Assembly: GCA_012728895.1 (NCBI GenBank)
Contig: JAAYEG010000046.1
Coordinates: 1 to 54,502, forward strand
DNA: 54,502 nt
Source of the DNA: Methanospirillum sp.
GTDB lineage: Archaea; Halobacteriota; Methanomicrobia; Methanomicrobiales; Methanospirillaceae
Direction of reading: 5' to 3'
The notes under the pieces were generated by a model. It did no database searches and was not told the DNA's origin. It worked only from the letters and a program-made list of their open reading frames with translations. The translations under genes were made by a program, and so were the position numbers. Positions 1 to 54,502 of the stretch are shown here, in pieces (position 1 is the stretch's first letter; each line of letters starts with the position of its first letter).

Positions 1-126
1 AAACCTCATGCCAGTTTGGACTATAAGGTGCCCGAAACGGTCTTCGTTGAACGATTGCCGCCGGAACGGATCTTCGGGTACGCACAGAGGTGGTTGTGTG
101 AGTGAAATGATTCCGAGATCCTACAG
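1..126 (+). mobile_element. C-terminal tail and right end of an IS481/IS3-like insertion sequence
   Basis: Frame 1 from base 1 is open to a TGA at 103-105 and encodes the last 34 residues of an rve-type DDE transposase. The segment PHASLDYKVPETVF is the usual C-terminal signature of these integrases. Bases 1-126 align without gaps, in inverted orientation, to 54399-54274 with about 10 mismatches. Similarity stops at CTACAG (121-126), which I take as the IS end (terminal repeat beginning CTGTAG on the other strand). The catalytic part lies outside the window. The transposase reads towards the ferritin gene. Confidence 0.8.
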
Positions 127-146
127 GAGCCTGCCGCCTGACAAAC

Positions 147-153
147 CTTTATC
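147..153 (+). promoter_or_regulatory. Probable TATA box of the ferritin gene
   Basis: CTTTATC lies about 40 nt before the ferritin ATG and only about 20 nt inside the non-IS flank. A start some 26 nt downstream (about 176) would give a short leader carrying the AGAGGAA ribosome-binding site. The IS insertion therefore abuts, but does not destroy, this promoter. Confidence 0.45.
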
Positions 154-192
154 AGAAACACCACTCAACCGGTTTGCTGCACAAGAGGAACG

Positions 193-684
193 ATGATGCT
201 GAAACCCACCATAGAAGCGGCACTGAACCGCCAGGTGAACCGCGAGCTCTACTCGGCCTACCTGTACCTTGCGATGTCATCGTATTACGACTCGATCAAC
301 CTAGCGGGGTTCGGACAGTGGCTCCGCGTCCAGGCCCGCGAGGAGCTCGAACATGCGATGAAGATCTACGACTACATCGGGGACGCCGGTGGACGGCCCG
401 TGATGGAGGCCATCGAGGCACCGCAGAAGGACTGGAACGGAGCGAAGGTGGCGTTCGCCGAGGTACTCGCCCACGAGCAGGCGGTCACAGGGATGATCAA
501 CGACCTGATGGACCTCGCCATCAAGGAGAACGACTACGCGACTCGGGAGTTCCTCGGGTGGTTCGTGACCGAACAGGTCGAGGAAGAGAAGAACGCGGGG
601 GACATCCTGGTCCAGATCGAGAAATTCGGCGACGCCGCTGGACCGCTCTTCAGCCTTGACCGCTCACTGGCCGCCCGGCAGTGA
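193..684 (+). CDS. ftnA: Non-heme ferritin (FtnA type)
   Basis: Iron-storage ferritin, 163 aa, the usual length of bacterial/archaeal FtnA. It oxidises Fe(II) and stores ferric mineral inside a 24-subunit cytoplasmic shell. The di-iron ferroxidase ligands are all present: E18, E51, H54, E95, Q128 and E131. Counting from the second ATG (base 196) these become 17, 50, 53, 94, 127 and 130, exactly the E. coli FtnA numbering, so the ATG at 196 is an equally good start. An AGAGGAA ribosome-binding site precedes the ATGATG. The C-terminus (RSLAARQ) is unremarkable. The gene stands alone: an IS tail lies upstream and the convergent mbf1 downstream. In an anaerobe its likely role is iron buffering and oxygen protection. 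Confidence 0.95.
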   Translation: MMLKPTIEAALNRQVNRELYSAYLYLAMSSYYDSINLAGFGQWLRVQAREELEHAMKIYDYIGDAGGRPVMEAIEAPQKDWNGAKVAFAEVLAHEQAVTGMINDLMDLAIKENDYATREFLGWFVTEQVEEEKNAGDILVQIEKFGDAAGPLFSLDRSLAARQ

Positions 685-893
685 TTGCCGGGACACACCC
701 CATACTCTTTTCCCGGGATACGGTCCGGGGGCGATGACCTGATTCTTCGGTCCGTGTGACGCGAGGTTGCCCGACTCCATCGTACGTCCCGAAAGACGGC
801 ACGGGCCAGAAGTGCAGAAATGTGCGGGAGCCCGGATGGAGGGGGGAGGTATTTCGGAGACCGGCTCATAACCGGGACCGGGCGACCGAGGGT

Positions 894-1403
894 TCAGGGC
901 TTTGTGCCTTTCTTGAACGAGAGCACGTCGCCGAGCGTTGTCGAGAGCCTCTGCTGCTCTCTCCTGTCCCGGTCGATCGACTCTTCTGGCGCGTCAAGAA
1001 GCCTGATCCCCAATGCCTTCTCGATCTTTGCCCGAACCTCGTCCTCGGGAACCAGGTCCCCTTTCTCGATCCGCTTGAGGAGCAGCTCCCGTTCCTTGAT
1101 CGACAGGGCGAGTTCCTTTGTCGTCAGGCCCTTTGCAAGGCGCGCAGCCCGGATGCGCTCGCCGTAGTCGTCGACGAGTTCGCCTACGAGCTGGTCGAAG
1201 AGATCCCGCCGTCGCCGTGCGGGCACGGGGGACGATGCAGCGGAGGCGCCAGGCGCGTATCGCCGGGGCCCCGTACGAGGCTGCTGCACCTCTGTCCCGT
1301 ATCGTGCACAGGCCATGCAGACCACAAGATCGGCCCCCTCGATCCGGACCCTTTTTCCCGGTCCCGGCACGGTCGCGCCGCATAACTCGCACTGCATAGT
1401 CAT
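894..1403 (-). CDS. Archaeal multiprotein bridging factor 1 (MBF1), zinc ribbon plus HTH
   Basis: The N-terminus has a zinc ribbon (CELC near residue 4 and CMAC near residue 31). A basic, Pro/Ala-rich linker follows, then a Cro/C1-type HTH (about residues 77-135, GERIRAARLAKGLTTKELA) and a short basic tail. This is the archaeal MBF1 layout; the protein is a conserved HTH factor linked to transcription/ribosome function. I start it at ATG 1403 because a TATA-like TTATATAGG at 1428-1437 would initiate at about 1405, giving a leaderless message. A TTG six bases upstream and an ATG six bases downstream are also in frame. The gene is divergent from the proteasomal ATPase gene with 49 bp between the start codons. 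Confidence 0.88.
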   Translation of the reverse strand: MTMQCELCGATVPGPGKRVRIEGADLVVCMACARYGTEVQQPRTGPRRYAPGASAASSPVPARRRRDLFDQLVGELVDDYGERIRAARLAKGLTTKELALSIKERELLLKRIEKGDLVPEDEVRAKIEKALGIRLLDAPEESIDRDRREQQRLSTTLGDVLSFKKGTKP

Positions 1404-1410
1404 TCGCAAA

Positions 1411-1440
1411 ATTCTTTATAGTCACTACCCTATATAATTA
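1411..1440. promoter_or_regulatory. Divergent TATA elements shared by mbf1 (-) and pan (+)
   Basis: The 49 bp between the two start codons contain TTTATAGT (1415-1422) on the + strand, correctly spaced for a start near 1443 ahead of the pan ATG at 1453. On the - strand TTATATAGG (1437-1428) is correctly spaced for a start near 1405 at the mbf1 ATG. The two preinitiation complexes would overlap physically, so the genes could compete for, or share, initiation. Confidence 0.5.
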
Positions 1441-1452
1441 TGCGGCCCGCCC

Positions 1453-2691
1453 ATGACAGAAAGCCTCAAGGATTTCCCCGAGCCCCAGAAAGGGGAAGAC
1501 CTTTACCGGTATCTCCTGGAACGAGTCACCAACCTGGAGGATCGGAACACTGAGATACGGGAGCAGCTGCGTCAGCTCGAGGCGGACAAGAGGTATCTCG
1601 AGACCCAGAAGGTCCGCTACGAACGGGAGGTGCGGAAGCTCAAGTCCGAGATCGAACAGATGAAGAGCCCGCCGCTCGTGATCGGCACGGTCACCGACGT
1701 GGTTGACCCTTCGCGGGTGATCGTGCGGTCATCAGCTGGACCGCGTTTCCTTGTCGGGCTCTCGCAAAACATCGACGTCAGCGAGATCAAACCGGGATCG
1801 CGCTGCACCCTGAACCAGCAGTCTCTCGCTATCGTCGAGATCCTGCCCACGAACTTCGACGCCCAGATCTACGGGATGGAGCTCGTCGAGGCTCCGACAG
1901 AGCGGTACGAGGACATCGGGGGTCTCGACCAGCAGATACTAGAGATCCAGGAGGCGGTCGAGCTCCCGCTCACGAAACCTGAGCTCTTCAGGCGGGTTGG
2001 GATCGAGCCGCCCAAGGGCGTCCTGCTCTATGGTCCACCAGGAACTGGCAAGACACTGCTCGCGAAGGCCGTCGCCCACGAGACGGAGGCGCACTTCCTT
2101 CGGGTCGTCGGGTCCGAGCTGGTCCAGAAATATATCGGCGAAGGTGCCCGGCTTGTCCGCGAGCTCTTCGAGCTCGCGCAGAAGAAGAGCCCCTCGATCA
2201 TCTTTATCGACGAGATCGATGCGATCGGCGCGTCGCGAACCGAGACGAATACCTCGGGAGATCGCGAAGTGCACCGGACCCTGATGCAGCTCCTAGCGGA
2301 GATGGACGGGTTCGAGAACCGGGGGGATGTCAGGATCATCGGGGCGACAAACCGGATCGACATCCTCGACAAGGCCCTGCTGAGACCCGGTCGATTCGAC
2401 CGGATCATCGAGATCCCACTCCCGGACATCGACGGACGGCTCTCGATTCTGAAGATACAGACGGTAGAGATGAATTTGGACCCTTCGGTCGATCTTCAGG
2501 AGATCGCACTCAGGACGGAGGGACGGAATGGCGCCGATCTCCGTGCTATCACGATGGAGGCAGGCATGTTCGCGATCCGGTCTGACAGGGACCTGGTCAC
2601 CCGGGAAGACCTGGTGAGAGCGATCGATAAGTTCGTGGACGAAGTCGAGCGGAATCGGGGAATCGGCACGGCGAGCGCGATGTTCGCCTGA
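1453..2691 (+). CDS. pan: Proteasome-activating nucleotidase (PAN), AAA+ ATPase
   Basis: Hexameric ATPase that unfolds substrates and feeds them into the archaeal 20S proteasome; 412 aa, normal for PAN. An N-terminal coiled coil (about residues 20-72) is followed by an OB domain (75-130). The AAA+ module has Walker A GPPGTGKT (194-201), Walker B IIFIDEID (249-256) and the second region of homology with arginine fingers R311 and R314 ([10 protein letters not shown]). Family members normally end in the HbYX motif that opens the 20S gate. Here the last three residues are M-F-A, so Phe replaces Tyr. No obvious Shine-Dalgarno precedes the ATG, consistent with a very short leader. It is divergent from mbf1, and a T-run follows the stop codon. 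Confidence 0.96.
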
Positions 2692-2702
2692 GACGCCGCT
2701 CA

Positions 2703-2711
2703 TTTTTTTTT
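2703..2711 (+). terminator. T9 transcription terminator after pan
   Basis: Nine consecutive T residues start 11 nt after the pan stop codon. Archaeal RNA polymerase terminates at such T-runs without needing a hairpin, and none is evident here. Confidence 0.65.
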
Positions 2712-3455
2712 AAAATAACCCCTCCGAACTCGTCCTTGGTAGGGGGTATCGTGATCTGACTTCGCTGTCACCGCGAGAAGCTGCGTCCGAGGATTTCAAA
2801 TAGCATCGATGATCTTGTCCCGCCATTTTTTAGTCAACACCGGTTGCTCCGAGAATTGACGTGGGACCTGGTGAGATCGATCGTTACCTGAAGCTCGGTG
2901 CAGCGGCACTCGGGACGGTTCGGTGCGGACGAGGATCGACCGTTTACGGGTTCATCGTCGACCCGCGTGGTAAAGGCGGGTTCCACCGAACGAGATCCAG
3001 AGGTAATCGTCCCGGACCGTGGATGCGAATGAAGAGCGCAGGGGCGGTCGCTGGCAGAACAGGCTAATCGGAAAAAAGAACCTGTGGGGCTTTCGAGGAA
3101 GGGTAACAGAGAACGAAGGCTTCTGGATTCCCTGATATTCTGGCCCGGTCTTGATAGAGAGTGTCGAGGCAGATGCCCTTGTGCCTCTCGGATAGCAAAC
3201 GCTGACGACGTGAACAACCATATCTTACGATTCTCCGCGTGCTTGCACTGGTATATCGCATCAGGAGGTTTCGTCCGCAGGATGGTCGATCACGGAGAAA
3301 GGGAGTGTGGGGATGGAAGGTGAGATCTCACCGAGGGGTTGAAAGTGCACACCGGGAATAAACAACACAGAAGATGGCCTGACTAAGAGGACGCTCATGC
3401 CCCTGGCCAGCGAGCTCTCCCGGCGGGAGCCGCCATGATCCGGGTCTCTGGTTAG
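2712..3455. other. Gene-free stretch with an orphan promoter-like motif
   Basis: I see no credible coding region. At 2796-2807 lies TCAAATAGCATC, identical to the presumed TATA region of the phosphomannomutase gene at 47441-47452. Here only a trivial short reading frame follows it. The remainder looks like decayed sequence upstream of the recombinase remnant. Confidence 0.4.
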
Positions 3456-4190
3456 ACGCGCCGGCGGACGAATAGGCCGACGCGGACGTCTTCTGCGACG
3501 GGAATTCCTGCGTCGCCGTTCTCGCCCGATCGTTCTCGGTCCCGGGCCTTGAGCCACTCCTGGAGCATCTCGGCAGCCTTGCGAGAGAGGAAGACGGTCC
3601 GGGTCTGCACGGTCTTCGTGATCTCCCGCCGGACGTGGACCTCGATGGGGTGTGCTTACAGGGCAATATCGCGCTCCCGGAGTTGGAGAGCCTGGCCGAT
3701 ACGCATCCCGGAGGAGACAGACATGAGCGTGAGGGCCCAGAGGGGATGTTCATGTGCTGGATCATTGCCTGGATCGTATCGTGGTTGAGGTCGGCCTCGC
3801 GGGTCGCCGATCCACCCTTCGGCAGCTGCAGGACGATCAGTATCGGCTCCCTCTGCGATACCTCCGAGCCGTAGTAATCGAAGAACTCGCTGCAGCTGGC
3901 CATCTCGTCCACCGCCGTCTTCGGTGGAACCGTGCGAGGAAGACGGTGTGCCGGTAAGGTCGACGTGGGAGCAATCGTCCGCGAGGCAGGTTTGCCCGGG
4001 ATCTTCGTACCGCTCGAGCTCCTCGGGAGTCACCGTGCCGGTCGCCTGCTATGGGGTCCAAGAGCATGCCGAATAACGAGAGGATGCCCGGGGGGTACTG
4101 CGCGCGCGACCGGGGGTCGGTGTAGCTGGCGAGGAACGCCTGATCGGCTGCGGCAGATCCTGAGGTCGTCGAGATTCCCATATTGGGAGA
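3456..4190 (-). pseudogene. Decayed tyrosine recombinase (phage/XerA-type integrase)
   Basis: Pieces of one integrase are spread over different frames of the minus strand. Near 4190-4090 is a core-binding start (DQAFLASYTDPRSRAQY). Between 4033 and 3656 is a segment with GMRIGQALQLRERDIAL, the helix around the first catalytic Arg. After a frame change, 3645-3456 encodes VHVRREITKTVQTRTVFLS and KAAEMLQEWLKARD, ending at TAA. The HxxR and catalytic Tyr motifs are not recognisable, so the gene is frameshifted and truncated. It points to a former integrated element, although no tRNA or attachment repeat is visible nearby. Boundaries are approximate. Confidence 0.7.
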
Positions 4191-4634
4191 TCGATTGTGC
4201 CGTGGAAGTGCTCGGTGCGACCGCACAGGCCAGGACGAGTCCGCTCCGGCCTCCCCGCGGGAAACGGAGATAATATCGGAATTATTGCGTGGGTTGACTA
4301 TCCGCGCTCCGTTTTTTCGTCAGTGAGCAACGAGATGCAGACATGAGATCGAGTGCGAGACGGGTAATGTCAATGGTGATCCAGTGAGAGTGTAACCGGA
4401 CGGTGGGGGCAGCTCTCACACATTCCCCTCCGACGACAACGAATGTAGCGAGATGGGCTTCCGTGCGGGATCGGTAGGTCCCGTAGACGGACGGATCTAT
4501 CACATGGAGAAGACCGCCTCGGGCTGCCCTTTTTGCGGGTGAGACGGGCCGGCACGCAACGCTCCGCCCGGCAACAAAGAATCCGGCCGACCCGACATGC
4601 TGGAGGGCAGTTGAGGGGGGGGAGGCAGCCCTAA
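4191..4634. other. Gene-free stretch between integrase remnant and ACT-MBL gene
   Basis: No convincing gene. It contains an AT-rich patch at about 4270-4290 with a small inverted repeat (ATAATATCGGAATTATT) and a T6 run at 4311-4316 of uncertain role. A 73-codon minus-strand frame (4282-4503) has no recognisable features. Confidence 0.4.
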
Positions 4635-6146
4635 TCAGCGTGCAGGCCGGTAAGGGACCACCTCGCCGCAGGACACGAGACGACCCTCTTCCAGGACCGA
4701 GACTGCCCCGTGACCGCCGGCCACAAGACAGCGGCGGCCCGACGAGGCGAGTCGTGCATCGGTCTCGACGACGAGGTCGAGCAGGTCGCGCCGCTCATTG
4801 CGTGCCAGCTCGCTGTCGACGTTGACCGAGGTGACCAGGTAGACAGCGATCGAGGCGTATTCGCGCCGCTCGGGGGTGAGACTGTCGAAGTTTATCAGGG
4901 CGTCGGCAGGGAAAAGGAGCCCGGCGTCGGGCTCGAAGAGGTAACACTGTCCTTGCATGTGCCCCCCGTGTCCCTCGAGCACCTCGAGGACAAGGTCACC
5001 GACTCTCAGACGATCAATGATTGCAAAACCGTGCCGAAAGCCGAGCGGTATTGTCGGGAAGGTCTCGACGTTCGTTGCCGGCGTGTAGGCCGAGAAGAGG
5101 TTTATCAGGGTCGTGTAAACCGCCTCGAGCACGGATCCCTCGGAGCGGGAGCCGTAAGCCCGCGAGAGATCCCGACCGATCTTGGCAGTGGCCGGGTGCA
5201 TCAAGGAGGGCGCACTGAATAGGCCGGAACCCCCGGAATGATCGGCGTCTGCGTGAGAGACCACGACCCGGGAGAGGCGTGAGAGGCTGGTGATCCCGCA
5301 TGCTTCGAACATTCGTAGACACTCGTCGTGGAAGCAGCCGAACCCAGTATCGAGCATCACCAGGTCGTCACCGGCATCGAGGAGATAGGTGTTGCCGCCG
5401 GCCGGGAGCTGGAAACTCCAGAGACGGACCCTCGGTGAGATCTGGAACTCCTGGATATCGGCGAAGAATCCGGGACCCTTCGTCTCTCGCAGTCTGCGAC
5501 CGGCGACGAGACAGGTCTCGAAGGTCTCTGCAGGGTCCCTTCCATGGTGGTGCAGTTCCTGGACCACGTGGTTCATGTCCTGAAGGAGGCAGAGCAGGAA
5601 GCGGTCGTCGGCATCTCCGATCAGTTCCCGGATCTGTTCGGCCAGCCGGACGTAGTATACCGTGTCGTCGAGGCGCCGTGTCGTCGGGTCATATTCCACC
5701 ACCTTGAGACGATACCGCGCCTTCAGGCGGTCGAGCAGCGTTTCGATGGCAGTGGACTCGGATAGGTTCAGGGTGAGCTCGACCCGTTCGGGGTGGACGC
5801 CGTGGTCGTCGAAATCGATCCCGACGATATTCGCGCGAGCGTTGGTGATCTCCTGGAGGAACTCGAAGAGGCCTCCGGGGCGGTGAGGAAGCCATACAGA
5901 GAGTGTCAGAAGCCGGAGCGTGGGCAGGCTGGTCTGGAGATATCCTATCCTTTTAAGCTCCCCGATGACGGAGGCGTACCCGTCATACGGCCCTGTCACC
6001 TCGAAGAAAACGGTGTTCCGGTCGATCCGGTGGTCGTACTGGATCCGATTGATATTGACCTCGTTGGCCCCGAGGAGCTCGGCGACCCGATGCAGGGCTC
6101 CGGGTTCGTCGGGGACGCGGGCGATGAACGAGTACCGTGCGGTCAA
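4635..6146 (-). CDS. ACT-ACT-metallo-beta-lactamase-fold fusion protein
   Basis: 503 aa. Residues about 3-70 (FIARVPDEPGALHRVAELL) and 78-152 (LSVWLPHRPGGLFEFLQEI) are two tandem ACT domains of the amino-acid-sensing type. A helical linker of about 90 residues follows. From about residue 245 the chain is a metallo-beta-lactamase fold, with the core strand NTYLLDAGDDLVMLDTGF and the metal motif HADADHSGG. The canonical motif is HxHxDH; here the second His is Asp. Later candidate ligands occur in GHGGHMQGQ, FPADALI and AGGHGAVS. The combination suggests a hydrolase gated by an amino-acid-like ligand, but the substrate is unknown. The start is TTG at 6146; TTTATTATTTATC near 6190-6177 could be its TATA box. 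It is monocistronic as far as can be seen. Confidence 0.8.
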   Translation of the reverse strand: MTARYSFIARVPDEPGALHRVAELLGANEVNINRIQYDHRIDRNTVFFEVTGPYDGYASVIGELKRIGYLQTSLPTLRLLTLSVWLPHRPGGLFEFLQEITNARANIVGIDFDDHGVHPERVELTLNLSESTAIETLLDRLKARYRLKVVEYDPTTRRLDDTVYYVRLAEQIRELIGDADDRFLLCLLQDMNHVVQELHHHGRDPAETFETCLVAGRRLRETKGPGFFADIQEFQISPRVRLWSFQLPAGGNTYLLDAGDDLVMLDTGFGCFHDECLRMFEACGITSLSRLSRVVVSHADADHSGGSGLFSAPSLMHPATAKIGRDLSRAYGSRSEGSVLEAVYTTLINLFSAYTPATNVETFPTIPLGFRHGFAIIDRLRVGDLVLEVLEGHGGHMQGQCYLFEPDAGLLFPADALINFDSLTPERREYASIAVYLVTSVNVDSELARNERRDLLDLVVETDARLASSGRRCLVAGGHGAVSVLEEGRLVSCGEVVPYRPAR

Positions 6147-6501
6147 GTCAATCGGCTAGAGTTTGATCGTGATCCGATAAATAATAAAGGATTTTTTCGG
6201 TGATACCACAGTATCCCCGTCCATCGTGAGAAGGGACCCGATGAGGGGGAGTTCCTGGCGACCAGGCCGGTACCCGGCCCGGCTGGAGGAGAGCCTCGGC
6301 ACCTCTCGACGCGAGAAGGGCCTGCCCGGACGACGAGGATCCGAAACCCGTCAGGGCAGTGCCGGAGAGAAGTCCTTCGCCAGCCTATCGTATGCCTTAT
6401 CCAGTTACGTATCGCGATGAAATACCCCACCCGAAATTTTGTGAATGATCAAAAAGAAGAATCGGGGAGAAGATAGATGAACGTCGCCTCTGCCGCAAGG
6501 A
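6147..6501. other. Intergenic region with promoter of the ACT-MBL gene
   Basis: Contains the AT-rich promoter of the minus-strand ACT-MBL gene (about 6177-6190). It also holds a pyrimidine-rich minus-strand T5 run (6455-6451) that may terminate the upstream unknown gene. About 220 nt between these show nothing. Confidence 0.4.
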
Positions 6502-6903
6502 TCAGGAGGCCGTCGGGAGGGGTGGAGACTCCCAGCGCATCTCGAAACCGTTCGATCCGACGTAGGTGATGCTGACCTGGCCATCTTGTTCCAAGACCAC
6601 GTGGAAATGCCCCTCGGTTCGCGTGCGCCGCCTCTGCCCGTTGACATCATGCTCCATGTCCAGAGAGAACCGTCCGATCCTGATCTCCTTCTCCTGTATC
6701 CGGGCCAGTTCGAGGACGACTGTCCGGAGATCGTGGACGATCACGCCGTACGCAAGCAGCAGATTCCGCTGCTGAGCCTGCATCTCCGCCTCGCAACCGA
6801 TGGACGGCAACAGCGCCATCGAGACCATCTGGGACCTGAGCACGACATCCGCAGTCCTGGCTATCGAGCCCGCCTCCCTGATCGGATTCCTCATCGTCAG
6901 CAT
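6502..6903 (-). CDS. Hypothetical protein
   Basis: 133 aa if started at the ATG at 6903, which has a strong GGAGGGG ribosome-binding site five bases upstream. An in-frame ATG at 6930 would give 142 aa. Composition is protein-like: a helical first half (MQAQQRNLLLAYGVIVHDL, VVLELARIQEKEIRIG) and a beta-rich second half (HFHVVLEQDGQVSITYVGS). I recognise no family. It has no signal peptide and no membrane segment. It is divergent from the UbiA-type gene, and a CGATGAA half-site like those before the downstream regulator lies at 6994-7000 upstream, so it may share that regulation. Confidence 0.6.
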   Translation of the reverse strand: MLTMRNPIREAGSIARTADVVLRSQMVSMALLPSIGCEAEMQAQQRNLLLAYGVIVHDLRTVVLELARIQEKEIRIGRFSLDMEHDVNGQRRRTRTEGHFHVVLEQDGQVSITYVGSNGFEMRWESPPLPTAS

Positions 6904-7125
6904 TCTTCCCCTCCAGAACGACAGATTCATACTGTCGTACAGCGATTACTCGATCAGCATCCGCATGACCGGGCGAAGTGATCTTCACCGCTCCGATGAA
7001 TCGTCGCTTCGCATATTGTCATGGACATTTGATTGATATATTTATCACGACCTTTCGAATTATCCGTTGTTTTTCGAATTAACCATGAAAATTCCAATTC
7101 GTCCCTCATTTTAAGATTCGTCTGA

Positions 7126-7172
7126 TCGATTCGGATTCATCGAGGTGATTAATCTTAAATAGAGAAATATAG
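7126..7172 (+). promoter_or_regulatory. Promoter of the UbiA-type gene with candidate regulator site
   Basis: TATA-like CTTAAATAGA (7154-7163) is spaced for a start near 7186, ahead of the ATG at 7201. Immediately upstream is an inverted repeat TCGAT-N8-ATCGA (7126-7130 and 7139-7143) that includes TTCATCG (7136-7142), the half-site repeated in front of the FilR1-like regulator gene at 8155-8199. Confidence 0.5.
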
Positions 7173-7200
7173 ATTGCCGAGAAGCAATCACATTCACCTC

Positions 7201-8148
7201 ATGGTTTCGTACGTCGATTTCAACCCTTTTTCCGGTAGCGGGCAATCGTCGTTCTCTCTCCCAGGATTCGGCCGGGCCATCGAATCGATCTTCGACTTCC
7301 TGATCTTCTCTTCTCTTTTCGTCGGCATCGCCGGAATGGGCATGATCTACACCTCGTGCCTCCTACAGGGCATCGAGCCCATTCCTGCGATACTTGGTAT
7401 CATGCTCCTGGTACCGTTCTCGGTCTACAATATGAACCGCAAGACCGACGAGGAAGAGGACAGCGTTAATCGCCAGGACCGGTTTGCGTTCACCAAGCGT
7501 TTTGAAAAACCCCTGCTAATCGGGGCCCTCGCTGCGTACGCGATCGCTGTTCTGGTCGCATTCCCCTACGGCCCTGCCGCGATTCTAATCACGCTCGTAC
7601 CTCTCCTGGCCGGCGTCCTCTACAGCATGCCGGTTCTTCCGTCAGGATTCGGATACCGGCGCCTCAAGGAGATCCCGGTGATGAAGAACCTGGTGGTGGG
7701 CGGATCGTGGTCCGCCATCCTCGTGATCCTTCCCTGTCTGACAGCAGGCCGACCGATCACAGGAGAGACCGTTCTCTGCCTTCTCTTCTTCTTCACCTAC
7801 GCGTTCATCGCCTCCGCGCTGCCCGACATGCGGGACAGGGAAGGGGACGAACGGGCAGGCGTGAGAACTATTCCGGTCCTGATCGGGGTCGACAGGACGA
7901 AGAGAGTGCTGGGGGCCATGAACTGGACGACTGCACTCATGGTGGTCGCCTCCGGACTCTGCGCGATCATCACGCCCCTGATCGCCGTCCTGTACGCGGG
8001 AGCACATGTCTACACCCAGTGCTGTATCACCTCGTTCGGTCGGATAGGTAAGAAGGATCTCATCTGCGACCTCCTTTCCGACGGACAGTTCCTGATCATA
8101 GGCGCAGCCTTGTTCCTGGTTCAGGCACTATTCCCGCTCTGCCTGTAG
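7201..8148 (+). CDS. UbiA-family prenyltransferase, integral membrane
   Basis: 315 aa from ATG 7201; a TTG 27 bases upstream is in frame but would precede the predicted transcript start. The family transfers a polyprenyl chain to an acceptor in the membrane. The two Asp-rich motifs are present: NMNRKTDEEEDSVN (N/D-x-x-x-D type) and DMRDREGDERAG. About seven to nine hydrophobic segments are visible, for example FLIFSSLFVGIAGMGMIYTS, LLIGALAAYAIAVLVAF and ILITLVPLLAGVLYSM. The acceptor cannot be told from sequence; the candidates are respiratory quinone-like or lipid precursors. The following gene is a regulator, and the two may be functionally linked through shared operator half-sites. Confidence 0.85.
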   Translation: MVSYVDFNPFSGSGQSSFSLPGFGRAIESIFDFLIFSSLFVGIAGMGMIYTSCLLQGIEPIPAILGIMLLVPFSVYNMNRKTDEEEDSVNRQDRFAFTKRFEKPLLIGALAAYAIAVLVAFPYGPAAILITLVPLLAGVLYSMPVLPSGFGYRRLKEIPVMKNLVVGGSWSAILVILPCLTAGRPITGETVLCLLFFFTYAFIASALPDMRDREGDERAGVRTIPVLIGVDRTKRVLGAMNWTTALMVVASGLCAIITPLIAVLYAGAHVYTQCCITSFGRIGKKDLICDLLSDGQFLIIGAALFLVQALFPLCL

Positions 8149-8154
8149 AGAGGG

Positions 8155-8199
8155 CGATGAAGGTTCATCGGATCGATGAACTTTCATTCCTCCGATGAA
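8155..8199 (+). promoter_or_regulatory. Array of four CGATGAA/TTCATCG half-sites (operator) before the FilR1-like gene
   Basis: Within 45 bp lie CGATGAA (8155-8161), TTCATCG (8164-8170), CGATGAA (8174-8180) and CGATGAA (8193-8199). The first two form a perfect palindrome with a 2 bp spacer. The second and third form another with a 3 bp spacer, extended by one base on each side (GTTCATCG-GAT-CGATGAAC). The array is 69-113 bp before the regulator ATG. Single half-sites also occur at 6994-7000 and 7136-7142. Confidence 0.6.
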
Positions 8200-8267
8200 A
8201 AAAAGCAAAAGACTGATATCGTGAAGACACCCAAGAATCATTAGCAGAAAAATCGGCAGGGGGCCCG

Positions 8268-9083
8268 ATGAACAAACTGGAAGTCTTCGAACAGCACAAC
8301 AAGGTGATCCAGTCGATCTACGGGTCGAGGCTGTTGGTGCAGATCCTGCTCTCGGTCGAGGAGGGGGGGACACCGCTCTCGAAGCTCCGCGAGATCACCG
8401 GGAGCACCTCACAGGCTCTTATTCCGAAGATCCGGAAGCTCGAGAACCTTGCCCTTGTCGAATCAAGGGGCGCCGGATACGGGCCGACCATCTTCGGGAG
8501 CCTCGTCGCGAGGAAGATCGGAGATTTCTCGCTGACGATGGGCACGCTCTCGACCCACCTCAAGTTCTGGGGAGATCACGACATCTCCACGATCCCCGAG
8601 CCGTTCCTCGATCGCATCGGGAGTCTCTTGAACGCCGAGATCGTGTACGATACCGGCACCGATATCATGCATGTGTATCACTCCTATCTTCAGCTGATCA
8701 GCGAGGCTGAGGAGATACTCGGCGTGTCGGCGGTCATGAGCCCCGGGCTCGCCCAGGGCCTCGGCGAGCGGGTGATCAGCGGGATCCCCGTGGAACTGCT
8801 CGTCAACTCGTCGACCCTCTCTCTCCTCGAGAAGGAACCGTACAGCACCCAGATGAATGCCCTGGCCAGTTACGACAACTTCCGCGTGTGGTTGACCGAT
8901 CGCCCGATCGGATTCGGTCTGACCGTGACCGACTCCTGCATATCGCTCGGTTTCTACAAGCGGGATGCCCCGATCTACGATAGCTCCACCGATCTCTTCT
9001 CGCGAGACGCGTCCGCCCTCGCCTGGGGGAGGGAGCTCTTCGATTACCTGCGCTCCGAGTCCGTCCAGTTCACCGGCACCTGA
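8268..9083 (+). CDS. FilR1-like transcriptional regulator (wHTH plus methanogenesis-regulator domain)
   Basis: 271 aa. The N-terminal winged HTH (about residues 18-90; SRLLVQILLSVEEGGTPLSK, TGSTSQALIPKIRKLENLAL) is followed by a domain of about 170 residues. That part resembles the middle domain of FilR1 / methanogenesis regulatory proteins (DUF1724), including the stretch around EEILGVSAVMSPGLAQGL and PVELLVNSSTL. FilR1-type proteins regulate methanogenesis or growth-mode genes in methanogens. The position behind the UbiA-type gene and the palindromic array at 8155-8199 suggest autoregulation. The start is the ATG after GGCAGGGGGCCCG. Cytoplasmic; no membrane segment. Confidence 0.82.
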   Translation: MNKLEVFEQHNKVIQSIYGSRLLVQILLSVEEGGTPLSKLREITGSTSQALIPKIRKLENLALVESRGAGYGPTIFGSLVARKIGDFSLTMGTLSTHLKFWGDHDISTIPEPFLDRIGSLLNAEIVYDTGTDIMHVYHSYLQLISEAEEILGVSAVMSPGLAQGLGERVISGIPVELLVNSSTLSLLEKEPYSTQMNALASYDNFRVWLTDRPIGFGLTVTDSCISLGFYKRDAPIYDSSTDLFSRDASALAWGRELFDYLRSESVQFTGT

Positions 9084-10669
9084 GCGTGTTCCTGACCGGA
9101 CCATCCGGTGCGCCGTGCGAGCGGAGTCGTGCGATTACCCCCGTTCGTACAGCGCTCCGAAGGACGACCAGTCCGGGCAGGATGAGGGATATTGATCCAC
9201 CGGATAGCGGCGACCGGGACTCTTCCTCCAGGATCGCTCTCGCCCGCCCATAGGAAGTAACGATTTCCCGGTAGTCCACATACCTTCAGTATCTCCGCGG
9301 ATCGACCCGGTGGATCGGAGCAACGAGAGCTCGGTGGAAAAAATCTCCCGCGTCCCTGGATCTCCGCTTCGACCCCCGGTGTTCTCGCTCCCTGGAGCCG
9401 GTCGTATACCTAATTATCTGATAGCCCTTCGTGGAACGCGGTATCGATGATAAGCTTCGGATATTTCCGAGAGGCATCGTTTCCTCCTGGTCTCCCCTTT
9501 CATCGCGGTGAACGTCGCAGTCCTGGACCCTCGGTCCGCTGACGGCAGTATCCCCCGGCAGGACCTCCCCTCCGTGCCGGCTGAACTTCGGGGCGTTCTT
9601 TCGGACGACCCGTGTCGTCTACACCCGTCCCATCCGATTTGACGCCTCCAGGATTGCCCTGATTACAGCTGCCCGGATCCCCCGGTCCCCCACGAGATGA
9701 CCGATGGAACGCCCGGTAGTCCCGGTATTCGAGCGCCGAATGCCCCGGACCAGGTCGCGCTATTCTCGCCGTCCGGTCATGATCCCGGGGACCCCACACG
9801 AGCCTGTTTCCTCCGCCCCTGCCGCCGCGGGGTGCGGTACGGGCCACTCCGGGGAGTGTACACGATCGTGAAGTCCGAAGAACCGGGATAGAGGCAGGGC
9901 AACAACCGCTCGGTCGGGCATAGAATGGCAGTCAACCTCGCGGTCGAGTTCCGGCATGATTCGGGGGGCCCGAATGCGAACCGGGCGGTTCGTCCTTCCC
10001 GGTTAACACGCCCCGGAGCAACGAATCGATGGGTGCACTCACCAGAACTAACTCGATCCACGCATTCTGTATGGAGACCCGAGGTCTCAGATCTGTATTC
10101 ATGGAACTGCGGTTAGTAGAGATTAAAATACTCCAGAGGATCCCAGCGGTTCATGCGTGCCAGAATGAAACAACCTGCAACATGGGATGAGCTTGACGAT
10201 CGCATGCATTCTTCTCAGGCGTCGAAGCGATAGTCGTCGATACGTGTAAACGGAATCGTCACCTCGATCGAGCTTTCGTCGATGCGCGGATGGAGACGGG
10301 GCTTAAAAAATGATCCTATCGTTCCCCTCATTGAGGCGAGCGCGGGAGCCTCGCTCCTCGGGTTAATGCCGGCGTGCCATCCCGCGGAGAGACGGCCAGG
10401 AGCGTGACCGTAGCCCCCCGCGCGTGAATGCCATAGACGAAAAGGGGCATCGGATTCGAGGGGAGATACCAGGATATCCTGCCGAATCATCCATCTCCGC
10501 TCGGGTGCGGTGTTCCCGGCACGGCTTCAAGGGCCTTATTTGGACGCGAGGTGCCCCCGGGATCTGTGAGGAGGAGAATGAGGGGTCGTAACGAACGATC
10601 GAATCGAGGAGATGGTCCGGCGCGCATCCGGGAAACAGGAGGGGATACGAGAGGGAAAAATGAGATGAC
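9084..10669. other. 1.6 kb without convincing genes
   Basis: No long frame here has protein-like composition. Two weak items: a 26-codon frame at 10153-10233 (+) preceded by TATA-like GATTAAAATA at 10121-10130, and on the minus strand a short tail ending at 10215 (IEVTIPFTRIDDYRFDA) that reads like the C-terminus of a lost gene. An imperfect inverted repeat around 10331-10360 could be a hairpin. The rest is GC-rich, unstructured sequence. Confidence 0.45.
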
Positions 10670-12166
10670 CTATGCGATGAGCCCGGCAAGCACGTAGTAA
10701 TTACTCACGGCGTCAGCACCGAATGCGTCCGAAGACTGGAGCCCCGCAAAGAGATTCATCGCCTGGATCGCCTCGTTTTTAAAGCCTGTCTCGTCACCCA
10801 TTGACCGGGCAAGGTATGCAAGCGACACCCGGTGCCACCCGGTGGCGTACGTCGAGAACTCGCCCATGTAACTGGCCTTCTTATTGAGCACCGGGACGAT
10901 CCCGGCAGTGTACGCCGTGCCGTCTCCGAACTCGGTGCCGGCGAACGAGGCCGATTGGAGCGTGGTCGTCGCCCTGTTGAAGAGAACCTGCGAGTTACTG
11001 AAGATGATCGAGGAAGCCTCGAGCGATCCCACGGCCTTTCGGTAGTCCCCGTCGTTCATCTGCACACGGCCCATGCTGTAGACGTTCGCGCCATCGTACA
11101 TCGTGACCGCGGCATCGGCGAGATCGATATATGCGGTCGATATCGTTCTTATCAGGGCTAGGTTAGCCGTATTCGGCGGATCGTTCACCGCCCCGGCCCA
11201 GTTCAGGGCATTCGTGTACTCGATTCGTGCCTGCTCCAGGTCCTTTCGAATCAGCACCGGGTCGCTCGCACCCCAGGCGCGGCTCCATGCGACAGAACCG
11301 GCATCGTAGAACTCCCTGGCCTGAGCATAGGTCGCGCCGCTGGGCGGGATGACAGCGATGGTCGAGATGATCGATGGCTCCGCCGGTGTGGTCGTCACAG
11401 GGACGGTCGTCGCCGTGCTGGTCGGCGGTGTATCTCCGAGATACCTGGAAAGGGCACTGTACCAGTTCTTGGCGATCTTCTTCTCACCGCTCTCGTTCGG
11501 ATGGACGAAATCGGGGGCCTGGTTGTCCTCCTTCCCGTTGTAGCCGTAGTAGTGGTCGACCACGATCACCGGCGACCCCGCTCTCGAGGTCCGGTCCGCG
11601 ATCCGCAGGATCTCCTGGTTCAGGTCGATCAGGGACTGCCGGTAGTAACTGGTCGGGGGGAGAGTCCCGATGAAGACGGTCACCGCCGGGTTCTTCTGCC
11701 GGAGCACCGTGATTATCTTTTCGATGTTGGTGGATGACTCGTTGGTGGGTACGCCGCGCAGCACGTCGTTCATACCGATCAGGAGCAGCACCACGTCGTA
11801 GTCGTAGCCCCTGATCCACGTTGCGAGAGAGCCCGGTTCCCAGCGGTCGTCCTCGACGCCGTGCAGGATCTCGTCGCTGGAGTATCCACCGTGTCCCTCG
11901 TTGTCCTGGTCGAAACTGAATCTCGTAAAGTTCGGCATTCTCCAAGAGCCGACGAAGTCGACATCGTACCCGTTCTCGGCCAGGTCGTTCCAGAGCCAGT
12001 AGCGGTAAGTCGGATGCTTGGCTTCCTCGGCAGTCGAGACCCCTCCCTTCGTGATGGAGTCCCCGAGAGGCATGACCTTGACGGTTCCTGAAACGGCCAT
12101 CACTCCAAGGGCAGAGAAGGTCAGGAGTACGATGCAGCACAGGATTCCCAGATGCTCTTTTCTCAT
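10670..12166 (-). CDS. Secreted SGNH/GDSL-family esterase with C-terminal helical domain
   Basis: 498 aa from ATG 12166, which follows a GGGGAG ribosome-binding site; the frame stays open further upstream. The N-terminus is a signal peptide (MRKEHLGILCCIVLLTFSAL). The catalytic SGNH blocks are in order: GDSITKG (nucleophile Ser), a Gly block at GHGGYSSDEI, GMND (Asn block) and DFVHPNESG (Asp/His pair). A Thr/Pro-rich linker (TSTATTVPVTTTP) leads to a second, helical domain of about 230 residues of unknown function. The protein probably works outside the cell on acyl esters, perhaps acetylated glycans. The minus-strand element GCTTAAAACTG near 12230 may be its TATA box. Confidence 0.85.
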   Translation of the reverse strand: MRKEHLGILCCIVLLTFSALGVMAVSGTVKVMPLGDSITKGGVSTAEEAKHPTYRYWLWNDLAENGYDVDFVGSWRMPNFTRFSFDQDNEGHGGYSSDEILHGVEDDRWEPGSLATWIRGYDYDVVLLLIGMNDVLRGVPTNESSTNIEKIITVLRQKNPAVTVFIGTLPPTSYYRQSLIDLNQEILRIADRTSRAGSPVIVVDHYYGYNGKEDNQAPDFVHPNESGEKKIAKNWYSALSRYLGDTPPTSTATTVPVTTTPAEPSIISTIAVIPPSGATYAQAREFYDAGSVAWSRAWGASDPVLIRKDLEQARIEYTNALNWAGAVNDPPNTANLALIRTISTAYIDLADAAVTMYDGANVYSMGRVQMNDGDYRKAVGSLEASSIIFSNSQVLFNRATTTLQSASFAGTEFGDGTAYTAGIVPVLNKKASYMGEFSTYATGWHRVSLAYLARSMGDETGFKNEAIQAMNLFAGLQSSDAFGADAVSNYYVLAGLIA

Positions 12167-13436
12167 ACAACTCCCCGCAGGATCATGAAGATCAGTGGTA
12201 TGTACAGATTTTGTGTGGGCAGTTTTAAGCATACCGGACAGGGGCAACGACAGGCCGACGCATTATCGTCTATCTCAGTGACAGGAATGCTAACGCCGGT
12301 CCATTTCACACCCGCCTGATCGTTTTAACATACAGACGGCGACGTCCTATTTCCTGGTCCCGGTCGATCGTCACAGACCCGTGATACGGACCCGGTCTGG
12401 TTGAGAGAGGATAGGTGTCGTATCCGGCCTGCCCCCCGCCCGGGAAGGATAGAAATCGGGCTGCGGGGCGACCGGCTCCAGGATCGCCCTGCCGATTCGA
12501 TCAACCCCCGGAGGGTTCCGACGACAACCGGACAGAAAGCGCGCGGGGAGGGGGTTTGCAGGTGAACGGGCAGATTCCCGTGCCTCAGACCCGTTTGTTA
12601 ATATGCCCGGTCCTTCATTCGAAGGCAACCACCCTCTCGCGATTCCCGGACATCGTCAACGCTGATGCTTCCCTGTTCCTCCGGACGAACCTGCGCCGGG
12701 ATCGTCACGAGGCATAGTCAATGGGGCAAATGCGACCCGAGCCCGGCGGGGTTCGACCATCTTCGGCCACTGCCGGCATCCCGGTGTGGATCGAAGGGTC
12801 AATATCGACGTTATCTTCCGAACCAAATCGATAGGAGGTGCCTTTCTGCGCACTCGATCAGGATCCTGGCCCCCACCGCCGCGTTTTCCGTCGTTAAACT
12901 CGAGATGGCTGTCTATCTCCGCCCGCGAAACAGGAGAGGGGCTCGTCCGTTCCCCGCACCGGCGGCATGGACCCAGACGAAGTACAACCCGCTCGCGAAT
13001 TCTCAGGCCCCTGAGCCCGTTACGCCAGGAGGCCTGTCGCCGATCCGCGGAAGGGTGCCTGAATCCAGAAGGGGGATACCTGCAGTCTTCGCTGGCTCCG
13101 GAAAGCGGCGGCGGGTGAGAACGGGTCCCCTCAGCCGTCCCCCGGAACGTTGTATGCCCTTCAGACGGGGAATCGCCCCCGGGGACAGCGGGCCTCCGGT
13201 GGAAAGATGTGGCGTCCTGCCGGAATATATTACGGGTTCGGGATCGGATCCTGACGGCGGTTCACGTCGGTCTGATAGCCAGGTCTCCGTGACCCGCGCG
13301 GTTCGTTTTTTTCGACTCGAATTCTCTCTCGGAGGTAATTGCTCCGGCAGGGTGACCGCGCCCTCTATCCGCCGCGCGCTCCACACCCAGGCACGATACG
13401 TCAGTTTGAATGGCATTGCGCTCCATTCATGTATGG
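12167..13436. other. 1.27 kb without convincing genes
   Basis: Apart from the promoter region of the esterase gene (about 12200-12240), I see no gene, RNA or clear repeat. Frames up to 272 codons exist (12665-13483, +), but their Arg/Pro/Ser-rich composition is that of noncoding GC-rich DNA and one runs into the next gene. Confidence 0.45.
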
Positions 13437-14396
13437 ATGCCGAACCTGAACGTGGCGGTCCTGGCGCCCGCCGGGTACTTTAAAGACCTGGGAAAGGCCG
13501 GGACCACGAGCGACATCACGCTCTACAACCTCAAGAAGGGCGAGGTGACGGTCACGTTCCTCGAACCGACACGATATCCCGAACGCCTCGCCTCGCTCTT
13601 CTACGCCGCCTCGCTGGCCGACGCTGCTGTGCTGGTTGTGGATGCGATCACAGCGCAATTCGGCGAGCAGGTCCTGATGCTCGACTGCCTCGGCGTCCAT
13701 GAGGGCTATCTCGTCCTGAGGAATTACATCTCGCCGGACGAGCTCGCGCCCCTGATCCGGGGCACGGTGGTGGACGAATTCGCTCTGAAGGACGACGAAC
13801 CTGTCGCGATCCGCGAGGAGCTCCTCGCCAGGTCCGCGGCCCGTGATCCCGGGATCTGCGCTTCTCCGGGCTCGGTTCCGGTCGACCACGCTTTTCCGGT
13901 GAAAGGTATCGGGACGGTGGTCCTCGGGGACGTGCTCCGGGGATCGGTCTCCCGTCACGACACCCTCCGGCTCCTGCCGGGGGGACGCCAGGTGCAACTC
14001 CGGTCGATCAAGCGGCACGACGACGATGCAGAAGCCGCATTCGCCGGAGATCGGGTCGGTCTCGCGCTGAAGGGGATCGATGCGGGCGAGCTCGTGCGCG
14101 GAGACGTACTCACGACCGAGACCGATCTCGTCGCGTCCGCTCACCTCTCGGGCAAGGCTTCCCTCGTCGCCTACTGGCCGGCACCCCTGAAAGAGGGAAT
14201 GGTCCTGCATGTCGGGCACTGGATGCAGTTCCTGCCCGCCCGCGTCCTGAGCATCGGCGCCGAGGGGGACTGGCGCCATCCACAGGTCCGGCTTGAGCTC
14301 GAGCGCCCGCTCGTCTACCCCCCGGACGCGCGTGTACTTCTCTGCTGGCTCGACGGCGGTCGGCTCCGCGTCGTCGGCACGCTCGACCTCGATTGA
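13437..14396 (+). CDS. EF-Tu/SelB-like protein with a degenerate GTPase domain
   Basis: 319 aa from ATG 13437 (MPNLNVAVLAP); an ATG 27 bases upstream is in frame but adds an uncharacteristic leader. The first ~130 residues have the shape of a translational GTPase domain (AAVLVVDAITAQFGEQVLML replaces the usual D-x2-G-x-x-P-Q-T-x-E-H-L region). However, the P-loop GxxxxGK[ST] and the NKxD motif are absent; GYFKDLGKAGTTSD occupies the P-loop position. Residues about 150-235 are an EF-Tu domain II beta barrel (FPVKGIGTVVLGDVLRGSVS). Related proteins in methanogens are annotated as EF-Tu domain 2 proteins, without known function. It converges on pdxT with only 6 nt between the stop codons. Confidence 0.75.
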   Translation: MPNLNVAVLAPAGYFKDLGKAGTTSDITLYNLKKGEVTVTFLEPTRYPERLASLFYAASLADAAVLVVDAITAQFGEQVLMLDCLGVHEGYLVLRNYISPDELAPLIRGTVVDEFALKDDEPVAIREELLARSAARDPGICASPGSVPVDHAFPVKGIGTVVLGDVLRGSVSRHDTLRLLPGGRQVQLRSIKRHDDDAEAAFAGDRVGLALKGIDAGELVRGDVLTTETDLVASAHLSGKASLVAYWPAPLKEGMVLHVGHWMQFLPARVLSIGAEGDWRHPQVRLELERPLVYPPDARVLLCWLDGGRLRVVGTLDLD

Positions 14397-14402
14397 GAGG
14401 CG

Positions 14403-14993
14403 TCAGAGGCCGTCAAGAAAGAGGTGGTGGAGCCGGAGGTCGGTCCCGAGCTCGGGGTGGAACGAGAGGGCGAGGTGCGGCTCCTTTCGGACGACGACGG
14501 TACCCGGTTCGAGCACCGCCAGTCCCCTCGCACCAGGTCCGATCCGGGATGCGACGGGGGGCCTGATGAAGACAGCGTGGAAAGGATGGGATAAACCGTT
14601 CACGGGAAGGTCGCACTCGAAGGACTCTCGCTGTCTCCCGAAGGCGTTCCGCTCGATGGTCATCTCGATCAGGCCGAGCGGGTCGACGCGGGGGTCGTGC
14701 ACCTCGCTGGCCGCCAGCACCATCCCGGCACAGGTCGCGAAGATGCCCCCCCCGAACTCGAGGAGCGGGCGACGCATCCGGTTCTTATCGATGAGGCGGG
14801 AGATGGCGGTCGATTCGCCTCCGGGGACGGCAAGACCTTCGAGCCCGGCCAGGTCTTCGGCTCGTCGCACCGCGACGACCGGGGCGTGGTGCTCCGAGCG
14901 GGCGTCGAGGGCCGCTTCGAAAGCGGTCACGTGCTCGGAGACGTCGCCCTGGAGCGCGAGGACCCCGATCCGGAGATCGCCATCACCGCCCAC
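14403..14993 (-). CDS. pdxT: Pyridoxal 5'-phosphate synthase glutaminase subunit
   Basis: 196 aa class-I-like glutamine amidotransferase. It releases ammonia from glutamine and channels it to PdxS for PLP synthesis. Visible motifs are [25 protein letters not shown], the nucleophile Cys88 in FATCAGM, and the His/Glu of the triad in SFHPELGTD. The only reasonable start in frame is GTG 14993, which lies inside the last codons of pdxS (11 nt overlap), so the two are translationally coupled. This is the last gene of the chain starting with purA. Confidence 0.93.
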
Positions 14994-15879
14994 GGAAACG
15001 GAGCACCTCGCTCTCCGGGATAGCGTGGATGTCGAGGCCGCGCATCGCCTCTCCGAGCCCCTTCGAGATCTCCGCGATCCGGGCGGGATCGTCACGGTGG
15101 TCGACCGACTCGACGATCGCCCGAGCCATCCTCTCGGGATGCTCCGAGAGGAAGATGCCAGAGCCGACGAAGACGCCGTCGGCACCCAGGTGCATCATCA
15201 GGGCGGCGTCTGCCGGAGTCGCGATCCCGCCGGCCGAGAAGTTGACGACCGGGAGACGACCGAGTTCCGCGCACTCCTCGACCAGGTGCGCAGGTGCTTC
15301 GATGACCCGGGCGCGCTCGACCCGCTCCTGCCTGCTCATTCCCTGGAGCTGCCGGATCTCGCCCATGATCGCGCGCATGTGCCGGACGGCCTCGACAACG
15401 TTGCCGGTGCCCGCCTCCCCCTTCGTCCTGACCATCGCGGCGCCCTCGTCGATCCTGCGGAGCGCCTCTCCAAGGTTCCGCGCCCCGCAGACGAACGGAA
15501 CCGTGAAAGCAGTCTTGTCGATGTGGTATTCCTCGTCGGCAGGAGTGAGCACCTCGGACTCGTCGATCATGTCCACCCCGAGGGACTCGAGGATCTGCGC
15601 CTCCACCGTGTGCCCGATCCTGACCTTGCCCATCACGGGGATCGAGACGGCCTCGATGATCTCCGCCACCTTGAGGGGGTCGGCCATCCTCGCGACTCCA
15701 CCGGCCTTCCGTATCTCGGCGGGGACCCGTTCGAGGGCCATGACGGCCACCGCCCCGGCCTGTTCCGCGATCCGGGCCTGCTCGGCGTTGACCACGTCCA
15801 TGATCACGCCCCCCTTCTGCATCGAGGCAAACCCGCGCTTGACGAGATCGGTCCCGAACCTCAACTCCTCGAGCTTCAT
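14983..15879 (-). CDS. pdxS: Pyridoxal 5'-phosphate synthase lyase subunit
   Basis: 298 aa. PdxS condenses ribose 5-phosphate, glyceraldehyde 3-phosphate and ammonia to PLP and forms a dodecamer with PdxT. The family signature is strong: [20 protein letters not shown] at the start, [16 protein letters not shown] with a catalytic Lys, [10 protein letters not shown] and [16 protein letters not shown]. The start at ATG 15879 is fixed by a 4 nt ATGA overlap with the cbiB stop. The frame is open further upstream, but that part is the shadow of cbiB. Confidence 0.96.
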
Positions 15880-16814
15880 GTGCGGTACATGTTGGCGAAG
15901 ACCGCGCATAAGCATAGTGCACCGCAGGCGAGGAGCGCCGTCCCGATCGTGGCGGCGCGGACGGCCCGGATGATCGCCGCTCCTGCCTCTGCCAGCGGCC
16001 GCTCTGGCGACCCGATCGTATAGACCCCCGGTTTCTCGAAGGCGACGCCGACACCGCCGGCGATGAGGGACATCGGGATTCCCCCGTTGAACCCGGGCCT
16101 CTTTTTCCGGTCCCGCACCAGGCAGGCCCACGCCTCGGGGCCCCGCCCGGCAAGGGAGAAGTAAACGAGCAGCACCGCGCCCGTGATCCGCGCCGGGAGA
16201 TAGGTCAGAAGGTCGTCGGCGCGCGCGGCCACGTGCCCGATCCGCTCCCGTTCGTCCCGGTACCCGAGCATCGCGTCCATCGTGTTCACCGCCCGGTAGC
16301 AGGCGGAGCCCCCGAGTCCGAACGCGGCATAGTAGATCAGCGGCGCGGTGATCGAGTCGACCAGGTTCTCAGCGACAGACTCGTAGGCTGCCGAGAGAAC
16401 CTGCTCGGCGTTGAGGGGCTCGATCTCCCGGGAGACGAGCCGTCCGACAGCCACCTTCCCGGCGGAAAGATCCCGGGCAAGCCCGAGCTCGACCGCCGCC
16501 GCGTGCTCTTCGAGCGCGCGCCACGCGAGGCAGGACTTCAGGAGGAGAGGAGCCCCAACCAGCAGGACGAGCGGGGGCGCCGCGCGCTCGAAGACGAGAA
16601 AAGGGGCGGTGAAGAGCGCGGCAGTCCCGATGAACCCGGCGAGGCCGACGACCCGGTGCCATGCGGGGGGATACCGGGCGGGGTTGCCCCACCGGGCGAT
16701 CAGGCGGCCCAGGAGTGCGACCGGGTGGAGGGGCGTCCGGGGGTCGCCGATCGCCCGGTCGACGACGAGAGCGAGGAGCAGGACCGAACAGGCTATTACT
16801 GCTGGATCAGCCAT
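15876..16814 (-). CDS. cbiB: Adenosylcobinamide-phosphate synthase, membrane protein
   Basis: 312 aa. CbiB (CobD in aerobes) attaches aminopropanol phosphate to adenosylcobyric acid in corrinoid synthesis. Methanogens need corrinoid for Mtr. Several membrane segments are visible ([40 protein letters not shown]). Conserved stretches include [51 protein letters not shown] and [18 protein letters not shown] 16814 lies inside the end of the upstream gene (19 nt overlap), so translation is probably coupled. Why a cobamide gene sits with PLP synthesis is unclear; CobD-type decarboxylases that make aminopropanol phosphate use PLP, which may be the connection. Confidence 0.93.
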
Positions 16815-17317
16815 CCCACGACGATCCCGGCCAGAAGCAGGAGAAACGCGGCGAAGTTGACCACGTCGAGACGGGTCGCCCACCAGACGAGGTACAGCAC
16901 GATACCGGCAGCGGCGAAGAGGAGCACGGCAGGCGGGGGAGTCGCCCTAGCCTGGGGGAGGACGGGATACCGGGGGCGAGGCGTGGGCTCCTCGGGGGGG
17001 GGCGGAGCCTCCCGTACGACCAGCACCTTCAGCGAGGCCCGAACCGTGCCGTACCCGGTGATCACGGCCAGGTCGAAGCTGCCGGGAAATGCGTCTTCCC
17101 GTATCGGGATGTCGAACGTCATCTCGTCGCGGACGTAGACGTTCTGGTGGTAGAAGTCGGAGACGGGCTCCGCGTTCGGCGAGGAGAGCGTGAGGTGGAT
17201 GGGCGCGCCGTGGTTTATCAGTTTCAGCCGGAGGAGGGAACCCGCCTGGACCTCGACGGGGGCCGACGAGGTCTCGATGCTGTTGATCCCGGACCGGTTG
17301 AGGTGGATGTCAGTCAT
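16796..17317 (-). CDS. Conserved archaeal membrane-anchored protein, DUF7524-like
   Basis: 173 aa. The first ~100 residues form a beta-rich domain (IHLNRSGINSIET, LINHGAPIHLTLSS, VITGYGTVRASLKVLVV). A Pro-rich linker (PPPPEEPTPRPRYP) leads to two hydrophobic helices (AVLLFAAAGIVLYLVWWA and [20 protein letters not shown]). The layout resembles the DUF7524 family of haloarchaea and methanogens, whose function is unknown. Its stop overlaps the cbiB start and its own start lies 7 nt after the small upstream gene, so it is embedded in the operon. Confidence 0.72.
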   Translation of the reverse strand: MTDIHLNRSGINSIETSSAPVEVQAGSLLRLKLINHGAPIHLTLSSPNAEPVSDFYHQNVYVRDEMTFDIPIREDAFPGSFDLAVITGYGTVRASLKVLVVREAPPPPEEPTPRPRYPVLPQARATPPPAVLLFAAAGIVLYLVWWATRLDVVNFAAFLLLLAGIVVGWLIQQ

Positions 17318-17324
17318 GTTCCCC

Positions 17325-17510
17325 TCAAAAAGCGCCCTCCCCGGGGGGCAGGAGGTTCGGAATCCCGTCCTCGATCGGGTAGTCGATCCCGCATGCTCTG
17401 CAGTGCAGCGTCCCCTCGAGGACCTCGACCTCGTCCTCGGTGATCACGGCGAGGTCGAGGTCCCCGTGACAGACCGGGCAGCAGAGGATCTCCTGCAGAT
17501 CGCGCCTCAT
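17325..17510 (-). CDS. Trm112-like zinc-binding protein
   Basis: 61 aa from ATG 17510. The sequence MRRDLQEILCCPVCHGDL, a central beta segment, HCRACGIDYPIEDGIPNLLP is the Trm112 family pattern. CPVC and CRAC provide four zinc ligands. In archaea and eukaryotes Trm112 activates several methyltransferases acting on tRNA, rRNA or release factor. It lies 11 nt after purA and 7 nt before the DUF7524-like gene, on the same strand. Confidence 0.85.
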   Translation of the reverse strand: MRRDLQEILCCPVCHGDLDLAVITEDEVEVLEGTLHCRACGIDYPIEDGIPNLLPPGEGAF

Positions 17511-17521
17511 CCCGGGCCACC

Positions 17522-18538
17522 TCAATCCGCGAACTCGGCGCGAAGATCGATGATCTGCGAGAGCTCGGCACCGGTCGAGACCAGGGTGACGGGACGACCG
17601 ATATCGTCCTCCGCGTTGCGGATGAATTGCTTTGCCTTCGGGGAGAGCCGTGACCACTCGGTCACCCCGAGGCAGGCTGGGTCCACCTTGTCGATCCCGG
17701 TGATCGCCGCCTGCGTGCACCCGTTGATCATCGCCGAGTACCGCGCCATCTCTCCGTCCCAGCCTCCGATCCGCCTCTCGCGGTGGGTGACCGTCCCGAA
17801 CTCCTGGATCCCGAGTGCGGTTGACTTGTCGTGGCTCATCTCGGTCGAAAACGGTCCCTCCCCGACCCGGGTGGGAAATGCCTTGAAGACGACGACAACG
17901 TCGTCGACCGAGGTGGGACCCACGCCGACGTCCGACGCGATCTGCGATGCCGAGGTGTCCTTGCTCGTCACGAAGGGGTAGGTTCCGTAGTAGAGCGAGA
18001 TCCCGAACCCCTGCGTGCCCTCGAGGATGACGGGTTCGCCGGCGTCAATCGCGGCGTTGACGGAGGCAGGAACGTCCAGGAGGTACGGAGCGAGTTCGGG
18101 CACGTCGCGAGCGAGACGACCGACCCGCATCACCCTGTCCGCGTTGGCCGGTCCGCACCCGGTTCCCGTCGAACCGATGGTATCGCGAAGGTGGTCGGAC
18201 TTCTTGTCACGGGCGATGTGGTCCTCCTCGATGATTCCGCACCGGAAGTCGACGAAGCATCGCCCGTGAGCATCGAGCCGGTTGAGTTCGTCGATCAGGA
18301 CTCGCGGGTCGACGAGGACACCGCTCCCGATGCAGAGACGGGCATCGGGATAGACGAAGCCGGACGGCACCATGCGCACCCCGTACTGCGTATCGCCGAC
18401 CTGGACCGTATGTCCCGCGTTCGGGCCGACCCCACCCCGAGCGATGATGGTGGGGCAGTCCTGGTGAGCGATGTGCGCGACGATCTTACCCTTCCCTTCG
18501 TCCCCGAAGAAACCGCCAACGATGATCGTACAGGTCAT
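17522..18538 (-). CDS. purA: Adenylosuccinate synthetase, short archaeal form
   Basis: 338 aa. It makes adenylosuccinate from IMP, aspartate and GTP in AMP synthesis. The N-terminal phosphate loop is GGFFGDEGKGK; GGVGPNAGHTV, GSTGTGCGPANADRVMRVG and EGTQGFGISLYYGTYPFVTS follow, all PurA hallmarks. The length is that of the compact archaeal enzymes, about 90 residues shorter than the bacterial ones. ATG 18538 is preferred over an in-frame codon 18 nt upstream because the motif starts at once and the TATA element at 18573-18580 predicts a short leader. It heads the chain purA, Trm112-like, DUF7524-like, cbiB, pdxS, pdxT. Confidence 0.95.
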   Translation of the reverse strand: MTCTIIVGGFFGDEGKGKIVAHIAHQDCPTIIARGGVGPNAGHTVQVGDTQYGVRMVPSGFVYPDARLCIGSGVLVDPRVLIDELNRLDAHGRCFVDFRCGIIEEDHIARDKKSDHLRDTIGSTGTGCGPANADRVMRVGRLARDVPELAPYLLDVPASVNAAIDAGEPVILEGTQGFGISLYYGTYPFVTSKDTSASQIASDVGVGPTSVDDVVVVFKAFPTRVGEGPFSTEMSHDKSTALGIQEFGTVTHRERRIGGWDGEMARYSAMINGCTQAAITGIDKVDPACLGVTEWSRLSPKAKQFIRNAEDDIGRPVTLVSTGAELSQIIDLRAEFAD

Positions 18539-18571
18539 GGTCCCATCGTACAGCATGGGACGGAGATGGTG

Positions 18572-18583
18572 ATAAACGTTTAT
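18572..18583 (-). promoter_or_regulatory. TATA region of purA within a perfect 12 bp palindrome
   Basis: ATAAACGTTTAT is self-complementary and covers the TTTAT(C) element that would serve as TATA box for purA (start about 18548, ATG 18538). A repressor bound here would block TBP directly. Confidence 0.45.
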
Positions 18584-18599
18584 TCTGAAGAAAATGGAG

Positions 18600-18605
18600 A
18601 AAAAA
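18600..18605 (-). terminator. T-rich terminator after fwdC
   Basis: Read on the minus strand, a T6 run starts eight bases after the fwdC stop codon and is followed by further T-rich sequence down to about 18587. It probably separates the fwd-hdr operon from purA. Confidence 0.5.
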
Positions 18606-18612
18606 GGAGGCC

Positions 18613-19512
18613 TCAGGCCGACGCCGTCTCCTCGGGGGAGGCGAAGCGGGCCTTCCTGGCCTCGCGGGCGCGGGCGAGCCGGACCTCGCGGCTCTCCGCT
18701 GCCGCCGGCGCCGCCTTCCTGATGTAGAGCTTTCCGTAGATCGGCTCGCCCTTACGCTTACGATGGCGCTCGCCGAGGTCGCCCACGTAGAGAGACATGA
18801 GCATATTCTTCCCGTCGACATCGACCTCCTCGTCCCGGACATACTTGAAGCCGGGCATCATGACGTCGACCGTGCCGAGCAGGATGATCGTGCCCTCGAC
18901 CATCTGGCCGCCGAGGCGGGATTTCGCGTTCCCCTTGATCACGATCTTCCCGCCCTCGGCGTGGGTACCGACGTGGACATCCGCGTCCCCGTCGATCACG
19001 ATCTCGCCGCCGTTCATGAAATAGCCGGTGTCCGAACGGACGTTGCCCTTGACGTGGATCTTGCCGCCCTGCATCCCACGCCAGTCGCCCCGATAGGCAG
19101 ACCCGGTGTAGTTGCCGGCGTTGCCGTTGATCTCGAGCAGCCCTCCCTTCATGCCGATGCCGGCGAAGGAGTCGACGTTCCCCTTGGCGGTGAGCGTCCC
19201 GCCGGACATCCAGGCGCCGACGTACATGTCGGCGTCGCTCTCGATCACCATCTCGCCGCCCGACATCTTCATGCCGAGATACTTGACGCGAGAGAGGTCT
19301 CCCGTCACCACGACCTTCGTCTCTTCCGCAGTGGCGCCTGGTGCGCCGGCGAGATCGAAGAACTCGCCGAGCGTGAACTCCTCGTTACCCATGTGAACCG
19401 GCAGGGCGCGGATCTGGTCCGCGGTCTTACCCGCCAGCCCGTCCGGAGAGATGATCTCCGCCTCCAGGTAGAGGGTGGGAGCCTTTTTTATTGTTAATGT
19501 AACCGTCTCCAT
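18613..19512 (-). CDS. fwdC: Formylmethanofuran dehydrogenase subunit C
   Basis: 299 aa. FwdC is the beta-helical subunit related to the glutamate synthase alpha C-terminal domain and packs against FwdA/FwdB in the Fwd complex. It is built of repeated GGxxxIxGxxG-type turns, e.g. MSGGEMVIESDADMYVG, MSGGTLTAKGNVDSFAG and NGGEIVIDGDADVHVG. The C-terminus carries a charged Ala/Arg/Glu-rich extension (from about residue 265) not needed for the helix. It is the last gene of the ten-gene operon, 9 nt after fwdA. Confidence 0.95.
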   Translation of the reverse strand: METVTLTIKKAPTLYLEAEIISPDGLAGKTADQIRALPVHMGNEEFTLGEFFDLAGAPGATAEETKVVVTGDLSRVKYLGMKMSGGEMVIESDADMYVGAWMSGGTLTAKGNVDSFAGIGMKGGLLEINGNAGNYTGSAYRGDWRGMQGGKIHVKGNVRSDTGYFMNGGEIVIDGDADVHVGTHAEGGKIVIKGNAKSRLGGQMVEGTIILLGTVDVMMPGFKYVRDEEVDVDGKNMLMSLYVGDLGERHRKRKGEPIYGKLYIRKAAPAAAESREVRLARAREARKARFASPEETASA

Positions 19513-19521
19513 CCTGGTGCC

Positions 19522-21228
19522 TCACTGGGTCGCATCGACCTGGATCGCGTACGGGTTCGGGATGTAGTGATGACCCTGGACCTCGTAGTTGTTCAGGGTG
19601 ACGCTGTAGTACTTGAGGAACTTCTCCTCGACGTCCCGCATCACCTGGGGGTTCTCGTTCACCTTCGCGTCAACCCAGAGCGTGCGCTTGTTGCCGTTGT
19701 TGATGACAACCCCGTTCTCGACGACGGGGAGGCCCGTCTTGATGACGAGCGCAGCGGCTGAGAAGGCTTCCTCGAGCTGGTCGGGCGTGAATGGACTCTC
19801 CGGGTTGATGTCGTACACCGCGATGTCTGCCTCCATCCCGGGGGCGAGTCCGCCGTAGACATCCTTGAGGCCGAGCGCCTTCGCAGGCCCTGCCCGGGTC
19901 ATCTGCGCGAGCTCGTAGAAGGTGATCTCGCGGTCGATCCCGTGGAGGAGGGTGGCGCCGATCACCTTCTCGGCGTGCTTGAAGGTGTTGAGCCGCTCCT
20001 CGCGAGCTTCCTTCGACATCAGCCACTTGATGATCCGCGGATAGCGCGTGAATGGCCCCGCGTTCGGGTGGTCGGTCGTGATGAAGCAGCGCATCGGGTC
20101 CTTCGCGAGCAGCCCGAGCTCGAGCCCGATCGCCCACTGGATGGCACAGACCTTGATATCGGGACTGTAGACGTACGGAACGATTCCCGCAGCCGTCTCG
20201 AGCTCGACGTCGACGTTCGCCCACTTCAGGTGGTTCAGCTCGGTCAGGTGGTGCTCGAACGGGCCGTCAGCCGTCATGGTCGTGGTCTCGTCGAGCGTGA
20301 CGTTGCCGGTGTCGATCGTGAGGTTCGGGTGGGTGTTCACGTAGTCGATGATCTCGTCGGATTTCGACTCGAAGTTGCCCCAGGTGTCACCGCCGTAGGA
20401 GTGGAACTGGACGTGCGTGTGGTGCATCGTCTGTTCGCGCCCGAAGCGGTTGTTCGCCTTGAATCCCTCTGCCAGCCGGAACGTGTCGAGCGTGGTAGTG
20501 TAATTGCCGGGGTTACCGAGGTTGTTGGCGTGGATATGCATCGAGTGCGGTAACCCGAGGTACTCGTTCGCCTCGATCAGGCCCCGGACGATCTGCGCGG
20601 GCGTGATGTCGAAGTAGGGGACCGGGTCGTTGACCGTGAGGCAGTTGAGCCCCCAGCCCCAGGCCTCCGTGCCTCCCGGGTTCACGACCTTGACGCCGTA
20701 GCCCTTCGATGCCCTGAGAAGCCAGGAGATGTACGCCGCCGTGTTCTCGAGTTCTCTGTTCTTGAGGTACTCGAGCACGAACCAGTTGTTGCCGAAGACC
20801 GGGAGGGCACCCTCGTCGATGATGGGCGTGTCCCGGATCTCTTCGTGGACATGGCGCGCGTAGAGAGGGGGCATCGCAGCTTCGATGGCCGTCGTGTACC
20901 CCATCTTCGCATAGTTGTAGCCGGTCTTGAAGGTGGTCGGTATCGAGAAGCCGCCGGTCGTCCGCATCCCGCCGACCCCGGACGCCGCGTTGAAGAGCTT
21001 GTCCTCGGGCCGGTAGTTCCGCCCCTCGTTCACCTTCGGGCCGGCGATATGCGCGTGGATCTCCACCGCGCCAGCCATGACCGTCTTCCCGGCGGCATCG
21101 AAGACCTTCGCAGACGGTGAGACCGATTCGACGATCTTGCCGTCCTTGACCGCGATGTCTTTCCTGTCCCCGTTGACCCCGCTCACGGGATCGAAGACGA
21201 AGCCATTCCTGATCAGGTATTCCGCCAT
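19522..21228 (-). CDS. fwdA: Formylmethanofuran dehydrogenase subunit A (amidohydrolase)
   Basis: 568 aa, normal length. FwdA contains the dinuclear zinc centre that condenses formate, made by FwdB and delivered through an internal tunnel, with methanofuran. The amidohydrolase HxH metal motif is IHAHIAG; further His ligands are likely in HMHIHAN, MHHTHVQFHS and the FITTDHPNAG segment (catalytic Asp). It ends YIPNPYAIQVDATQ. The start codon lies 3 nt after the fwdB stop. Confidence 0.97.
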   Translation of the reverse strand: MAEYLIRNGFVFDPVSGVNGDRKDIAVKDGKIVESVSPSAKVFDAAGKTVMAGAVEIHAHIAGPKVNEGRNYRPEDKLFNAASGVGGMRTTGGFSIPTTFKTGYNYAKMGYTTAIEAAMPPLYARHVHEEIRDTPIIDEGALPVFGNNWFVLEYLKNRELENTAAYISWLLRASKGYGVKVVNPGGTEAWGWGLNCLTVNDPVPYFDITPAQIVRGLIEANEYLGLPHSMHIHANNLGNPGNYTTTLDTFRLAEGFKANNRFGREQTMHHTHVQFHSYGGDTWGNFESKSDEIIDYVNTHPNLTIDTGNVTLDETTTMTADGPFEHHLTELNHLKWANVDVELETAAGIVPYVYSPDIKVCAIQWAIGLELGLLAKDPMRCFITTDHPNAGPFTRYPRIIKWLMSKEAREERLNTFKHAEKVIGATLLHGIDREITFYELAQMTRAGPAKALGLKDVYGGLAPGMEADIAVYDINPESPFTPDQLEEAFSAAALVIKTGLPVVENGVVINNGNKRTLWVDAKVNENPQVMRDVEEKFLKYYSVTLNNYEVQGHHYIPNPYAIQVDATQ

Positions 21229-21231
21229 GAC

Positions 21232-22587
21232 TCAGGCCCCCACAGCCTCTGCCGACGCACGGACGCCGGCGGGTGCCTGCGCCTTGAGCTCGGCGATACG
21301 GTCGCGGACGCGCGTGAGGAACTCGAGGTCCGTCAGCATGCCCTCGGGGGGCTCCACGACCTTCCGGGCATCGATCGGGACGTTGTCCATCCGGTAGCAG
21401 CAGCCCCCCGTCTCGATCGCGTTGACCGCTACGGGGACATGAAGCTTCGAGATCTCGGTTGTGGGATTGATGTCGGGGACCACGGCGACCGACGGGATCT
21501 TCGCGATCTCCCGTACCGACGAGATCGGGAAATGCGAGCCGGGATCGGAGGCGAACACCATGATTGCATCCACCTCGCGGCGCCGGAGCAGGTCGTTCGA
21601 CGTGGTCTCACCCGGGTTGTACCGGGCAAACCCTCGCGAGAGGTCGGTCGCGAACGGGAAACCCCACTGCCATCCCATGACCTGACCGGAGCCGGTGACG
21701 TTGTAGTGACCGCGCATGGCGATGATGGCGAACTTGGTGTACTCGTTCATGTCCTTCGTCACCATGATCGCGTTGTCGATGTTGTGGTTCTTGCCGAGCG
21801 ACTGGGTCACGCCCATGCCGAAGAAGATGACGCCGAAGCGACCGTTCTTCATCACCTCGACCGCCTCGTAGATCTTCTCCCTGGGAATCCCAGCGACCTT
21901 CTCGGGGAGCTCCTCGCCGCGGATGGCGACCCGGAAGGCCGAGAGGAGCTCGTAGTCACGGCCCTGTTCGAGCTGGAGAGGTACGTCCGCCAGCTTCATG
22001 GTGTCCGTGTTGCGCGGGTCGACCACGATCATCTTCCGTCCCTTGTGACCCTTCCCCGTGAAGAACCCGCGGGGGAAGATCGAGTACTTCGAGAGGTGAC
22101 GCGGATGCGCGTGTGCGGGGTTGCACCCCCAGAAGAGGACCACGTCGGCGCGGTTCTTGATCTCGCCGAGCGTACAGCTCGGGATGCCCACGTCCTGAAT
22201 CGCGATCAGGGACGGCCCATGGCAGACCGTCGCGGTATTGTCCACGATACCGCCCGTCGCCTCGGCGATCTCGTGTCCAACCGACTGGGCCTCGCAGTTG
22301 GTGTTGGACCAGCCGTACATCAGGGGTTTCTTCGAATTCACGAACATATGAGCCGTGTACTCGATCGCCTCGTCGTACGACACCTCCTTGTATGACCCGT
22401 CTTCCTGCCGCATCCGCGGGCGCGTCACGCGATCCTTCGCAGCCGTGTGGAGGAACTTTGCCGCTCCGATCGCACAGGCATTGAAGACCTCGAGGACCTT
22501 CGTCCCGTCATCCGAGACCTGGACCTCGATGTCGTCGCAGAGCGACCCGCAGAACGGGCAGGTTACATCGGTTACTGTTTTCGCCAT
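21232..22587 (-). CDS. fwdB: Formylmethanofuran dehydrogenase subunit B (Mo/W catalytic)
   Basis: 451 aa. This subunit reduces CO2 to formate at a W- or Mo-bis-pyranopterin. A [4Fe-4S] site is formed by C10, C13, C17 and C38 (CPFCGSLCDD, NACAIG). The metal-coordinating residue is Cys122 in ATVCHGPS, encoded by a normal TGC, so this is not the selenocysteine form. Conserved WGCNPAHAHPRH and GSGQVMGWQWGFP segments are typical. Sequence alone does not tell tungsten from molybdenum. It is separated from fwdD by 3 nt. Confidence 0.96.
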   Translation of the reverse strand: MAKTVTDVTCPFCGSLCDDIEVQVSDDGTKVLEVFNACAIGAAKFLHTAAKDRVTRPRMRQEDGSYKEVSYDEAIEYTAHMFVNSKKPLMYGWSNTNCEAQSVGHEIAEATGGIVDNTATVCHGPSLIAIQDVGIPSCTLGEIKNRADVVLFWGCNPAHAHPRHLSKYSIFPRGFFTGKGHKGRKMIVVDPRNTDTMKLADVPLQLEQGRDYELLSAFRVAIRGEELPEKVAGIPREKIYEAVEVMKNGRFGVIFFGMGVTQSLGKNHNIDNAIMVTKDMNEYTKFAIIAMRGHYNVTGSGQVMGWQWGFPFATDLSRGFARYNPGETTSNDLLRRREVDAIMVFASDPGSHFPISSVREIAKIPSVAVVPDINPTTEISKLHVPVAVNAIETGGCCYRMDNVPIDARKVVEPPEGMLTDLEFLTRVRDRIAELKAQAPAGVRASAEAVGA

Positions 22588-22590
22588 TAT

Positions 22591-22989
22591 TTACTCCTTG
22601 ACGAGCATCTGCACGAGTTCGATGGAACTCAGCACAGGTTCGTTCGCAGCAGGACTAACTTGTATCGGCGTCCCCTTAAAGGTTGGCATGCCAACACCGT
22701 AGGTGTTTGGGTTGACCACCGCGTTCGCCCAGACGCCCATCGGTATGAAGGCGAGACCGGGGTGGGGTCCCTGGGTCGCCTCCACCGCCTTGACCACGAC
22801 CGATCCGTAATCGGACGTGACCCGGACGTGCGTGTTCCGGTAGATGCCGAGCCGCTTCAAGTCCTCGGGGTCCATCTCGATGATCCCGCATGCCTCGGTG
22901 TAGGGCTGCTTCGACTTGCCTCCCTCCATCGCGACGCCCTGCTGGATGGTGCGGCCCGAGATGAGGTTGAGTGAGATGGATTCAGCCAC
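22591..22989 (-). CDS. fwdD: Formylmethanofuran dehydrogenase subunit D (molybdopterin-binding)
   Basis: 132 aa. It corresponds to the C-terminal dinucleotide-binding beta-barrel domain of molybdopterin oxidoreductases, supplied as a separate chain. Visible are LISGRTIQQGVAMEGGK at the start, DPEDLKRLGIYRNTHVRV and PMGVWANAVVNPNTYGVGMP, all typical. It lies between mvhD (13 nt) and fwdB (3 nt), so mvhD is inserted directly among the Fwd genes. Confidence 0.95.
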   Translation of the reverse strand: MAESISLNLISGRTIQQGVAMEGGKSKQPYTEACGIIEMDPEDLKRLGIYRNTHVRVTSDYGSVVVKAVEATQGPHPGLAFIPMGVWANAVVNPNTYGVGMPTFKGTPIQVSPAANEPVLSSIELVQMLVKE

Positions 22990-23002
22990 CGCTCAACACC
23001 GC

Positions 23003-23455
23003 CTATACCAGTTCCTTGAGCTCGCCGTACTTCCTGTTGAAGGGCGACGGGCCGAGTTCATGGGTCACGTTGACCACGTCCTCGACGACCTTGGCCCACT
23101 TCGCGCCCTCAGACGCGGAGACGAAGGTCATGCGCAGGCGCCGGTCATCGAGCCCGATGTTCTTGAGCAGGCTCTTGACCAGGAACATCCTCTTTGCGGC
23201 CTTGTAGTTGCCCTCGAGGTAGTGGCAGTCGCCGAAGTGGCACCCCGAGACGAGGACCGCGTCCGCGCCGTCGGTGAACGCCTTCATGATGAAGAGCGGA
23301 TCGAGACGGCCGGTGCACATCACGCGGACGATACGGATGTCGGGCGGGTACTGCATGCGGGCCCCTCCCGCGAGATCGGCCCCGGCGTAGCTGCACCAGT
23401 TGCAGACGAGGCCGAGAATCTTCGGCTTCCAGCCCTCGGGGTTCTCCGCCATCAC
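23003..23455 (-). CDS. mvhD: MvhD-type [2Fe-2S] electron-transfer subunit
   Basis: 150 aa. MvhD passes electrons from a hydrogenase or formate dehydrogenase to HdrA. The cluster cysteines are in LVCNWCSYAGADLAG, VMCTGRLDP and SGCHFGDCHY. Its ATG overlaps the hdrA stop by 4 nt (ATGA). No hydrogenase subunits (mvhA, mvhG) or fdhAB are in the window, so the electron-donating partner must be encoded elsewhere. Many Methanomicrobiales lack mvhAG and use formate dehydrogenase or an F420-dependent module. Confidence 0.94.
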   Translation of the reverse strand: MMAENPEGWKPKILGLVCNWCSYAGADLAGGARMQYPPDIRIVRVMCTGRLDPLFIMKAFTDGADAVLVSGCHFGDCHYLEGNYKAAKRMFLVKSLLKNIGLDDRRLRMTFVSASEGAKWAKVVEDVVNVTHELGPSPFNRKYGELKELV

Positions 23456-25491
23456 TGCTCACCTCCCAGGAGGAAGGCATCGATCTGCGCAACGATCTGC
23501 GGGGTGGCGAAGTGGTTCATCCAGATCGCGCCGCCGGGGCAGAAGCCGCCGCATGTCCCGCAGCCCTTGCACTTCGCCTCGGTGACCTGCATCACCGTCC
23601 GGCCGTCCTTCTCGACGAGCGAGAGGGCCTGGTAAGGGCAGAGGTTCACGCACATCCCGCACCCGGCGCACTTCTCCTCGATGCACATCGCGTAGTAGGG
23701 CTCGAGCTCGACCTCGCCCTTGTGTATCGGGATCGAGGCGGCTGAAGCAGCCCCCTCGGCCTGGGCGACCGAGTCCGGAATGTCCTTCGGGCCCTGACAG
23801 GCCCCGGCGAGGAAGACTCCGGCGGTCGTGGTGCCGCACGGGTTCAGCTTCGGGTGGGCCTCGAGGAGCCAGCCGTCCTGGGAACACGAGACGCCGAAGA
23901 GCTTGCGCGTCTTGTTGGTCAGCTCCGTCGGCTGGACGGCGGCGGCGAGCACGACCATGTCGAGCTCGATCTCCATCGGGCGGCCCAGGAGCGTGTCCTC
24001 GACGTAGACCGTGACGTTCTTGGTGACCGGGTCCTCCTGGATGTTCGAGACACGGCCGCGAATGAACTTCGCCCCCTCGTCCTGGATCCGGTAGTAGAAC
24101 TCCTCGTACATCTTGCCGAAGGACCGGATGTCCATGTAGAAGATGTAGGGCACGGCGCCGGGGATCTTCTCGATGATCTGGTGGGCGTGCTTGAGCGAGT
24201 ACATGCAGCAGAACCGGCTGCAGTACGGCTTGCCGATCCCCGTGTTGTCACGCGAGCCGGCGCATAGCACGAACCCGATCCGCATTGGGGTCTCGCCGTC
24301 GGACGGGCGGACCAGGTGGCCGCCAGTCGGGCCGGAGGCGCAGATCAGCCGCTCGAACTCGAGGGAGGTGATCACGTTGTCGTAGCGCTTGTAGCCCCAT
24401 TCCTCCTTGTTCTCGATCGGGAAGACCTCGTAGCCGGTGGCCAGGATGACGGTGCCGACCTTGACCTGGACGAGCTCGTCCTGCATCTCCAGGTCGATCG
24501 CCTTCTTCTCGCCGCAGGCCTCGACGCAGAGACCGCACTTCACGCAGGAGTCCCAGTCGATGGTGTAGAGCAGCGGGACGACCTGCGGGTGGTAGATGTA
24601 GATGGCCTTGCGCGGGGCCATGTTCATCTCGAACTCGTTCGGCTTCGTCACCGGGCAGACCGGTCCGCAGTCGCCGCAGCCCGTGCAGCCACCGCCGACG
24701 ATCCCCTTTGCCTCGGCCTCCTCGGGCGAGAGGACGCCCGTCGCCTTGCGCCGGATTGTGACGTCGAAGTTACCTATGTAACCCTCGACATCCTCGACCT
24801 CGGAGTTGACCATCAACACGATATTCTCGGCGCGCCCGACGTCGACCATCTTCGGCGTCAGGATGCACTGCGAGCAGTCCAGGGTCGGGAAGGTCTTGTC
24901 GAGCTGCGACATGCGCCCGCCGATCGACGGCTCCTTCTCGATCAGGTAGGTCTTGATCCCGGCATTCGCCAGGTCCAGGGCCGCCTGCATGCCCGCGACG
25001 CCCGCACCGACGACCATCGCCGCCCTCTCGACCGGCACGGATTTCGGATAGAGATCCTCCAGGAGCGCGGCTTTCGCGACGGCAATCCGGACCGCGTCCT
25101 TCGCCTTCTCGGTCGCGCCCTCGCGGTCGTGCATATGGACCCAGGAGTTCTGCTCGCGGATGTTCGCCATCTCGAAGCGGAACGGATTCAGGCCTCCGTC
25201 CTTGGAAGCCGCCCGGAAGGTCGGCTCGTGCAGGCGCGGCGTGCATGCGGCGACCACGACGCCGGTCAGCTTGTTCGCATCGATCTGTTCCCGGATATTG
25301 ACCTGCCCGGGCATCGAGCACTGGTACTTGTAGTCGTCCACGTACGCGACGTTCGGCAGGGTCTTCGCATACTCCTTCACTGCGTCGATATCGATCGATC
25401 CGGCGATGTTGGTGCCGCAGTGACAGATAAAGACCCCGATCCGCGGCGTCTCGGGCTTCTTGGACGTTGTCGGTGAAACAGCTTCTGCCAT
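23452..25491 (-). CDS. hdrA: Heterodisulfide reductase subunit A, flavin-based bifurcating core
   Basis: 679 aa. HdrA holds the bifurcating FAD that splits electron pairs between ferredoxin and CoM-S-S-CoB. Motifs: N-terminal FICHCGTN, FAD-binding VVGAGVAGMQAALDLANAG, the cysteine-rich CTGCGDCGPVC and CVKCGLCVEAC inserts, LCAGSRDN, and two C-terminal ferredoxin clusters (CAGCGMCVNLC, CKGCGTCGGFC). It is cytoplasmic, in complex with HdrB/C and MvhD. It is translationally coupled to mvhD and 13 nt downstream of hdrB. Confidence 0.97.
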   Translation of the reverse strand: MAEAVSPTTSKKPETPRIGVFICHCGTNIAGSIDIDAVKEYAKTLPNVAYVDDYKYQCSMPGQVNIREQIDANKLTGVVVAACTPRLHEPTFRAASKDGGLNPFRFEMANIREQNSWVHMHDREGATEKAKDAVRIAVAKAALLEDLYPKSVPVERAAMVVGAGVAGMQAALDLANAGIKTYLIEKEPSIGGRMSQLDKTFPTLDCSQCILTPKMVDVGRAENIVLMVNSEVEDVEGYIGNFDVTIRRKATGVLSPEEAEAKGIVGGGCTGCGDCGPVCPVTKPNEFEMNMAPRKAIYIYHPQVVPLLYTIDWDSCVKCGLCVEACGEKKAIDLEMQDELVQVKVGTVILATGYEVFPIENKEEWGYKRYDNVITSLEFERLICASGPTGGHLVRPSDGETPMRIGFVLCAGSRDNTGIGKPYCSRFCCMYSLKHAHQIIEKIPGAVPYIFYMDIRSFGKMYEEFYYRIQDEGAKFIRGRVSNIQEDPVTKNVTVYVEDTLLGRPMEIELDMVVLAAAVQPTELTNKTRKLFGVSCSQDGWLLEAHPKLNPCGTTTAGVFLAGACQGPKDIPDSVAQAEGAASAASIPIHKGEVELEPYYAMCIEEKCAGCGMCVNLCPYQALSLVEKDGRTVMQVTEAKCKGCGTCGGFCPGGAIWMNHFATPQIVAQIDAFLLGGEQ

Positions 25492-25504
25492 ATTTCTTTC
25501 TCCC

Positions 25505-26404
25505 TCAGAGCACCTTCTTCAGGAACGGCTCGGTGCTGATCGCGTGCAGGTCGAGCCCGAGTTCGGACGGGCTCATGCCCTGGGCGAGCCCGAGCAGCTC
25601 GTTGTAGTGGAAGACCGGCATGTCGTACTTGATGCCGAACTTCTCCTCAATCTCGATCTGGCCGCGGTCGAACTGGAGCTGGCAGAACGGGCAGACCTCG
25701 GTGACCGCGTCTGCGCCCACCTCGATCATGTTCTGGAGCTTCTCGTTCGTGATGTCGAGCGAGTGCGGAAGGTCGTATCCACGCACGCCGCCGCCCGCGC
25801 CGCAGCACTGCATCTTGTTCCGGTACTCGACCGCCTCTGCACCGAGGGCCTCGACGAGCTCCTCGATCCATCGCGGGGCCTCGGTCGAGCCCATGTGGCG
25901 CTCTTTCTTCGGCTTCATCAGGTGGCAGCCGTAGTGGACCGCTATCTTGGTTCCCGTCAGGGGGACCTTGACCGATTCGCGGATCTTTTCAACGCCAACG
26001 ATATTCTCGTCGTAAAGAAGCTCGGCGAGGTGCCAGACGTCGATCGACCCCTTGAACTCCATGTCGATCTCCTTGAGGACCTCGTTCACGCCGTCACGGA
26101 GCTCGTCGTTGTGCTTGAGCTTGTGGTTGACCTCGTAGATCGACTTGTAGCAGCCGTTACAGATCAGGGCGATGTCACGCTCCATCTGCTCGGCGAGGAC
26201 GAGGTTCCGCGCGGCCATCGCGTACCAGATATTAAGGTCGATCGAGCCGAACGCTCCCGGAGCGGGGCAGCAGCTCGCCCCGTTGAGCGGGAGGAGCTCG
26301 ATCCCGAGCCGCCGGCTCGTGATGATCGAGGCCGACTCGGCACCGGGGTACCGGTTCGGGGCGATGCACCCGAGGAAAAAGGCATATTCTCGCATTTCTG
26401 TCAT
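25505..26404 (-). CDS. hdrB: Heterodisulfide reductase subunit B (noncubane Fe-S catalytic)
   Basis: 299 aa. HdrB carries two noncubane [4Fe-4S] clusters that cleave CoM-S-S-CoB. The two CCG domains are seen as FFLGCIAPN, ASCCPAPG and ICNGCYKS, then VHYGCHLMKP, MQCCGAGGG and VCPFCQLQFD. The ATGA overlap with the hdrC stop (26401-26404) supports ATG 26404 over the Met three codons later. Confidence 0.97.
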   Translation of the reverse strand: MTEMREYAFFLGCIAPNRYPGAESASIITSRRLGIELLPLNGASCCPAPGAFGSIDLNIWYAMAARNLVLAEQMERDIALICNGCYKSIYEVNHKLKHNDELRDGVNEVLKEIDMEFKGSIDVWHLAELLYDENIVGVEKIRESVKVPLTGTKIAVHYGCHLMKPKKERHMGSTEAPRWIEELVEALGAEAVEYRNKMQCCGAGGGVRGYDLPHSLDITNEKLQNMIEVGADAVTEVCPFCQLQFDRGQIEIEEKFGIKYDMPVFHYNELLGLAQGMSPSELGLDLHAISTEPFLKKVL

Positions 26405-26982
26405 CCCTCCCTTTCCTTGATAATCCGGTCGGCTCTCTCCTTCAGTCCGTAGTGGTCCAGGATCTTCTGGATTCCTTTGATGTACTCGGGGTACATGCTA
26501 GTTGTCGGCGGATCGCGCGTCATGCCGAGCTTCTCGCGGGCCGCGCGGTTCACGTCGTTGTTCGGGACGCCGTGACCGGACGAGTAGATCGCCTGGACGG
26601 TCTTGAGGAAGTTGACCGGAACGATGTCCCTGCGCGCGGCGAGGTTGCGCATCGCCATGATGACGTCCGTCGGCGCGAGATCACGGGGACAGCGGTCCGT
26701 GCAGGAGTAGCAGGTCGTGCAGAACCAGAGGTCGGGGTCCGTCAGCGCCTCATCCTCGAGCCCGAGGACGGCACGGCGCATGAACTCGCGGATACGGTAG
26801 CTCGAGCGCGGGGCAGACGGGCATCCGGCCGTGCAGGTCCCGCACTGGAAGCACATGTGGGCCATCGTGCCCGCGATCTTCTCGATCTCCTTCGTGAATT
26901 CGGGGTTCGACTGGTCGCGGTGGTAGTATCTGTCCCGCAGTTTCTCGTTCAATATGGGGTCGGGGTAGTTCTTTGTCGCCAT
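26401..26982 (-). CDS. hdrC: Heterodisulfide reductase subunit C
   Basis: 193 aa. HdrC has two cubane [4Fe-4S] clusters that conduct electrons from HdrA to HdrB. The cysteine motifs are CFQCGTCTAGCPSAP and CTTCYSCTDRCPRD, typical for HdrC. The downstream helical part (IIKEREG end) is standard. It lies 12 nt after fwdF and overlaps hdrB by 4 nt. Confidence 0.96.
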   Translation of the reverse strand: MATKNYPDPILNEKLRDRYYHRDQSNPEFTKEIEKIAGTMAHMCFQCGTCTAGCPSAPRSSYRIREFMRRAVLGLEDEALTDPDLWFCTTCYSCTDRCPRDLAPTDVIMAMRNLAARRDIVPVNFLKTVQAIYSSGHGVPNNDVNRAAREKLGMTRDPPTTSMYPEYIKGIQKILDHYGLKERADRIIKEREG

Positions 26983-26994
26983 GATTCACCCACT

Positions 26995-28173
26995 CTAGGC
27001 CGCTCCGGCCTCGCCGACCTGCTTGAGCTCGGTATCGCCGTGCATGCTCTCCTTGACCTTGCTCGTGCGCGGGGTGCAGAGCTTCTCAAGGATCTTCTTG
27101 TAGAGGTCGGTCTCCTTGCCCTTCATGTGGAACCCGGTCCTCTTCAGGACGATCGCGTCCTCGGCCGGGCAGGCCACGACGCAGGCCCCGCACTTGATGC
27201 AGAGATCCTTGTTGATCGCGATGTTCGCCTCCTGCTCGCCGGCGAGCTCGTGGGCAGGCTTCGGCGTCGGGATGTAGAGCGCCCGCGTGGGGCAGACGTC
27301 GACGCAGGTCGAGCAGCCGCCGGGGCACTTCGACGGGTACACCTCGATCTCGCCCTCAATCAGCTTGTCCATCGTGATCGCTTCCTCGGGGCAGGTCACC
27401 TCGCACCAGGTGCAGGTGATACAGTCCTCGGGCATGATCTCGACCTTACCGTCGAGTTTCTTGCTCTCGACGACCCGCTCGACCTTGATCGCCTCCTCGG
27501 GGCAGATATCGACGCAGACCCTGCAGGCGTCGCAGTCCTTCTCCGCGATCCGGCGGACCTCGCCCTCGAGCTTGGTCGTGGCGCCGGAGAGCGGCTGCCG
27601 CTGGATCTCGATGTCGCTGCAGACGACGGCACAGATGCCGCAGAGATTGCACTTCTCCGTGTCGACCTCGAAGGTCGTCGACGACTTCAACGCCGTCTGC
27701 CGGGGCTCACCGGTCTCGGAGGCCCCCTCGAACTCGGGCACATCCCGGTCGATCGCATCGGCGGGGCAGACGTCCTCGCAGATGGTGCAGCGAATGCATT
27801 TCTCGTCGTCGATCTTGGCCGTCCGGTCGTACTGGGGGAAGCCCTCCTGCTCGACGATCGGCAGGCGCTCTTCCCCGTCGACCCTGATCTTCAGGGCCGA
27901 GAACGGGCAGAGGCAGACGCAGACACCGCAGTAGGAGCACTTCTGCTCGTCGATGCTGACCGCAGGCTCGTCGATCGCGCCGCGCCGGGCTGCGCCGACG
28001 AGACCGAACGTGATCGCCTCCTCGGGACATGCCTCGACACAGATCCCGCACCCGGTACACTCCTTGATGTCGAGCACCAGGTTGTTCGTGGTCTGCAGGA
28101 GCTTCTGCTCCATGACCACCTTGTCTCCCTCCCTCTTCTTCGAGAACTTCGGAAACATCGTTGACATTGCCAT
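26995..28173 (-). CDS. fwdF: Formylmethanofuran dehydrogenase polyferredoxin subunit F
   Basis: 392 aa from ATG 28173, chosen because a GAGAGGG ribosome-binding site ends eight bases upstream; the frame is open slightly further. I count eight four-Cys cluster motifs: CTGCGICVEAC, CSYCGVCVCLC, CIRCTICEDVC, CNLCGICAVVC, CDACRVCVDIC, CITCTWCEVTC, CPGGCSTCVDVC and CIKCGACVVAC. FwdF forms the multi-cluster wire that links Fwd catalytic units in the assembled complex. The C-terminal ~60 residues lack cysteines and may be a contact region. It lies between fwdG and hdrC. Confidence 0.94.
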   Translation of the reverse strand: MAMSTMFPKFSKKREGDKVVMEQKLLQTTNNLVLDIKECTGCGICVEACPEEAITFGLVGAARRGAIDEPAVSIDEQKCSYCGVCVCLCPFSALKIRVDGEERLPIVEQEGFPQYDRTAKIDDEKCIRCTICEDVCPADAIDRDVPEFEGASETGEPRQTALKSSTTFEVDTEKCNLCGICAVVCSDIEIQRQPLSGATTKLEGEVRRIAEKDCDACRVCVDICPEEAIKVERVVESKKLDGKVEIMPEDCITCTWCEVTCPEEAITMDKLIEGEIEVYPSKCPGGCSTCVDVCPTRALYIPTPKPAHELAGEQEANIAINKDLCIKCGACVVACPAEDAIVLKRTGFHMKGKETDLYKKILEKLCTPRTSKVKESMHGDTELKQVGEAGAA

Positions 28174-28198
28174 AAAAGAACCCTCTCTCATCAGATGA

Positions 28199-28462
28199 TT
28201 ACTGAGCACCGGCCTCAGCGGGCGGCGGACTGGAGTCCAGCCTGATCACGTCGTACGGACAGGCCTCGACACAGACGCCGCAACCGGCACAGAGCTCTGC
28301 ACGGAAGTCGAGGACCAGCGCCTTGCCGTCCTTGACCCGGTAGATCTTCTCTGTGGTCGCCGGGTCGTCGGTGAAGAGCTCGAGCGCTCCGACCGGGCAC
28401 GCAACCACGCAGTTGTTGCACCCGGTGCAACGCTCCATGTTTATATGCACTGCAAATGCCAT
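28199..28462 (-). CDS. fwdG: Formylmethanofuran dehydrogenase ferredoxin subunit G
   Basis: 87 aa, a two-[4Fe-4S] ferredoxin: CTGCNNCVVACPVGA and CAGCGVCVEACPYDV. FwdG connects the catalytic FwdB to the polyferredoxin FwdF. It is the first gene of the ten-gene operon fwdG-fwdF-hdrC-hdrB-hdrA-mvhD-fwdD-fwdB-fwdA-fwdC. The annotated start MAFAVHINMERC follows directly after the promoter region shared with the divergent ftr. Confidence 0.93.
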   Translation of the reverse strand: MAFAVHINMERCTGCNNCVVACPVGALELFTDDPATTEKIYRVKDGKALVLDFRAELCAGCGVCVEACPYDVIRLDSSPPPAEAGAQ

Positions 28463-28717
28463 GGTTTTTCACCAGCAATAATTATCGAAGGTCGTTCGAT
28501 TATCAAGAGTTTTGGGAAATATCTCTAATAAACTGTTCTCTTCGCAATTCCAAAATTTGGGCATTCCACCGATCCGGGTCAACTTGTCACCCTAAAAAGG
28601 GCATGTTTGTTAAGGAGATTGGCCGCGAGGATCCCGGCAGGCGCATGCGCTCTTTTCGACAATGGCAGAAAGGTTATTTGCCACTGCCCTGCAACCGTTT
28701 GAAACGAGGAACAGTTC
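28463..28717. promoter_or_regulatory. Divergent promoter region of the fwd-hdr operon (-) and ftr (+)
   Basis: 255 bp of AT-rich sequence between the fwdG and ftr start codons. Minus-strand TATA candidates are near 28533-28526 (GTTTATTA) and 28484-28476 (TAATTATTG). An inverted repeat ATCGAA-N5-TTCGAT (28484-28489 and 28495-28500) sits between fwdG and these elements and could be an operator. On the plus side AAGGTTATTTG (about 28670-28680) could serve ftr. A near-palindrome CCAAAATTTGGG occurs near 28551-28562. Confidence 0.5.
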
Positions 28718-29602
28718 ATGGAGTATAACGAAGTCCCCATCGACGACACGTACGCCGAGGCCTTCCCGGCATGGATAGCACGGGTGATCATCACCGGGGC
28801 GACCAGGGAGTTCGCTCTGGCTGCTGCCGTCGAGGCAACCGGGTTCGCCACCTCGACGATCGGATGCCCCTGCGAGGCCGGCATCGAGACCTACCTTCCC
28901 GGCGACATGACCCCCGACGGCCGGCCCGGCTACGCGATCCTGATCTGTAACCCATCGAAGAAGAAGCTGAAAGAGCAGCTGATCGAGCGGATAGGCGAGT
29001 GTGTCCTGACGGCCCCGACCACGGCGGCATTCGACGGGATACCCGGTGCAGACGAGAAGATCCCGGTCAAGCTGCACTTCTTCGGAGACAAGTTCGAGTC
29101 ACAGGTGAAGGTCGGGGACCGCGACTGCTGGTCGATCCCGATCATGGAGGGCGACTTCGTCGTCGAGGAGGAGTACGGAACGGTGAAGGGCGTTGCCGGC
29201 GGCAACTTCTTCGTGATGGGCGAGAACCAGATGGCCGCGCTGATGGGCGCCAAGGTAGCGGTGGACGCGATCGCCGAAGTCCCCGGCGTGATCACCCCGT
29301 TCCCCGGCGGGATCGTGGCATCTGGCTCGAAGGTCGGGTCGAAGTACAAGTTCATGAACGCCTCGACGAACGAGGCATACTGCCCGACCCTCCGGGAGCA
29401 GGTACCCGACTCCAAGGTGCCCGAGAACGTGAAATCGCTGTACGAGATCGTCATCGACGGCGTCGACGAGGAGGCGGTCAGGAACGCGATGGCAGCGGGT
29501 GTCAGGGCGGCGACGAAGATCCCGGGCGTGGTCTTCATCAGCGCGGGCAACTACGGGGGCACGCTGGGCCCGGTCCAGATACACCTTCGGGATCTCATCT
29601 GA
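28718..29602 (+). CDS. ftr: Formylmethanofuran:tetrahydromethanopterin formyltransferase
   Basis: 294 aa. Ftr transfers the formyl group from formylmethanofuran to H4MPT, the step after Fwd. Typical stretches are EAFPAWIARVIITGATREFA, ATSTIGCPCEAGIE, GGNFFVMGENQMAALMGAKV, PFPGGIVASGSKVGSKYKFM and the C-terminal GNYGGTLGPVQIHLRDL. The GAGGAAC ribosome-binding site lies before the ATG. Its position divergent from fwdG couples steps one and two of CO2 reduction genetically. It is followed by a T5 run and then the rubredoxin gene. Confidence 0.96.
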   Translation: MEYNEVPIDDTYAEAFPAWIARVIITGATREFALAAAVEATGFATSTIGCPCEAGIETYLPGDMTPDGRPGYAILICNPSKKKLKEQLIERIGECVLTAPTTAAFDGIPGADEKIPVKLHFFGDKFESQVKVGDRDCWSIPIMEGDFVVEEEYGTVKGVAGGNFFVMGENQMAALMGAKVAVDAIAEVPGVITPFPGGIVASGSKVGSKYKFMNASTNEAYCPTLREQVPDSKVPENVKSLYEIVIDGVDEEAVRNAMAAGVRAATKIPGVVFISAGNYGGTLGPVQIHLRDLI

Positions 29603-29617
29603 CCCCCCATCAGACAC

Positions 29618-29622
29618 TTTTT
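29618..29622 (+). terminator. Weak T-run after ftr
   Basis: T5 sixteen bases after the ftr stop. It is short, so partial read-through into the rubredoxin gene 75 nt further on is plausible. Confidence 0.35.
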
Positions 29623-29697
29623 CGAAAGCACGATTGCACAACCTGGATACTCCCCCCCGCGAACCGAGCTGGAACACCAATCAGGAGAAAATATTTC

Positions 29698-29883
29698 ATG
29701 GCCATGGAGAAGTGGATCTGTCTCGAGTGTCATTACATCTACAACCCCGAGAAAGGCGACAGGACGCAGAACATCCCCCCAGGCACGCCCTTTGAAGATC
29801 TCCCCGCCACCTGGTACTGTCCTGAATGCAAGATCCTGAAGGTGAAAAAAGGTGTCTTCAGGCGCTGGGTCGAGGGGGACTGA
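29698..29883 (+). CDS. Rubredoxin
   Basis: 61 aa. The two iron-binding pairs are CLEC and CPEC. Between them the rubredoxin core NPEKGD...IPPGTPFEDLPATWYCPEC is intact; the usual Gly after the first CxxC is His (CLECHYIYNP). A basic tail (KVKKGVFRRWVEGD) extends beyond the common 52-54 residues. An AGGAG ribosome-binding site lies 10 nt before the ATG; a second in-frame ATG is six bases downstream. It probably acts in electron transfer for oxygen or superoxide defence, but no partner gene is adjacent. Confidence 0.9.
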   Translation: MAMEKWICLECHYIYNPEKGDRTQNIPPGTPFEDLPATWYCPECKILKVKKGVFRRWVEGD

Positions 29884-30115
29884 GAACCCGGGTCCCGGTT
29901 CAGGACTGCGCCTCGCCGTCACCGTTCCCGGGTGATCCGGCGGGGCGGTTGCGTACTGGTGGCAGGGAATACGACGCCTGGGGGTCAACCCCGGTGCGAA
30001 CCGGTCGGTGCACATGGGAGTAGCGAGAGGACGCAGGGCTTGTCGGCCCTCCCGGCATCCGGACTCACCGAAGGGGATCCTGCTGAGAACGGGACAACCT
30101 TCCGCCCGCAGCGGC

Positions 30116-30400
30116 TCAGGCAGGTGGGGGCTCGGCGTTCTGCATGCGCAACCAGGTCGAGTACTCGCGCCGGAGAGTGAGAAGTTCGGCCTGGGTCAAC
30201 TCCTTGCGGCCCGAGATGTAGAGATACTCCTCGAGCTGGCTGACGACCTCCTCGGCGTCCCGGTAATCCCTCACGTCAAGATAATGCGCGACCGTCTTGA
30301 CGTTGATCACCTCGCCGCAGACGTGGCAGAGCTTCCAGCGCTCGAACCGATCGGCATAGGTGAACGTCGCACACCCCGGGCAGCGCAGCACGTGGTACAT
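30116..30400 (-). CDS. DUF1922-type zinc-ribbon protein
   Basis: 94 aa. The N-terminal zinc ribbon is MYHVLRCPGCATFTYAD followed by KLCHVCGEVINVK, giving CPGC and CHVC. A helical segment (RDAEEVVSQLEEYLYISG) follows. This resembles the small DUF1922 proteins of methanogens (MTH1184 type), whose function is unknown. TTTTTAATC near 30435-30427 on the minus strand would start transcription around 30404, so the message is likely leaderless. A long AT-rich tract (30428-30457) lies upstream. Confidence 0.8.
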   Translation of the reverse strand: MYHVLRCPGCATFTYADRFERWKLCHVCGEVINVKTVAHYLDVRDYRDAEEVVSQLEEYLYISGRKELTQAELLTLRREYSTWLRMQNAEPPPA

Positions 30401-30477
30401 ACTGCACTATTACAATTTTTCTCAGCTGATTAAAAACTTTGTTTTTTATTTTTTTCCGCCGGCCGGTTAGCGGGGTG

Positions 30478-30483
30478 AAAAAA
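30478..30483 (-). terminator. T6 terminator after the UDP-sugar dehydrogenase gene
   Basis: On the minus strand T6 begins eight bases after the stop codon at 30491, the usual archaeal arrangement. Confidence 0.5.
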
Positions 30484-30490
30484 TCCAGAA

Positions 30491-31945
30491 TCAGGAAGTA
30501 CGCCGGTCTAACCAGGCAACCGGGTGCTCGTTCCTGTCGCCCCGTCCGATCCCCTTGTATATCCACCCGACACCGATAAAGGCATCCGGGTCCACCATGT
30601 TCCTGCCGTCGACGATCACCGGGTGCTCATGACCGCTCAGGTGTCTGGTCCGGACAGGATCGAGAGACCGGTACTCGTCGTGGGACGTGAAGATGACGAC
30701 CGCGTCCGCCCCCTCGAACACCCCGTCAAGGTCCCGGGAGATCGGCACCCCCGGGTACGAGTGGACGTGGGGATCGTGGACGCGCACCTCGGCGCCGGAA
30801 GCGATCACAAGATCCCGGAACGGCTCGGCGGGGGGATTCCGGGCGTCGTCCGAGTTGCCGATGAACGCCCACCCGAGCAGGGCGATCCGGGCCCCATCGA
30901 GCCGGCGACCCGTCCGGGCGAGCCCGTCCGAGGTCAGGCGGGCCATGTGGCTCGGCATGAACTCGTTGATCCGCCGTGCAACGACGTACAGCGACATCAG
31001 GTCGTCCGGAAAGTCAAGAATGTCTTTCCCGAGGGTGTGGGCTCCCCGCTCGAGATGGTACGTGTCCTTCGTCAGGCAGTGACCGCCGACGCCGGCGCCG
31101 GGCCAGAGAACAGCACGGGTGATCCCCTCTCCCTTGAGACTGTCCACCCCGTCCCGCACGTCGTACACGTTCACTCCCATCGCCTCGCAGTACAGCGCGA
31201 GCTGGTTCACTGCAGCGATCTGTAGGTCGCGGAGGGTGTTCTCGGCGGTCTTGGTGACCTCTGCGGCGGTCGCGGTCATCGGGATGATCCGGCCGGTCGT
31301 CAGGACATGCCGGTAGAGTTCCGCGGCCCTCTCGGTCGAGGGAGGGTCGATCCCTCCCACGATCCGGTCGTGCTCCCGGATGTTCCTGACGAGCCTCCCG
31401 ACCATCACCCTCTCGGGGGCGTGGGCAAGGGCGAAGTCGGTCCCGGCTCTCAGGCCGGACGCTTCCTCCAGCAGCTCCCTCGCCGGGCCGACCGTCGTGC
31501 CCGGGGTGACCGTCGACTCGAGAACCACGAGCATCCCCCGCTCCAGGTGCTCCCCCACTTTTCGTATGCCGTCGAAGAGCGGGCCGAAATCGGGGAGAAG
31601 GTCGGAAGGGTCGGCGAACGGGGTCTGGATCGCGAGCGTGACCGCATCACATTCCCCGACCCGCGAAAAGTCAGGGGTGCAGGCGAACCGACCGCTCCTC
31701 ACCGCCTCGGCGATAAGGGACTCCAGCTCGGGCTCCTCGCCCTTGAGCGGGCTCTCCCCCCGGTTCAGCATCCCGATCTTGAACCCCGACGAGGGGGAGT
31801 CGCGCTGGAAACCGAGGACCCGCTCCATCCCGGGCGAGTGGGCGAAGAGGACCGCTGCAGGGATCCCGACGTAACCCATGCCGACCACGCCGACAGAGCG
31901 AATCGGACCCCGCTCTGCCAGCAGGGGCGCGAGGGAGGATGACAT
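30491..31945 (-). CDS. UDP-N-acetyl-D-mannosamine dehydrogenase-like UDP-sugar dehydrogenase
   Basis: 484 aa from ATG 31945. NAD-dependent four-electron oxidation of a UDP-sugar to the uronic acid, for surface glycans or N-glycosylation. The Rossmann start is VGVVGMGYVGIPAAV. The sequence ESTVTPGTTV and the catalytic-Cys region GAGVGGHCLTKDTYHL mark the family. The C-terminal UDP-binding domain includes RIALLGWAFIGNSDDARNPP. Close relatives act on UDP-ManNAc (WecC type); UDP-GlcNAc or UDP-glucose cannot be excluded. The frame continues open upstream, but that part is the shadow of the divergent exonuclease gene, 63 bp away. Confidence 0.85.
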   Translation of the reverse strand: MSSSLAPLLAERGPIRSVGVVGMGYVGIPAAVLFAHSPGMERVLGFQRDSPSSGFKIGMLNRGESPLKGEEPELESLIAEAVRSGRFACTPDFSRVGECDAVTLAIQTPFADPSDLLPDFGPLFDGIRKVGEHLERGMLVVLESTVTPGTTVGPARELLEEASGLRAGTDFALAHAPERVMVGRLVRNIREHDRIVGGIDPPSTERAAELYRHVLTTGRIIPMTATAAEVTKTAENTLRDLQIAAVNQLALYCEAMGVNVYDVRDGVDSLKGEGITRAVLWPGAGVGGHCLTKDTYHLERGAHTLGKDILDFPDDLMSLYVVARRINEFMPSHMARLTSDGLARTGRRLDGARIALLGWAFIGNSDDARNPPAEPFRDLVIASGAEVRVHDPHVHSYPGVPISRDLDGVFEGADAVVIFTSHDEYRSLDPVRTRHLSGHEHPVIVDGRNMVDPDAFIGVGWIYKGIGRGDRNEHPVAWLDRRTS

Positions 31946-32008
31946 CACAGAGATCGTTGTCCGGGCTAGGCAAAAAACACCTGCTCCCCCCACTTCACCG
32001 AGACCGAG

Positions 32009-33151
32009 ATGACCACTTTCACACCGCGATCCTCGGAGTTGATGAGGGGGGGCATCGAGAGACTGTTCGAGCTGATGCAGAGTACTCTGCTCGAACGGGT
32101 CGCCGGGCGGCTCAGGGAGACGATCGACCGGAACCGGGAATACACGATCGTCGGCAACGACAATCTCTACCGGGCGGGCTTCATCGACCACCACGTCTTC
32201 TCGAGCGAGCACAACCGCGCCCGCGCCCTACTCGCAGACCTCCTCGCCGCATATGACGGGGTGCACATCGAGGAGGCCGTCGGCGGTGCATGGCGCGACG
32301 GCCCGTTAGGCGGGTCCTGGGTCGTCTCCTCGTCGGAGTCCGCGTTGACCCCCGAGCCGCGCCCAGACGCCGCCCTCCGGCGCCTCCACCGCGACCTCAG
32401 GCTGGTCCACGGTATCGGACCGGCGACGGAGTGCCGCCTCCTTCGCCTCGGGTACGCCGCGATCGACGACCTCGTCTGGAACCGCCGGTACTCTCCTGCC
32501 GCCAGACGGGCGCTCGCCGCGATCGACTGCGGCGACCCCGCCCATGTCTCCCGGTTCTGCGCCGCCCGACGCGGACGATCCCACCCCGACGTCTTTCTCG
32601 CGACCGAGCTCCTGGACGAGGAAGAGCATGTCTACCTCGACCTCGAGACTCTCGGTCTCTTCTCGCGGCCAGTGGTGCTCTTCGGCCTTGCCCGAATCCG
32701 GGGCGGTTTGATCCGGATCGAGCAGCACCTGCTCCGGGATCCCGGTCATGAACGGGGGACGCTCGCCACAGTGCTGGACGAGCTCGGAACAGGGAGTCTC
32801 CTGATCACCTTCAACGGCCGCTCCTTCGACGTCCCGTTCCTCGCCGAGCGCGCCGCGTATTACGGCCTCGGGCTCGACGTCCCGGCGCACCACCTCGACC
32901 TGCTTCCGATCGCCCGCCGCCTCTGGCGGGACGGGCTGCCGGACTGCCGCCTCAGCACCCTGGAGACCCGGATCCTCGGCGTCACCAGGGACGACGACCT
33001 CCCGTCGGCGATGGTCCCCGAATTCTACACGGCCTACTGCAGGACAGGCAACCCGGGTCCGCTCCTCCCGATACTCGCCCACAACCGATCAGACCTGGTC
33101 TCGATGGTCAGGCTCGTGGCGCTACTCCGCGGGGTCTGCCATGCAGATTGA
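32009..33151 (+). CDS. MrfB/YprB-like DEDD exonuclease with helix-hairpin-helix
   Basis: 380 aa. Residues about 130-180 hold a helix-hairpin-helix (LRLVHGIGPATECRLLRLGY). An RNase H-fold exonuclease domain follows with the acidic residues expected of DEDD nucleases: VYLDLET (Asp and Glu), TFNGRSFDVPFL (Asp) and HNRSDLVSM (His/Asp). This is the YprB/MrfB type, which in Bacillus works with helicase YprA/MrfA in repair of mitomycin-type DNA damage. The stop codon overlaps the helicase start by 11 nt, so the two are coupled as in yprAB. The first ~120 residues are unassigned. The start is uncertain; an ATG at 32042 is also possible. Confidence 0.82.
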   Translation: MTTFTPRSSELMRGGIERLFELMQSTLLERVAGRLRETIDRNREYTIVGNDNLYRAGFIDHHVFSSEHNRARALLADLLAAYDGVHIEEAVGGAWRDGPLGGSWVVSSSESALTPEPRPDAALRRLHRDLRLVHGIGPATECRLLRLGYAAIDDLVWNRRYSPAARRALAAIDCGDPAHVSRFCAARRGRSHPDVFLATELLDEEEHVYLDLETLGLFSRPVVLFGLARIRGGLIRIEQHLLRDPGHERGTLATVLDELGTGSLLITFNGRSFDVPFLAERAAYYGLGLDVPAHHLDLLPIARRLWRDGLPDCRLSTLETRILGVTRDDDLPSAMVPEFYTAYCRTGNPGPLLPILAHNRSDLVSMVRLVALLRGVCHAD

Positions 33152-35396
33152 AGGGATCGGCGACCATATCGCAGAAAGAGTGCCGGCCCGCTGTATCGCG
33201 CACGTCGAGTCCATCCCGGGAGAACCGGCGAGGTTCGCGGGACTGCACGTGCTGCTCCCCGACCTCCTCGAGGGCTGGCTCGCCCGGGAGGGGATCCAGC
33301 TCTACACCCATCAGGCTGAGACGATCGAGGCGGTTCGCGCGAAGCGCGACGTCGTGATAACGACGCCAACGGCCTCTGGGAAGACGCTCGCATTCACCCT
33401 CCCGGTTCTGGAGATCCTCGCAGACGAACCGGAAGCGACGGCACTCTACCTCTACCCCTCCAAGGCACTCGCCAATGACCAGCTCCAGGTTCTGCAGAGT
33501 CTCGGGGCAGCCGCCGGTCTCGATCCTCGACCTGCTATCTACGACGGGGACACCCCCGCCGCGCGCAGGCCAGGGATCCGGGCGACGGCGCGCATCCTGC
33601 TCTCGAACCCTTACGAACTCCACCAGATCCTTCCCTGGCACGCAAAGTGGCACCGTTTCCTCTCAGGCCTCCGCGTCGTGGTCGTGGACGAGGCGCACCG
33701 GTACCGGAGTGTATTCGGTGCACATATCGCTCTCCTCCTGCGGCGGTTGCTCAGGGTCTGCCGACACCACGGAGGCGATCCCGTCTTCGTCCTCTCGACC
33801 GCCACTCTCGCGAATCCGAGAGAGTTCGCGCGACTGCTGACCGGCAGGCCTGCTGTCCTCGTCGAGGAGAGCGGAGCCCCGCAGAGCCCCCGTGAATTCG
33901 TTTTTTACAATCCCGTGGCGGGTGGCGGACAGTCGACCCTCACCGAGGCGAAGCGGCTCTTCGTCGACTGCGTCGGGCAGGGCCTCCAGACACTCTGCTT
34001 CACCTCCTCAAGGAAGGCCGCCGAGATGATCGGCGCCTGGGCACGGGAGGAGGTCGCCGACCCGTCGCTGGTCGCGACGTACCGGGCGGGCTACCTCGCC
34101 GGGGAGCGACGGGAGATCGAACAGGGGCTCAGGGAGGGGCGGCTCCGCGGGGTCGTGTCCACGAACGCCCTCGAACTCGGAATCGACGTCGGGGGGCTCG
34201 ACGCGGTCGTGATCGCCGGGTACCCGGGCTCCATCTCGGCGACCTGGCAGCGGGCCGGCCGCGCGGGACGCACGGGCAGACCCTCGCTCGCGGTCCTGGT
34301 CGCGAACGAGGGTCCCCTCGATCAGTACTATATGCGCCACCCGGACGCCTTCTTCGGTCGTCCTCACGAGCGCGCCTGCCTGGACCCCGAGAACCCCGAG
34401 GTTCTCGCGGGGCACCTCCTGTGTGCGGCTGCAGAGCTTCCGCTCACGCTCTCCGATCGCGTCCTCTTCGGCAAGCGGTTCGACGCGCTCCTCGAACCCC
34501 TGGCCAGACACCACCTCCTCAGGGGTACCCCGTACGGCCACGTCTATTGCGGCCCGGGGCGGGCGGTGAGTGCGGTCGACCTTGCCGGTGGCACCGACGA
34601 CCGTTTCACCGTGGTCACAGACGGCCGTCTTCTCGAGACGCTCGACCGCACCCATGCCTACCGTGAGGCGCACCCGGGCGCGATCCTGCTCCACCAGCAC
34701 GGAACCTATCGGATCACTTCCATTGATCTCGAGACGAGGGAGTGCACCGCGGAACCGGCGGAAGTCGACTACCTGACCGCGCCCCTCTTCTCGACCGCGA
34801 TCATTCCGGGAACCGTCGACCTCGAAGCCCGTCTCGGCTCCCTGATCGTCAGGACGGGCGAGGTGACGGTGCTCCAGGACTATCCGGCGTTCTGCACCCG
34901 GCGGTACGGTGAGACGATCGGGGTCCACCCGCTCGACCTGCCCCCGCTCTCGTTCGAGACGGTCGGGTGCTGGTGGACGTTTCCGGCGGGCGTACTGGAA
35001 GCTCTCAGACTCTCCGGGCACGACCCGGCGGGCGCGCTGCACGGGGCCGAGCACGCGGTGATCGCCTGCCTTCCGCTCCACCTGCTCTGCGAGCCTGGCG
35101 ACACCGGTGGCTTCTCCACGATCAGCCTCTCGATGGCCGGCGACCCCGGCGACGGATGCCCGGCGATCTGCATCTACGATGCAGCAGCGGGGGGTACGGG
35201 GATCGCGAGGGAGGCGTCCGAACACCTGATCACGATCCTCTCGACTGCGCGGACCCTGGTCGCGGACTGCCCGTGCGAGGACGGGTGCCCATCCTGCATC
35301 TACTCGCCCCGGTGCGGCAACGACAACCAGCCGCTCGACAAGGACGGCTCGGTGGCCGTTCTGGACGCGGTCCTAGGGATAGCGTCAACCCCATAA
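33141..35396 (+). CDS. MrfA/YprA-like superfamily 2 helicase with C-terminal cysteine cluster (DUF1998)
   Basis: 751 aa. The order of motifs is a Q-like YTHQAE, Walker A TPTASGKT (about 75-82), DEAH box VVDEAHRY (183-186), motif III STATL, and motifs IV-VI with GIDVGGLDAVVIAGYPGS and QRAGRAGR. The C-terminal DUF1998 region contains CPCEDGCPSCIYSPRCG, four cysteines that bind metal in MrfA-type helicases (the related Hrq1 family also belongs here). Likely a 3'-5' DNA translocase in lesion repair with the upstream exonuclease. It is followed 24 nt later by the polymerase D large subunit gene, a plausible repair/replication operon. Confidence 0.88.
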   Translation: MQIEGIGDHIAERVPARCIAHVESIPGEPARFAGLHVLLPDLLEGWLAREGIQLYTHQAETIEAVRAKRDVVITTPTASGKTLAFTLPVLEILADEPEATALYLYPSKALANDQLQVLQSLGAAAGLDPRPAIYDGDTPAARRPGIRATARILLSNPYELHQILPWHAKWHRFLSGLRVVVVDEAHRYRSVFGAHIALLLRRLLRVCRHHGGDPVFVLSTATLANPREFARLLTGRPAVLVEESGAPQSPREFVFYNPVAGGGQSTLTEAKRLFVDCVGQGLQTLCFTSSRKAAEMIGAWAREEVADPSLVATYRAGYLAGERREIEQGLREGRLRGVVSTNALELGIDVGGLDAVVIAGYPGSISATWQRAGRAGRTGRPSLAVLVANEGPLDQYYMRHPDAFFGRPHERACLDPENPEVLAGHLLCAAAELPLTLSDRVLFGKRFDALLEPLARHHLLRGTPYGHVYCGPGRAVSAVDLAGGTDDRFTVVTDGRLLETLDRTHAYREAHPGAILLHQHGTYRITSIDLETRECTAEPAEVDYLTAPLFSTAIIPGTVDLEARLGSLIVRTGEVTVLQDYPAFCTRRYGETIGVHPLDLPPLSFETVGCWWTFPAGVLEALRLSGHDPAGALHGAEHAVIACLPLHLLCEPGDTGGFSTISLSMAGDPGDGCPAICIYDAAAGGTGIAREASEHLITILSTARTLVADCPCEDGCPSCIYSPRCGNDNQPLDKDGSVAVLDAVLGIASTP

Positions 35397-35420
35397 GCCC
35401 CGACCGCGTATGCTACACGG

Positions 35421-38400
35421 ATGACCGACGTATCGCCCGCGATGGCCGAATATCTCGATGCGCTCCAGGCGCAGCTGGCCGAAGCGATGGCGATAGCGGA
35501 GGAGGCCCGGCGAACCGGTCTCGACCCGGTTCCCGGCGTCGAGATCCCGGTCGCGAACGACCTCGCGGACCGCGTCGAGGCCCTCCTGGGGATCCCGGGG
35601 GTCGGGACCAGGATCCGGGAGCTCGAGAGCGAGATGTCGCGCGAGGAGGCCGCGCTCAGGATCGGGGACGACTTCGTCGCGCGCCGTTTCGGCGAGACCA
35701 CGCGCGAGGAGGTGCTCGACCACGCAATCCGGACCGCGATGGCGCTCCTGACCGAGGGGGTGGTCGCCGCCCCGACGGAGGGGATCGGCAAGATCGGTCT
35801 CGGACACAACGACGACGGGAGCGAGTACCTGAGGATCTTCTACGCCGGGCCGATCCGGTCGGCGGGCGGCACGGCACAGGCCCTCTCGGTCCTCGTCGGT
35901 GACTGTGTCCGGCAGGCCCTCGGGATCGGTCACTACCAGACCCGTCCAGAGGAGGTCGAGCGGTACGTCGAGGAGATCCGGCAGTACAACTCCATCATGA
36001 GCCTCCAGTACCTGCCGAGCGAACAGGAGATCCGGCTCATCGTCCAGAACTGCCCGGTCTGCATCGATGGCGAGGCGACCGAGCAGCAGGAGGTCTCGGG
36101 GTATCGGAATCTGGAGCGGGTCGAGACGAACACGGTCCGCGGCGGCATGGCCCTCGTGCTCGCCGAGGGGCTCGCCCTGAAGGCGCCGAAGATCCAGAAA
36201 CACGTGCGAAAGCTAAAGCTCGCCGGCTGGGACTGGCTGGACACATTGATCCGCGGCTCTGCGAAGTCAGACGACGAGGAGGAGGCCGGGATGAACCCGA
36301 GAGACAAATACCTCCGGGACCTGATCGCAGGCCGACCGGTCTTCTCCCACCCGATGCGAGCCGGAGGGTTCCGTCTCCGGTACGGCCGGTCTCGCAACAC
36401 GGGGCTGGCCGCGGCCGGTCTGAACCCGGCAACCATGCACCTTCTGGGGGAATTCCTGGCCATCGGGACCCAGATGAAGGTCGAGCGGCCCGGCAAGGCC
36501 GCCGGCGTCGTGCCCGTCGACACGATCGAGGGTCCTTCGGTCGTGCTCCGCAACGGCGACGTCCTGCGGATCGACGACCTCGACGACGCCATAAGGCTCG
36601 GGCCAGAGGTCGAACGGATCCTGGACGTGGGCGAGATCCTCATCCCGTATGGCGAGTTCCTGGAGAACAACCACGTCCTGGTCCCGGCGGGCTACTGCGA
36701 CGAGTGGTGGCGACTCGAGCACGAGGCGGCTCCGCCGGCCGACGAGGTGGAGGCGATCGGGTATGCTCTCGCCGGCGGTTACCTGCATCCCGATTTCCAG
36801 CCGTTCTTCGAGGACCTCCCGGCAGCCGCGATCGACGAACTGGCCGGGTTCATCGAGCGGGGCGGGCGTATCGAGGATGGCTCGCTGCGCTTACCGGCGG
36901 ATCCCGGGGTCAAGCGATGGCTCGAGGAATCCCTCGTGCCCCACCGCGTGCGAAACGGGGAGATCGTTATCGACCGTCATCTCGTCCTGCTCGCCGCGCT
37001 CGGCCTCGACATCAACCTGCGACGGCGGCCGGCCTGGGAGGACGCGCCCCGCGAAGACGCACTCTCCCTGGTCCGCCACCTCTCAGGGATGGGGATGCGG
37101 GTCAGGACCGGGACCCGGATCGGCGGCAGAATGGGACGCCCGGGAAAATCCAAGCCCCGCGAGATGAAGCCCCCGCCCCATGGCCTCTTTCCAGTAGGCG
37201 AGGCGGGGGGCGCCCGGCGATCACTCCAGGAAGCGTCCTCGTACGCTCTCAAGCCGAACATGGACGGTGGCGTGGTCGCTGCCGAAGTCGGAGAACGGAG
37301 GTGCCCGGACTGCGGCGCGACCACGTTCCGGAACCGCTGCTCGTGCGGCGCCCATACCGACCCCGTCATGCGGTGCCCGCGGTGCAACCGCGCCGTGACG
37401 GGCGACCGTTGCCCCGCCTGCGACGCGGGCACCGTCTGCTCCCAGCGGGTCCAGATCGACGTCCGCGAGGAGCTCTCGGAAGCGATGGCGCGGGGAGGCA
37501 TCAGGTCGAACCAGCTCGCGCTCGTGAAAGGCGTCAAGGGGATGATCTCGCGCGAGCGCGCGGTCGAGGACCTGGCAAAGGGCGTCCTGCGGGCGAAGGC
37601 CGGGCTCTACGTCTTCAAGGACGGGACGGTCCGCTACGACATGATCGATCTCCCCCTGACGCATGTCAGGCCCGCCGAGATGGGGGTCGAACCTGCGGCG
37701 CTGGTCGCGATGGGGTACGTCCACGACATCGACGGCAACCCCCTGAAGGATCCGGATCAGGTGATCGAGCTGAAGCCCCAGGACGTGCTGGTCTCCGAGA
37801 AGTGCGGGGAGTGGCTTGTCCGGGTCGCCGGATTCGTCGACGATGAACTCGAACGGCTCTACGGCCTTCCACCGTACTACCGTGCGACCTCGCCGAGGGA
37901 CCTCCTGGGAAGGCTCCTCATCGGCCTCGCGCCGCACACATCGGCCGGGGTCCTCTGCCGGCTTGTCGGTTTTTCGAGGGCGAGTGTCGGCTACGCCCAC
38001 CCGTTCTTCCACGCGGCGAAGCGAAGGAACTGTTTTCACGGCGCGACCGAGATCGAGGTGTGGGACTACCGGGGGGCGTGGCGACGTGTCGCGATCGCCG
38101 AGTTCGTGCTCGAGCAGTTCGACGTCTCGCGCGCCGACCTCGACCACCAGGGCACCTTCTGGTCCGATCCGGTCCGCCCGTTCGCGACGAAGGCCATCGA
38201 CGTGATTGGTCGCCTCCACGTCCGCCGGATCACCGCGGTCTCGGTCCACCGTGCCCCGCCGAACCTCCTCCGCATCGAGACAGTCCAGGGGCACGTCCTC
38301 GCGGTCACCCCCGACCACGCGATGCTCATCCTCGACGCCGACCGGGTCCGGCGGATACGGGCCATCGAGCTCCGCGTCGGCGACCCGCTCCCCTCGGTGG

Positions 38401-39281
38401 TCGGTTCCACCGTCCTCGCGGACCGCGTCTCGAGGATCGACGAGGTCCCGTCTCCCGACGACCGGGTCTACTGCCTGACGGTAGCCGAAGACCACTCTGT
38501 CCTGGCGAACGGGGTCTTCACGGGCCAGTGCGACGGGGACGAGGACTGCGTCATGATGCTCCTCGACGGTCTCCTGAACTTCTCGCGCAGGTTCCTGCCC
38601 GAGACCAGGGGCGGGACGATGGACGCACCGCTCGTCCTGACCTCCCGGCTCCACCCGAAGGAGATCGACAAGGAGGCCCTGAACATCGATACAGGGGGTG
38701 CCTACCCGCTCGAGCTCTATCTCGCTTCGCTCGACTGCATCCACCCGCGGGAGATCGATCACCTGATCGACCGGGTCGAACACCGGCTCGGGACTCCCGG
38801 GCAGGTCGAGGGGTTCCGGTTCACCCACGACACCTCGGATATCTCGAAGGGGCCCCTGGAATCGGCGTACACGACCCTCGGGTCGATGGCCGAGAAGCTC
38901 GATGCCGAGCTGGCGCTCGCGGTCCGGATCCGGGCCGTGGACGCCGACGACGTGGCCGAGCGGGTCCTCAACACCCACTTCATCCGTGACCTGATGGGCA
39001 ACCTCACGGCATTCTCCAGGCAGAAATTCAGGTGCACGCGCTGCTCGGCAAAGTACCGCCGGATGCCGCTCGGAGGGAAGTGCACGACCTGCGGGCAGAC
39101 CGTCGTACCGACCGTCTACGAGTCCTCGGTCAAGAAGTACCTGGAGATGTCCCGGCAGATGTGTACCGAGTACGCGGTGACCGAGTATACCCGGCAGCGG
39201 ATCGAGGTACTGGACCTGGCAATCGAATCGACCTTCGGCCGCCCGAAGATCGAGCAGCTCGGTCTCGCAGACTTCCTCTGA
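35421..39281 (+). CDS. polC: DNA polymerase D large subunit (DP2) precursor with mini-intein
   Basis: 1286 aa precursor; removing the 166 aa intein leaves 1120 aa, normal for DP2. PolD is the euryarchaeal replicative polymerase; DP2 holds the two-barrel catalytic core. The N-terminal region shows [20 protein letters not shown] and [15 protein letters not shown]; zinc-binding clusters occur at [16 protein letters not shown] and [17 protein letters not shown]-terminal zinc fingers at CTRCSAKY and CTTCGQTV. The catalytic carboxylates are in CDGDEDC, directly after the intein, so polymerase activity needs protein splicing. The DP1 small subunit is not in the window. tRNA-Leu follows the stop by 45 nt. 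Confidence 0.96.
38031..38528 (+). other. Mini-intein within DP2, C-terminal Gln type
   Basis: 166 residues (precursor 871-1036) inserted between RRN and CDGDED at the polymerase active site. Block A starts [10 protein letters not shown] with the nucleophile Cys. Block B is [13 protein letters not shown] (TxxH). Block F is [17 protein letters not shown]. The C-terminus is VFTGQ followed by Cys: Gln replaces the usual Asn and Gly the usual penultimate His. At this length there is no homing endonuclease domain. Inteins at this DP2 site with terminal Gln are known from Pyrococcus, and splicing there still works. Confidence 0.9.
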
Positions 39282-39293
39282 ACCCATCGCCGC

Positions 39294-39300
39294 CTATTTA
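39294..39300 (+). promoter_or_regulatory. TATA box of tRNA-Leu
   Basis: CTATTTA is centred about 30 nt before the tRNA 5' end at 39327, placing initiation a few bases upstream of the mature end, as usual for archaeal tRNA genes. Confidence 0.6.
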
Positions 39301-39326
39301 TTGGAGGGAACCGAACCATGATCCGG

Positions 39327-39409
39327 GCGGGGGTAGCCAAGCGGCTAAAGGCGAACGCCTCAAGAGCGTTTCTCGCAGGAGTTCAGGGGTTCGATTCCCT
39401 TCCCCCGCA
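39327..39409 (+). tRNA. tRNA-Leu (anticodon CAA)
   Basis: 83 nt. The acceptor stem GCGGGGG pairs with CCCCCGC (39402-39408), with discriminator A at 39409; CCA is not encoded. D stem GCC/GGC. The anticodon stem AACGC/GCGTT frames the loop CTCAAGA with anticodon CAA at 39361-39363, decoding UUG. A long type II variable arm (TCTCGCAGGAGTTC) and T loop TTCGATT fit leucine. No intron. Confidence 0.93.
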
Positions 39410-40416
39410 TGCGTTGCTGAGGTCGGATTCTCGCCCGAGATCATGTATATCGACGTGACGGGGGTATCCCCATTGAGCCCCCCCGCGGCGATAGGCACGT
39501 ACCTGGCGCGACCAGCAGTTCCACAACCAGCGTGCCGAATTTTCCGGAAGCCCGTGTCCGTGCGCCACCTGGCCGAAGGCGCGACAGGGGTGGACGACAA
39601 CGGCCTGCTCCGCGGGTGGCGTGCCGGATCGCGTCCCGGGACAACCCGGGCATCTCCCGGCTGATCATGATCGCTTTCCAGAGGATCGCCCTGCCGGCAT
39701 GATGATCCGTTGCACACGAACACGGCCGAGAACCTCGAAGCGGGGTCAGGACACCGAAGTCGGCCACCGGCGGAAGCCGGCTGTGCGCACGGGAGATTCC
39801 CGCACGGTCCGCTGATCAAGAAAGCCCCGGGATAAGCGGGCTATCCGGAGAGCCATCCGATCGGCGGGCAGTATCGTCGTCGCCCGGTGTCATGGGCCCG
39901 GTTCCGGAACTGTCGGGCAGTATTATCGAAGTGCTGTCCCCTCCCCCGGACCCTGTCCTCCTGGCTCACCCTCGCTCGGTCGTCGTCAGGGACGTTTTTC
40001 CTGTGTTCCGCTCCCCGCCGGCAATCCCGAGGACCGACCCGGGGAGTCGGAGCACCGGCAGCCCGAAGGGGAGCGCTCCCACGTTCCGGGCCCTCCGCGA
40101 TGGATCCCGGTTCACGCATTCCGGGGATCTGGTCGAAAGGATTCGTCCGTAATGCCCCTTCGCGATGGCAGGTTGGTTCTCAAGCCGTGGGAGGGATCGT
40201 CCAACAGTCGCCGCCCTCCTGTATCCCCGTGCATCTTGGTGATCCGCGCGGTCCAGCAACCGCTGTCTGTTGCCGGATGTTTTCCGCAGCAGGAACGGAC
40301 CCTCGTGCCTGTCCTTCTTCGGGACGTCGTATCGAGTGGAGCGCCCCGTTACCACCGGGAACGTCCCCCATGACGCATTCGGGACGGACCGTGTCCGCGG
40401 ACCTGCCCGCTTTCGA
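39410..40416. other. 1 kb without convincing genes after tRNA-Leu
   Basis: Frames here are Arg/Pro/Ser-rich shadows of GC-rich noncoding sequence. I found no copy of the tRNA 3' end that would mark an attachment site. The region leads into the polymerase pseudogene. Confidence 0.4.
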
Positions 40417-42500
40417 TCACGCCCGCTGCTTCCCCGGATCCATGCCCGCTCCCTCAACCCCAGGACACCCGAGTCCCGCGGCAACCTCGCCCCAGGCCTT
40501 CGTGAGCATGCGGCGATAGTAGTGCCGATCAGGGGTACCAGACACCCAGGCAGAGTCGGCCAGGCCCGCCCGGGCGTCCCGGACCACGTACCGAATCGTC
40601 ATCCCCGGCGCCACGGGCACCCCGGCGCGGGGGTACAATGCCACCGCCCCCGTTCGGGGCACGTCCGCGCGTAGTTCGCAGTCGATATGCGCCGGCTGAT
40701 CACCTAGTCCTCGACCGGTGCGGACGCGAGTCCGTCGCAGTACCGCCGGTAGATCGCCCCAACCTCCGGGGCCACGGCCCGCAGCTCCACCGAGAACCGC
40801 GCCCGACCCATCACCGCCAGCGCCTCCTGCTGGAACCGCTGGACGTACACCGGGCAGTCGCCCCGCCGGGCCATGATCCCCAGGACCTTTACCGTCCCGT
40901 CATCAAGCTTGCCGTAGTACCACGTGTACGCCCCCGTCCCGTCTTTCTTCGGCAGGAAGACCAGCCAGTCGAAGGTCTCCACCTCCATCATGTATCCTCT
41001 CTCCGCCTCGATCGCGACCATCAGCCGATCCCGGGGATCGCCCTGGATAAAGAGGCAGTCCGTGATCCCGTACAGGACGCGAAAGCCCATCGCCTCTGCC
41101 AGCTCTTTCGACGAGACCAGGACCTCGTGCGAGGTCCGCGTGATCGCTTCGTGCACGTCCACCCGCCCGAACTTCGCATTCCTATAGCCCGTGTAGCCAA
41201 AGCAGGTCACGAGCATCCACTTCAGGACCGAGTCCATGCCGGAGACCGCCGGATCCGTCTTCTTCCCAACCTTGGTCTCGACCCTCATCTCGAGAAGCGG
41301 CCTGAGGCATGCGGCGAGAGAACCGGAACGCTCGGGATGATCGACCATCTCGATCGAGAGGTCGTGCTTCACGACGATCGACGGGTAGAGCGAGGAGAAG
41401 TCGACCTGGTAGACCCGTTTGTACACACCGGGAACCGGCTGGAACATCATGCCGCCCCGGTCGGCCAGCCGCAGCGCCGCAACGGTCTTGACTCCTTCGG
41501 CGCCGGCCTTCAGCCACGGCACGGCGATCCCCCGGGAGAGGGCCGTGTACACCTCGAAAGACGAGATGAGCGTGCCGGGAGTGATCCGGGCCGTCAGGTT
41601 CGGCGAGAGACCGGTGATCCGTGCCGCGACGAGCACGCTGGGGAGACCTCCCTCGCGGTACGTGAACGACTCCTCCGTGTCGATCAGCACACGCCCCGCC
41701 GGGATCATCGCCATCGACCGGTGATACATCCGCCCGTACGAGAAGTACGACCGCGAGCCGAGCGTGACGAGGCGCCCGGTCCTGGAGAGTGGGACCTCAA
41801 GCCTGTAGCCCTTCGCCGCCTCGACGAGCCGTTCCATCTACGTATCCGAGTCGGAAAGAAGAGCGCGTCGGGGCCGATCACCTCGAGGAGATCGAAGAGG
41901 TCGGCGAGCACGGTCGGCTCGTCGCCGGCGAGCCGCCGGGTGCGGTCGCCGTCGGTCACGGTGCAGCCGGAGATCCGGTCGGACTGTACCGGGTCATCGT
42001 CCAGCGCGATCTCGGTCGCCATCAGGTCCTGCACCAGGGTCGTCGAGAACCGCTCTTCGTCCGGTCCCGAACACGGGAGCAAGCCATGCTCAACGAGTTA
42101 GCGCTGGTCCCGTGGGACATCGACGTTGTAGCATGCAGTTTGGTAGTTCTTCTGTCTCATCAGGGGGCCCCGCGACGTCCCTGCCAGCGTGCCGATGCGC
42201 CAGCCAGGCTGCGCGCCGTGGATGGTCCGGACTGTCGCCTCCTTCGCGGTGTACCTGGCCTCAAGCGCCTCGATCAGCTGCCAGTGGCGCACGGGATCGC
42301 CGAGCGTGAGAAAGAACGACGACGGGCTGGTGACCCGTTGGCTCGCGCCTCCCGGACCTCAGAGCGCGATCCGGTCCCGCTCGACCGAGGTTTCGAGGAT
42401 CCACACGGGATCAGCACCTGCCGCGATCGCGATCGAGGGATACACCGGACTCGACAGGCGATCTCATGGAGCTCCCTCCTGTCGATGGACCTCGATGAAA
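40417..42500 (-). pseudogene. Decayed B-family DNA polymerase (PolB2-type)
   Basis: The best-preserved part is an open block of 377 codons (41837-40704) with motif A DFSSLYPSI, a motif B region reading LKWMLVTCFGYTGYRN, and motif C YGITDC where YGDTDS is expected. Homologous sequence continues on both sides but is broken. A TAG (41840-41838) sits where DT[W]MERLV is expected and a TAG (40706-40704) in VED[x]VISRR. A TAA (42100-42098) sits in RDQR[Y]LVEHGL and a TGA (42361-42359) after RDRIAL. Frame changes occur near 41850, 40670 and 42300. The thumb end survives as PRAGVPVAPGMTIRYVV (about 40640-40580). Altered motifs B and C suggest the ancestor was already a catalytically impaired PolB2. 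Right boundary approximate. Confidence 0.78.
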
Positions 42501-43127
42501 CCCGCGTTCGGGACGTCTGCCGCCGGCTGGTCTTGTGCCTTCAACGCCCGGCGAAACCGGTTCCGGCACCGAGGGACGGGGAGGCAGACGCGAACAGGAT
42601 CTCGTCGCGCGCCCCGGACGGGCAGGCGGCTCCATAGAAAGCCACGCTCTTCCCGGTGGAACCGGGCCTGAGACGCGAGATCGCCGTTTCAGGCGACGAG
42701 CGTGGGTGTAGAGACGGTATCCGCCTTCTTCGAGCATCGTGCATACCCCCATCTGGTCCCACCCCCTGGTGGAGGGGGTGGGCAGAGAGGTCATGGCGAG
42801 CAAGGAATACGAGATGGAATGGGTGCGGTGCAAAAATGACGGGGAGGCAGTCCCGGGAAGCGGCCTGGAGCCCGTTGAACAGCCAGGCAGCGTCGGCGGA
42901 GACAAGCCACCGGTCTTCGTCGCGATTCGGAGCGTGTCGTCAGCACGCGTTCCGCGATCCAGGCCGTCCGGTTGAAGGTGGCAACCACCGGCTCGGCGGG
43001 GCTCCGCGTGGAACAGAACAACGGATGAAGAGATGTTGCCTCCGGTTCCAGGAGAGCGGGATCCCCCGTTCTCGCCAGGGTCGTGGATGTATCGTTCCGG
43101 GACGGGGCCAGGGTTTCGACCGGCCGG
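42501..43127. other. Gene-free stretch; may include lost N-terminus of the polymerase
   Basis: No credible gene. Minus-strand fragments such as NAGFIEVHRQEGAP (near 42500) may still belong to the polymerase pseudogene. A short inverted repeat CCACCCCCTGGTGGAGGGGGTGG at about 42759-42781 could form a hairpin. Confidence 0.35.
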
Positions 43128-43616
43128 TCAGAGGTCGAGGTGGCAGTTCACCCAGTGTTCGTCGTACCTGGGACAGAAACGGTCGTAGAAGCGCCGGGCT
43201 GGCTCGTTCCAATCCAGCATCTGCCAGGTCATTCCGGTATACCCGAGGGAGCGTGCCTCGGAGAGAACGGCCTCGAAGAGCCGGCGGCCGATCCCCTCGC
43301 CGCGCCGCGGACTCGTGATGACGATGTCCTCGAGATAGAGCCGGCAGCCCGTCCAGGTCGAGAACCTGACGTACCAGAGCGCGAATCCGATGATGGTGCC
43401 GGCCTCGTCGGCCACGAGGGCCCTCCAGACTGGAGAGAGGCCGAAACCGGCCTCCTCGAAATCTTCGAGGGATACGATGACGGCGTCGGGGGCCTGCTCG
43501 TACGCCGCGAGCTCGCGGACGAGCTCGAGCAGGCGGGGACAGTCGGTGCGGCGGGCCCTACGGATCTCGACCGCGTCCGTCGAACCGCGCCCGAAACCCG
43601 TGGTCGTGTCAGGCAT
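43128..43616 (-). CDS. GNAT-family N-acetyltransferase, SSAT-like
   Basis: 162 aa. The acetyl-CoA-binding motif is RRGEGIGRRLFEAVL, preceded by LYLEDIVITSP and followed by WQMLDWNEPARRFYDRF. This LED...LDWN..A..FY pattern is shared with spermidine/diamine acetyltransferase-like GNATs. The N-terminus RRARRTDCPRLLELVRELAAYE is also typical. Likely a cytoplasmic small-molecule (amine) acetyltransferase; substrate unknown. It stands alone between pseudogene and gene-free sequence. Confidence 0.85.
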   Translation of the reverse strand: MPDTTTGFGRGSTDAVEIRRARRTDCPRLLELVRELAAYEQAPDAVIVSLEDFEEAGFGLSPVWRALVADEAGTIIGFALWYVRFSTWTGCRLYLEDIVITSPRRGEGIGRRLFEAVLSEARSLGYTGMTWQMLDWNEPARRFYDRFCPRYDEHWVNCHLDL

Positions 43617-44102
43617 GTGCGATCAGGTTCGGCGGCGTGCCTGTTAAGGGCCGTGGTGGAGGAGATCGTGTGGTCCAGTCGTAAACCCTCGACCGGAGAG
43701 GTGCGGGATCGAGCGGGTCCCGCACCTGGCACGTTGACCGCGCGCGCATGGCCCGTATCCGTCGCGTCGACGCGCGGCAGGCGTTCGTGGCGAGACAGCC
43801 GTGCGCGGATGGGGGTGGGGCACACGATTCCGGGGGCGAGCGCGACCTCCCATCCCGGGAGGGTTGATCCTGGAGTGGGGGGCGTGCTCGGCGAGCGCGA
43901 AGATCGCACCGTAACCAGTCCTCCGGTGTAGATTGAAGAGATGGTCGCCCCCCTCCTTCGAAACGGTGAGCGCTCCGGTGCTTCCCCAGACAATACCTGG
44001 CCTGGGCGACCCCGGACGAGTTCAAACCAGGGACGATCCGGGTCTTTTCAGGGTCCTATCGCACCATGACTTCCTCGAGAGCTGGAGGGGGAGGAGAGAG
44101 GG
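43617..44102. other. Intergenic stretch, no gene seen
   Basis: No reading frame with protein-like composition on either strand. The part near 43617 should hold the promoter of the acetyltransferase gene, though I see no clear TATA box. Confidence 0.35.
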
Positions 44103-45578
44103 TCAAGCGATCGAGACTTCCCAGTGCCCCTTCGCATCGATCTCGAGGCGATACTCTTCGGTTTCGGGCACCAGGATGTCCCGCGAGCCCGAGTCAGGCC
44201 CATCCACAAGGGCGATCAGGCTCACCACCTGGCCCTGTTCGTCGACCAGGGTCACCGAGAACTGCCCCGGGGACGTCGTCGAGTACGTGAAATGTGCCGG
44301 GCCGTGGTTCAGGGGGAACGAGGGGGACCGGGTCGTGCCGTTGCCGGTGAAGGTCCTGGAGGGCTGGGTCGGCGTCGCGCCCGGGGTTGCGGTCATCGCC
44401 GGAGTCGGGGTCGAGGTGCCTGTCGTGACGGCGGTCGTCGCGGTCGGGGATGAGGTCGTTGGCAGGGAGGTCACGGGGGTTGTGACGGGCGTACCGGGAG
44501 ACGTGCGGGACGGGATGGGGAGCGGCGCCGCGTCTTTCCCGCCCGAGGGTGGAGTGACGGGCGGCAGGCCTGCCGAGGTCACGATCCGCATGATCCCGAC
44601 GGACCAGGTCCCGGAGCCGAAGGGGGTGATCTCGAGCTGGAACGTCCCCGGTTCGGTGACCTGGACGACGGTCGACCCGGGCATCGGGCCGGCGCTCGCG
44701 ATCCCGACCACCTTCCCCGAGGCGTCCCGGAGCTGCGCGACCGTCAGGACGGAAGCCGTCAGGTCGATCCGCATGGTCCCCGTGTTCAGCGGGAAGGGAG
44801 CCGTCTTGTAGAATCCCTCTCCCTGCCAGACGAGGTTGCCGCCCGGCGCGGGTGTGGCCACCGATACGGTCGGCACGACCAGCGGTGTCTTCTTCGGCCT
44901 GGGCGTCGGGGACCACGTGCGGAGCTGGTTCCCCTCGTCTCCGCCGAGGTTCTGGATGTAGGGGCTGAGCGTGTTCGAGAGGTTGACGGTCGCGTTTGCC
45001 CCCGGCGTCCTGGAGGTATTGACCGCCCGGGGAACCCGGACCTGCTCCGACGCAACGGTCGGGGACGGCGTCCTGAGGACCGTCAAAGCCGTCCCTGTCG
45101 GCGACGGGACGCCGCCGGCATTCGAGGAGTCCGGCCCGGTGGGGGGGGCGGTGCCGTCCTGTCCTCCCATGGTACCCGCGAGCAGGAGCCCGGCGACGAG
45201 CAGGGCAAGGAGGACGGCGAGAATCCCGATCAGGTAGGGATTCGACAGGATGCGTCGCAGACGGACGATCACCGAGACCTCCTCGATGGGATCCCCGCAC
45301 TGGGGGCAGTACTGAGCGTTCGACGCCGGGACAGCGGCCCCGCAATGTGGACAGGAGATCTGGGCCACCCTCGCGGAGGAGGGCGCGGTGACGACGACCG
45401 CTGGGGGGGTCTGAGCGCTGCCCATGTTTGTTTGAGCGGCAGAAACCTGCACGGGGGATGGGCGCGGGACTGAGACGCTCTGCGGTTGTCCCGAAAAGGT
45501 CCTCATATTGACCTTGCAGTGGGGGCATAGAGACCACTCGAGCCGGACCTCGGTTCCGCAGTTGGGACATTCTGCCAC
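44103..45578 (-). CDS. Membrane-anchored double zinc-ribbon protein with Thr/Pro-rich extracellular region
   Basis: 491 aa, start GTG 45578 with GAGGT ribosome-binding site. Two zinc ribbons lie at the N-terminus (CPNC...CPHC at about 4-20 and CPHC...CPQC at about 75-95). A single membrane helix follows (PYLIGILAVLLALLVAGLLLAG). The rest is probably outside: low-complexity Thr/Pro/Ser linkers and two similar beta domains of about 80-90 residues (LVWQGEGFYKTAPFPLNTGT... and FTGNGTTRSPSFPLNHGPAH...). These two share the xGxGxxxSxxFPLNxG pattern and look like an internal duplication. Function unknown; surface sensing or binding is a guess. A TTTTATTTG-like AT-rich promoter lies upstream near 45625. 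Confidence 0.78.
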   Translation of the reverse strand: MAECPNCGTEVRLEWSLCPHCKVNMRTFSGQPQSVSVPRPSPVQVSAAQTNMGSAQTPPAVVVTAPSSARVAQISCPHCGAAVPASNAQYCPQCGDPIEEVSVIVRLRRILSNPYLIGILAVLLALLVAGLLLAGTMGGQDGTAPPTGPDSSNAGGVPSPTGTALTVLRTPSPTVASEQVRVPRAVNTSRTPGANATVNLSNTLSPYIQNLGGDEGNQLRTWSPTPRPKKTPLVVPTVSVATPAPGGNLVWQGEGFYKTAPFPLNTGTMRIDLTASVLTVAQLRDASGKVVGIASAGPMPGSTVVQVTEPGTFQLEITPFGSGTWSVGIMRIVTSAGLPPVTPPSGGKDAAPLPIPSRTSPGTPVTTPVTSLPTTSSPTATTAVTTGTSTPTPAMTATPGATPTQPSRTFTGNGTTRSPSFPLNHGPAHFTYSTTSPGQFSVTLVDEQGQVVSLIALVDGPDSGSRDILVPETEEYRLEIDAKGHWEVSIA

Positions 45579-47440
45579 GACTGGACCTCGTTATGAAGAC
45601 TCGGCACGAGCTGAGATAAACACTTTTATTTGTAATTGCAGGTATCGCGAGGGGAGGCCCGGCTGTATTACATCCCCGGTGAGATAGCGCATCCGGGGCC
45701 AGACCGAGGATGTGCCCTCATGGAGGATCCGGCCGATCGCTGGGAAACGCGTGACCGGGCATCTCTCGTGGATGTCATCCGGTCTGAGATCTTTCGATCG
45801 TCTCGGTCCCGTCGCCCTTGCAGAACGTGGGCAACACCTGCCGGGTGCGCGGCGATCCGCTGACACTGCAGGCTGGCAACGAACCCCGGGCAGCAGCACG
45901 CCGAAGACGGGCGGAACGACCGGGTGGAGGGCCGGGTTCCGGGGGGCAGCATTTTTACAGGTTGTTGAACGGTGCAACCCGGTTCTCGCGTACAGGAGTC
46001 TGTCGGAGAATTGGGGTGATTCCATGACAGCACCTGCATCTCCCAGCCCGTTCACGATCGACCACCGCGAACGGGAAACCCTCGCGGACTGCGCTCTTCT
46101 CCGGGAGCATGCCGCTCCCAAAGCCCGTGGCACTCCGCCGAGCCGGGTCAAGGTACTCGTGCGACCGGGAGCGGTTTCCCCCCTCACCGCTTTCCGGCAG
46201 GGCGAAACGGTCGGCGCGAGCGTCCCCGTCTGTTCTCGTCAGGCTCACGAAGCTGCCGGGTGCTGGAGTGATGGCAGGGGCTCTCCGATGACGACATCCG
46301 CCGCCGGGCTAAGGACAGGATCCCCCTTCGTCGTTTCCCGGGTATCGTGCCGCGATCACCAGCCGTGCGGCGGGCTGGGCCTCCGCAACCGCGCGGCGGT
46401 GCCGGTACCCTTGATGCGATCGGGGCCAGTTGCCGGCAGCGGCTCGATGAGCGCGGTCTGAAGACTCCCCGCGGCGTGAAAACGACAAACTCGGTGCTCA
46501 TCGCGTCGGTTCCGGGCAGGCGCCGTCTGGTACTCCATGCTGCGACGGGGAACGGACCCGGCAGAGCCGGGACGGAATCCTGTCGAAGAAGGGGACGAGG
46601 TCGGGTCGCGTGAAGAACACCCGCGCTCCTGTAGACGGAGAGAGTGGCATCCGGTCTTTCGAACCGGCGACGACGGATGTGTCGCTGCATGACGGTCGTG
46701 GCGCCATCATGAATCCGGGCGAGAAGGTCTGCCGGTTCCGGGTGAAACCGCGCGTCCAGGCTCTGGACCGCCCTCTCACGGGATGGGTCCCGGGAATCCG
46801 TCGTCTCTCTGGACAGTGTTGGGATCATTGTCACCGGGCGGGAGCGCGATCGCTGGAGACCTGGTGAGCCGGGAGGGGCTCGCCAGAGACCCACGCAGGG
46901 ACCGGGGTCGAGATTGACCGGATTTCCAGTCTCGACTTCGCCGATGAACCTGTGCAGGGCGACCCCCTGTTCACCTCTCCCTGCGTGATCAGGCACCGGG
47001 TACCTCCGGGTTCGTCATCCTACCTGCCGGGTTCCCCGAGGCGGGGGGTCCGAGTGGAACCACGTCGTCACCGCCTTCGAGAGGCGGGGGGCCGGGCCGG
47101 AAGTCACGACACGTGAGAATGCGGCGACGAGCTCAGCCGGCTCACCCTGCCGCGCTGAACATGTCATGGAAAAGAATTAGAACGGGCACTCCCTGGAGCG
47201 AATTGCAGGGACCGAGAGGGGAAATGGATGGATGACTGAGGGGGGATTAGCCGCTGTCAGAACGGAATTCGGTGAACTGGAGACCGCTTCATCCGGCGAC
47301 GTAATGATGCACTACGCTTGAATGAACCATGCGTGGTCCAACGGTCGCCGCCATGGCACGATCGCACTGAAGACCCGGATCGACGGGGAAATGGCCAACC
47401 CGGGTCGGATTTTGAAAACACGGCACCGCGACGAGAAAAC
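45579..47440. other. 1.86 kb without convincing genes
   Basis: The longest gene-free block. Apart from the AT-rich promoter near 45617-45640 for the minus-strand zinc-ribbon gene, I see no gene, RNA or clear repeat. The frames present lack conserved motifs. Confidence 0.4.
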
Positions 47441-47450
47441 TCAAATAGCA
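47441..47450 (+). promoter_or_regulatory. TATA region of the phosphomannomutase gene
   Basis: TCAAATAGCA is centred about 26 nt before the GTG start at 47470, implying a leaderless transcript. The 12-mer TCAAATAGCATC recurs exactly at 2796-2807. Confidence 0.45.
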
Positions 47451-47469
47451 TCCATGTGAATCCCGTTCT

Positions 47470-48783
47470 GTGACAATCTTCAAGGCGTACGACGTGCGCG
47501 GGGTATACGGGACCGAGCTCGACGAGGCCACGGTGACACGGATCGGCCGGGCGTACGGGACCGCTCTCGCCGGGGGGAGCGCTGCCGTCGGCCGCGATCC
47601 GCGGACCAGCGGCCCGGCCCTCGAAGGGGCTTTTCTCGACGGAATCCTCTCGACCGGGAGCCGGGTCGAGGAGTACGGCGTCCTGCCGATCCCGGTGATC
47701 AGCTTCGTGGCATGGCAGGACAGGCTCGCCGGGGCCGCCTATATCTCCGCCTCGCATAATCCTCCCGAGTACAACGGCGTCCGTTTCCGGACCGGGGACG
47801 GGTATGGCCTGCTCTACCGCGAGAGCCCGATCATGGAGCACTGCCGGAACGGGTCCTTCGCATCCGGCGACGGCACGCTCGTCCGGCACGCGCCCGATGA
47901 GGCGATCGGGCGATACGCGGAGTTCGTCGCAGACCGTGTCTCGATCCCCCAAAAACTCCGGGTCGTGCTGGACATGGGAAACGGCGCCGCCGGTGGCATG
48001 GGGAGAGTCTTCGAGGCGGCAGGGTGCGAGCCGATCGTGCGTTTCGGCGAGATGGACGGGGCGTTCCCGGGGCGCGGCCCGAGGCCCACCGAGGCCTCTC
48101 TCGTCTCGTCGGCAGAGGCCGTCGTCGGGGAGGGGGCCGATTTCGGGGTCGGGTTCGACCCCGACGCAGACCGGGGGATCGCGATCGACGACCGTGGGCG
48201 AGTGCTCCCCCCCGAGAAGATCGCGATCATCCTGGCCGCGCGCCGGTACAGGCCCGGCGATCTCGTGATCGCGGGGTTCGACTGCTCGATGATTCTCGAG
48301 GAGCGACTCCTGCCGCTCGGTTTCCGGGTCGAGCGCGAGCGGGTCGGGGATGTTTTCATCGCGAACCGGGTCAAGCGGGAAGGGGCAGTGCTCGGGGTGG
48401 AGCGTTCGGGCCACTTCTTCCTGCCCGAGTTTCAGTACTCGGACGATCCCTTTGCCATGACCCTCGCGCTCGCAGAGGTGGTTTCCGAAGGCGAGCGCCT
48501 TTCCGACCTCGCCGACGCGATACCGGACCTGCCGTACATCGAGCACGCGATCCACCTGACAACCGGGGTTTCCATCGTGATGGAGAGGCTCGCGTCCCGG
48601 CTCGCCCATCTCGAGCCGGACACCACCGATGGACTCAAGGTCACGACCGACGACTACGCCGTCCTGATCAGGCCTTCCAACACCGAGCCCCTGATCCGGG
48701 TCTACGCCGAGACCCGTTCGGGCGATGTCCAGACACTGCTTCGCGAGTACGAGGCGCTGGTTCTCGGCGCGATGCGCGCCTGA
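47470..48783 (+). CDS. Phosphomannomutase/phosphoglucomutase family enzyme
   Basis: 437 aa, GTG start. It interconverts hexose 1- and 6-phosphates for nucleotide-sugar and glycan synthesis. All four family loops are present: phosphoserine loop YISASHNPPEYNG, metal loop GFDPDADRG, sugar-specificity loop GVERSGHFF (the ERSGH type also used by ManB and GlmM relatives) and phosphate-binding loop RPSNTEPLIRVYAE. Which sugar is preferred (mannose, glucose or glucosamine) cannot be decided. A T5-containing spacer of 88 nt separates it from cofE. Confidence 0.93.
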   Translation: MTIFKAYDVRGVYGTELDEATVTRIGRAYGTALAGGSAAVGRDPRTSGPALEGAFLDGILSTGSRVEEYGVLPIPVISFVAWQDRLAGAAYISASHNPPEYNGVRFRTGDGYGLLYRESPIMEHCRNGSFASGDGTLVRHAPDEAIGRYAEFVADRVSIPQKLRVVLDMGNGAAGGMGRVFEAAGCEPIVRFGEMDGAFPGRGPRPTEASLVSSAEAVVGEGADFGVGFDPDADRGIAIDDRGRVLPPEKIAIILAARRYRPGDLVIAGFDCSMILEERLLPLGFRVERERVGDVFIANRVKREGAVLGVERSGHFFLPEFQYSDDPFAMTLALAEVVSEGERLSDLADAIPDLPYIEHAIHLTTGVSIVMERLASRLAHLEPDTTDGLKVTTDDYAVLIRPSNTEPLIRVYAETRSGDVQTLLREYEALVLGAMRA

Positions 48784-48871
48784 ACGGTCTCTTCGTTCGC
48801 CCCGGGCGCGGTGGTGACGGGCATCCGTGCATCCCCCTCCTTTTTCCTTCCTGAACCCAGACACTGATCCC

Positions 48872-49633
48872 ATGCCCATCACTGTCATCCCGGTCGAAGG
48901 ACTTCCCCTCATCCGGCCCGGAGACGACCTGGCCCGCCTGATAGCGGCACAGGTCGAGCTCGTTGACGGCGACATCCTCTGCGTCGCTTCCTCGGTCTGG
49001 TCGAAGGCGGCCGGGAACCTCAGGTCGCTCGACGAGTGCGTGCCCGGCGACAGGGCGATTGCGATCGCGGCGAAAACGGGGGAGGATCCCCGCTTCATCC
49101 AGGCCGTGCTCGACGAGTCCGAGAGCCTGATCCTCGAACATCCCTTCGTCCTCTCGGTGTTGCCGCACGGGCATATCGGGGTCCGCGCCGGGGTCGACCA
49201 GTCCAACGTCGACGGGGGGCAGGTGATCCTCCTACCCCGTGACCCGTTGAACGCTGCTGCCGGGCTGGCAGACTCGCTCCTGGAGGTCTCGGGTGCCCGC
49301 GTCGGCGTGATCGTGACCGATACCTGCGGCCGGTCGTTCCGGCGGGGCCAGACGGGACACGCGATCGGCTGGTCTGGAATGACCGCGATCCGGGACTTCC
49401 GGGGCGAGACGGATCTCTTCGGTCACGAGCTAAAGATCACGGAGGAAGCGGTCGTGGACGAGATCGCCGGGTTCGCCAACCTGGTGATGGGGGAGAGCGA
49501 CGCGGGGGTGCCGGCGGTCGTCTTCCGCGGAATCCCGCCGTGGACCGGGCATGACGACCTCTACTGGCGGGAGGGCGAGGACCTGATCCGCGAAGCGCTC
49601 TGTCGCGTCCATTCCGTCCGCCCGTTGCGCTAG
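48872..49633 (+). CDS. cofE: Coenzyme F420-0:L-glutamate ligase
   Basis: 253 aa from ATG 48872; upstream frame positions belong to the spacer. CofE adds glutamates to F420-0 using GTP. Family features: PVEGLPLIRPGDDLARLI at the N-terminus, DGDILCVASSVWSKAAGN, VDQSNVDGGQVILLPRDP, VIVTDTCGRSFRRGQTGHAIG and the late ITEEAVVDEIAGFANLVMGE. F420 is the main hydride carrier of this type of methanogen. A T5 run at 49743-49747 may be its terminator. Confidence 0.95.
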   Translation: MPITVIPVEGLPLIRPGDDLARLIAAQVELVDGDILCVASSVWSKAAGNLRSLDECVPGDRAIAIAAKTGEDPRFIQAVLDESESLILEHPFVLSVLPHGHIGVRAGVDQSNVDGGQVILLPRDPLNAAAGLADSLLEVSGARVGVIVTDTCGRSFRRGQTGHAIGWSGMTAIRDFRGETDLFGHELKITEEAVVDEIAGFANLVMGESDAGVPAVVFRGIPPWTGHDDLYWREGEDLIREALCRVHSVRPLR

Positions 49634-50322
49634 TGGACCGGCAGCGATTCGATCCTACACCCTTCCATGCCGGCCAGCTGCCGGTCAAGACCGGGACCCG
49701 GGTTCATCAGGCAAAACTGTCCCGGCGCTTGTCAGGGACCTCTTTTTAGCCGGTTCGCTGGATACGAAGGCCGGCATTTCTCGAGCGATCGTCCTCGCGT
49801 TCGGGGACTGCCGGAAGACTCCGGGGACTCTGGGAGGAACCGGGAGTCGAGGGGATCGGTGCCCCGTGGAGGACCCCGGGTGTTCAGGGCTATCCTCCGG
49901 GGACGGAATTAGAGACAGGATAGCACCGGGCCTCGAGCCCGTTCCGAGGGGAGCGATGAAGGCGGCTCAGGGCCAGGCTGCCACCCTGCCCCTGTTCACC
50001 CTCGGAGTCTGCCGCGGCGATAGAGAGAGCGACATGGTCCCCCCGTCCGGCGGTCCTGGTGTTCGGCCGAACCCGGGCAGGATTTGACCGGATCGATGGC
50101 GGGAACATCCAGAACGGATCGCCCGCCCACTCCCGCAAGCACCTTCCGCGGTCCCGAGGTCGAGCCAGGTGCGACCCGACCTCCTGGCCGCTAATCCGGC
50201 GAACCCGGAACGCAGTCTTCGACCTGAGACTGGGAGCCAATCAACGAAATACCTTCGTGGCGAAAGGGCCGGGACATCATGCTGTCATCTTCGCGCACCT
50301 GGGGCGGTACCGGCGTCATGTC
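49634..50322. other. Intergenic stretch, no gene seen
   Basis: Between convergent cofE and the ABC-class ATPase gene. It holds one T5 run (49743-49747) near the start. I see nothing else of note. Confidence 0.4.
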
Positions 50323-51651
50323 TCAGGGGTCGTCGAGCTCCAGCCTGGCGACAACATCTTTCAGGGATCCCGTGAGCCGCCGCCTGAACTCTCGTCGCGA
50401 AACCGAGCCGGCCCTGAACCCCTCCAGCACCAGGATCCGGTCTGCCTCCGCGACGAGGAGATCGAGCGCCCCCGCGGTGAAGACGACGGCCGTATCGCGC
50501 AACCGTTTCCGGTCGGTTGCGAGAATGGTGGAGAGAGGAGTCACCCCCGGTGCCGTGAGGGAGGACGGAACGAGAAGGTTGACGGCAGAACGGTCCTCGT
50601 CGAACGCCAGGAGGGGGGCCCTGCGGGAGACCGCCCTCGAGATCTGTTCGGCCATCGTGGTCGAGCCCGAGCCAGGACCGGACGCGGACCGGGGCGTCCC
50701 GCTGAGACCGGGAGGAAGGCGCCCGAAGAAAAGAGAGAGGTCGTCCGCGTGGTGGGCGTGTGACCCCGCCTCGGCGAAGACCGGGTCGTGCACCGTCACG
50801 ATCCCCTCCCGCCCGTCTCCCGGGAGGTGATCGTCGACGCCGGACAGGATCGCCGAGAGGAGCGTGGACTTCCCCTCCGCGTTCGAACCTGCGATCGCGA
50901 TGACCTCGCCCCGCCGGATGCCGAGCCCCGTGAGGGTCCTGCCGCTGGCCGGCAGCTCGACCTCGACGGGGTCGAGTCCTGGCGGACACCGGAACGGCAC
51001 GTGCCCGTCGTGCATCGGCCCTGCGACGCGGTAATGGCAGCGGAGCCGGGTATACGTCCGCGCCGGGCGGCTCCCGTCCCCGACGAGCGCCACCAGCCCG
51101 AGTGACGGCAGGGACTCCCGGAGGCTCTTCTGGTCCAGGGATGCGATCCGGCCGGCCTCCAGCGCTCGGTCGGGGATCCCCCGGACCACCTCTCCGACGG
51201 CAACCGCCAGTGCTGCGAGGCTCTCTTTCACGCCTCGCACCGCCGCCGGGCTCTCGGGGGAAGAGTGCGGGAGGGCCCCGGTCAGGACCAGAGAAATACC
51301 GCCGGGATCAGCCTGGTTCCCGGACCCCGCCCGGAAGAGACCCGCCCCGATCGCCTTCGGAGAGGCGATCAGGGTGTACGGCTCCACCGCAGTCCCGTAC
51401 CGGTTCGGGTACGCCGTTCCTCGACCGGCCAGGGGATCGAGGCGGATAGATGCGCCGGGTTCTGTCGCGGCTGCCTTGATCGCCTCGATCGCGACCGCGA
51501 CGGCCCCGTCCATCCCTCCCTGGTGTGAACCTCCGCCGCCCAGGTCGCGGCTGATGCGGACAGGGAAGCTGAACAACAGCGCGGAGCGGTCGAACGCCGG
51601 CACGATGTAGGCGTTCACGCCCGGACGCAACCTCTCCCGCTCCAGGGACAC
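50323..51651 (-). CDS. Predicted ABC-class ATPase (COG3044-like)
   Basis: 442 aa, GTG start. Walker A is GSNAEGKST (about 255-263), followed by DDHLPGDGREGIVTVHDP. A signature-like GPGSGSTTMAEQISRA and Walker B LLAFDEDRSAVNLLV come next (family form: IDEDTSATNFM). The block SLRESLPSLGLVALVGDGSR matches the segment preceding the nucleotide fold in this family. The N-terminal ~150 residues (with GGGGSHQGGMDGAVAVAI) do not look like the usual COG3044 N-terminus, and the protein is shorter than typical members. No transporter partner is adjacent; the family is soluble, of unknown function. Confidence 0.7.
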   Translation of the reverse strand: MSLERERLRPGVNAYIVPAFDRSALLFSFPVRISRDLGGGGSHQGGMDGAVAVAIEAIKAAATEPGASIRLDPLAGRGTAYPNRYGTAVEPYTLIASPKAIGAGLFRAGSGNQADPGGISLVLTGALPHSSPESPAAVRGVKESLAALAVAVGEVVRGIPDRALEAGRIASLDQKSLRESLPSLGLVALVGDGSRPARTYTRLRCHYRVAGPMHDGHVPFRCPPGLDPVEVELPASGRTLTGLGIRRGEVIAIAGSNAEGKSTLLSAILSGVDDHLPGDGREGIVTVHDPVFAEAGSHAHHADDLSLFFGRLPPGLSGTPRSASGPGSGSTTMAEQISRAVSRRAPLLAFDEDRSAVNLLVPSSLTAPGVTPLSTILATDRKRLRDTAVVFTAGALDLLVAEADRILVLEGFRAGSVSRREFRRRLTGSLKDVVARLELDDP

Positions 51652-53000
51652 ACCGTCGGCGTGTATCGACGAGAGAACGGGGTCGAGCCGATCAGACCAC
51701 GAGACCGGGGGCAGTAGAGGTCACCTCCGGCAAGGAGCGCTCCCCGGCGGGAACCGGGACAGGATCGTACCGCTGTCCGGAGAAAGACCAGTCGACCGGA
51801 ACCCCCCTGCCGGGTCGACCGGGGCCGAACCCCGACCGGGGTCCCCTCCCGTGCACGCCCCGGGGCGCGGGGGCCGGTCCGAGCAGGGTGCGGGTGGACG
51901 GTCGTGGCTTCGGGCGAGAGCATGAACGTGAAGACGGCGCGGGGGGGACCGGGCACGGTCACCCTCCCGGCGTCCGGCCAGGACGTCCGGCTCGAGGGGG
52001 TCGACTTCGATACGAAGCATCGTCTCCTCATCACCCCCGGTCTCGAAACCGATGCAACTCCCCACGTCTCCAGGCCCCAGGGGGGCAGGCTCGAACGGCA
52101 CGACGACCCGGGGTGTTCTGGCGACGCGGGCCTGGCGGTTCCATGCGCACCGCGGGGTCGACGCGCACCCACTCCTCGCGGTCGTGGACAGGCGGGGTGA
52201 CGTCCGTGGTGCCTCGATCGCACCACGACGGCAGGTCCGGGTCGCGCCGTCCCCCGTGGTGACTCCGCGGCGCACGGCGCGTCTCTGGGATCCCGGGACG
52301 CCGGGAGCGGCGAGGGCGGCGCGGAGCGCGCCTGACTGGCAGGGGACTCCGGACGCCTCGTCCTCGAGACGGGGGCCGTTGGATCCGGATCCAGGCAGGG
52401 GGGCACCCGAACGGGTCCCTTCATTCCGCATGGACTCCAGACAGGATCTTCCTCCTCGTCCGCACCAGGCCCGTCTCGGATTCGTGCCCCGCAGCATGTC
52501 CGGTACGCTCGACTACCCGATCGTGCTGGCCGGAGGGAGGCGCGAACCAGCCGGTCCGGGACTGTTCGCCAACGGGGGTGGGCTTCCCCCGGACCGGGTT
52601 CTCCTGCGAGGGGGGAACACGCACAGTCAGAACTCCCGCTCTCCCCCGACACCCCCATAGAAGGACCCGGATGCTCCTCCTGCACCGTGAAATCCGGGCG
52701 TCGAACGTCGAGGCATCACGGCTCAAGGTCACCTGCTCTGGCGGTCGTCGTGAGTGTAACCGGGGCCCCGTGCTCGGGCCAGGAGTCCAATACCGTCATC
52801 ATGGCAAGCTCCAGCGGGTTCACGAACCGGTCCTCCGACGCGGGGAGCCGGCGGTTGCTGCAGGATCCCGTACCGAGACCGGCAGGAGGAGCGGCGCGAC
52901 TCCACTTCCGGACCCATCCCGACAAGGGCCCCGGTCCCGCGACGGGTTGATTCCTGGACCAGGCTCCGGGCACGCCTGAACAGGGTGACGGTCTGGGGAG
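51652..53000. other. 1.35 kb without convincing genes
   Basis: Several overlapping long frames on both strands, none protein-like. On the minus strand near 52830-52716 the tail RFVNPLELAMMTVLDSWPEH resembles real protein sequence and may be the remnant of a lost gene. Confidence 0.4.
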
Positions 53001-53723
53001 TCAGGATTGCACCCCCGGCGACCCCTGCCTTGAGATGAGCTCCCGGCTCCGCTCGAAGCAGTACTTCGCCTCGTCGTCCTGCCCCAGCCGGGCGAGGGCG
53101 AGCCCCTTGTTATGCCAGGCTGTGACGTCCCGCGGATCGATGTCGAGTGCCTTCGTGAAGGCTTCGACCGCCTGGGCGAGGCGATCGAGCCGGGCGAGGC
53201 AGACGCCCTGGTTCACGAGGACGACCGGCACGGACTCGTTTATCGCGAGAACGCGATCGTAGTTCTCGAGGGCCTCTTCGAACCGCCCGATGTCTGCGAG
53301 CGTGACCCCCAGGTTGTAGAGTGCCTTCGGATAGACGGGTTCGAGAGCGAGAACCGCCCGATAACAGTCGATCGCCTCGTCGTACCGTCCTTCGGCATAC
53401 CTGACGTTGCCGAGAATGAAATGGACCTCCGGCCGCTCGGGAGCGAGCTGTTCCGCCTTGCCGAGAGACCGCGCGGCGTGTTCGTAATCGCCGTACCGGT
53501 AGAGAACGACTCCCTGGACGAACCAGGCGTCGGGCGATAGCGGGTCCGCCGAGATCGCCTTCGAGCAGCAATCGAGCGCCTCGGGGAACCGACCCATCCG
53601 GTCGAGGGCGGAGGCGCGGAGCGCGAGGAGGAACGCGCCGGGGGAATCGCCGAGGAGGTCGAGCGCCTCGTTGTAGCGCCCGAACGCGACCGCCGCTGCT
53701 GCCTTCTCAAGGATCCCGGTCAT
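53001..53723 (-). CDS. Tetratricopeptide repeat protein
   Basis: 240 aa, almost entirely TPR units of about 34 residues. Six can be followed, e.g. GRFPEALDCCSKAISADPLS, GDYEHAARSLGKAEQLAPER, GRYDEAIDCYRAVLALEPVY, GRFEEALENYDRVLAINESV and DRLAQAVEAFTKALDIDPRD. No signal peptide or membrane segment. Probably a cytoplasmic scaffold; partner unknown. Its ATG overlaps the phosphoesterase stop by 4 nt, so it is translationally coupled to that gene. Confidence 0.9.
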   Translation of the reverse strand: MTGILEKAAAAVAFGRYNEALDLLGDSPGAFLLALRASALDRMGRFPEALDCCSKAISADPLSPDAWFVQGVVLYRYGDYEHAARSLGKAEQLAPERPEVHFILGNVRYAEGRYDEAIDCYRAVLALEPVYPKALYNLGVTLADIGRFEEALENYDRVLAINESVPVVLVNQGVCLARLDRLAQAVEAFTKALDIDPRDVTAWHNKGLALARLGQDDEAKYCFERSRELISRQGSPGVQS

Positions 53724-54220
53724 CGAAGCTCGACCACCTCCGCGGTGCGATCGTCAGTGTCGAGGAGCGCCACGGTCGGGTATTCCGCCAGTATTCCCGA
53801 GACCGTGCCGGGGTTGATGACGAGCGTCCGGCCCTGCCACCCGGTCCCCGGGCGGTGTGAGTGCCCGTGGACCACATAGTCGAAGCCCTGGGAGGCCACA
53901 AGCGCCTCGAGGAGCTCGCGCTGGTGTCCGTGGAGAAGGGCGATCTCGGATCCCTCGACCTCGATGCGGGCGAAATCTCCCCGAAGCTCGAGGTGGTCGT
54001 GCTCGGCGAACCGCTCTGCGAGGAGCACCCGATCGCCGTCGTTGTTACCAAAAACCCCGATCAACGGGACCGAGAGAGGTGCGAGCCACGGGACAACGAA
54101 CGGCGAGACGTAATCACCTGCGTGGAGGACGAGGTCTAGATCCGCGCGGTTCAGCCACTCCACCGCGTGCCCGACCATGCGCTGCCGGTCGTGGGTGTCT
54201 GAGATGATCCCGATCCTCAT
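53720..54220 (-). CDS. MJ0936/YfcE-type metallophosphoesterase
   Basis: 166 aa. Metal-binding motifs of the calcineurin-like fold are in order: GIISDTHD, HAGDYVSP, FGNNDGD, LLHGH and HGHSHRP, with NPGTVSG near the end. The MJ0936 relative is a phosphodiesterase with broad in vitro activity; the physiological substrate is not known. A minus-strand TATA-like CCATATCAGG at about 54257-54248 lies between the IS end and the ATG. First gene of a two-gene unit with the TPR protein. Confidence 0.92.
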   Translation of the reverse strand: MRIGIISDTHDRQRMVGHAVEWLNRADLDLVLHAGDYVSPFVVPWLAPLSVPLIGVFGNNDGDRVLLAERFAEHDHLELRGDFARIEVEGSEIALLHGHQRELLEALVASQGFDYVVHGHSHRPGTGWQGRTLVINPGTVSGILAEYPTVALLDTDDRTAEVVELR

Positions 54221-54273
54221 GACGGATCCGGATTGGCACGGGGTCCTGATATGGTTTTTCCCCGGGGGGATGA

Positions 54274-54502
54274 CTGTAGAGTCTCGAATTCATTTCACTC
54301 ACACAACCACCTCTGTGCGTGCCCAAAGATCCGTTCCGGTGGCAATTGTTCAAGGAAGACCGTTGCGGGCACCTTATAGTCCAAACTGGCATGAGGTTTG
54401 ATTCTATTCTGCCAGTCGACGACATCGTCCATGGAAAAGCCTGCCGCGATCAACCGGTCGATCTCCCTGAAAAAGCGTTCGATCTTCCCGTTCGTCTGCG
54501 GA
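54274..54502 (-). mobile_element. C-terminal part and end of an IS481/IS3-like insertion sequence
   Basis: On the minus strand, from the window edge to a TGA at 54297-54295, runs the last part of a transposase. PQTNGKIERFFREIDRL contains the conserved rve-domain helix carrying the catalytic Glu, and PHASLDYKVPATVF follows. The CTGTAG at 54274-54279 probably starts the terminal inverted repeat. Relative to the copy at 1-126 it is inverted, about 92% identical and free of indels. The remainder of the gene is outside the window. Confidence 0.85.

Follow-up and report, generated by a model that had tools for sequence, protein, structure and literature searches.

A 19-bp operator lattice and a probable local regulon of a FilR1_middle regulator and a UbiA-family prenyltransferase in Methanospirillum

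A probable local regulon

In the 54,502-nt stretch of Methanospirillum sp. DNA analysed here (contig JAAYEG010000046.1; hereafter the window), positions 8155-8199 very probably constitute the operator of the adjacent FilR1_middle, apparently TrmB-like regulator, which would form a local autoregulated regulon with a UbiA-family prenyltransferase gene (Table 1). What the sequence shows directly is a conserved lattice of half-sites that is unique in the genome and co-occurs with the regulator. In a local regulon, the regulator's promoter should share its operator with a neighbouring gene, and this arrangement was found in the regulator's own genome and in the orthologues of its genus. Autoregulation and control of the prenyltransferase, both of which had been proposed in an initial annotation of this DNA, are well supported by phylogenetic footprints.

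Table 1. Features of the operator region in the window
Feature	Position	Strand	Description	Support
Conserved divergent gene, 142 aa	6502-6930	-		73% identical in G049, 65% in G020
Possible operator	6984-7000		TTCACCG-CTC-CGATGAA; leader of divergent gene	E 1 in window scan
Degenerate lattice	7041-7070		TTTATCA...TTATCCG, 19 bp apart; overlaps conserved TATTTATCACG between divergent genes	E 1.4
UbiA-promoter operator	7117-7152		degenerate unit 7117-7123, 19 bp before TTCATCG-AGG-TGATTAA (7136-7152)	E 0.003 genome-wide
TATA-like TTAAATAG, UbiA promoter	7155-7162	+	directly 3' of operator	read by eye
UbiA-family prenyltransferase, 315 aa	7201-8148	+		Pfam UbiA E 1e-22
Operator unit 1	8155-8170		CGATGAA-GG-TTCATCG = CGATGAAGGTTCATCG, perfect inverted repeat, spacer 2	profile match 8153-8187, E 4e-4 genome-wide
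Everted pair	8164-8180		TTCATCG-GAT-CGATGAA = TTCATCGGATCGATGAA, perfect palindrome, spacer 3	
Operator unit 2	8174-8189		CGATGAA-CT-TTCATTC, with 2 mismatches; 19 bp downstream of unit 1	
Operator unit 3	8193-8199	+	left half-site alone; 19 bp downstream of unit 2	
Regulator, 271 aa	8268-9083	+	wHTH ~21-73, long helix, FilR1_middle 137-263	E 7e-27

The operator array and the neighbouring promoters

The initial annotation had described four CGATGAA half-sites within 45 bp as two overlapping perfect palindromes with spacers of 2 and 3 bp. The half-sites and palindromes lie exactly where they were placed; the description is incomplete, in that the array is a three-unit lattice with a 19-bp period. 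Copies of CGATGAA start at 8155 (+), 8164 (-), 8174 (+) and 8193 (+), and again at 6994 (+) and 7136 (-), and the layout of the array is CGATGAA-GG-TTCATCG / GAT / CGATGAA-CT-TTCATTC / CTC / CGATGAA-AAAAA. The plus-strand copies (8155, 8174, 8193) follow one another at intervals of exactly 19 bp, and when the array is shifted against itself by 19, 19 of 26 positions agree, with nothing comparable at other shifts between 5 and 25. Unit 3 continues into an A-rich, TATA-like stretch at approximately 8200-8215. The inverted form, a 16-bp palindrome at 8155-8170, has its sole occurrence in the 2.28-Mb genome here, and the everted form likewise occurs once, within the array. An extra CGATGAA copy at 8266-8272 overlaps the start codon of the regulator (ATGAAC); it was therefore set aside as a part of the operator and is probably due to chance.

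The copies that had been reported as single half-sites at 7136-7142 and 6994-7000 are both present, although neither stands alone. At the UbiA promoter, a second half-site, TGATTAA, accompanies the copy at 7136 and had been missed, and a genome-wide search for GATGAA repeats at 19 bp with one mismatch allowed returned not only the array but also a match on the minus strand at the UbiA promoter (7117-7141). The copy at 6994 is paired with TTCACCG (6984-6990), which departs from the half-site by one mismatch, and the counterpart of this site in G049 is TTCACCTGTGCGATGAA. The degenerate unit pair at 7041-7070 spans TTTATCACG, and orthologues carry TTTATCACGACCTTTCGAGTTCATCA at the counterpart of this element.

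The enzyme is a clear member of the UbiA family (PF01040) and scores under the cut-off of every NCBIfam equivalog. The 142-aa protein encoded divergently has no family match in Pfam or NCBIfam; its gene, for which other genera have remote matches lying divergent to UbiA, is real and conserved, as judged by comparison with relatives. The earlier proposal that the divergent gene is also controlled is less well supported than control of the other two genes, its operator copies being degenerate. Adjoining the cluster, the window encodes a protein in which two ACT domains are joined to a metallo-beta-lactamase domain (4635-6146, minus strand). At 10670-12247 (minus strand) lies an ORF that by eye resembles a secreted SGNH/GDSL-type hydrolase (motif GDSITKGG), and a similar ORF is found near the regulator in G020 (L097:4137-5243).

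Conservation and distribution of the operator

The UbiA upstream regions of 23 related loci, aligned with the window's own sequence left out, share a gap-free 63-bp block, TTTATCACGG..TTTCA.ATTCATCGCTGCGATKAACATTCATCATCA.AATGAATGTTAAC, which contains 1.21 bits per column compared with 0.33 outside it. The block profile shows autocorrelation peaks at shifts of 19 and 38 bp and no others, its dyad centres are spaced by 9.5 bp, and at locus L008 an insertion of exactly 19 bp adds one further unit. Where the gene order is reversed, with the regulator preceding UbiA (L030, L031), the operator is still located at UbiA. Recurrence of the palindromes upstream of orthologues had been named as a check on the proposal, and they do recur there: the operator is conserved across about 12 genera. 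Within the genus of the window, the three orthologues having the regulator (L003-L005) possess GATGAA repeats at the same position before it, and TTCATCGGATCGATGAA or a near copy precedes UbiA, the 17-mer being identical in G005 and G049. In other genera, the array spans from the TATA-like element to approximately 25-35 bp before the UbiA start codon, and in most of them it is present at UbiA only, with none at the regulator. Autoregulation via an array of the regulator's own is thus limited to the genus of the window, G002 and genus g15. In genera without an array there, the regulator promoter carries a conserved GATCGAATAACATATTT (L006, L007, L011, L013, L016-L018).

A scan of the 2.28-Mb genome with a sequence-only profile of the 63-bp block, trained without the window sequence, gave five matches up to E 5, all of them at 7041-8199. 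Orthologues of the regulator occur in 53 of 100 genomes of the family at E<=0.001 (41 at E<1e-50). The regulator is present in all 35 of those 100 genomes that contain this UbiA (Fisher p 4e-21), and off-locus operators (E<1e-3) are found in 18 of the 41 genomes with the regulator compared with 3 of the 59 without it (p 6e-6), p-values that overstate independence because these genomes belong to one family and share ancestry. The three genomes with an operator but no detected close regulator (G071, G075 and G079) are incomplete assemblies of genus g15 (64-77% complete). Members of the window's genus that lack the regulator (G028, G036 and G043) also lack the operator, and the overall pattern, conservation upstream of orthologues and absence where the regulator is absent, is that expected of a local regulon. 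Where the regulator occurs without UbiA, a site persists immediately 3' of its gene (G010, G022 and G030 of g10; G039 of g12), and in g15 tandem copies of the regulator have sites upstream (G063, G047 and G067).

In g10, which is without UbiA, two convergent genes flank a perfect operator lattice (L147:2316-2356; also L148 and L149) on the downstream side of the regulator. This site has no obvious target, which counts against the proposed regulon, and it may be a relic or belong to an unannotated small gene.

Related genera contain extra arrays away from the UbiA cluster, with up to 17 raw matches per genome (L139, L140, L141, L144, L154, L151, L096, L104 and L105). The genes next to them encode AIM24-like proteins, response regulators and proteins that are uncharacterised and often secreted or membrane-bound; an enrichment of off-locus targets in secreted proteins was rejected (11/25 vs. 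35/99, p 0.49). Separately, a FilR1_middle-type regulator and a more distantly related UbiA-type gene face each other in convergent orientation at L103 (G027:C1:555383-556928), and a similar distant pair is present in G003, G004, G038, G048, G092, G095 and G097. The pairing of enzyme and regulator therefore recurs in a second lineage.

The regulator protein

The 271-aa regulator is the single FilR1_middle (PF08350) protein in this genome, that of a methanogen in which McrA is present, and it scores 94.4 bits against a family cut-off of 27. No receiver domain was matched in the protein, which stops 8 residues past the middle domain; the earlier label "FilR1-like" thus applies to its HTH and middle domain and does not extend to a receiver domain. 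A conserved operator leads one to expect a near-invariant recognition domain, and the HTH segment LSxLREVTGSTSQALIPKIRxLE is indeed nearly invariant among 23 orthologues that are 42-75% identical to the window protein.

A predicted model of the regulator (mean pLDDT 82, from a four-sequence alignment) comprises a winged HTH (21-73), a long helix (75-103) and an alpha/beta domain. The best solved folds for this model in Foldseek were TrmBL2, a chromatin protein that coats DNA, and TrmB, a sugar sensor mainly known as a repressor of sugar genes, followed by the phospholipase D (PLD) superfamily. The match to TrmBL2 has an E of 1.6e-10, a TM-score of about 0.4 and a high rmsd; the low TM-score together with the high rmsd implies that the domains match while their arrangement differs. 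The regulator is thus predicted to fold most like TrmBL2 and TrmB.

Mode of action and rival explanations

The preferred model of a local autoregulated regulon may be set out as follows. The half-sites GATGAA / TTCATC, with GATTAA / TTAATC tolerated, alternate every ~9.5 bp, giving a two-fold unit every 19 bp, and winged-helix dimers would occupy neighbouring units, probably cooperatively. One array would control the regulator's own gene, the second UbiA, and the degenerate copies the 142-aa gene. Because they abut or overlap BRE/TATA elements, the arrays, once occupied, would hinder the assembly of transcription factors or, with lower probability, help it. The regulator may mainly repress by blocking TBP/TFB or RNA polymerase in the BRE/TATA/start region, and a ligand of the C-terminal domain would relieve this repression. 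Repression is the likelier mode of action, held with less assurance than the regulon itself. Both arrays in the window lie just upstream of TATA-like boxes, which were read by eye, and such a placement would suit an activator as well. It is conceivable, with an appreciable though minor chance, that the same regulator activates by recruiting TFB/TBP from just upstream of BRE/TATA: the window arrays end right before the TATA-like boxes (7155-7162; ~8200-8215), FilR1 has been reported to up-regulate its targets, and CsmR sites upstream of BRE/TATA were interpreted as activating. However, the arrays of other genera reach to within ~25-35 bp of the UbiA start, where a bound protein more likely blocks, and TrmB, which together with TrmBL2 is the closest class of solved folds, acts chiefly in repression.

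That a different DNA-binding protein uses the operator, the FilR1-like gene being a neighbour or co-target, is improbable; the sites in the three genomes without a detected close regulator would fit it, but the incompleteness of those g15 assemblies, the persistence of the operator with the regulator in UbiA-less genomes and the co-occurrence tests argue for the regulator-operator pairing. A function as RNA hairpins in the mRNA leaders of UbiA and the regulator is very unlikely. Although TTCATCGCTGCGATGAA can form a 7-bp hairpin and 91% of cells in the helix pair, 7 of 23 sequences disrupt the central pair, the 2-base spacers of the inverted units cannot form RNA loops, and the window arrays are upstream of the TATA-like boxes; the covariation test also disfavours an RNA leader element, covariation being no better than shuffled (74/500), with no stem-preserving compensatory signal. 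Finally, CGATGAA is about three times as frequent in the window as expected (24 observed vs. 8.7; none of 100 shuffles was as high), and this background had been named in the initial annotation as a possible source of the cluster. Yet four copies per 45 bp appeared in none of 60 Markov sequences, in which the maximum of 2 was reached once. A chance cluster of a common heptamer has a negligible probability in view of the conservation across genera, the 19-bp period and the genome-wide uniqueness, and phylogenetic footprinting refutes it.

Implications

Regulators of the FilR1_middle family (DUF1724, COG4742, PF08350) are largely uncharacterised in the literature. A defined, conserved operator and a ready target gene make the DNA recognition and the signal of this family, as well as the function of the orphan UbiA, directly testable, and the 19-bp lattice of alternating half-sites provides a checkable prediction of how the protein assembles on DNA. 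One might further speculate, as a doubtful idea, that the regulator is a membrane-lipid sensor, whose PLD-like domain would read a prenyl or polar-lipid intermediate of the paired UbiA and which would polymerise along the 19-bp lattice in the manner of TrmBL2. If so, polymerisation of a lipid sensor would give a steep switch on membrane composition.

Comparison with known systems

No description of this operator and no methanogen system of regulator, operator and prenyltransferase were found in the literature searched, most subscription journals being outside its scope; a separate search for HVO_A0261 also returned nothing. The regulator-operator pair is new and of a known kind, that of the FilR1_middle regulators, and the operator is apparently undescribed. 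CsmR is excluded as a counterpart, being an Lrp/AsnC-type protein with another motif. With TrmB and TrmBL2 (PDB 3qph, 5bpd), the predicted model appears to share the wHTH, the connecting helix and the PLD-like domain; it differs in its low identity (14%), in domain orientation and in that the 271-aa protein has no match to the Pfam TrmB domain.

FilR1 of Methanosaeta (Methanothrix) harundinacea binds its own promoter in EMSA, indicating autoregulation, and its targets are methanogenesis genes (PMC3991700). That study gives no operator motif, the terms "motif" and "palindrom" being absent from its text (PMC3991700). Both FilR1 and the window regulator are methanogen proteins with a wHTH and a FilR1_middle domain. 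By contrast, FilR1 carries a receiver domain at its C terminus and has FilI as its partner kinase, whereas the window protein has no further domain beyond the middle one.
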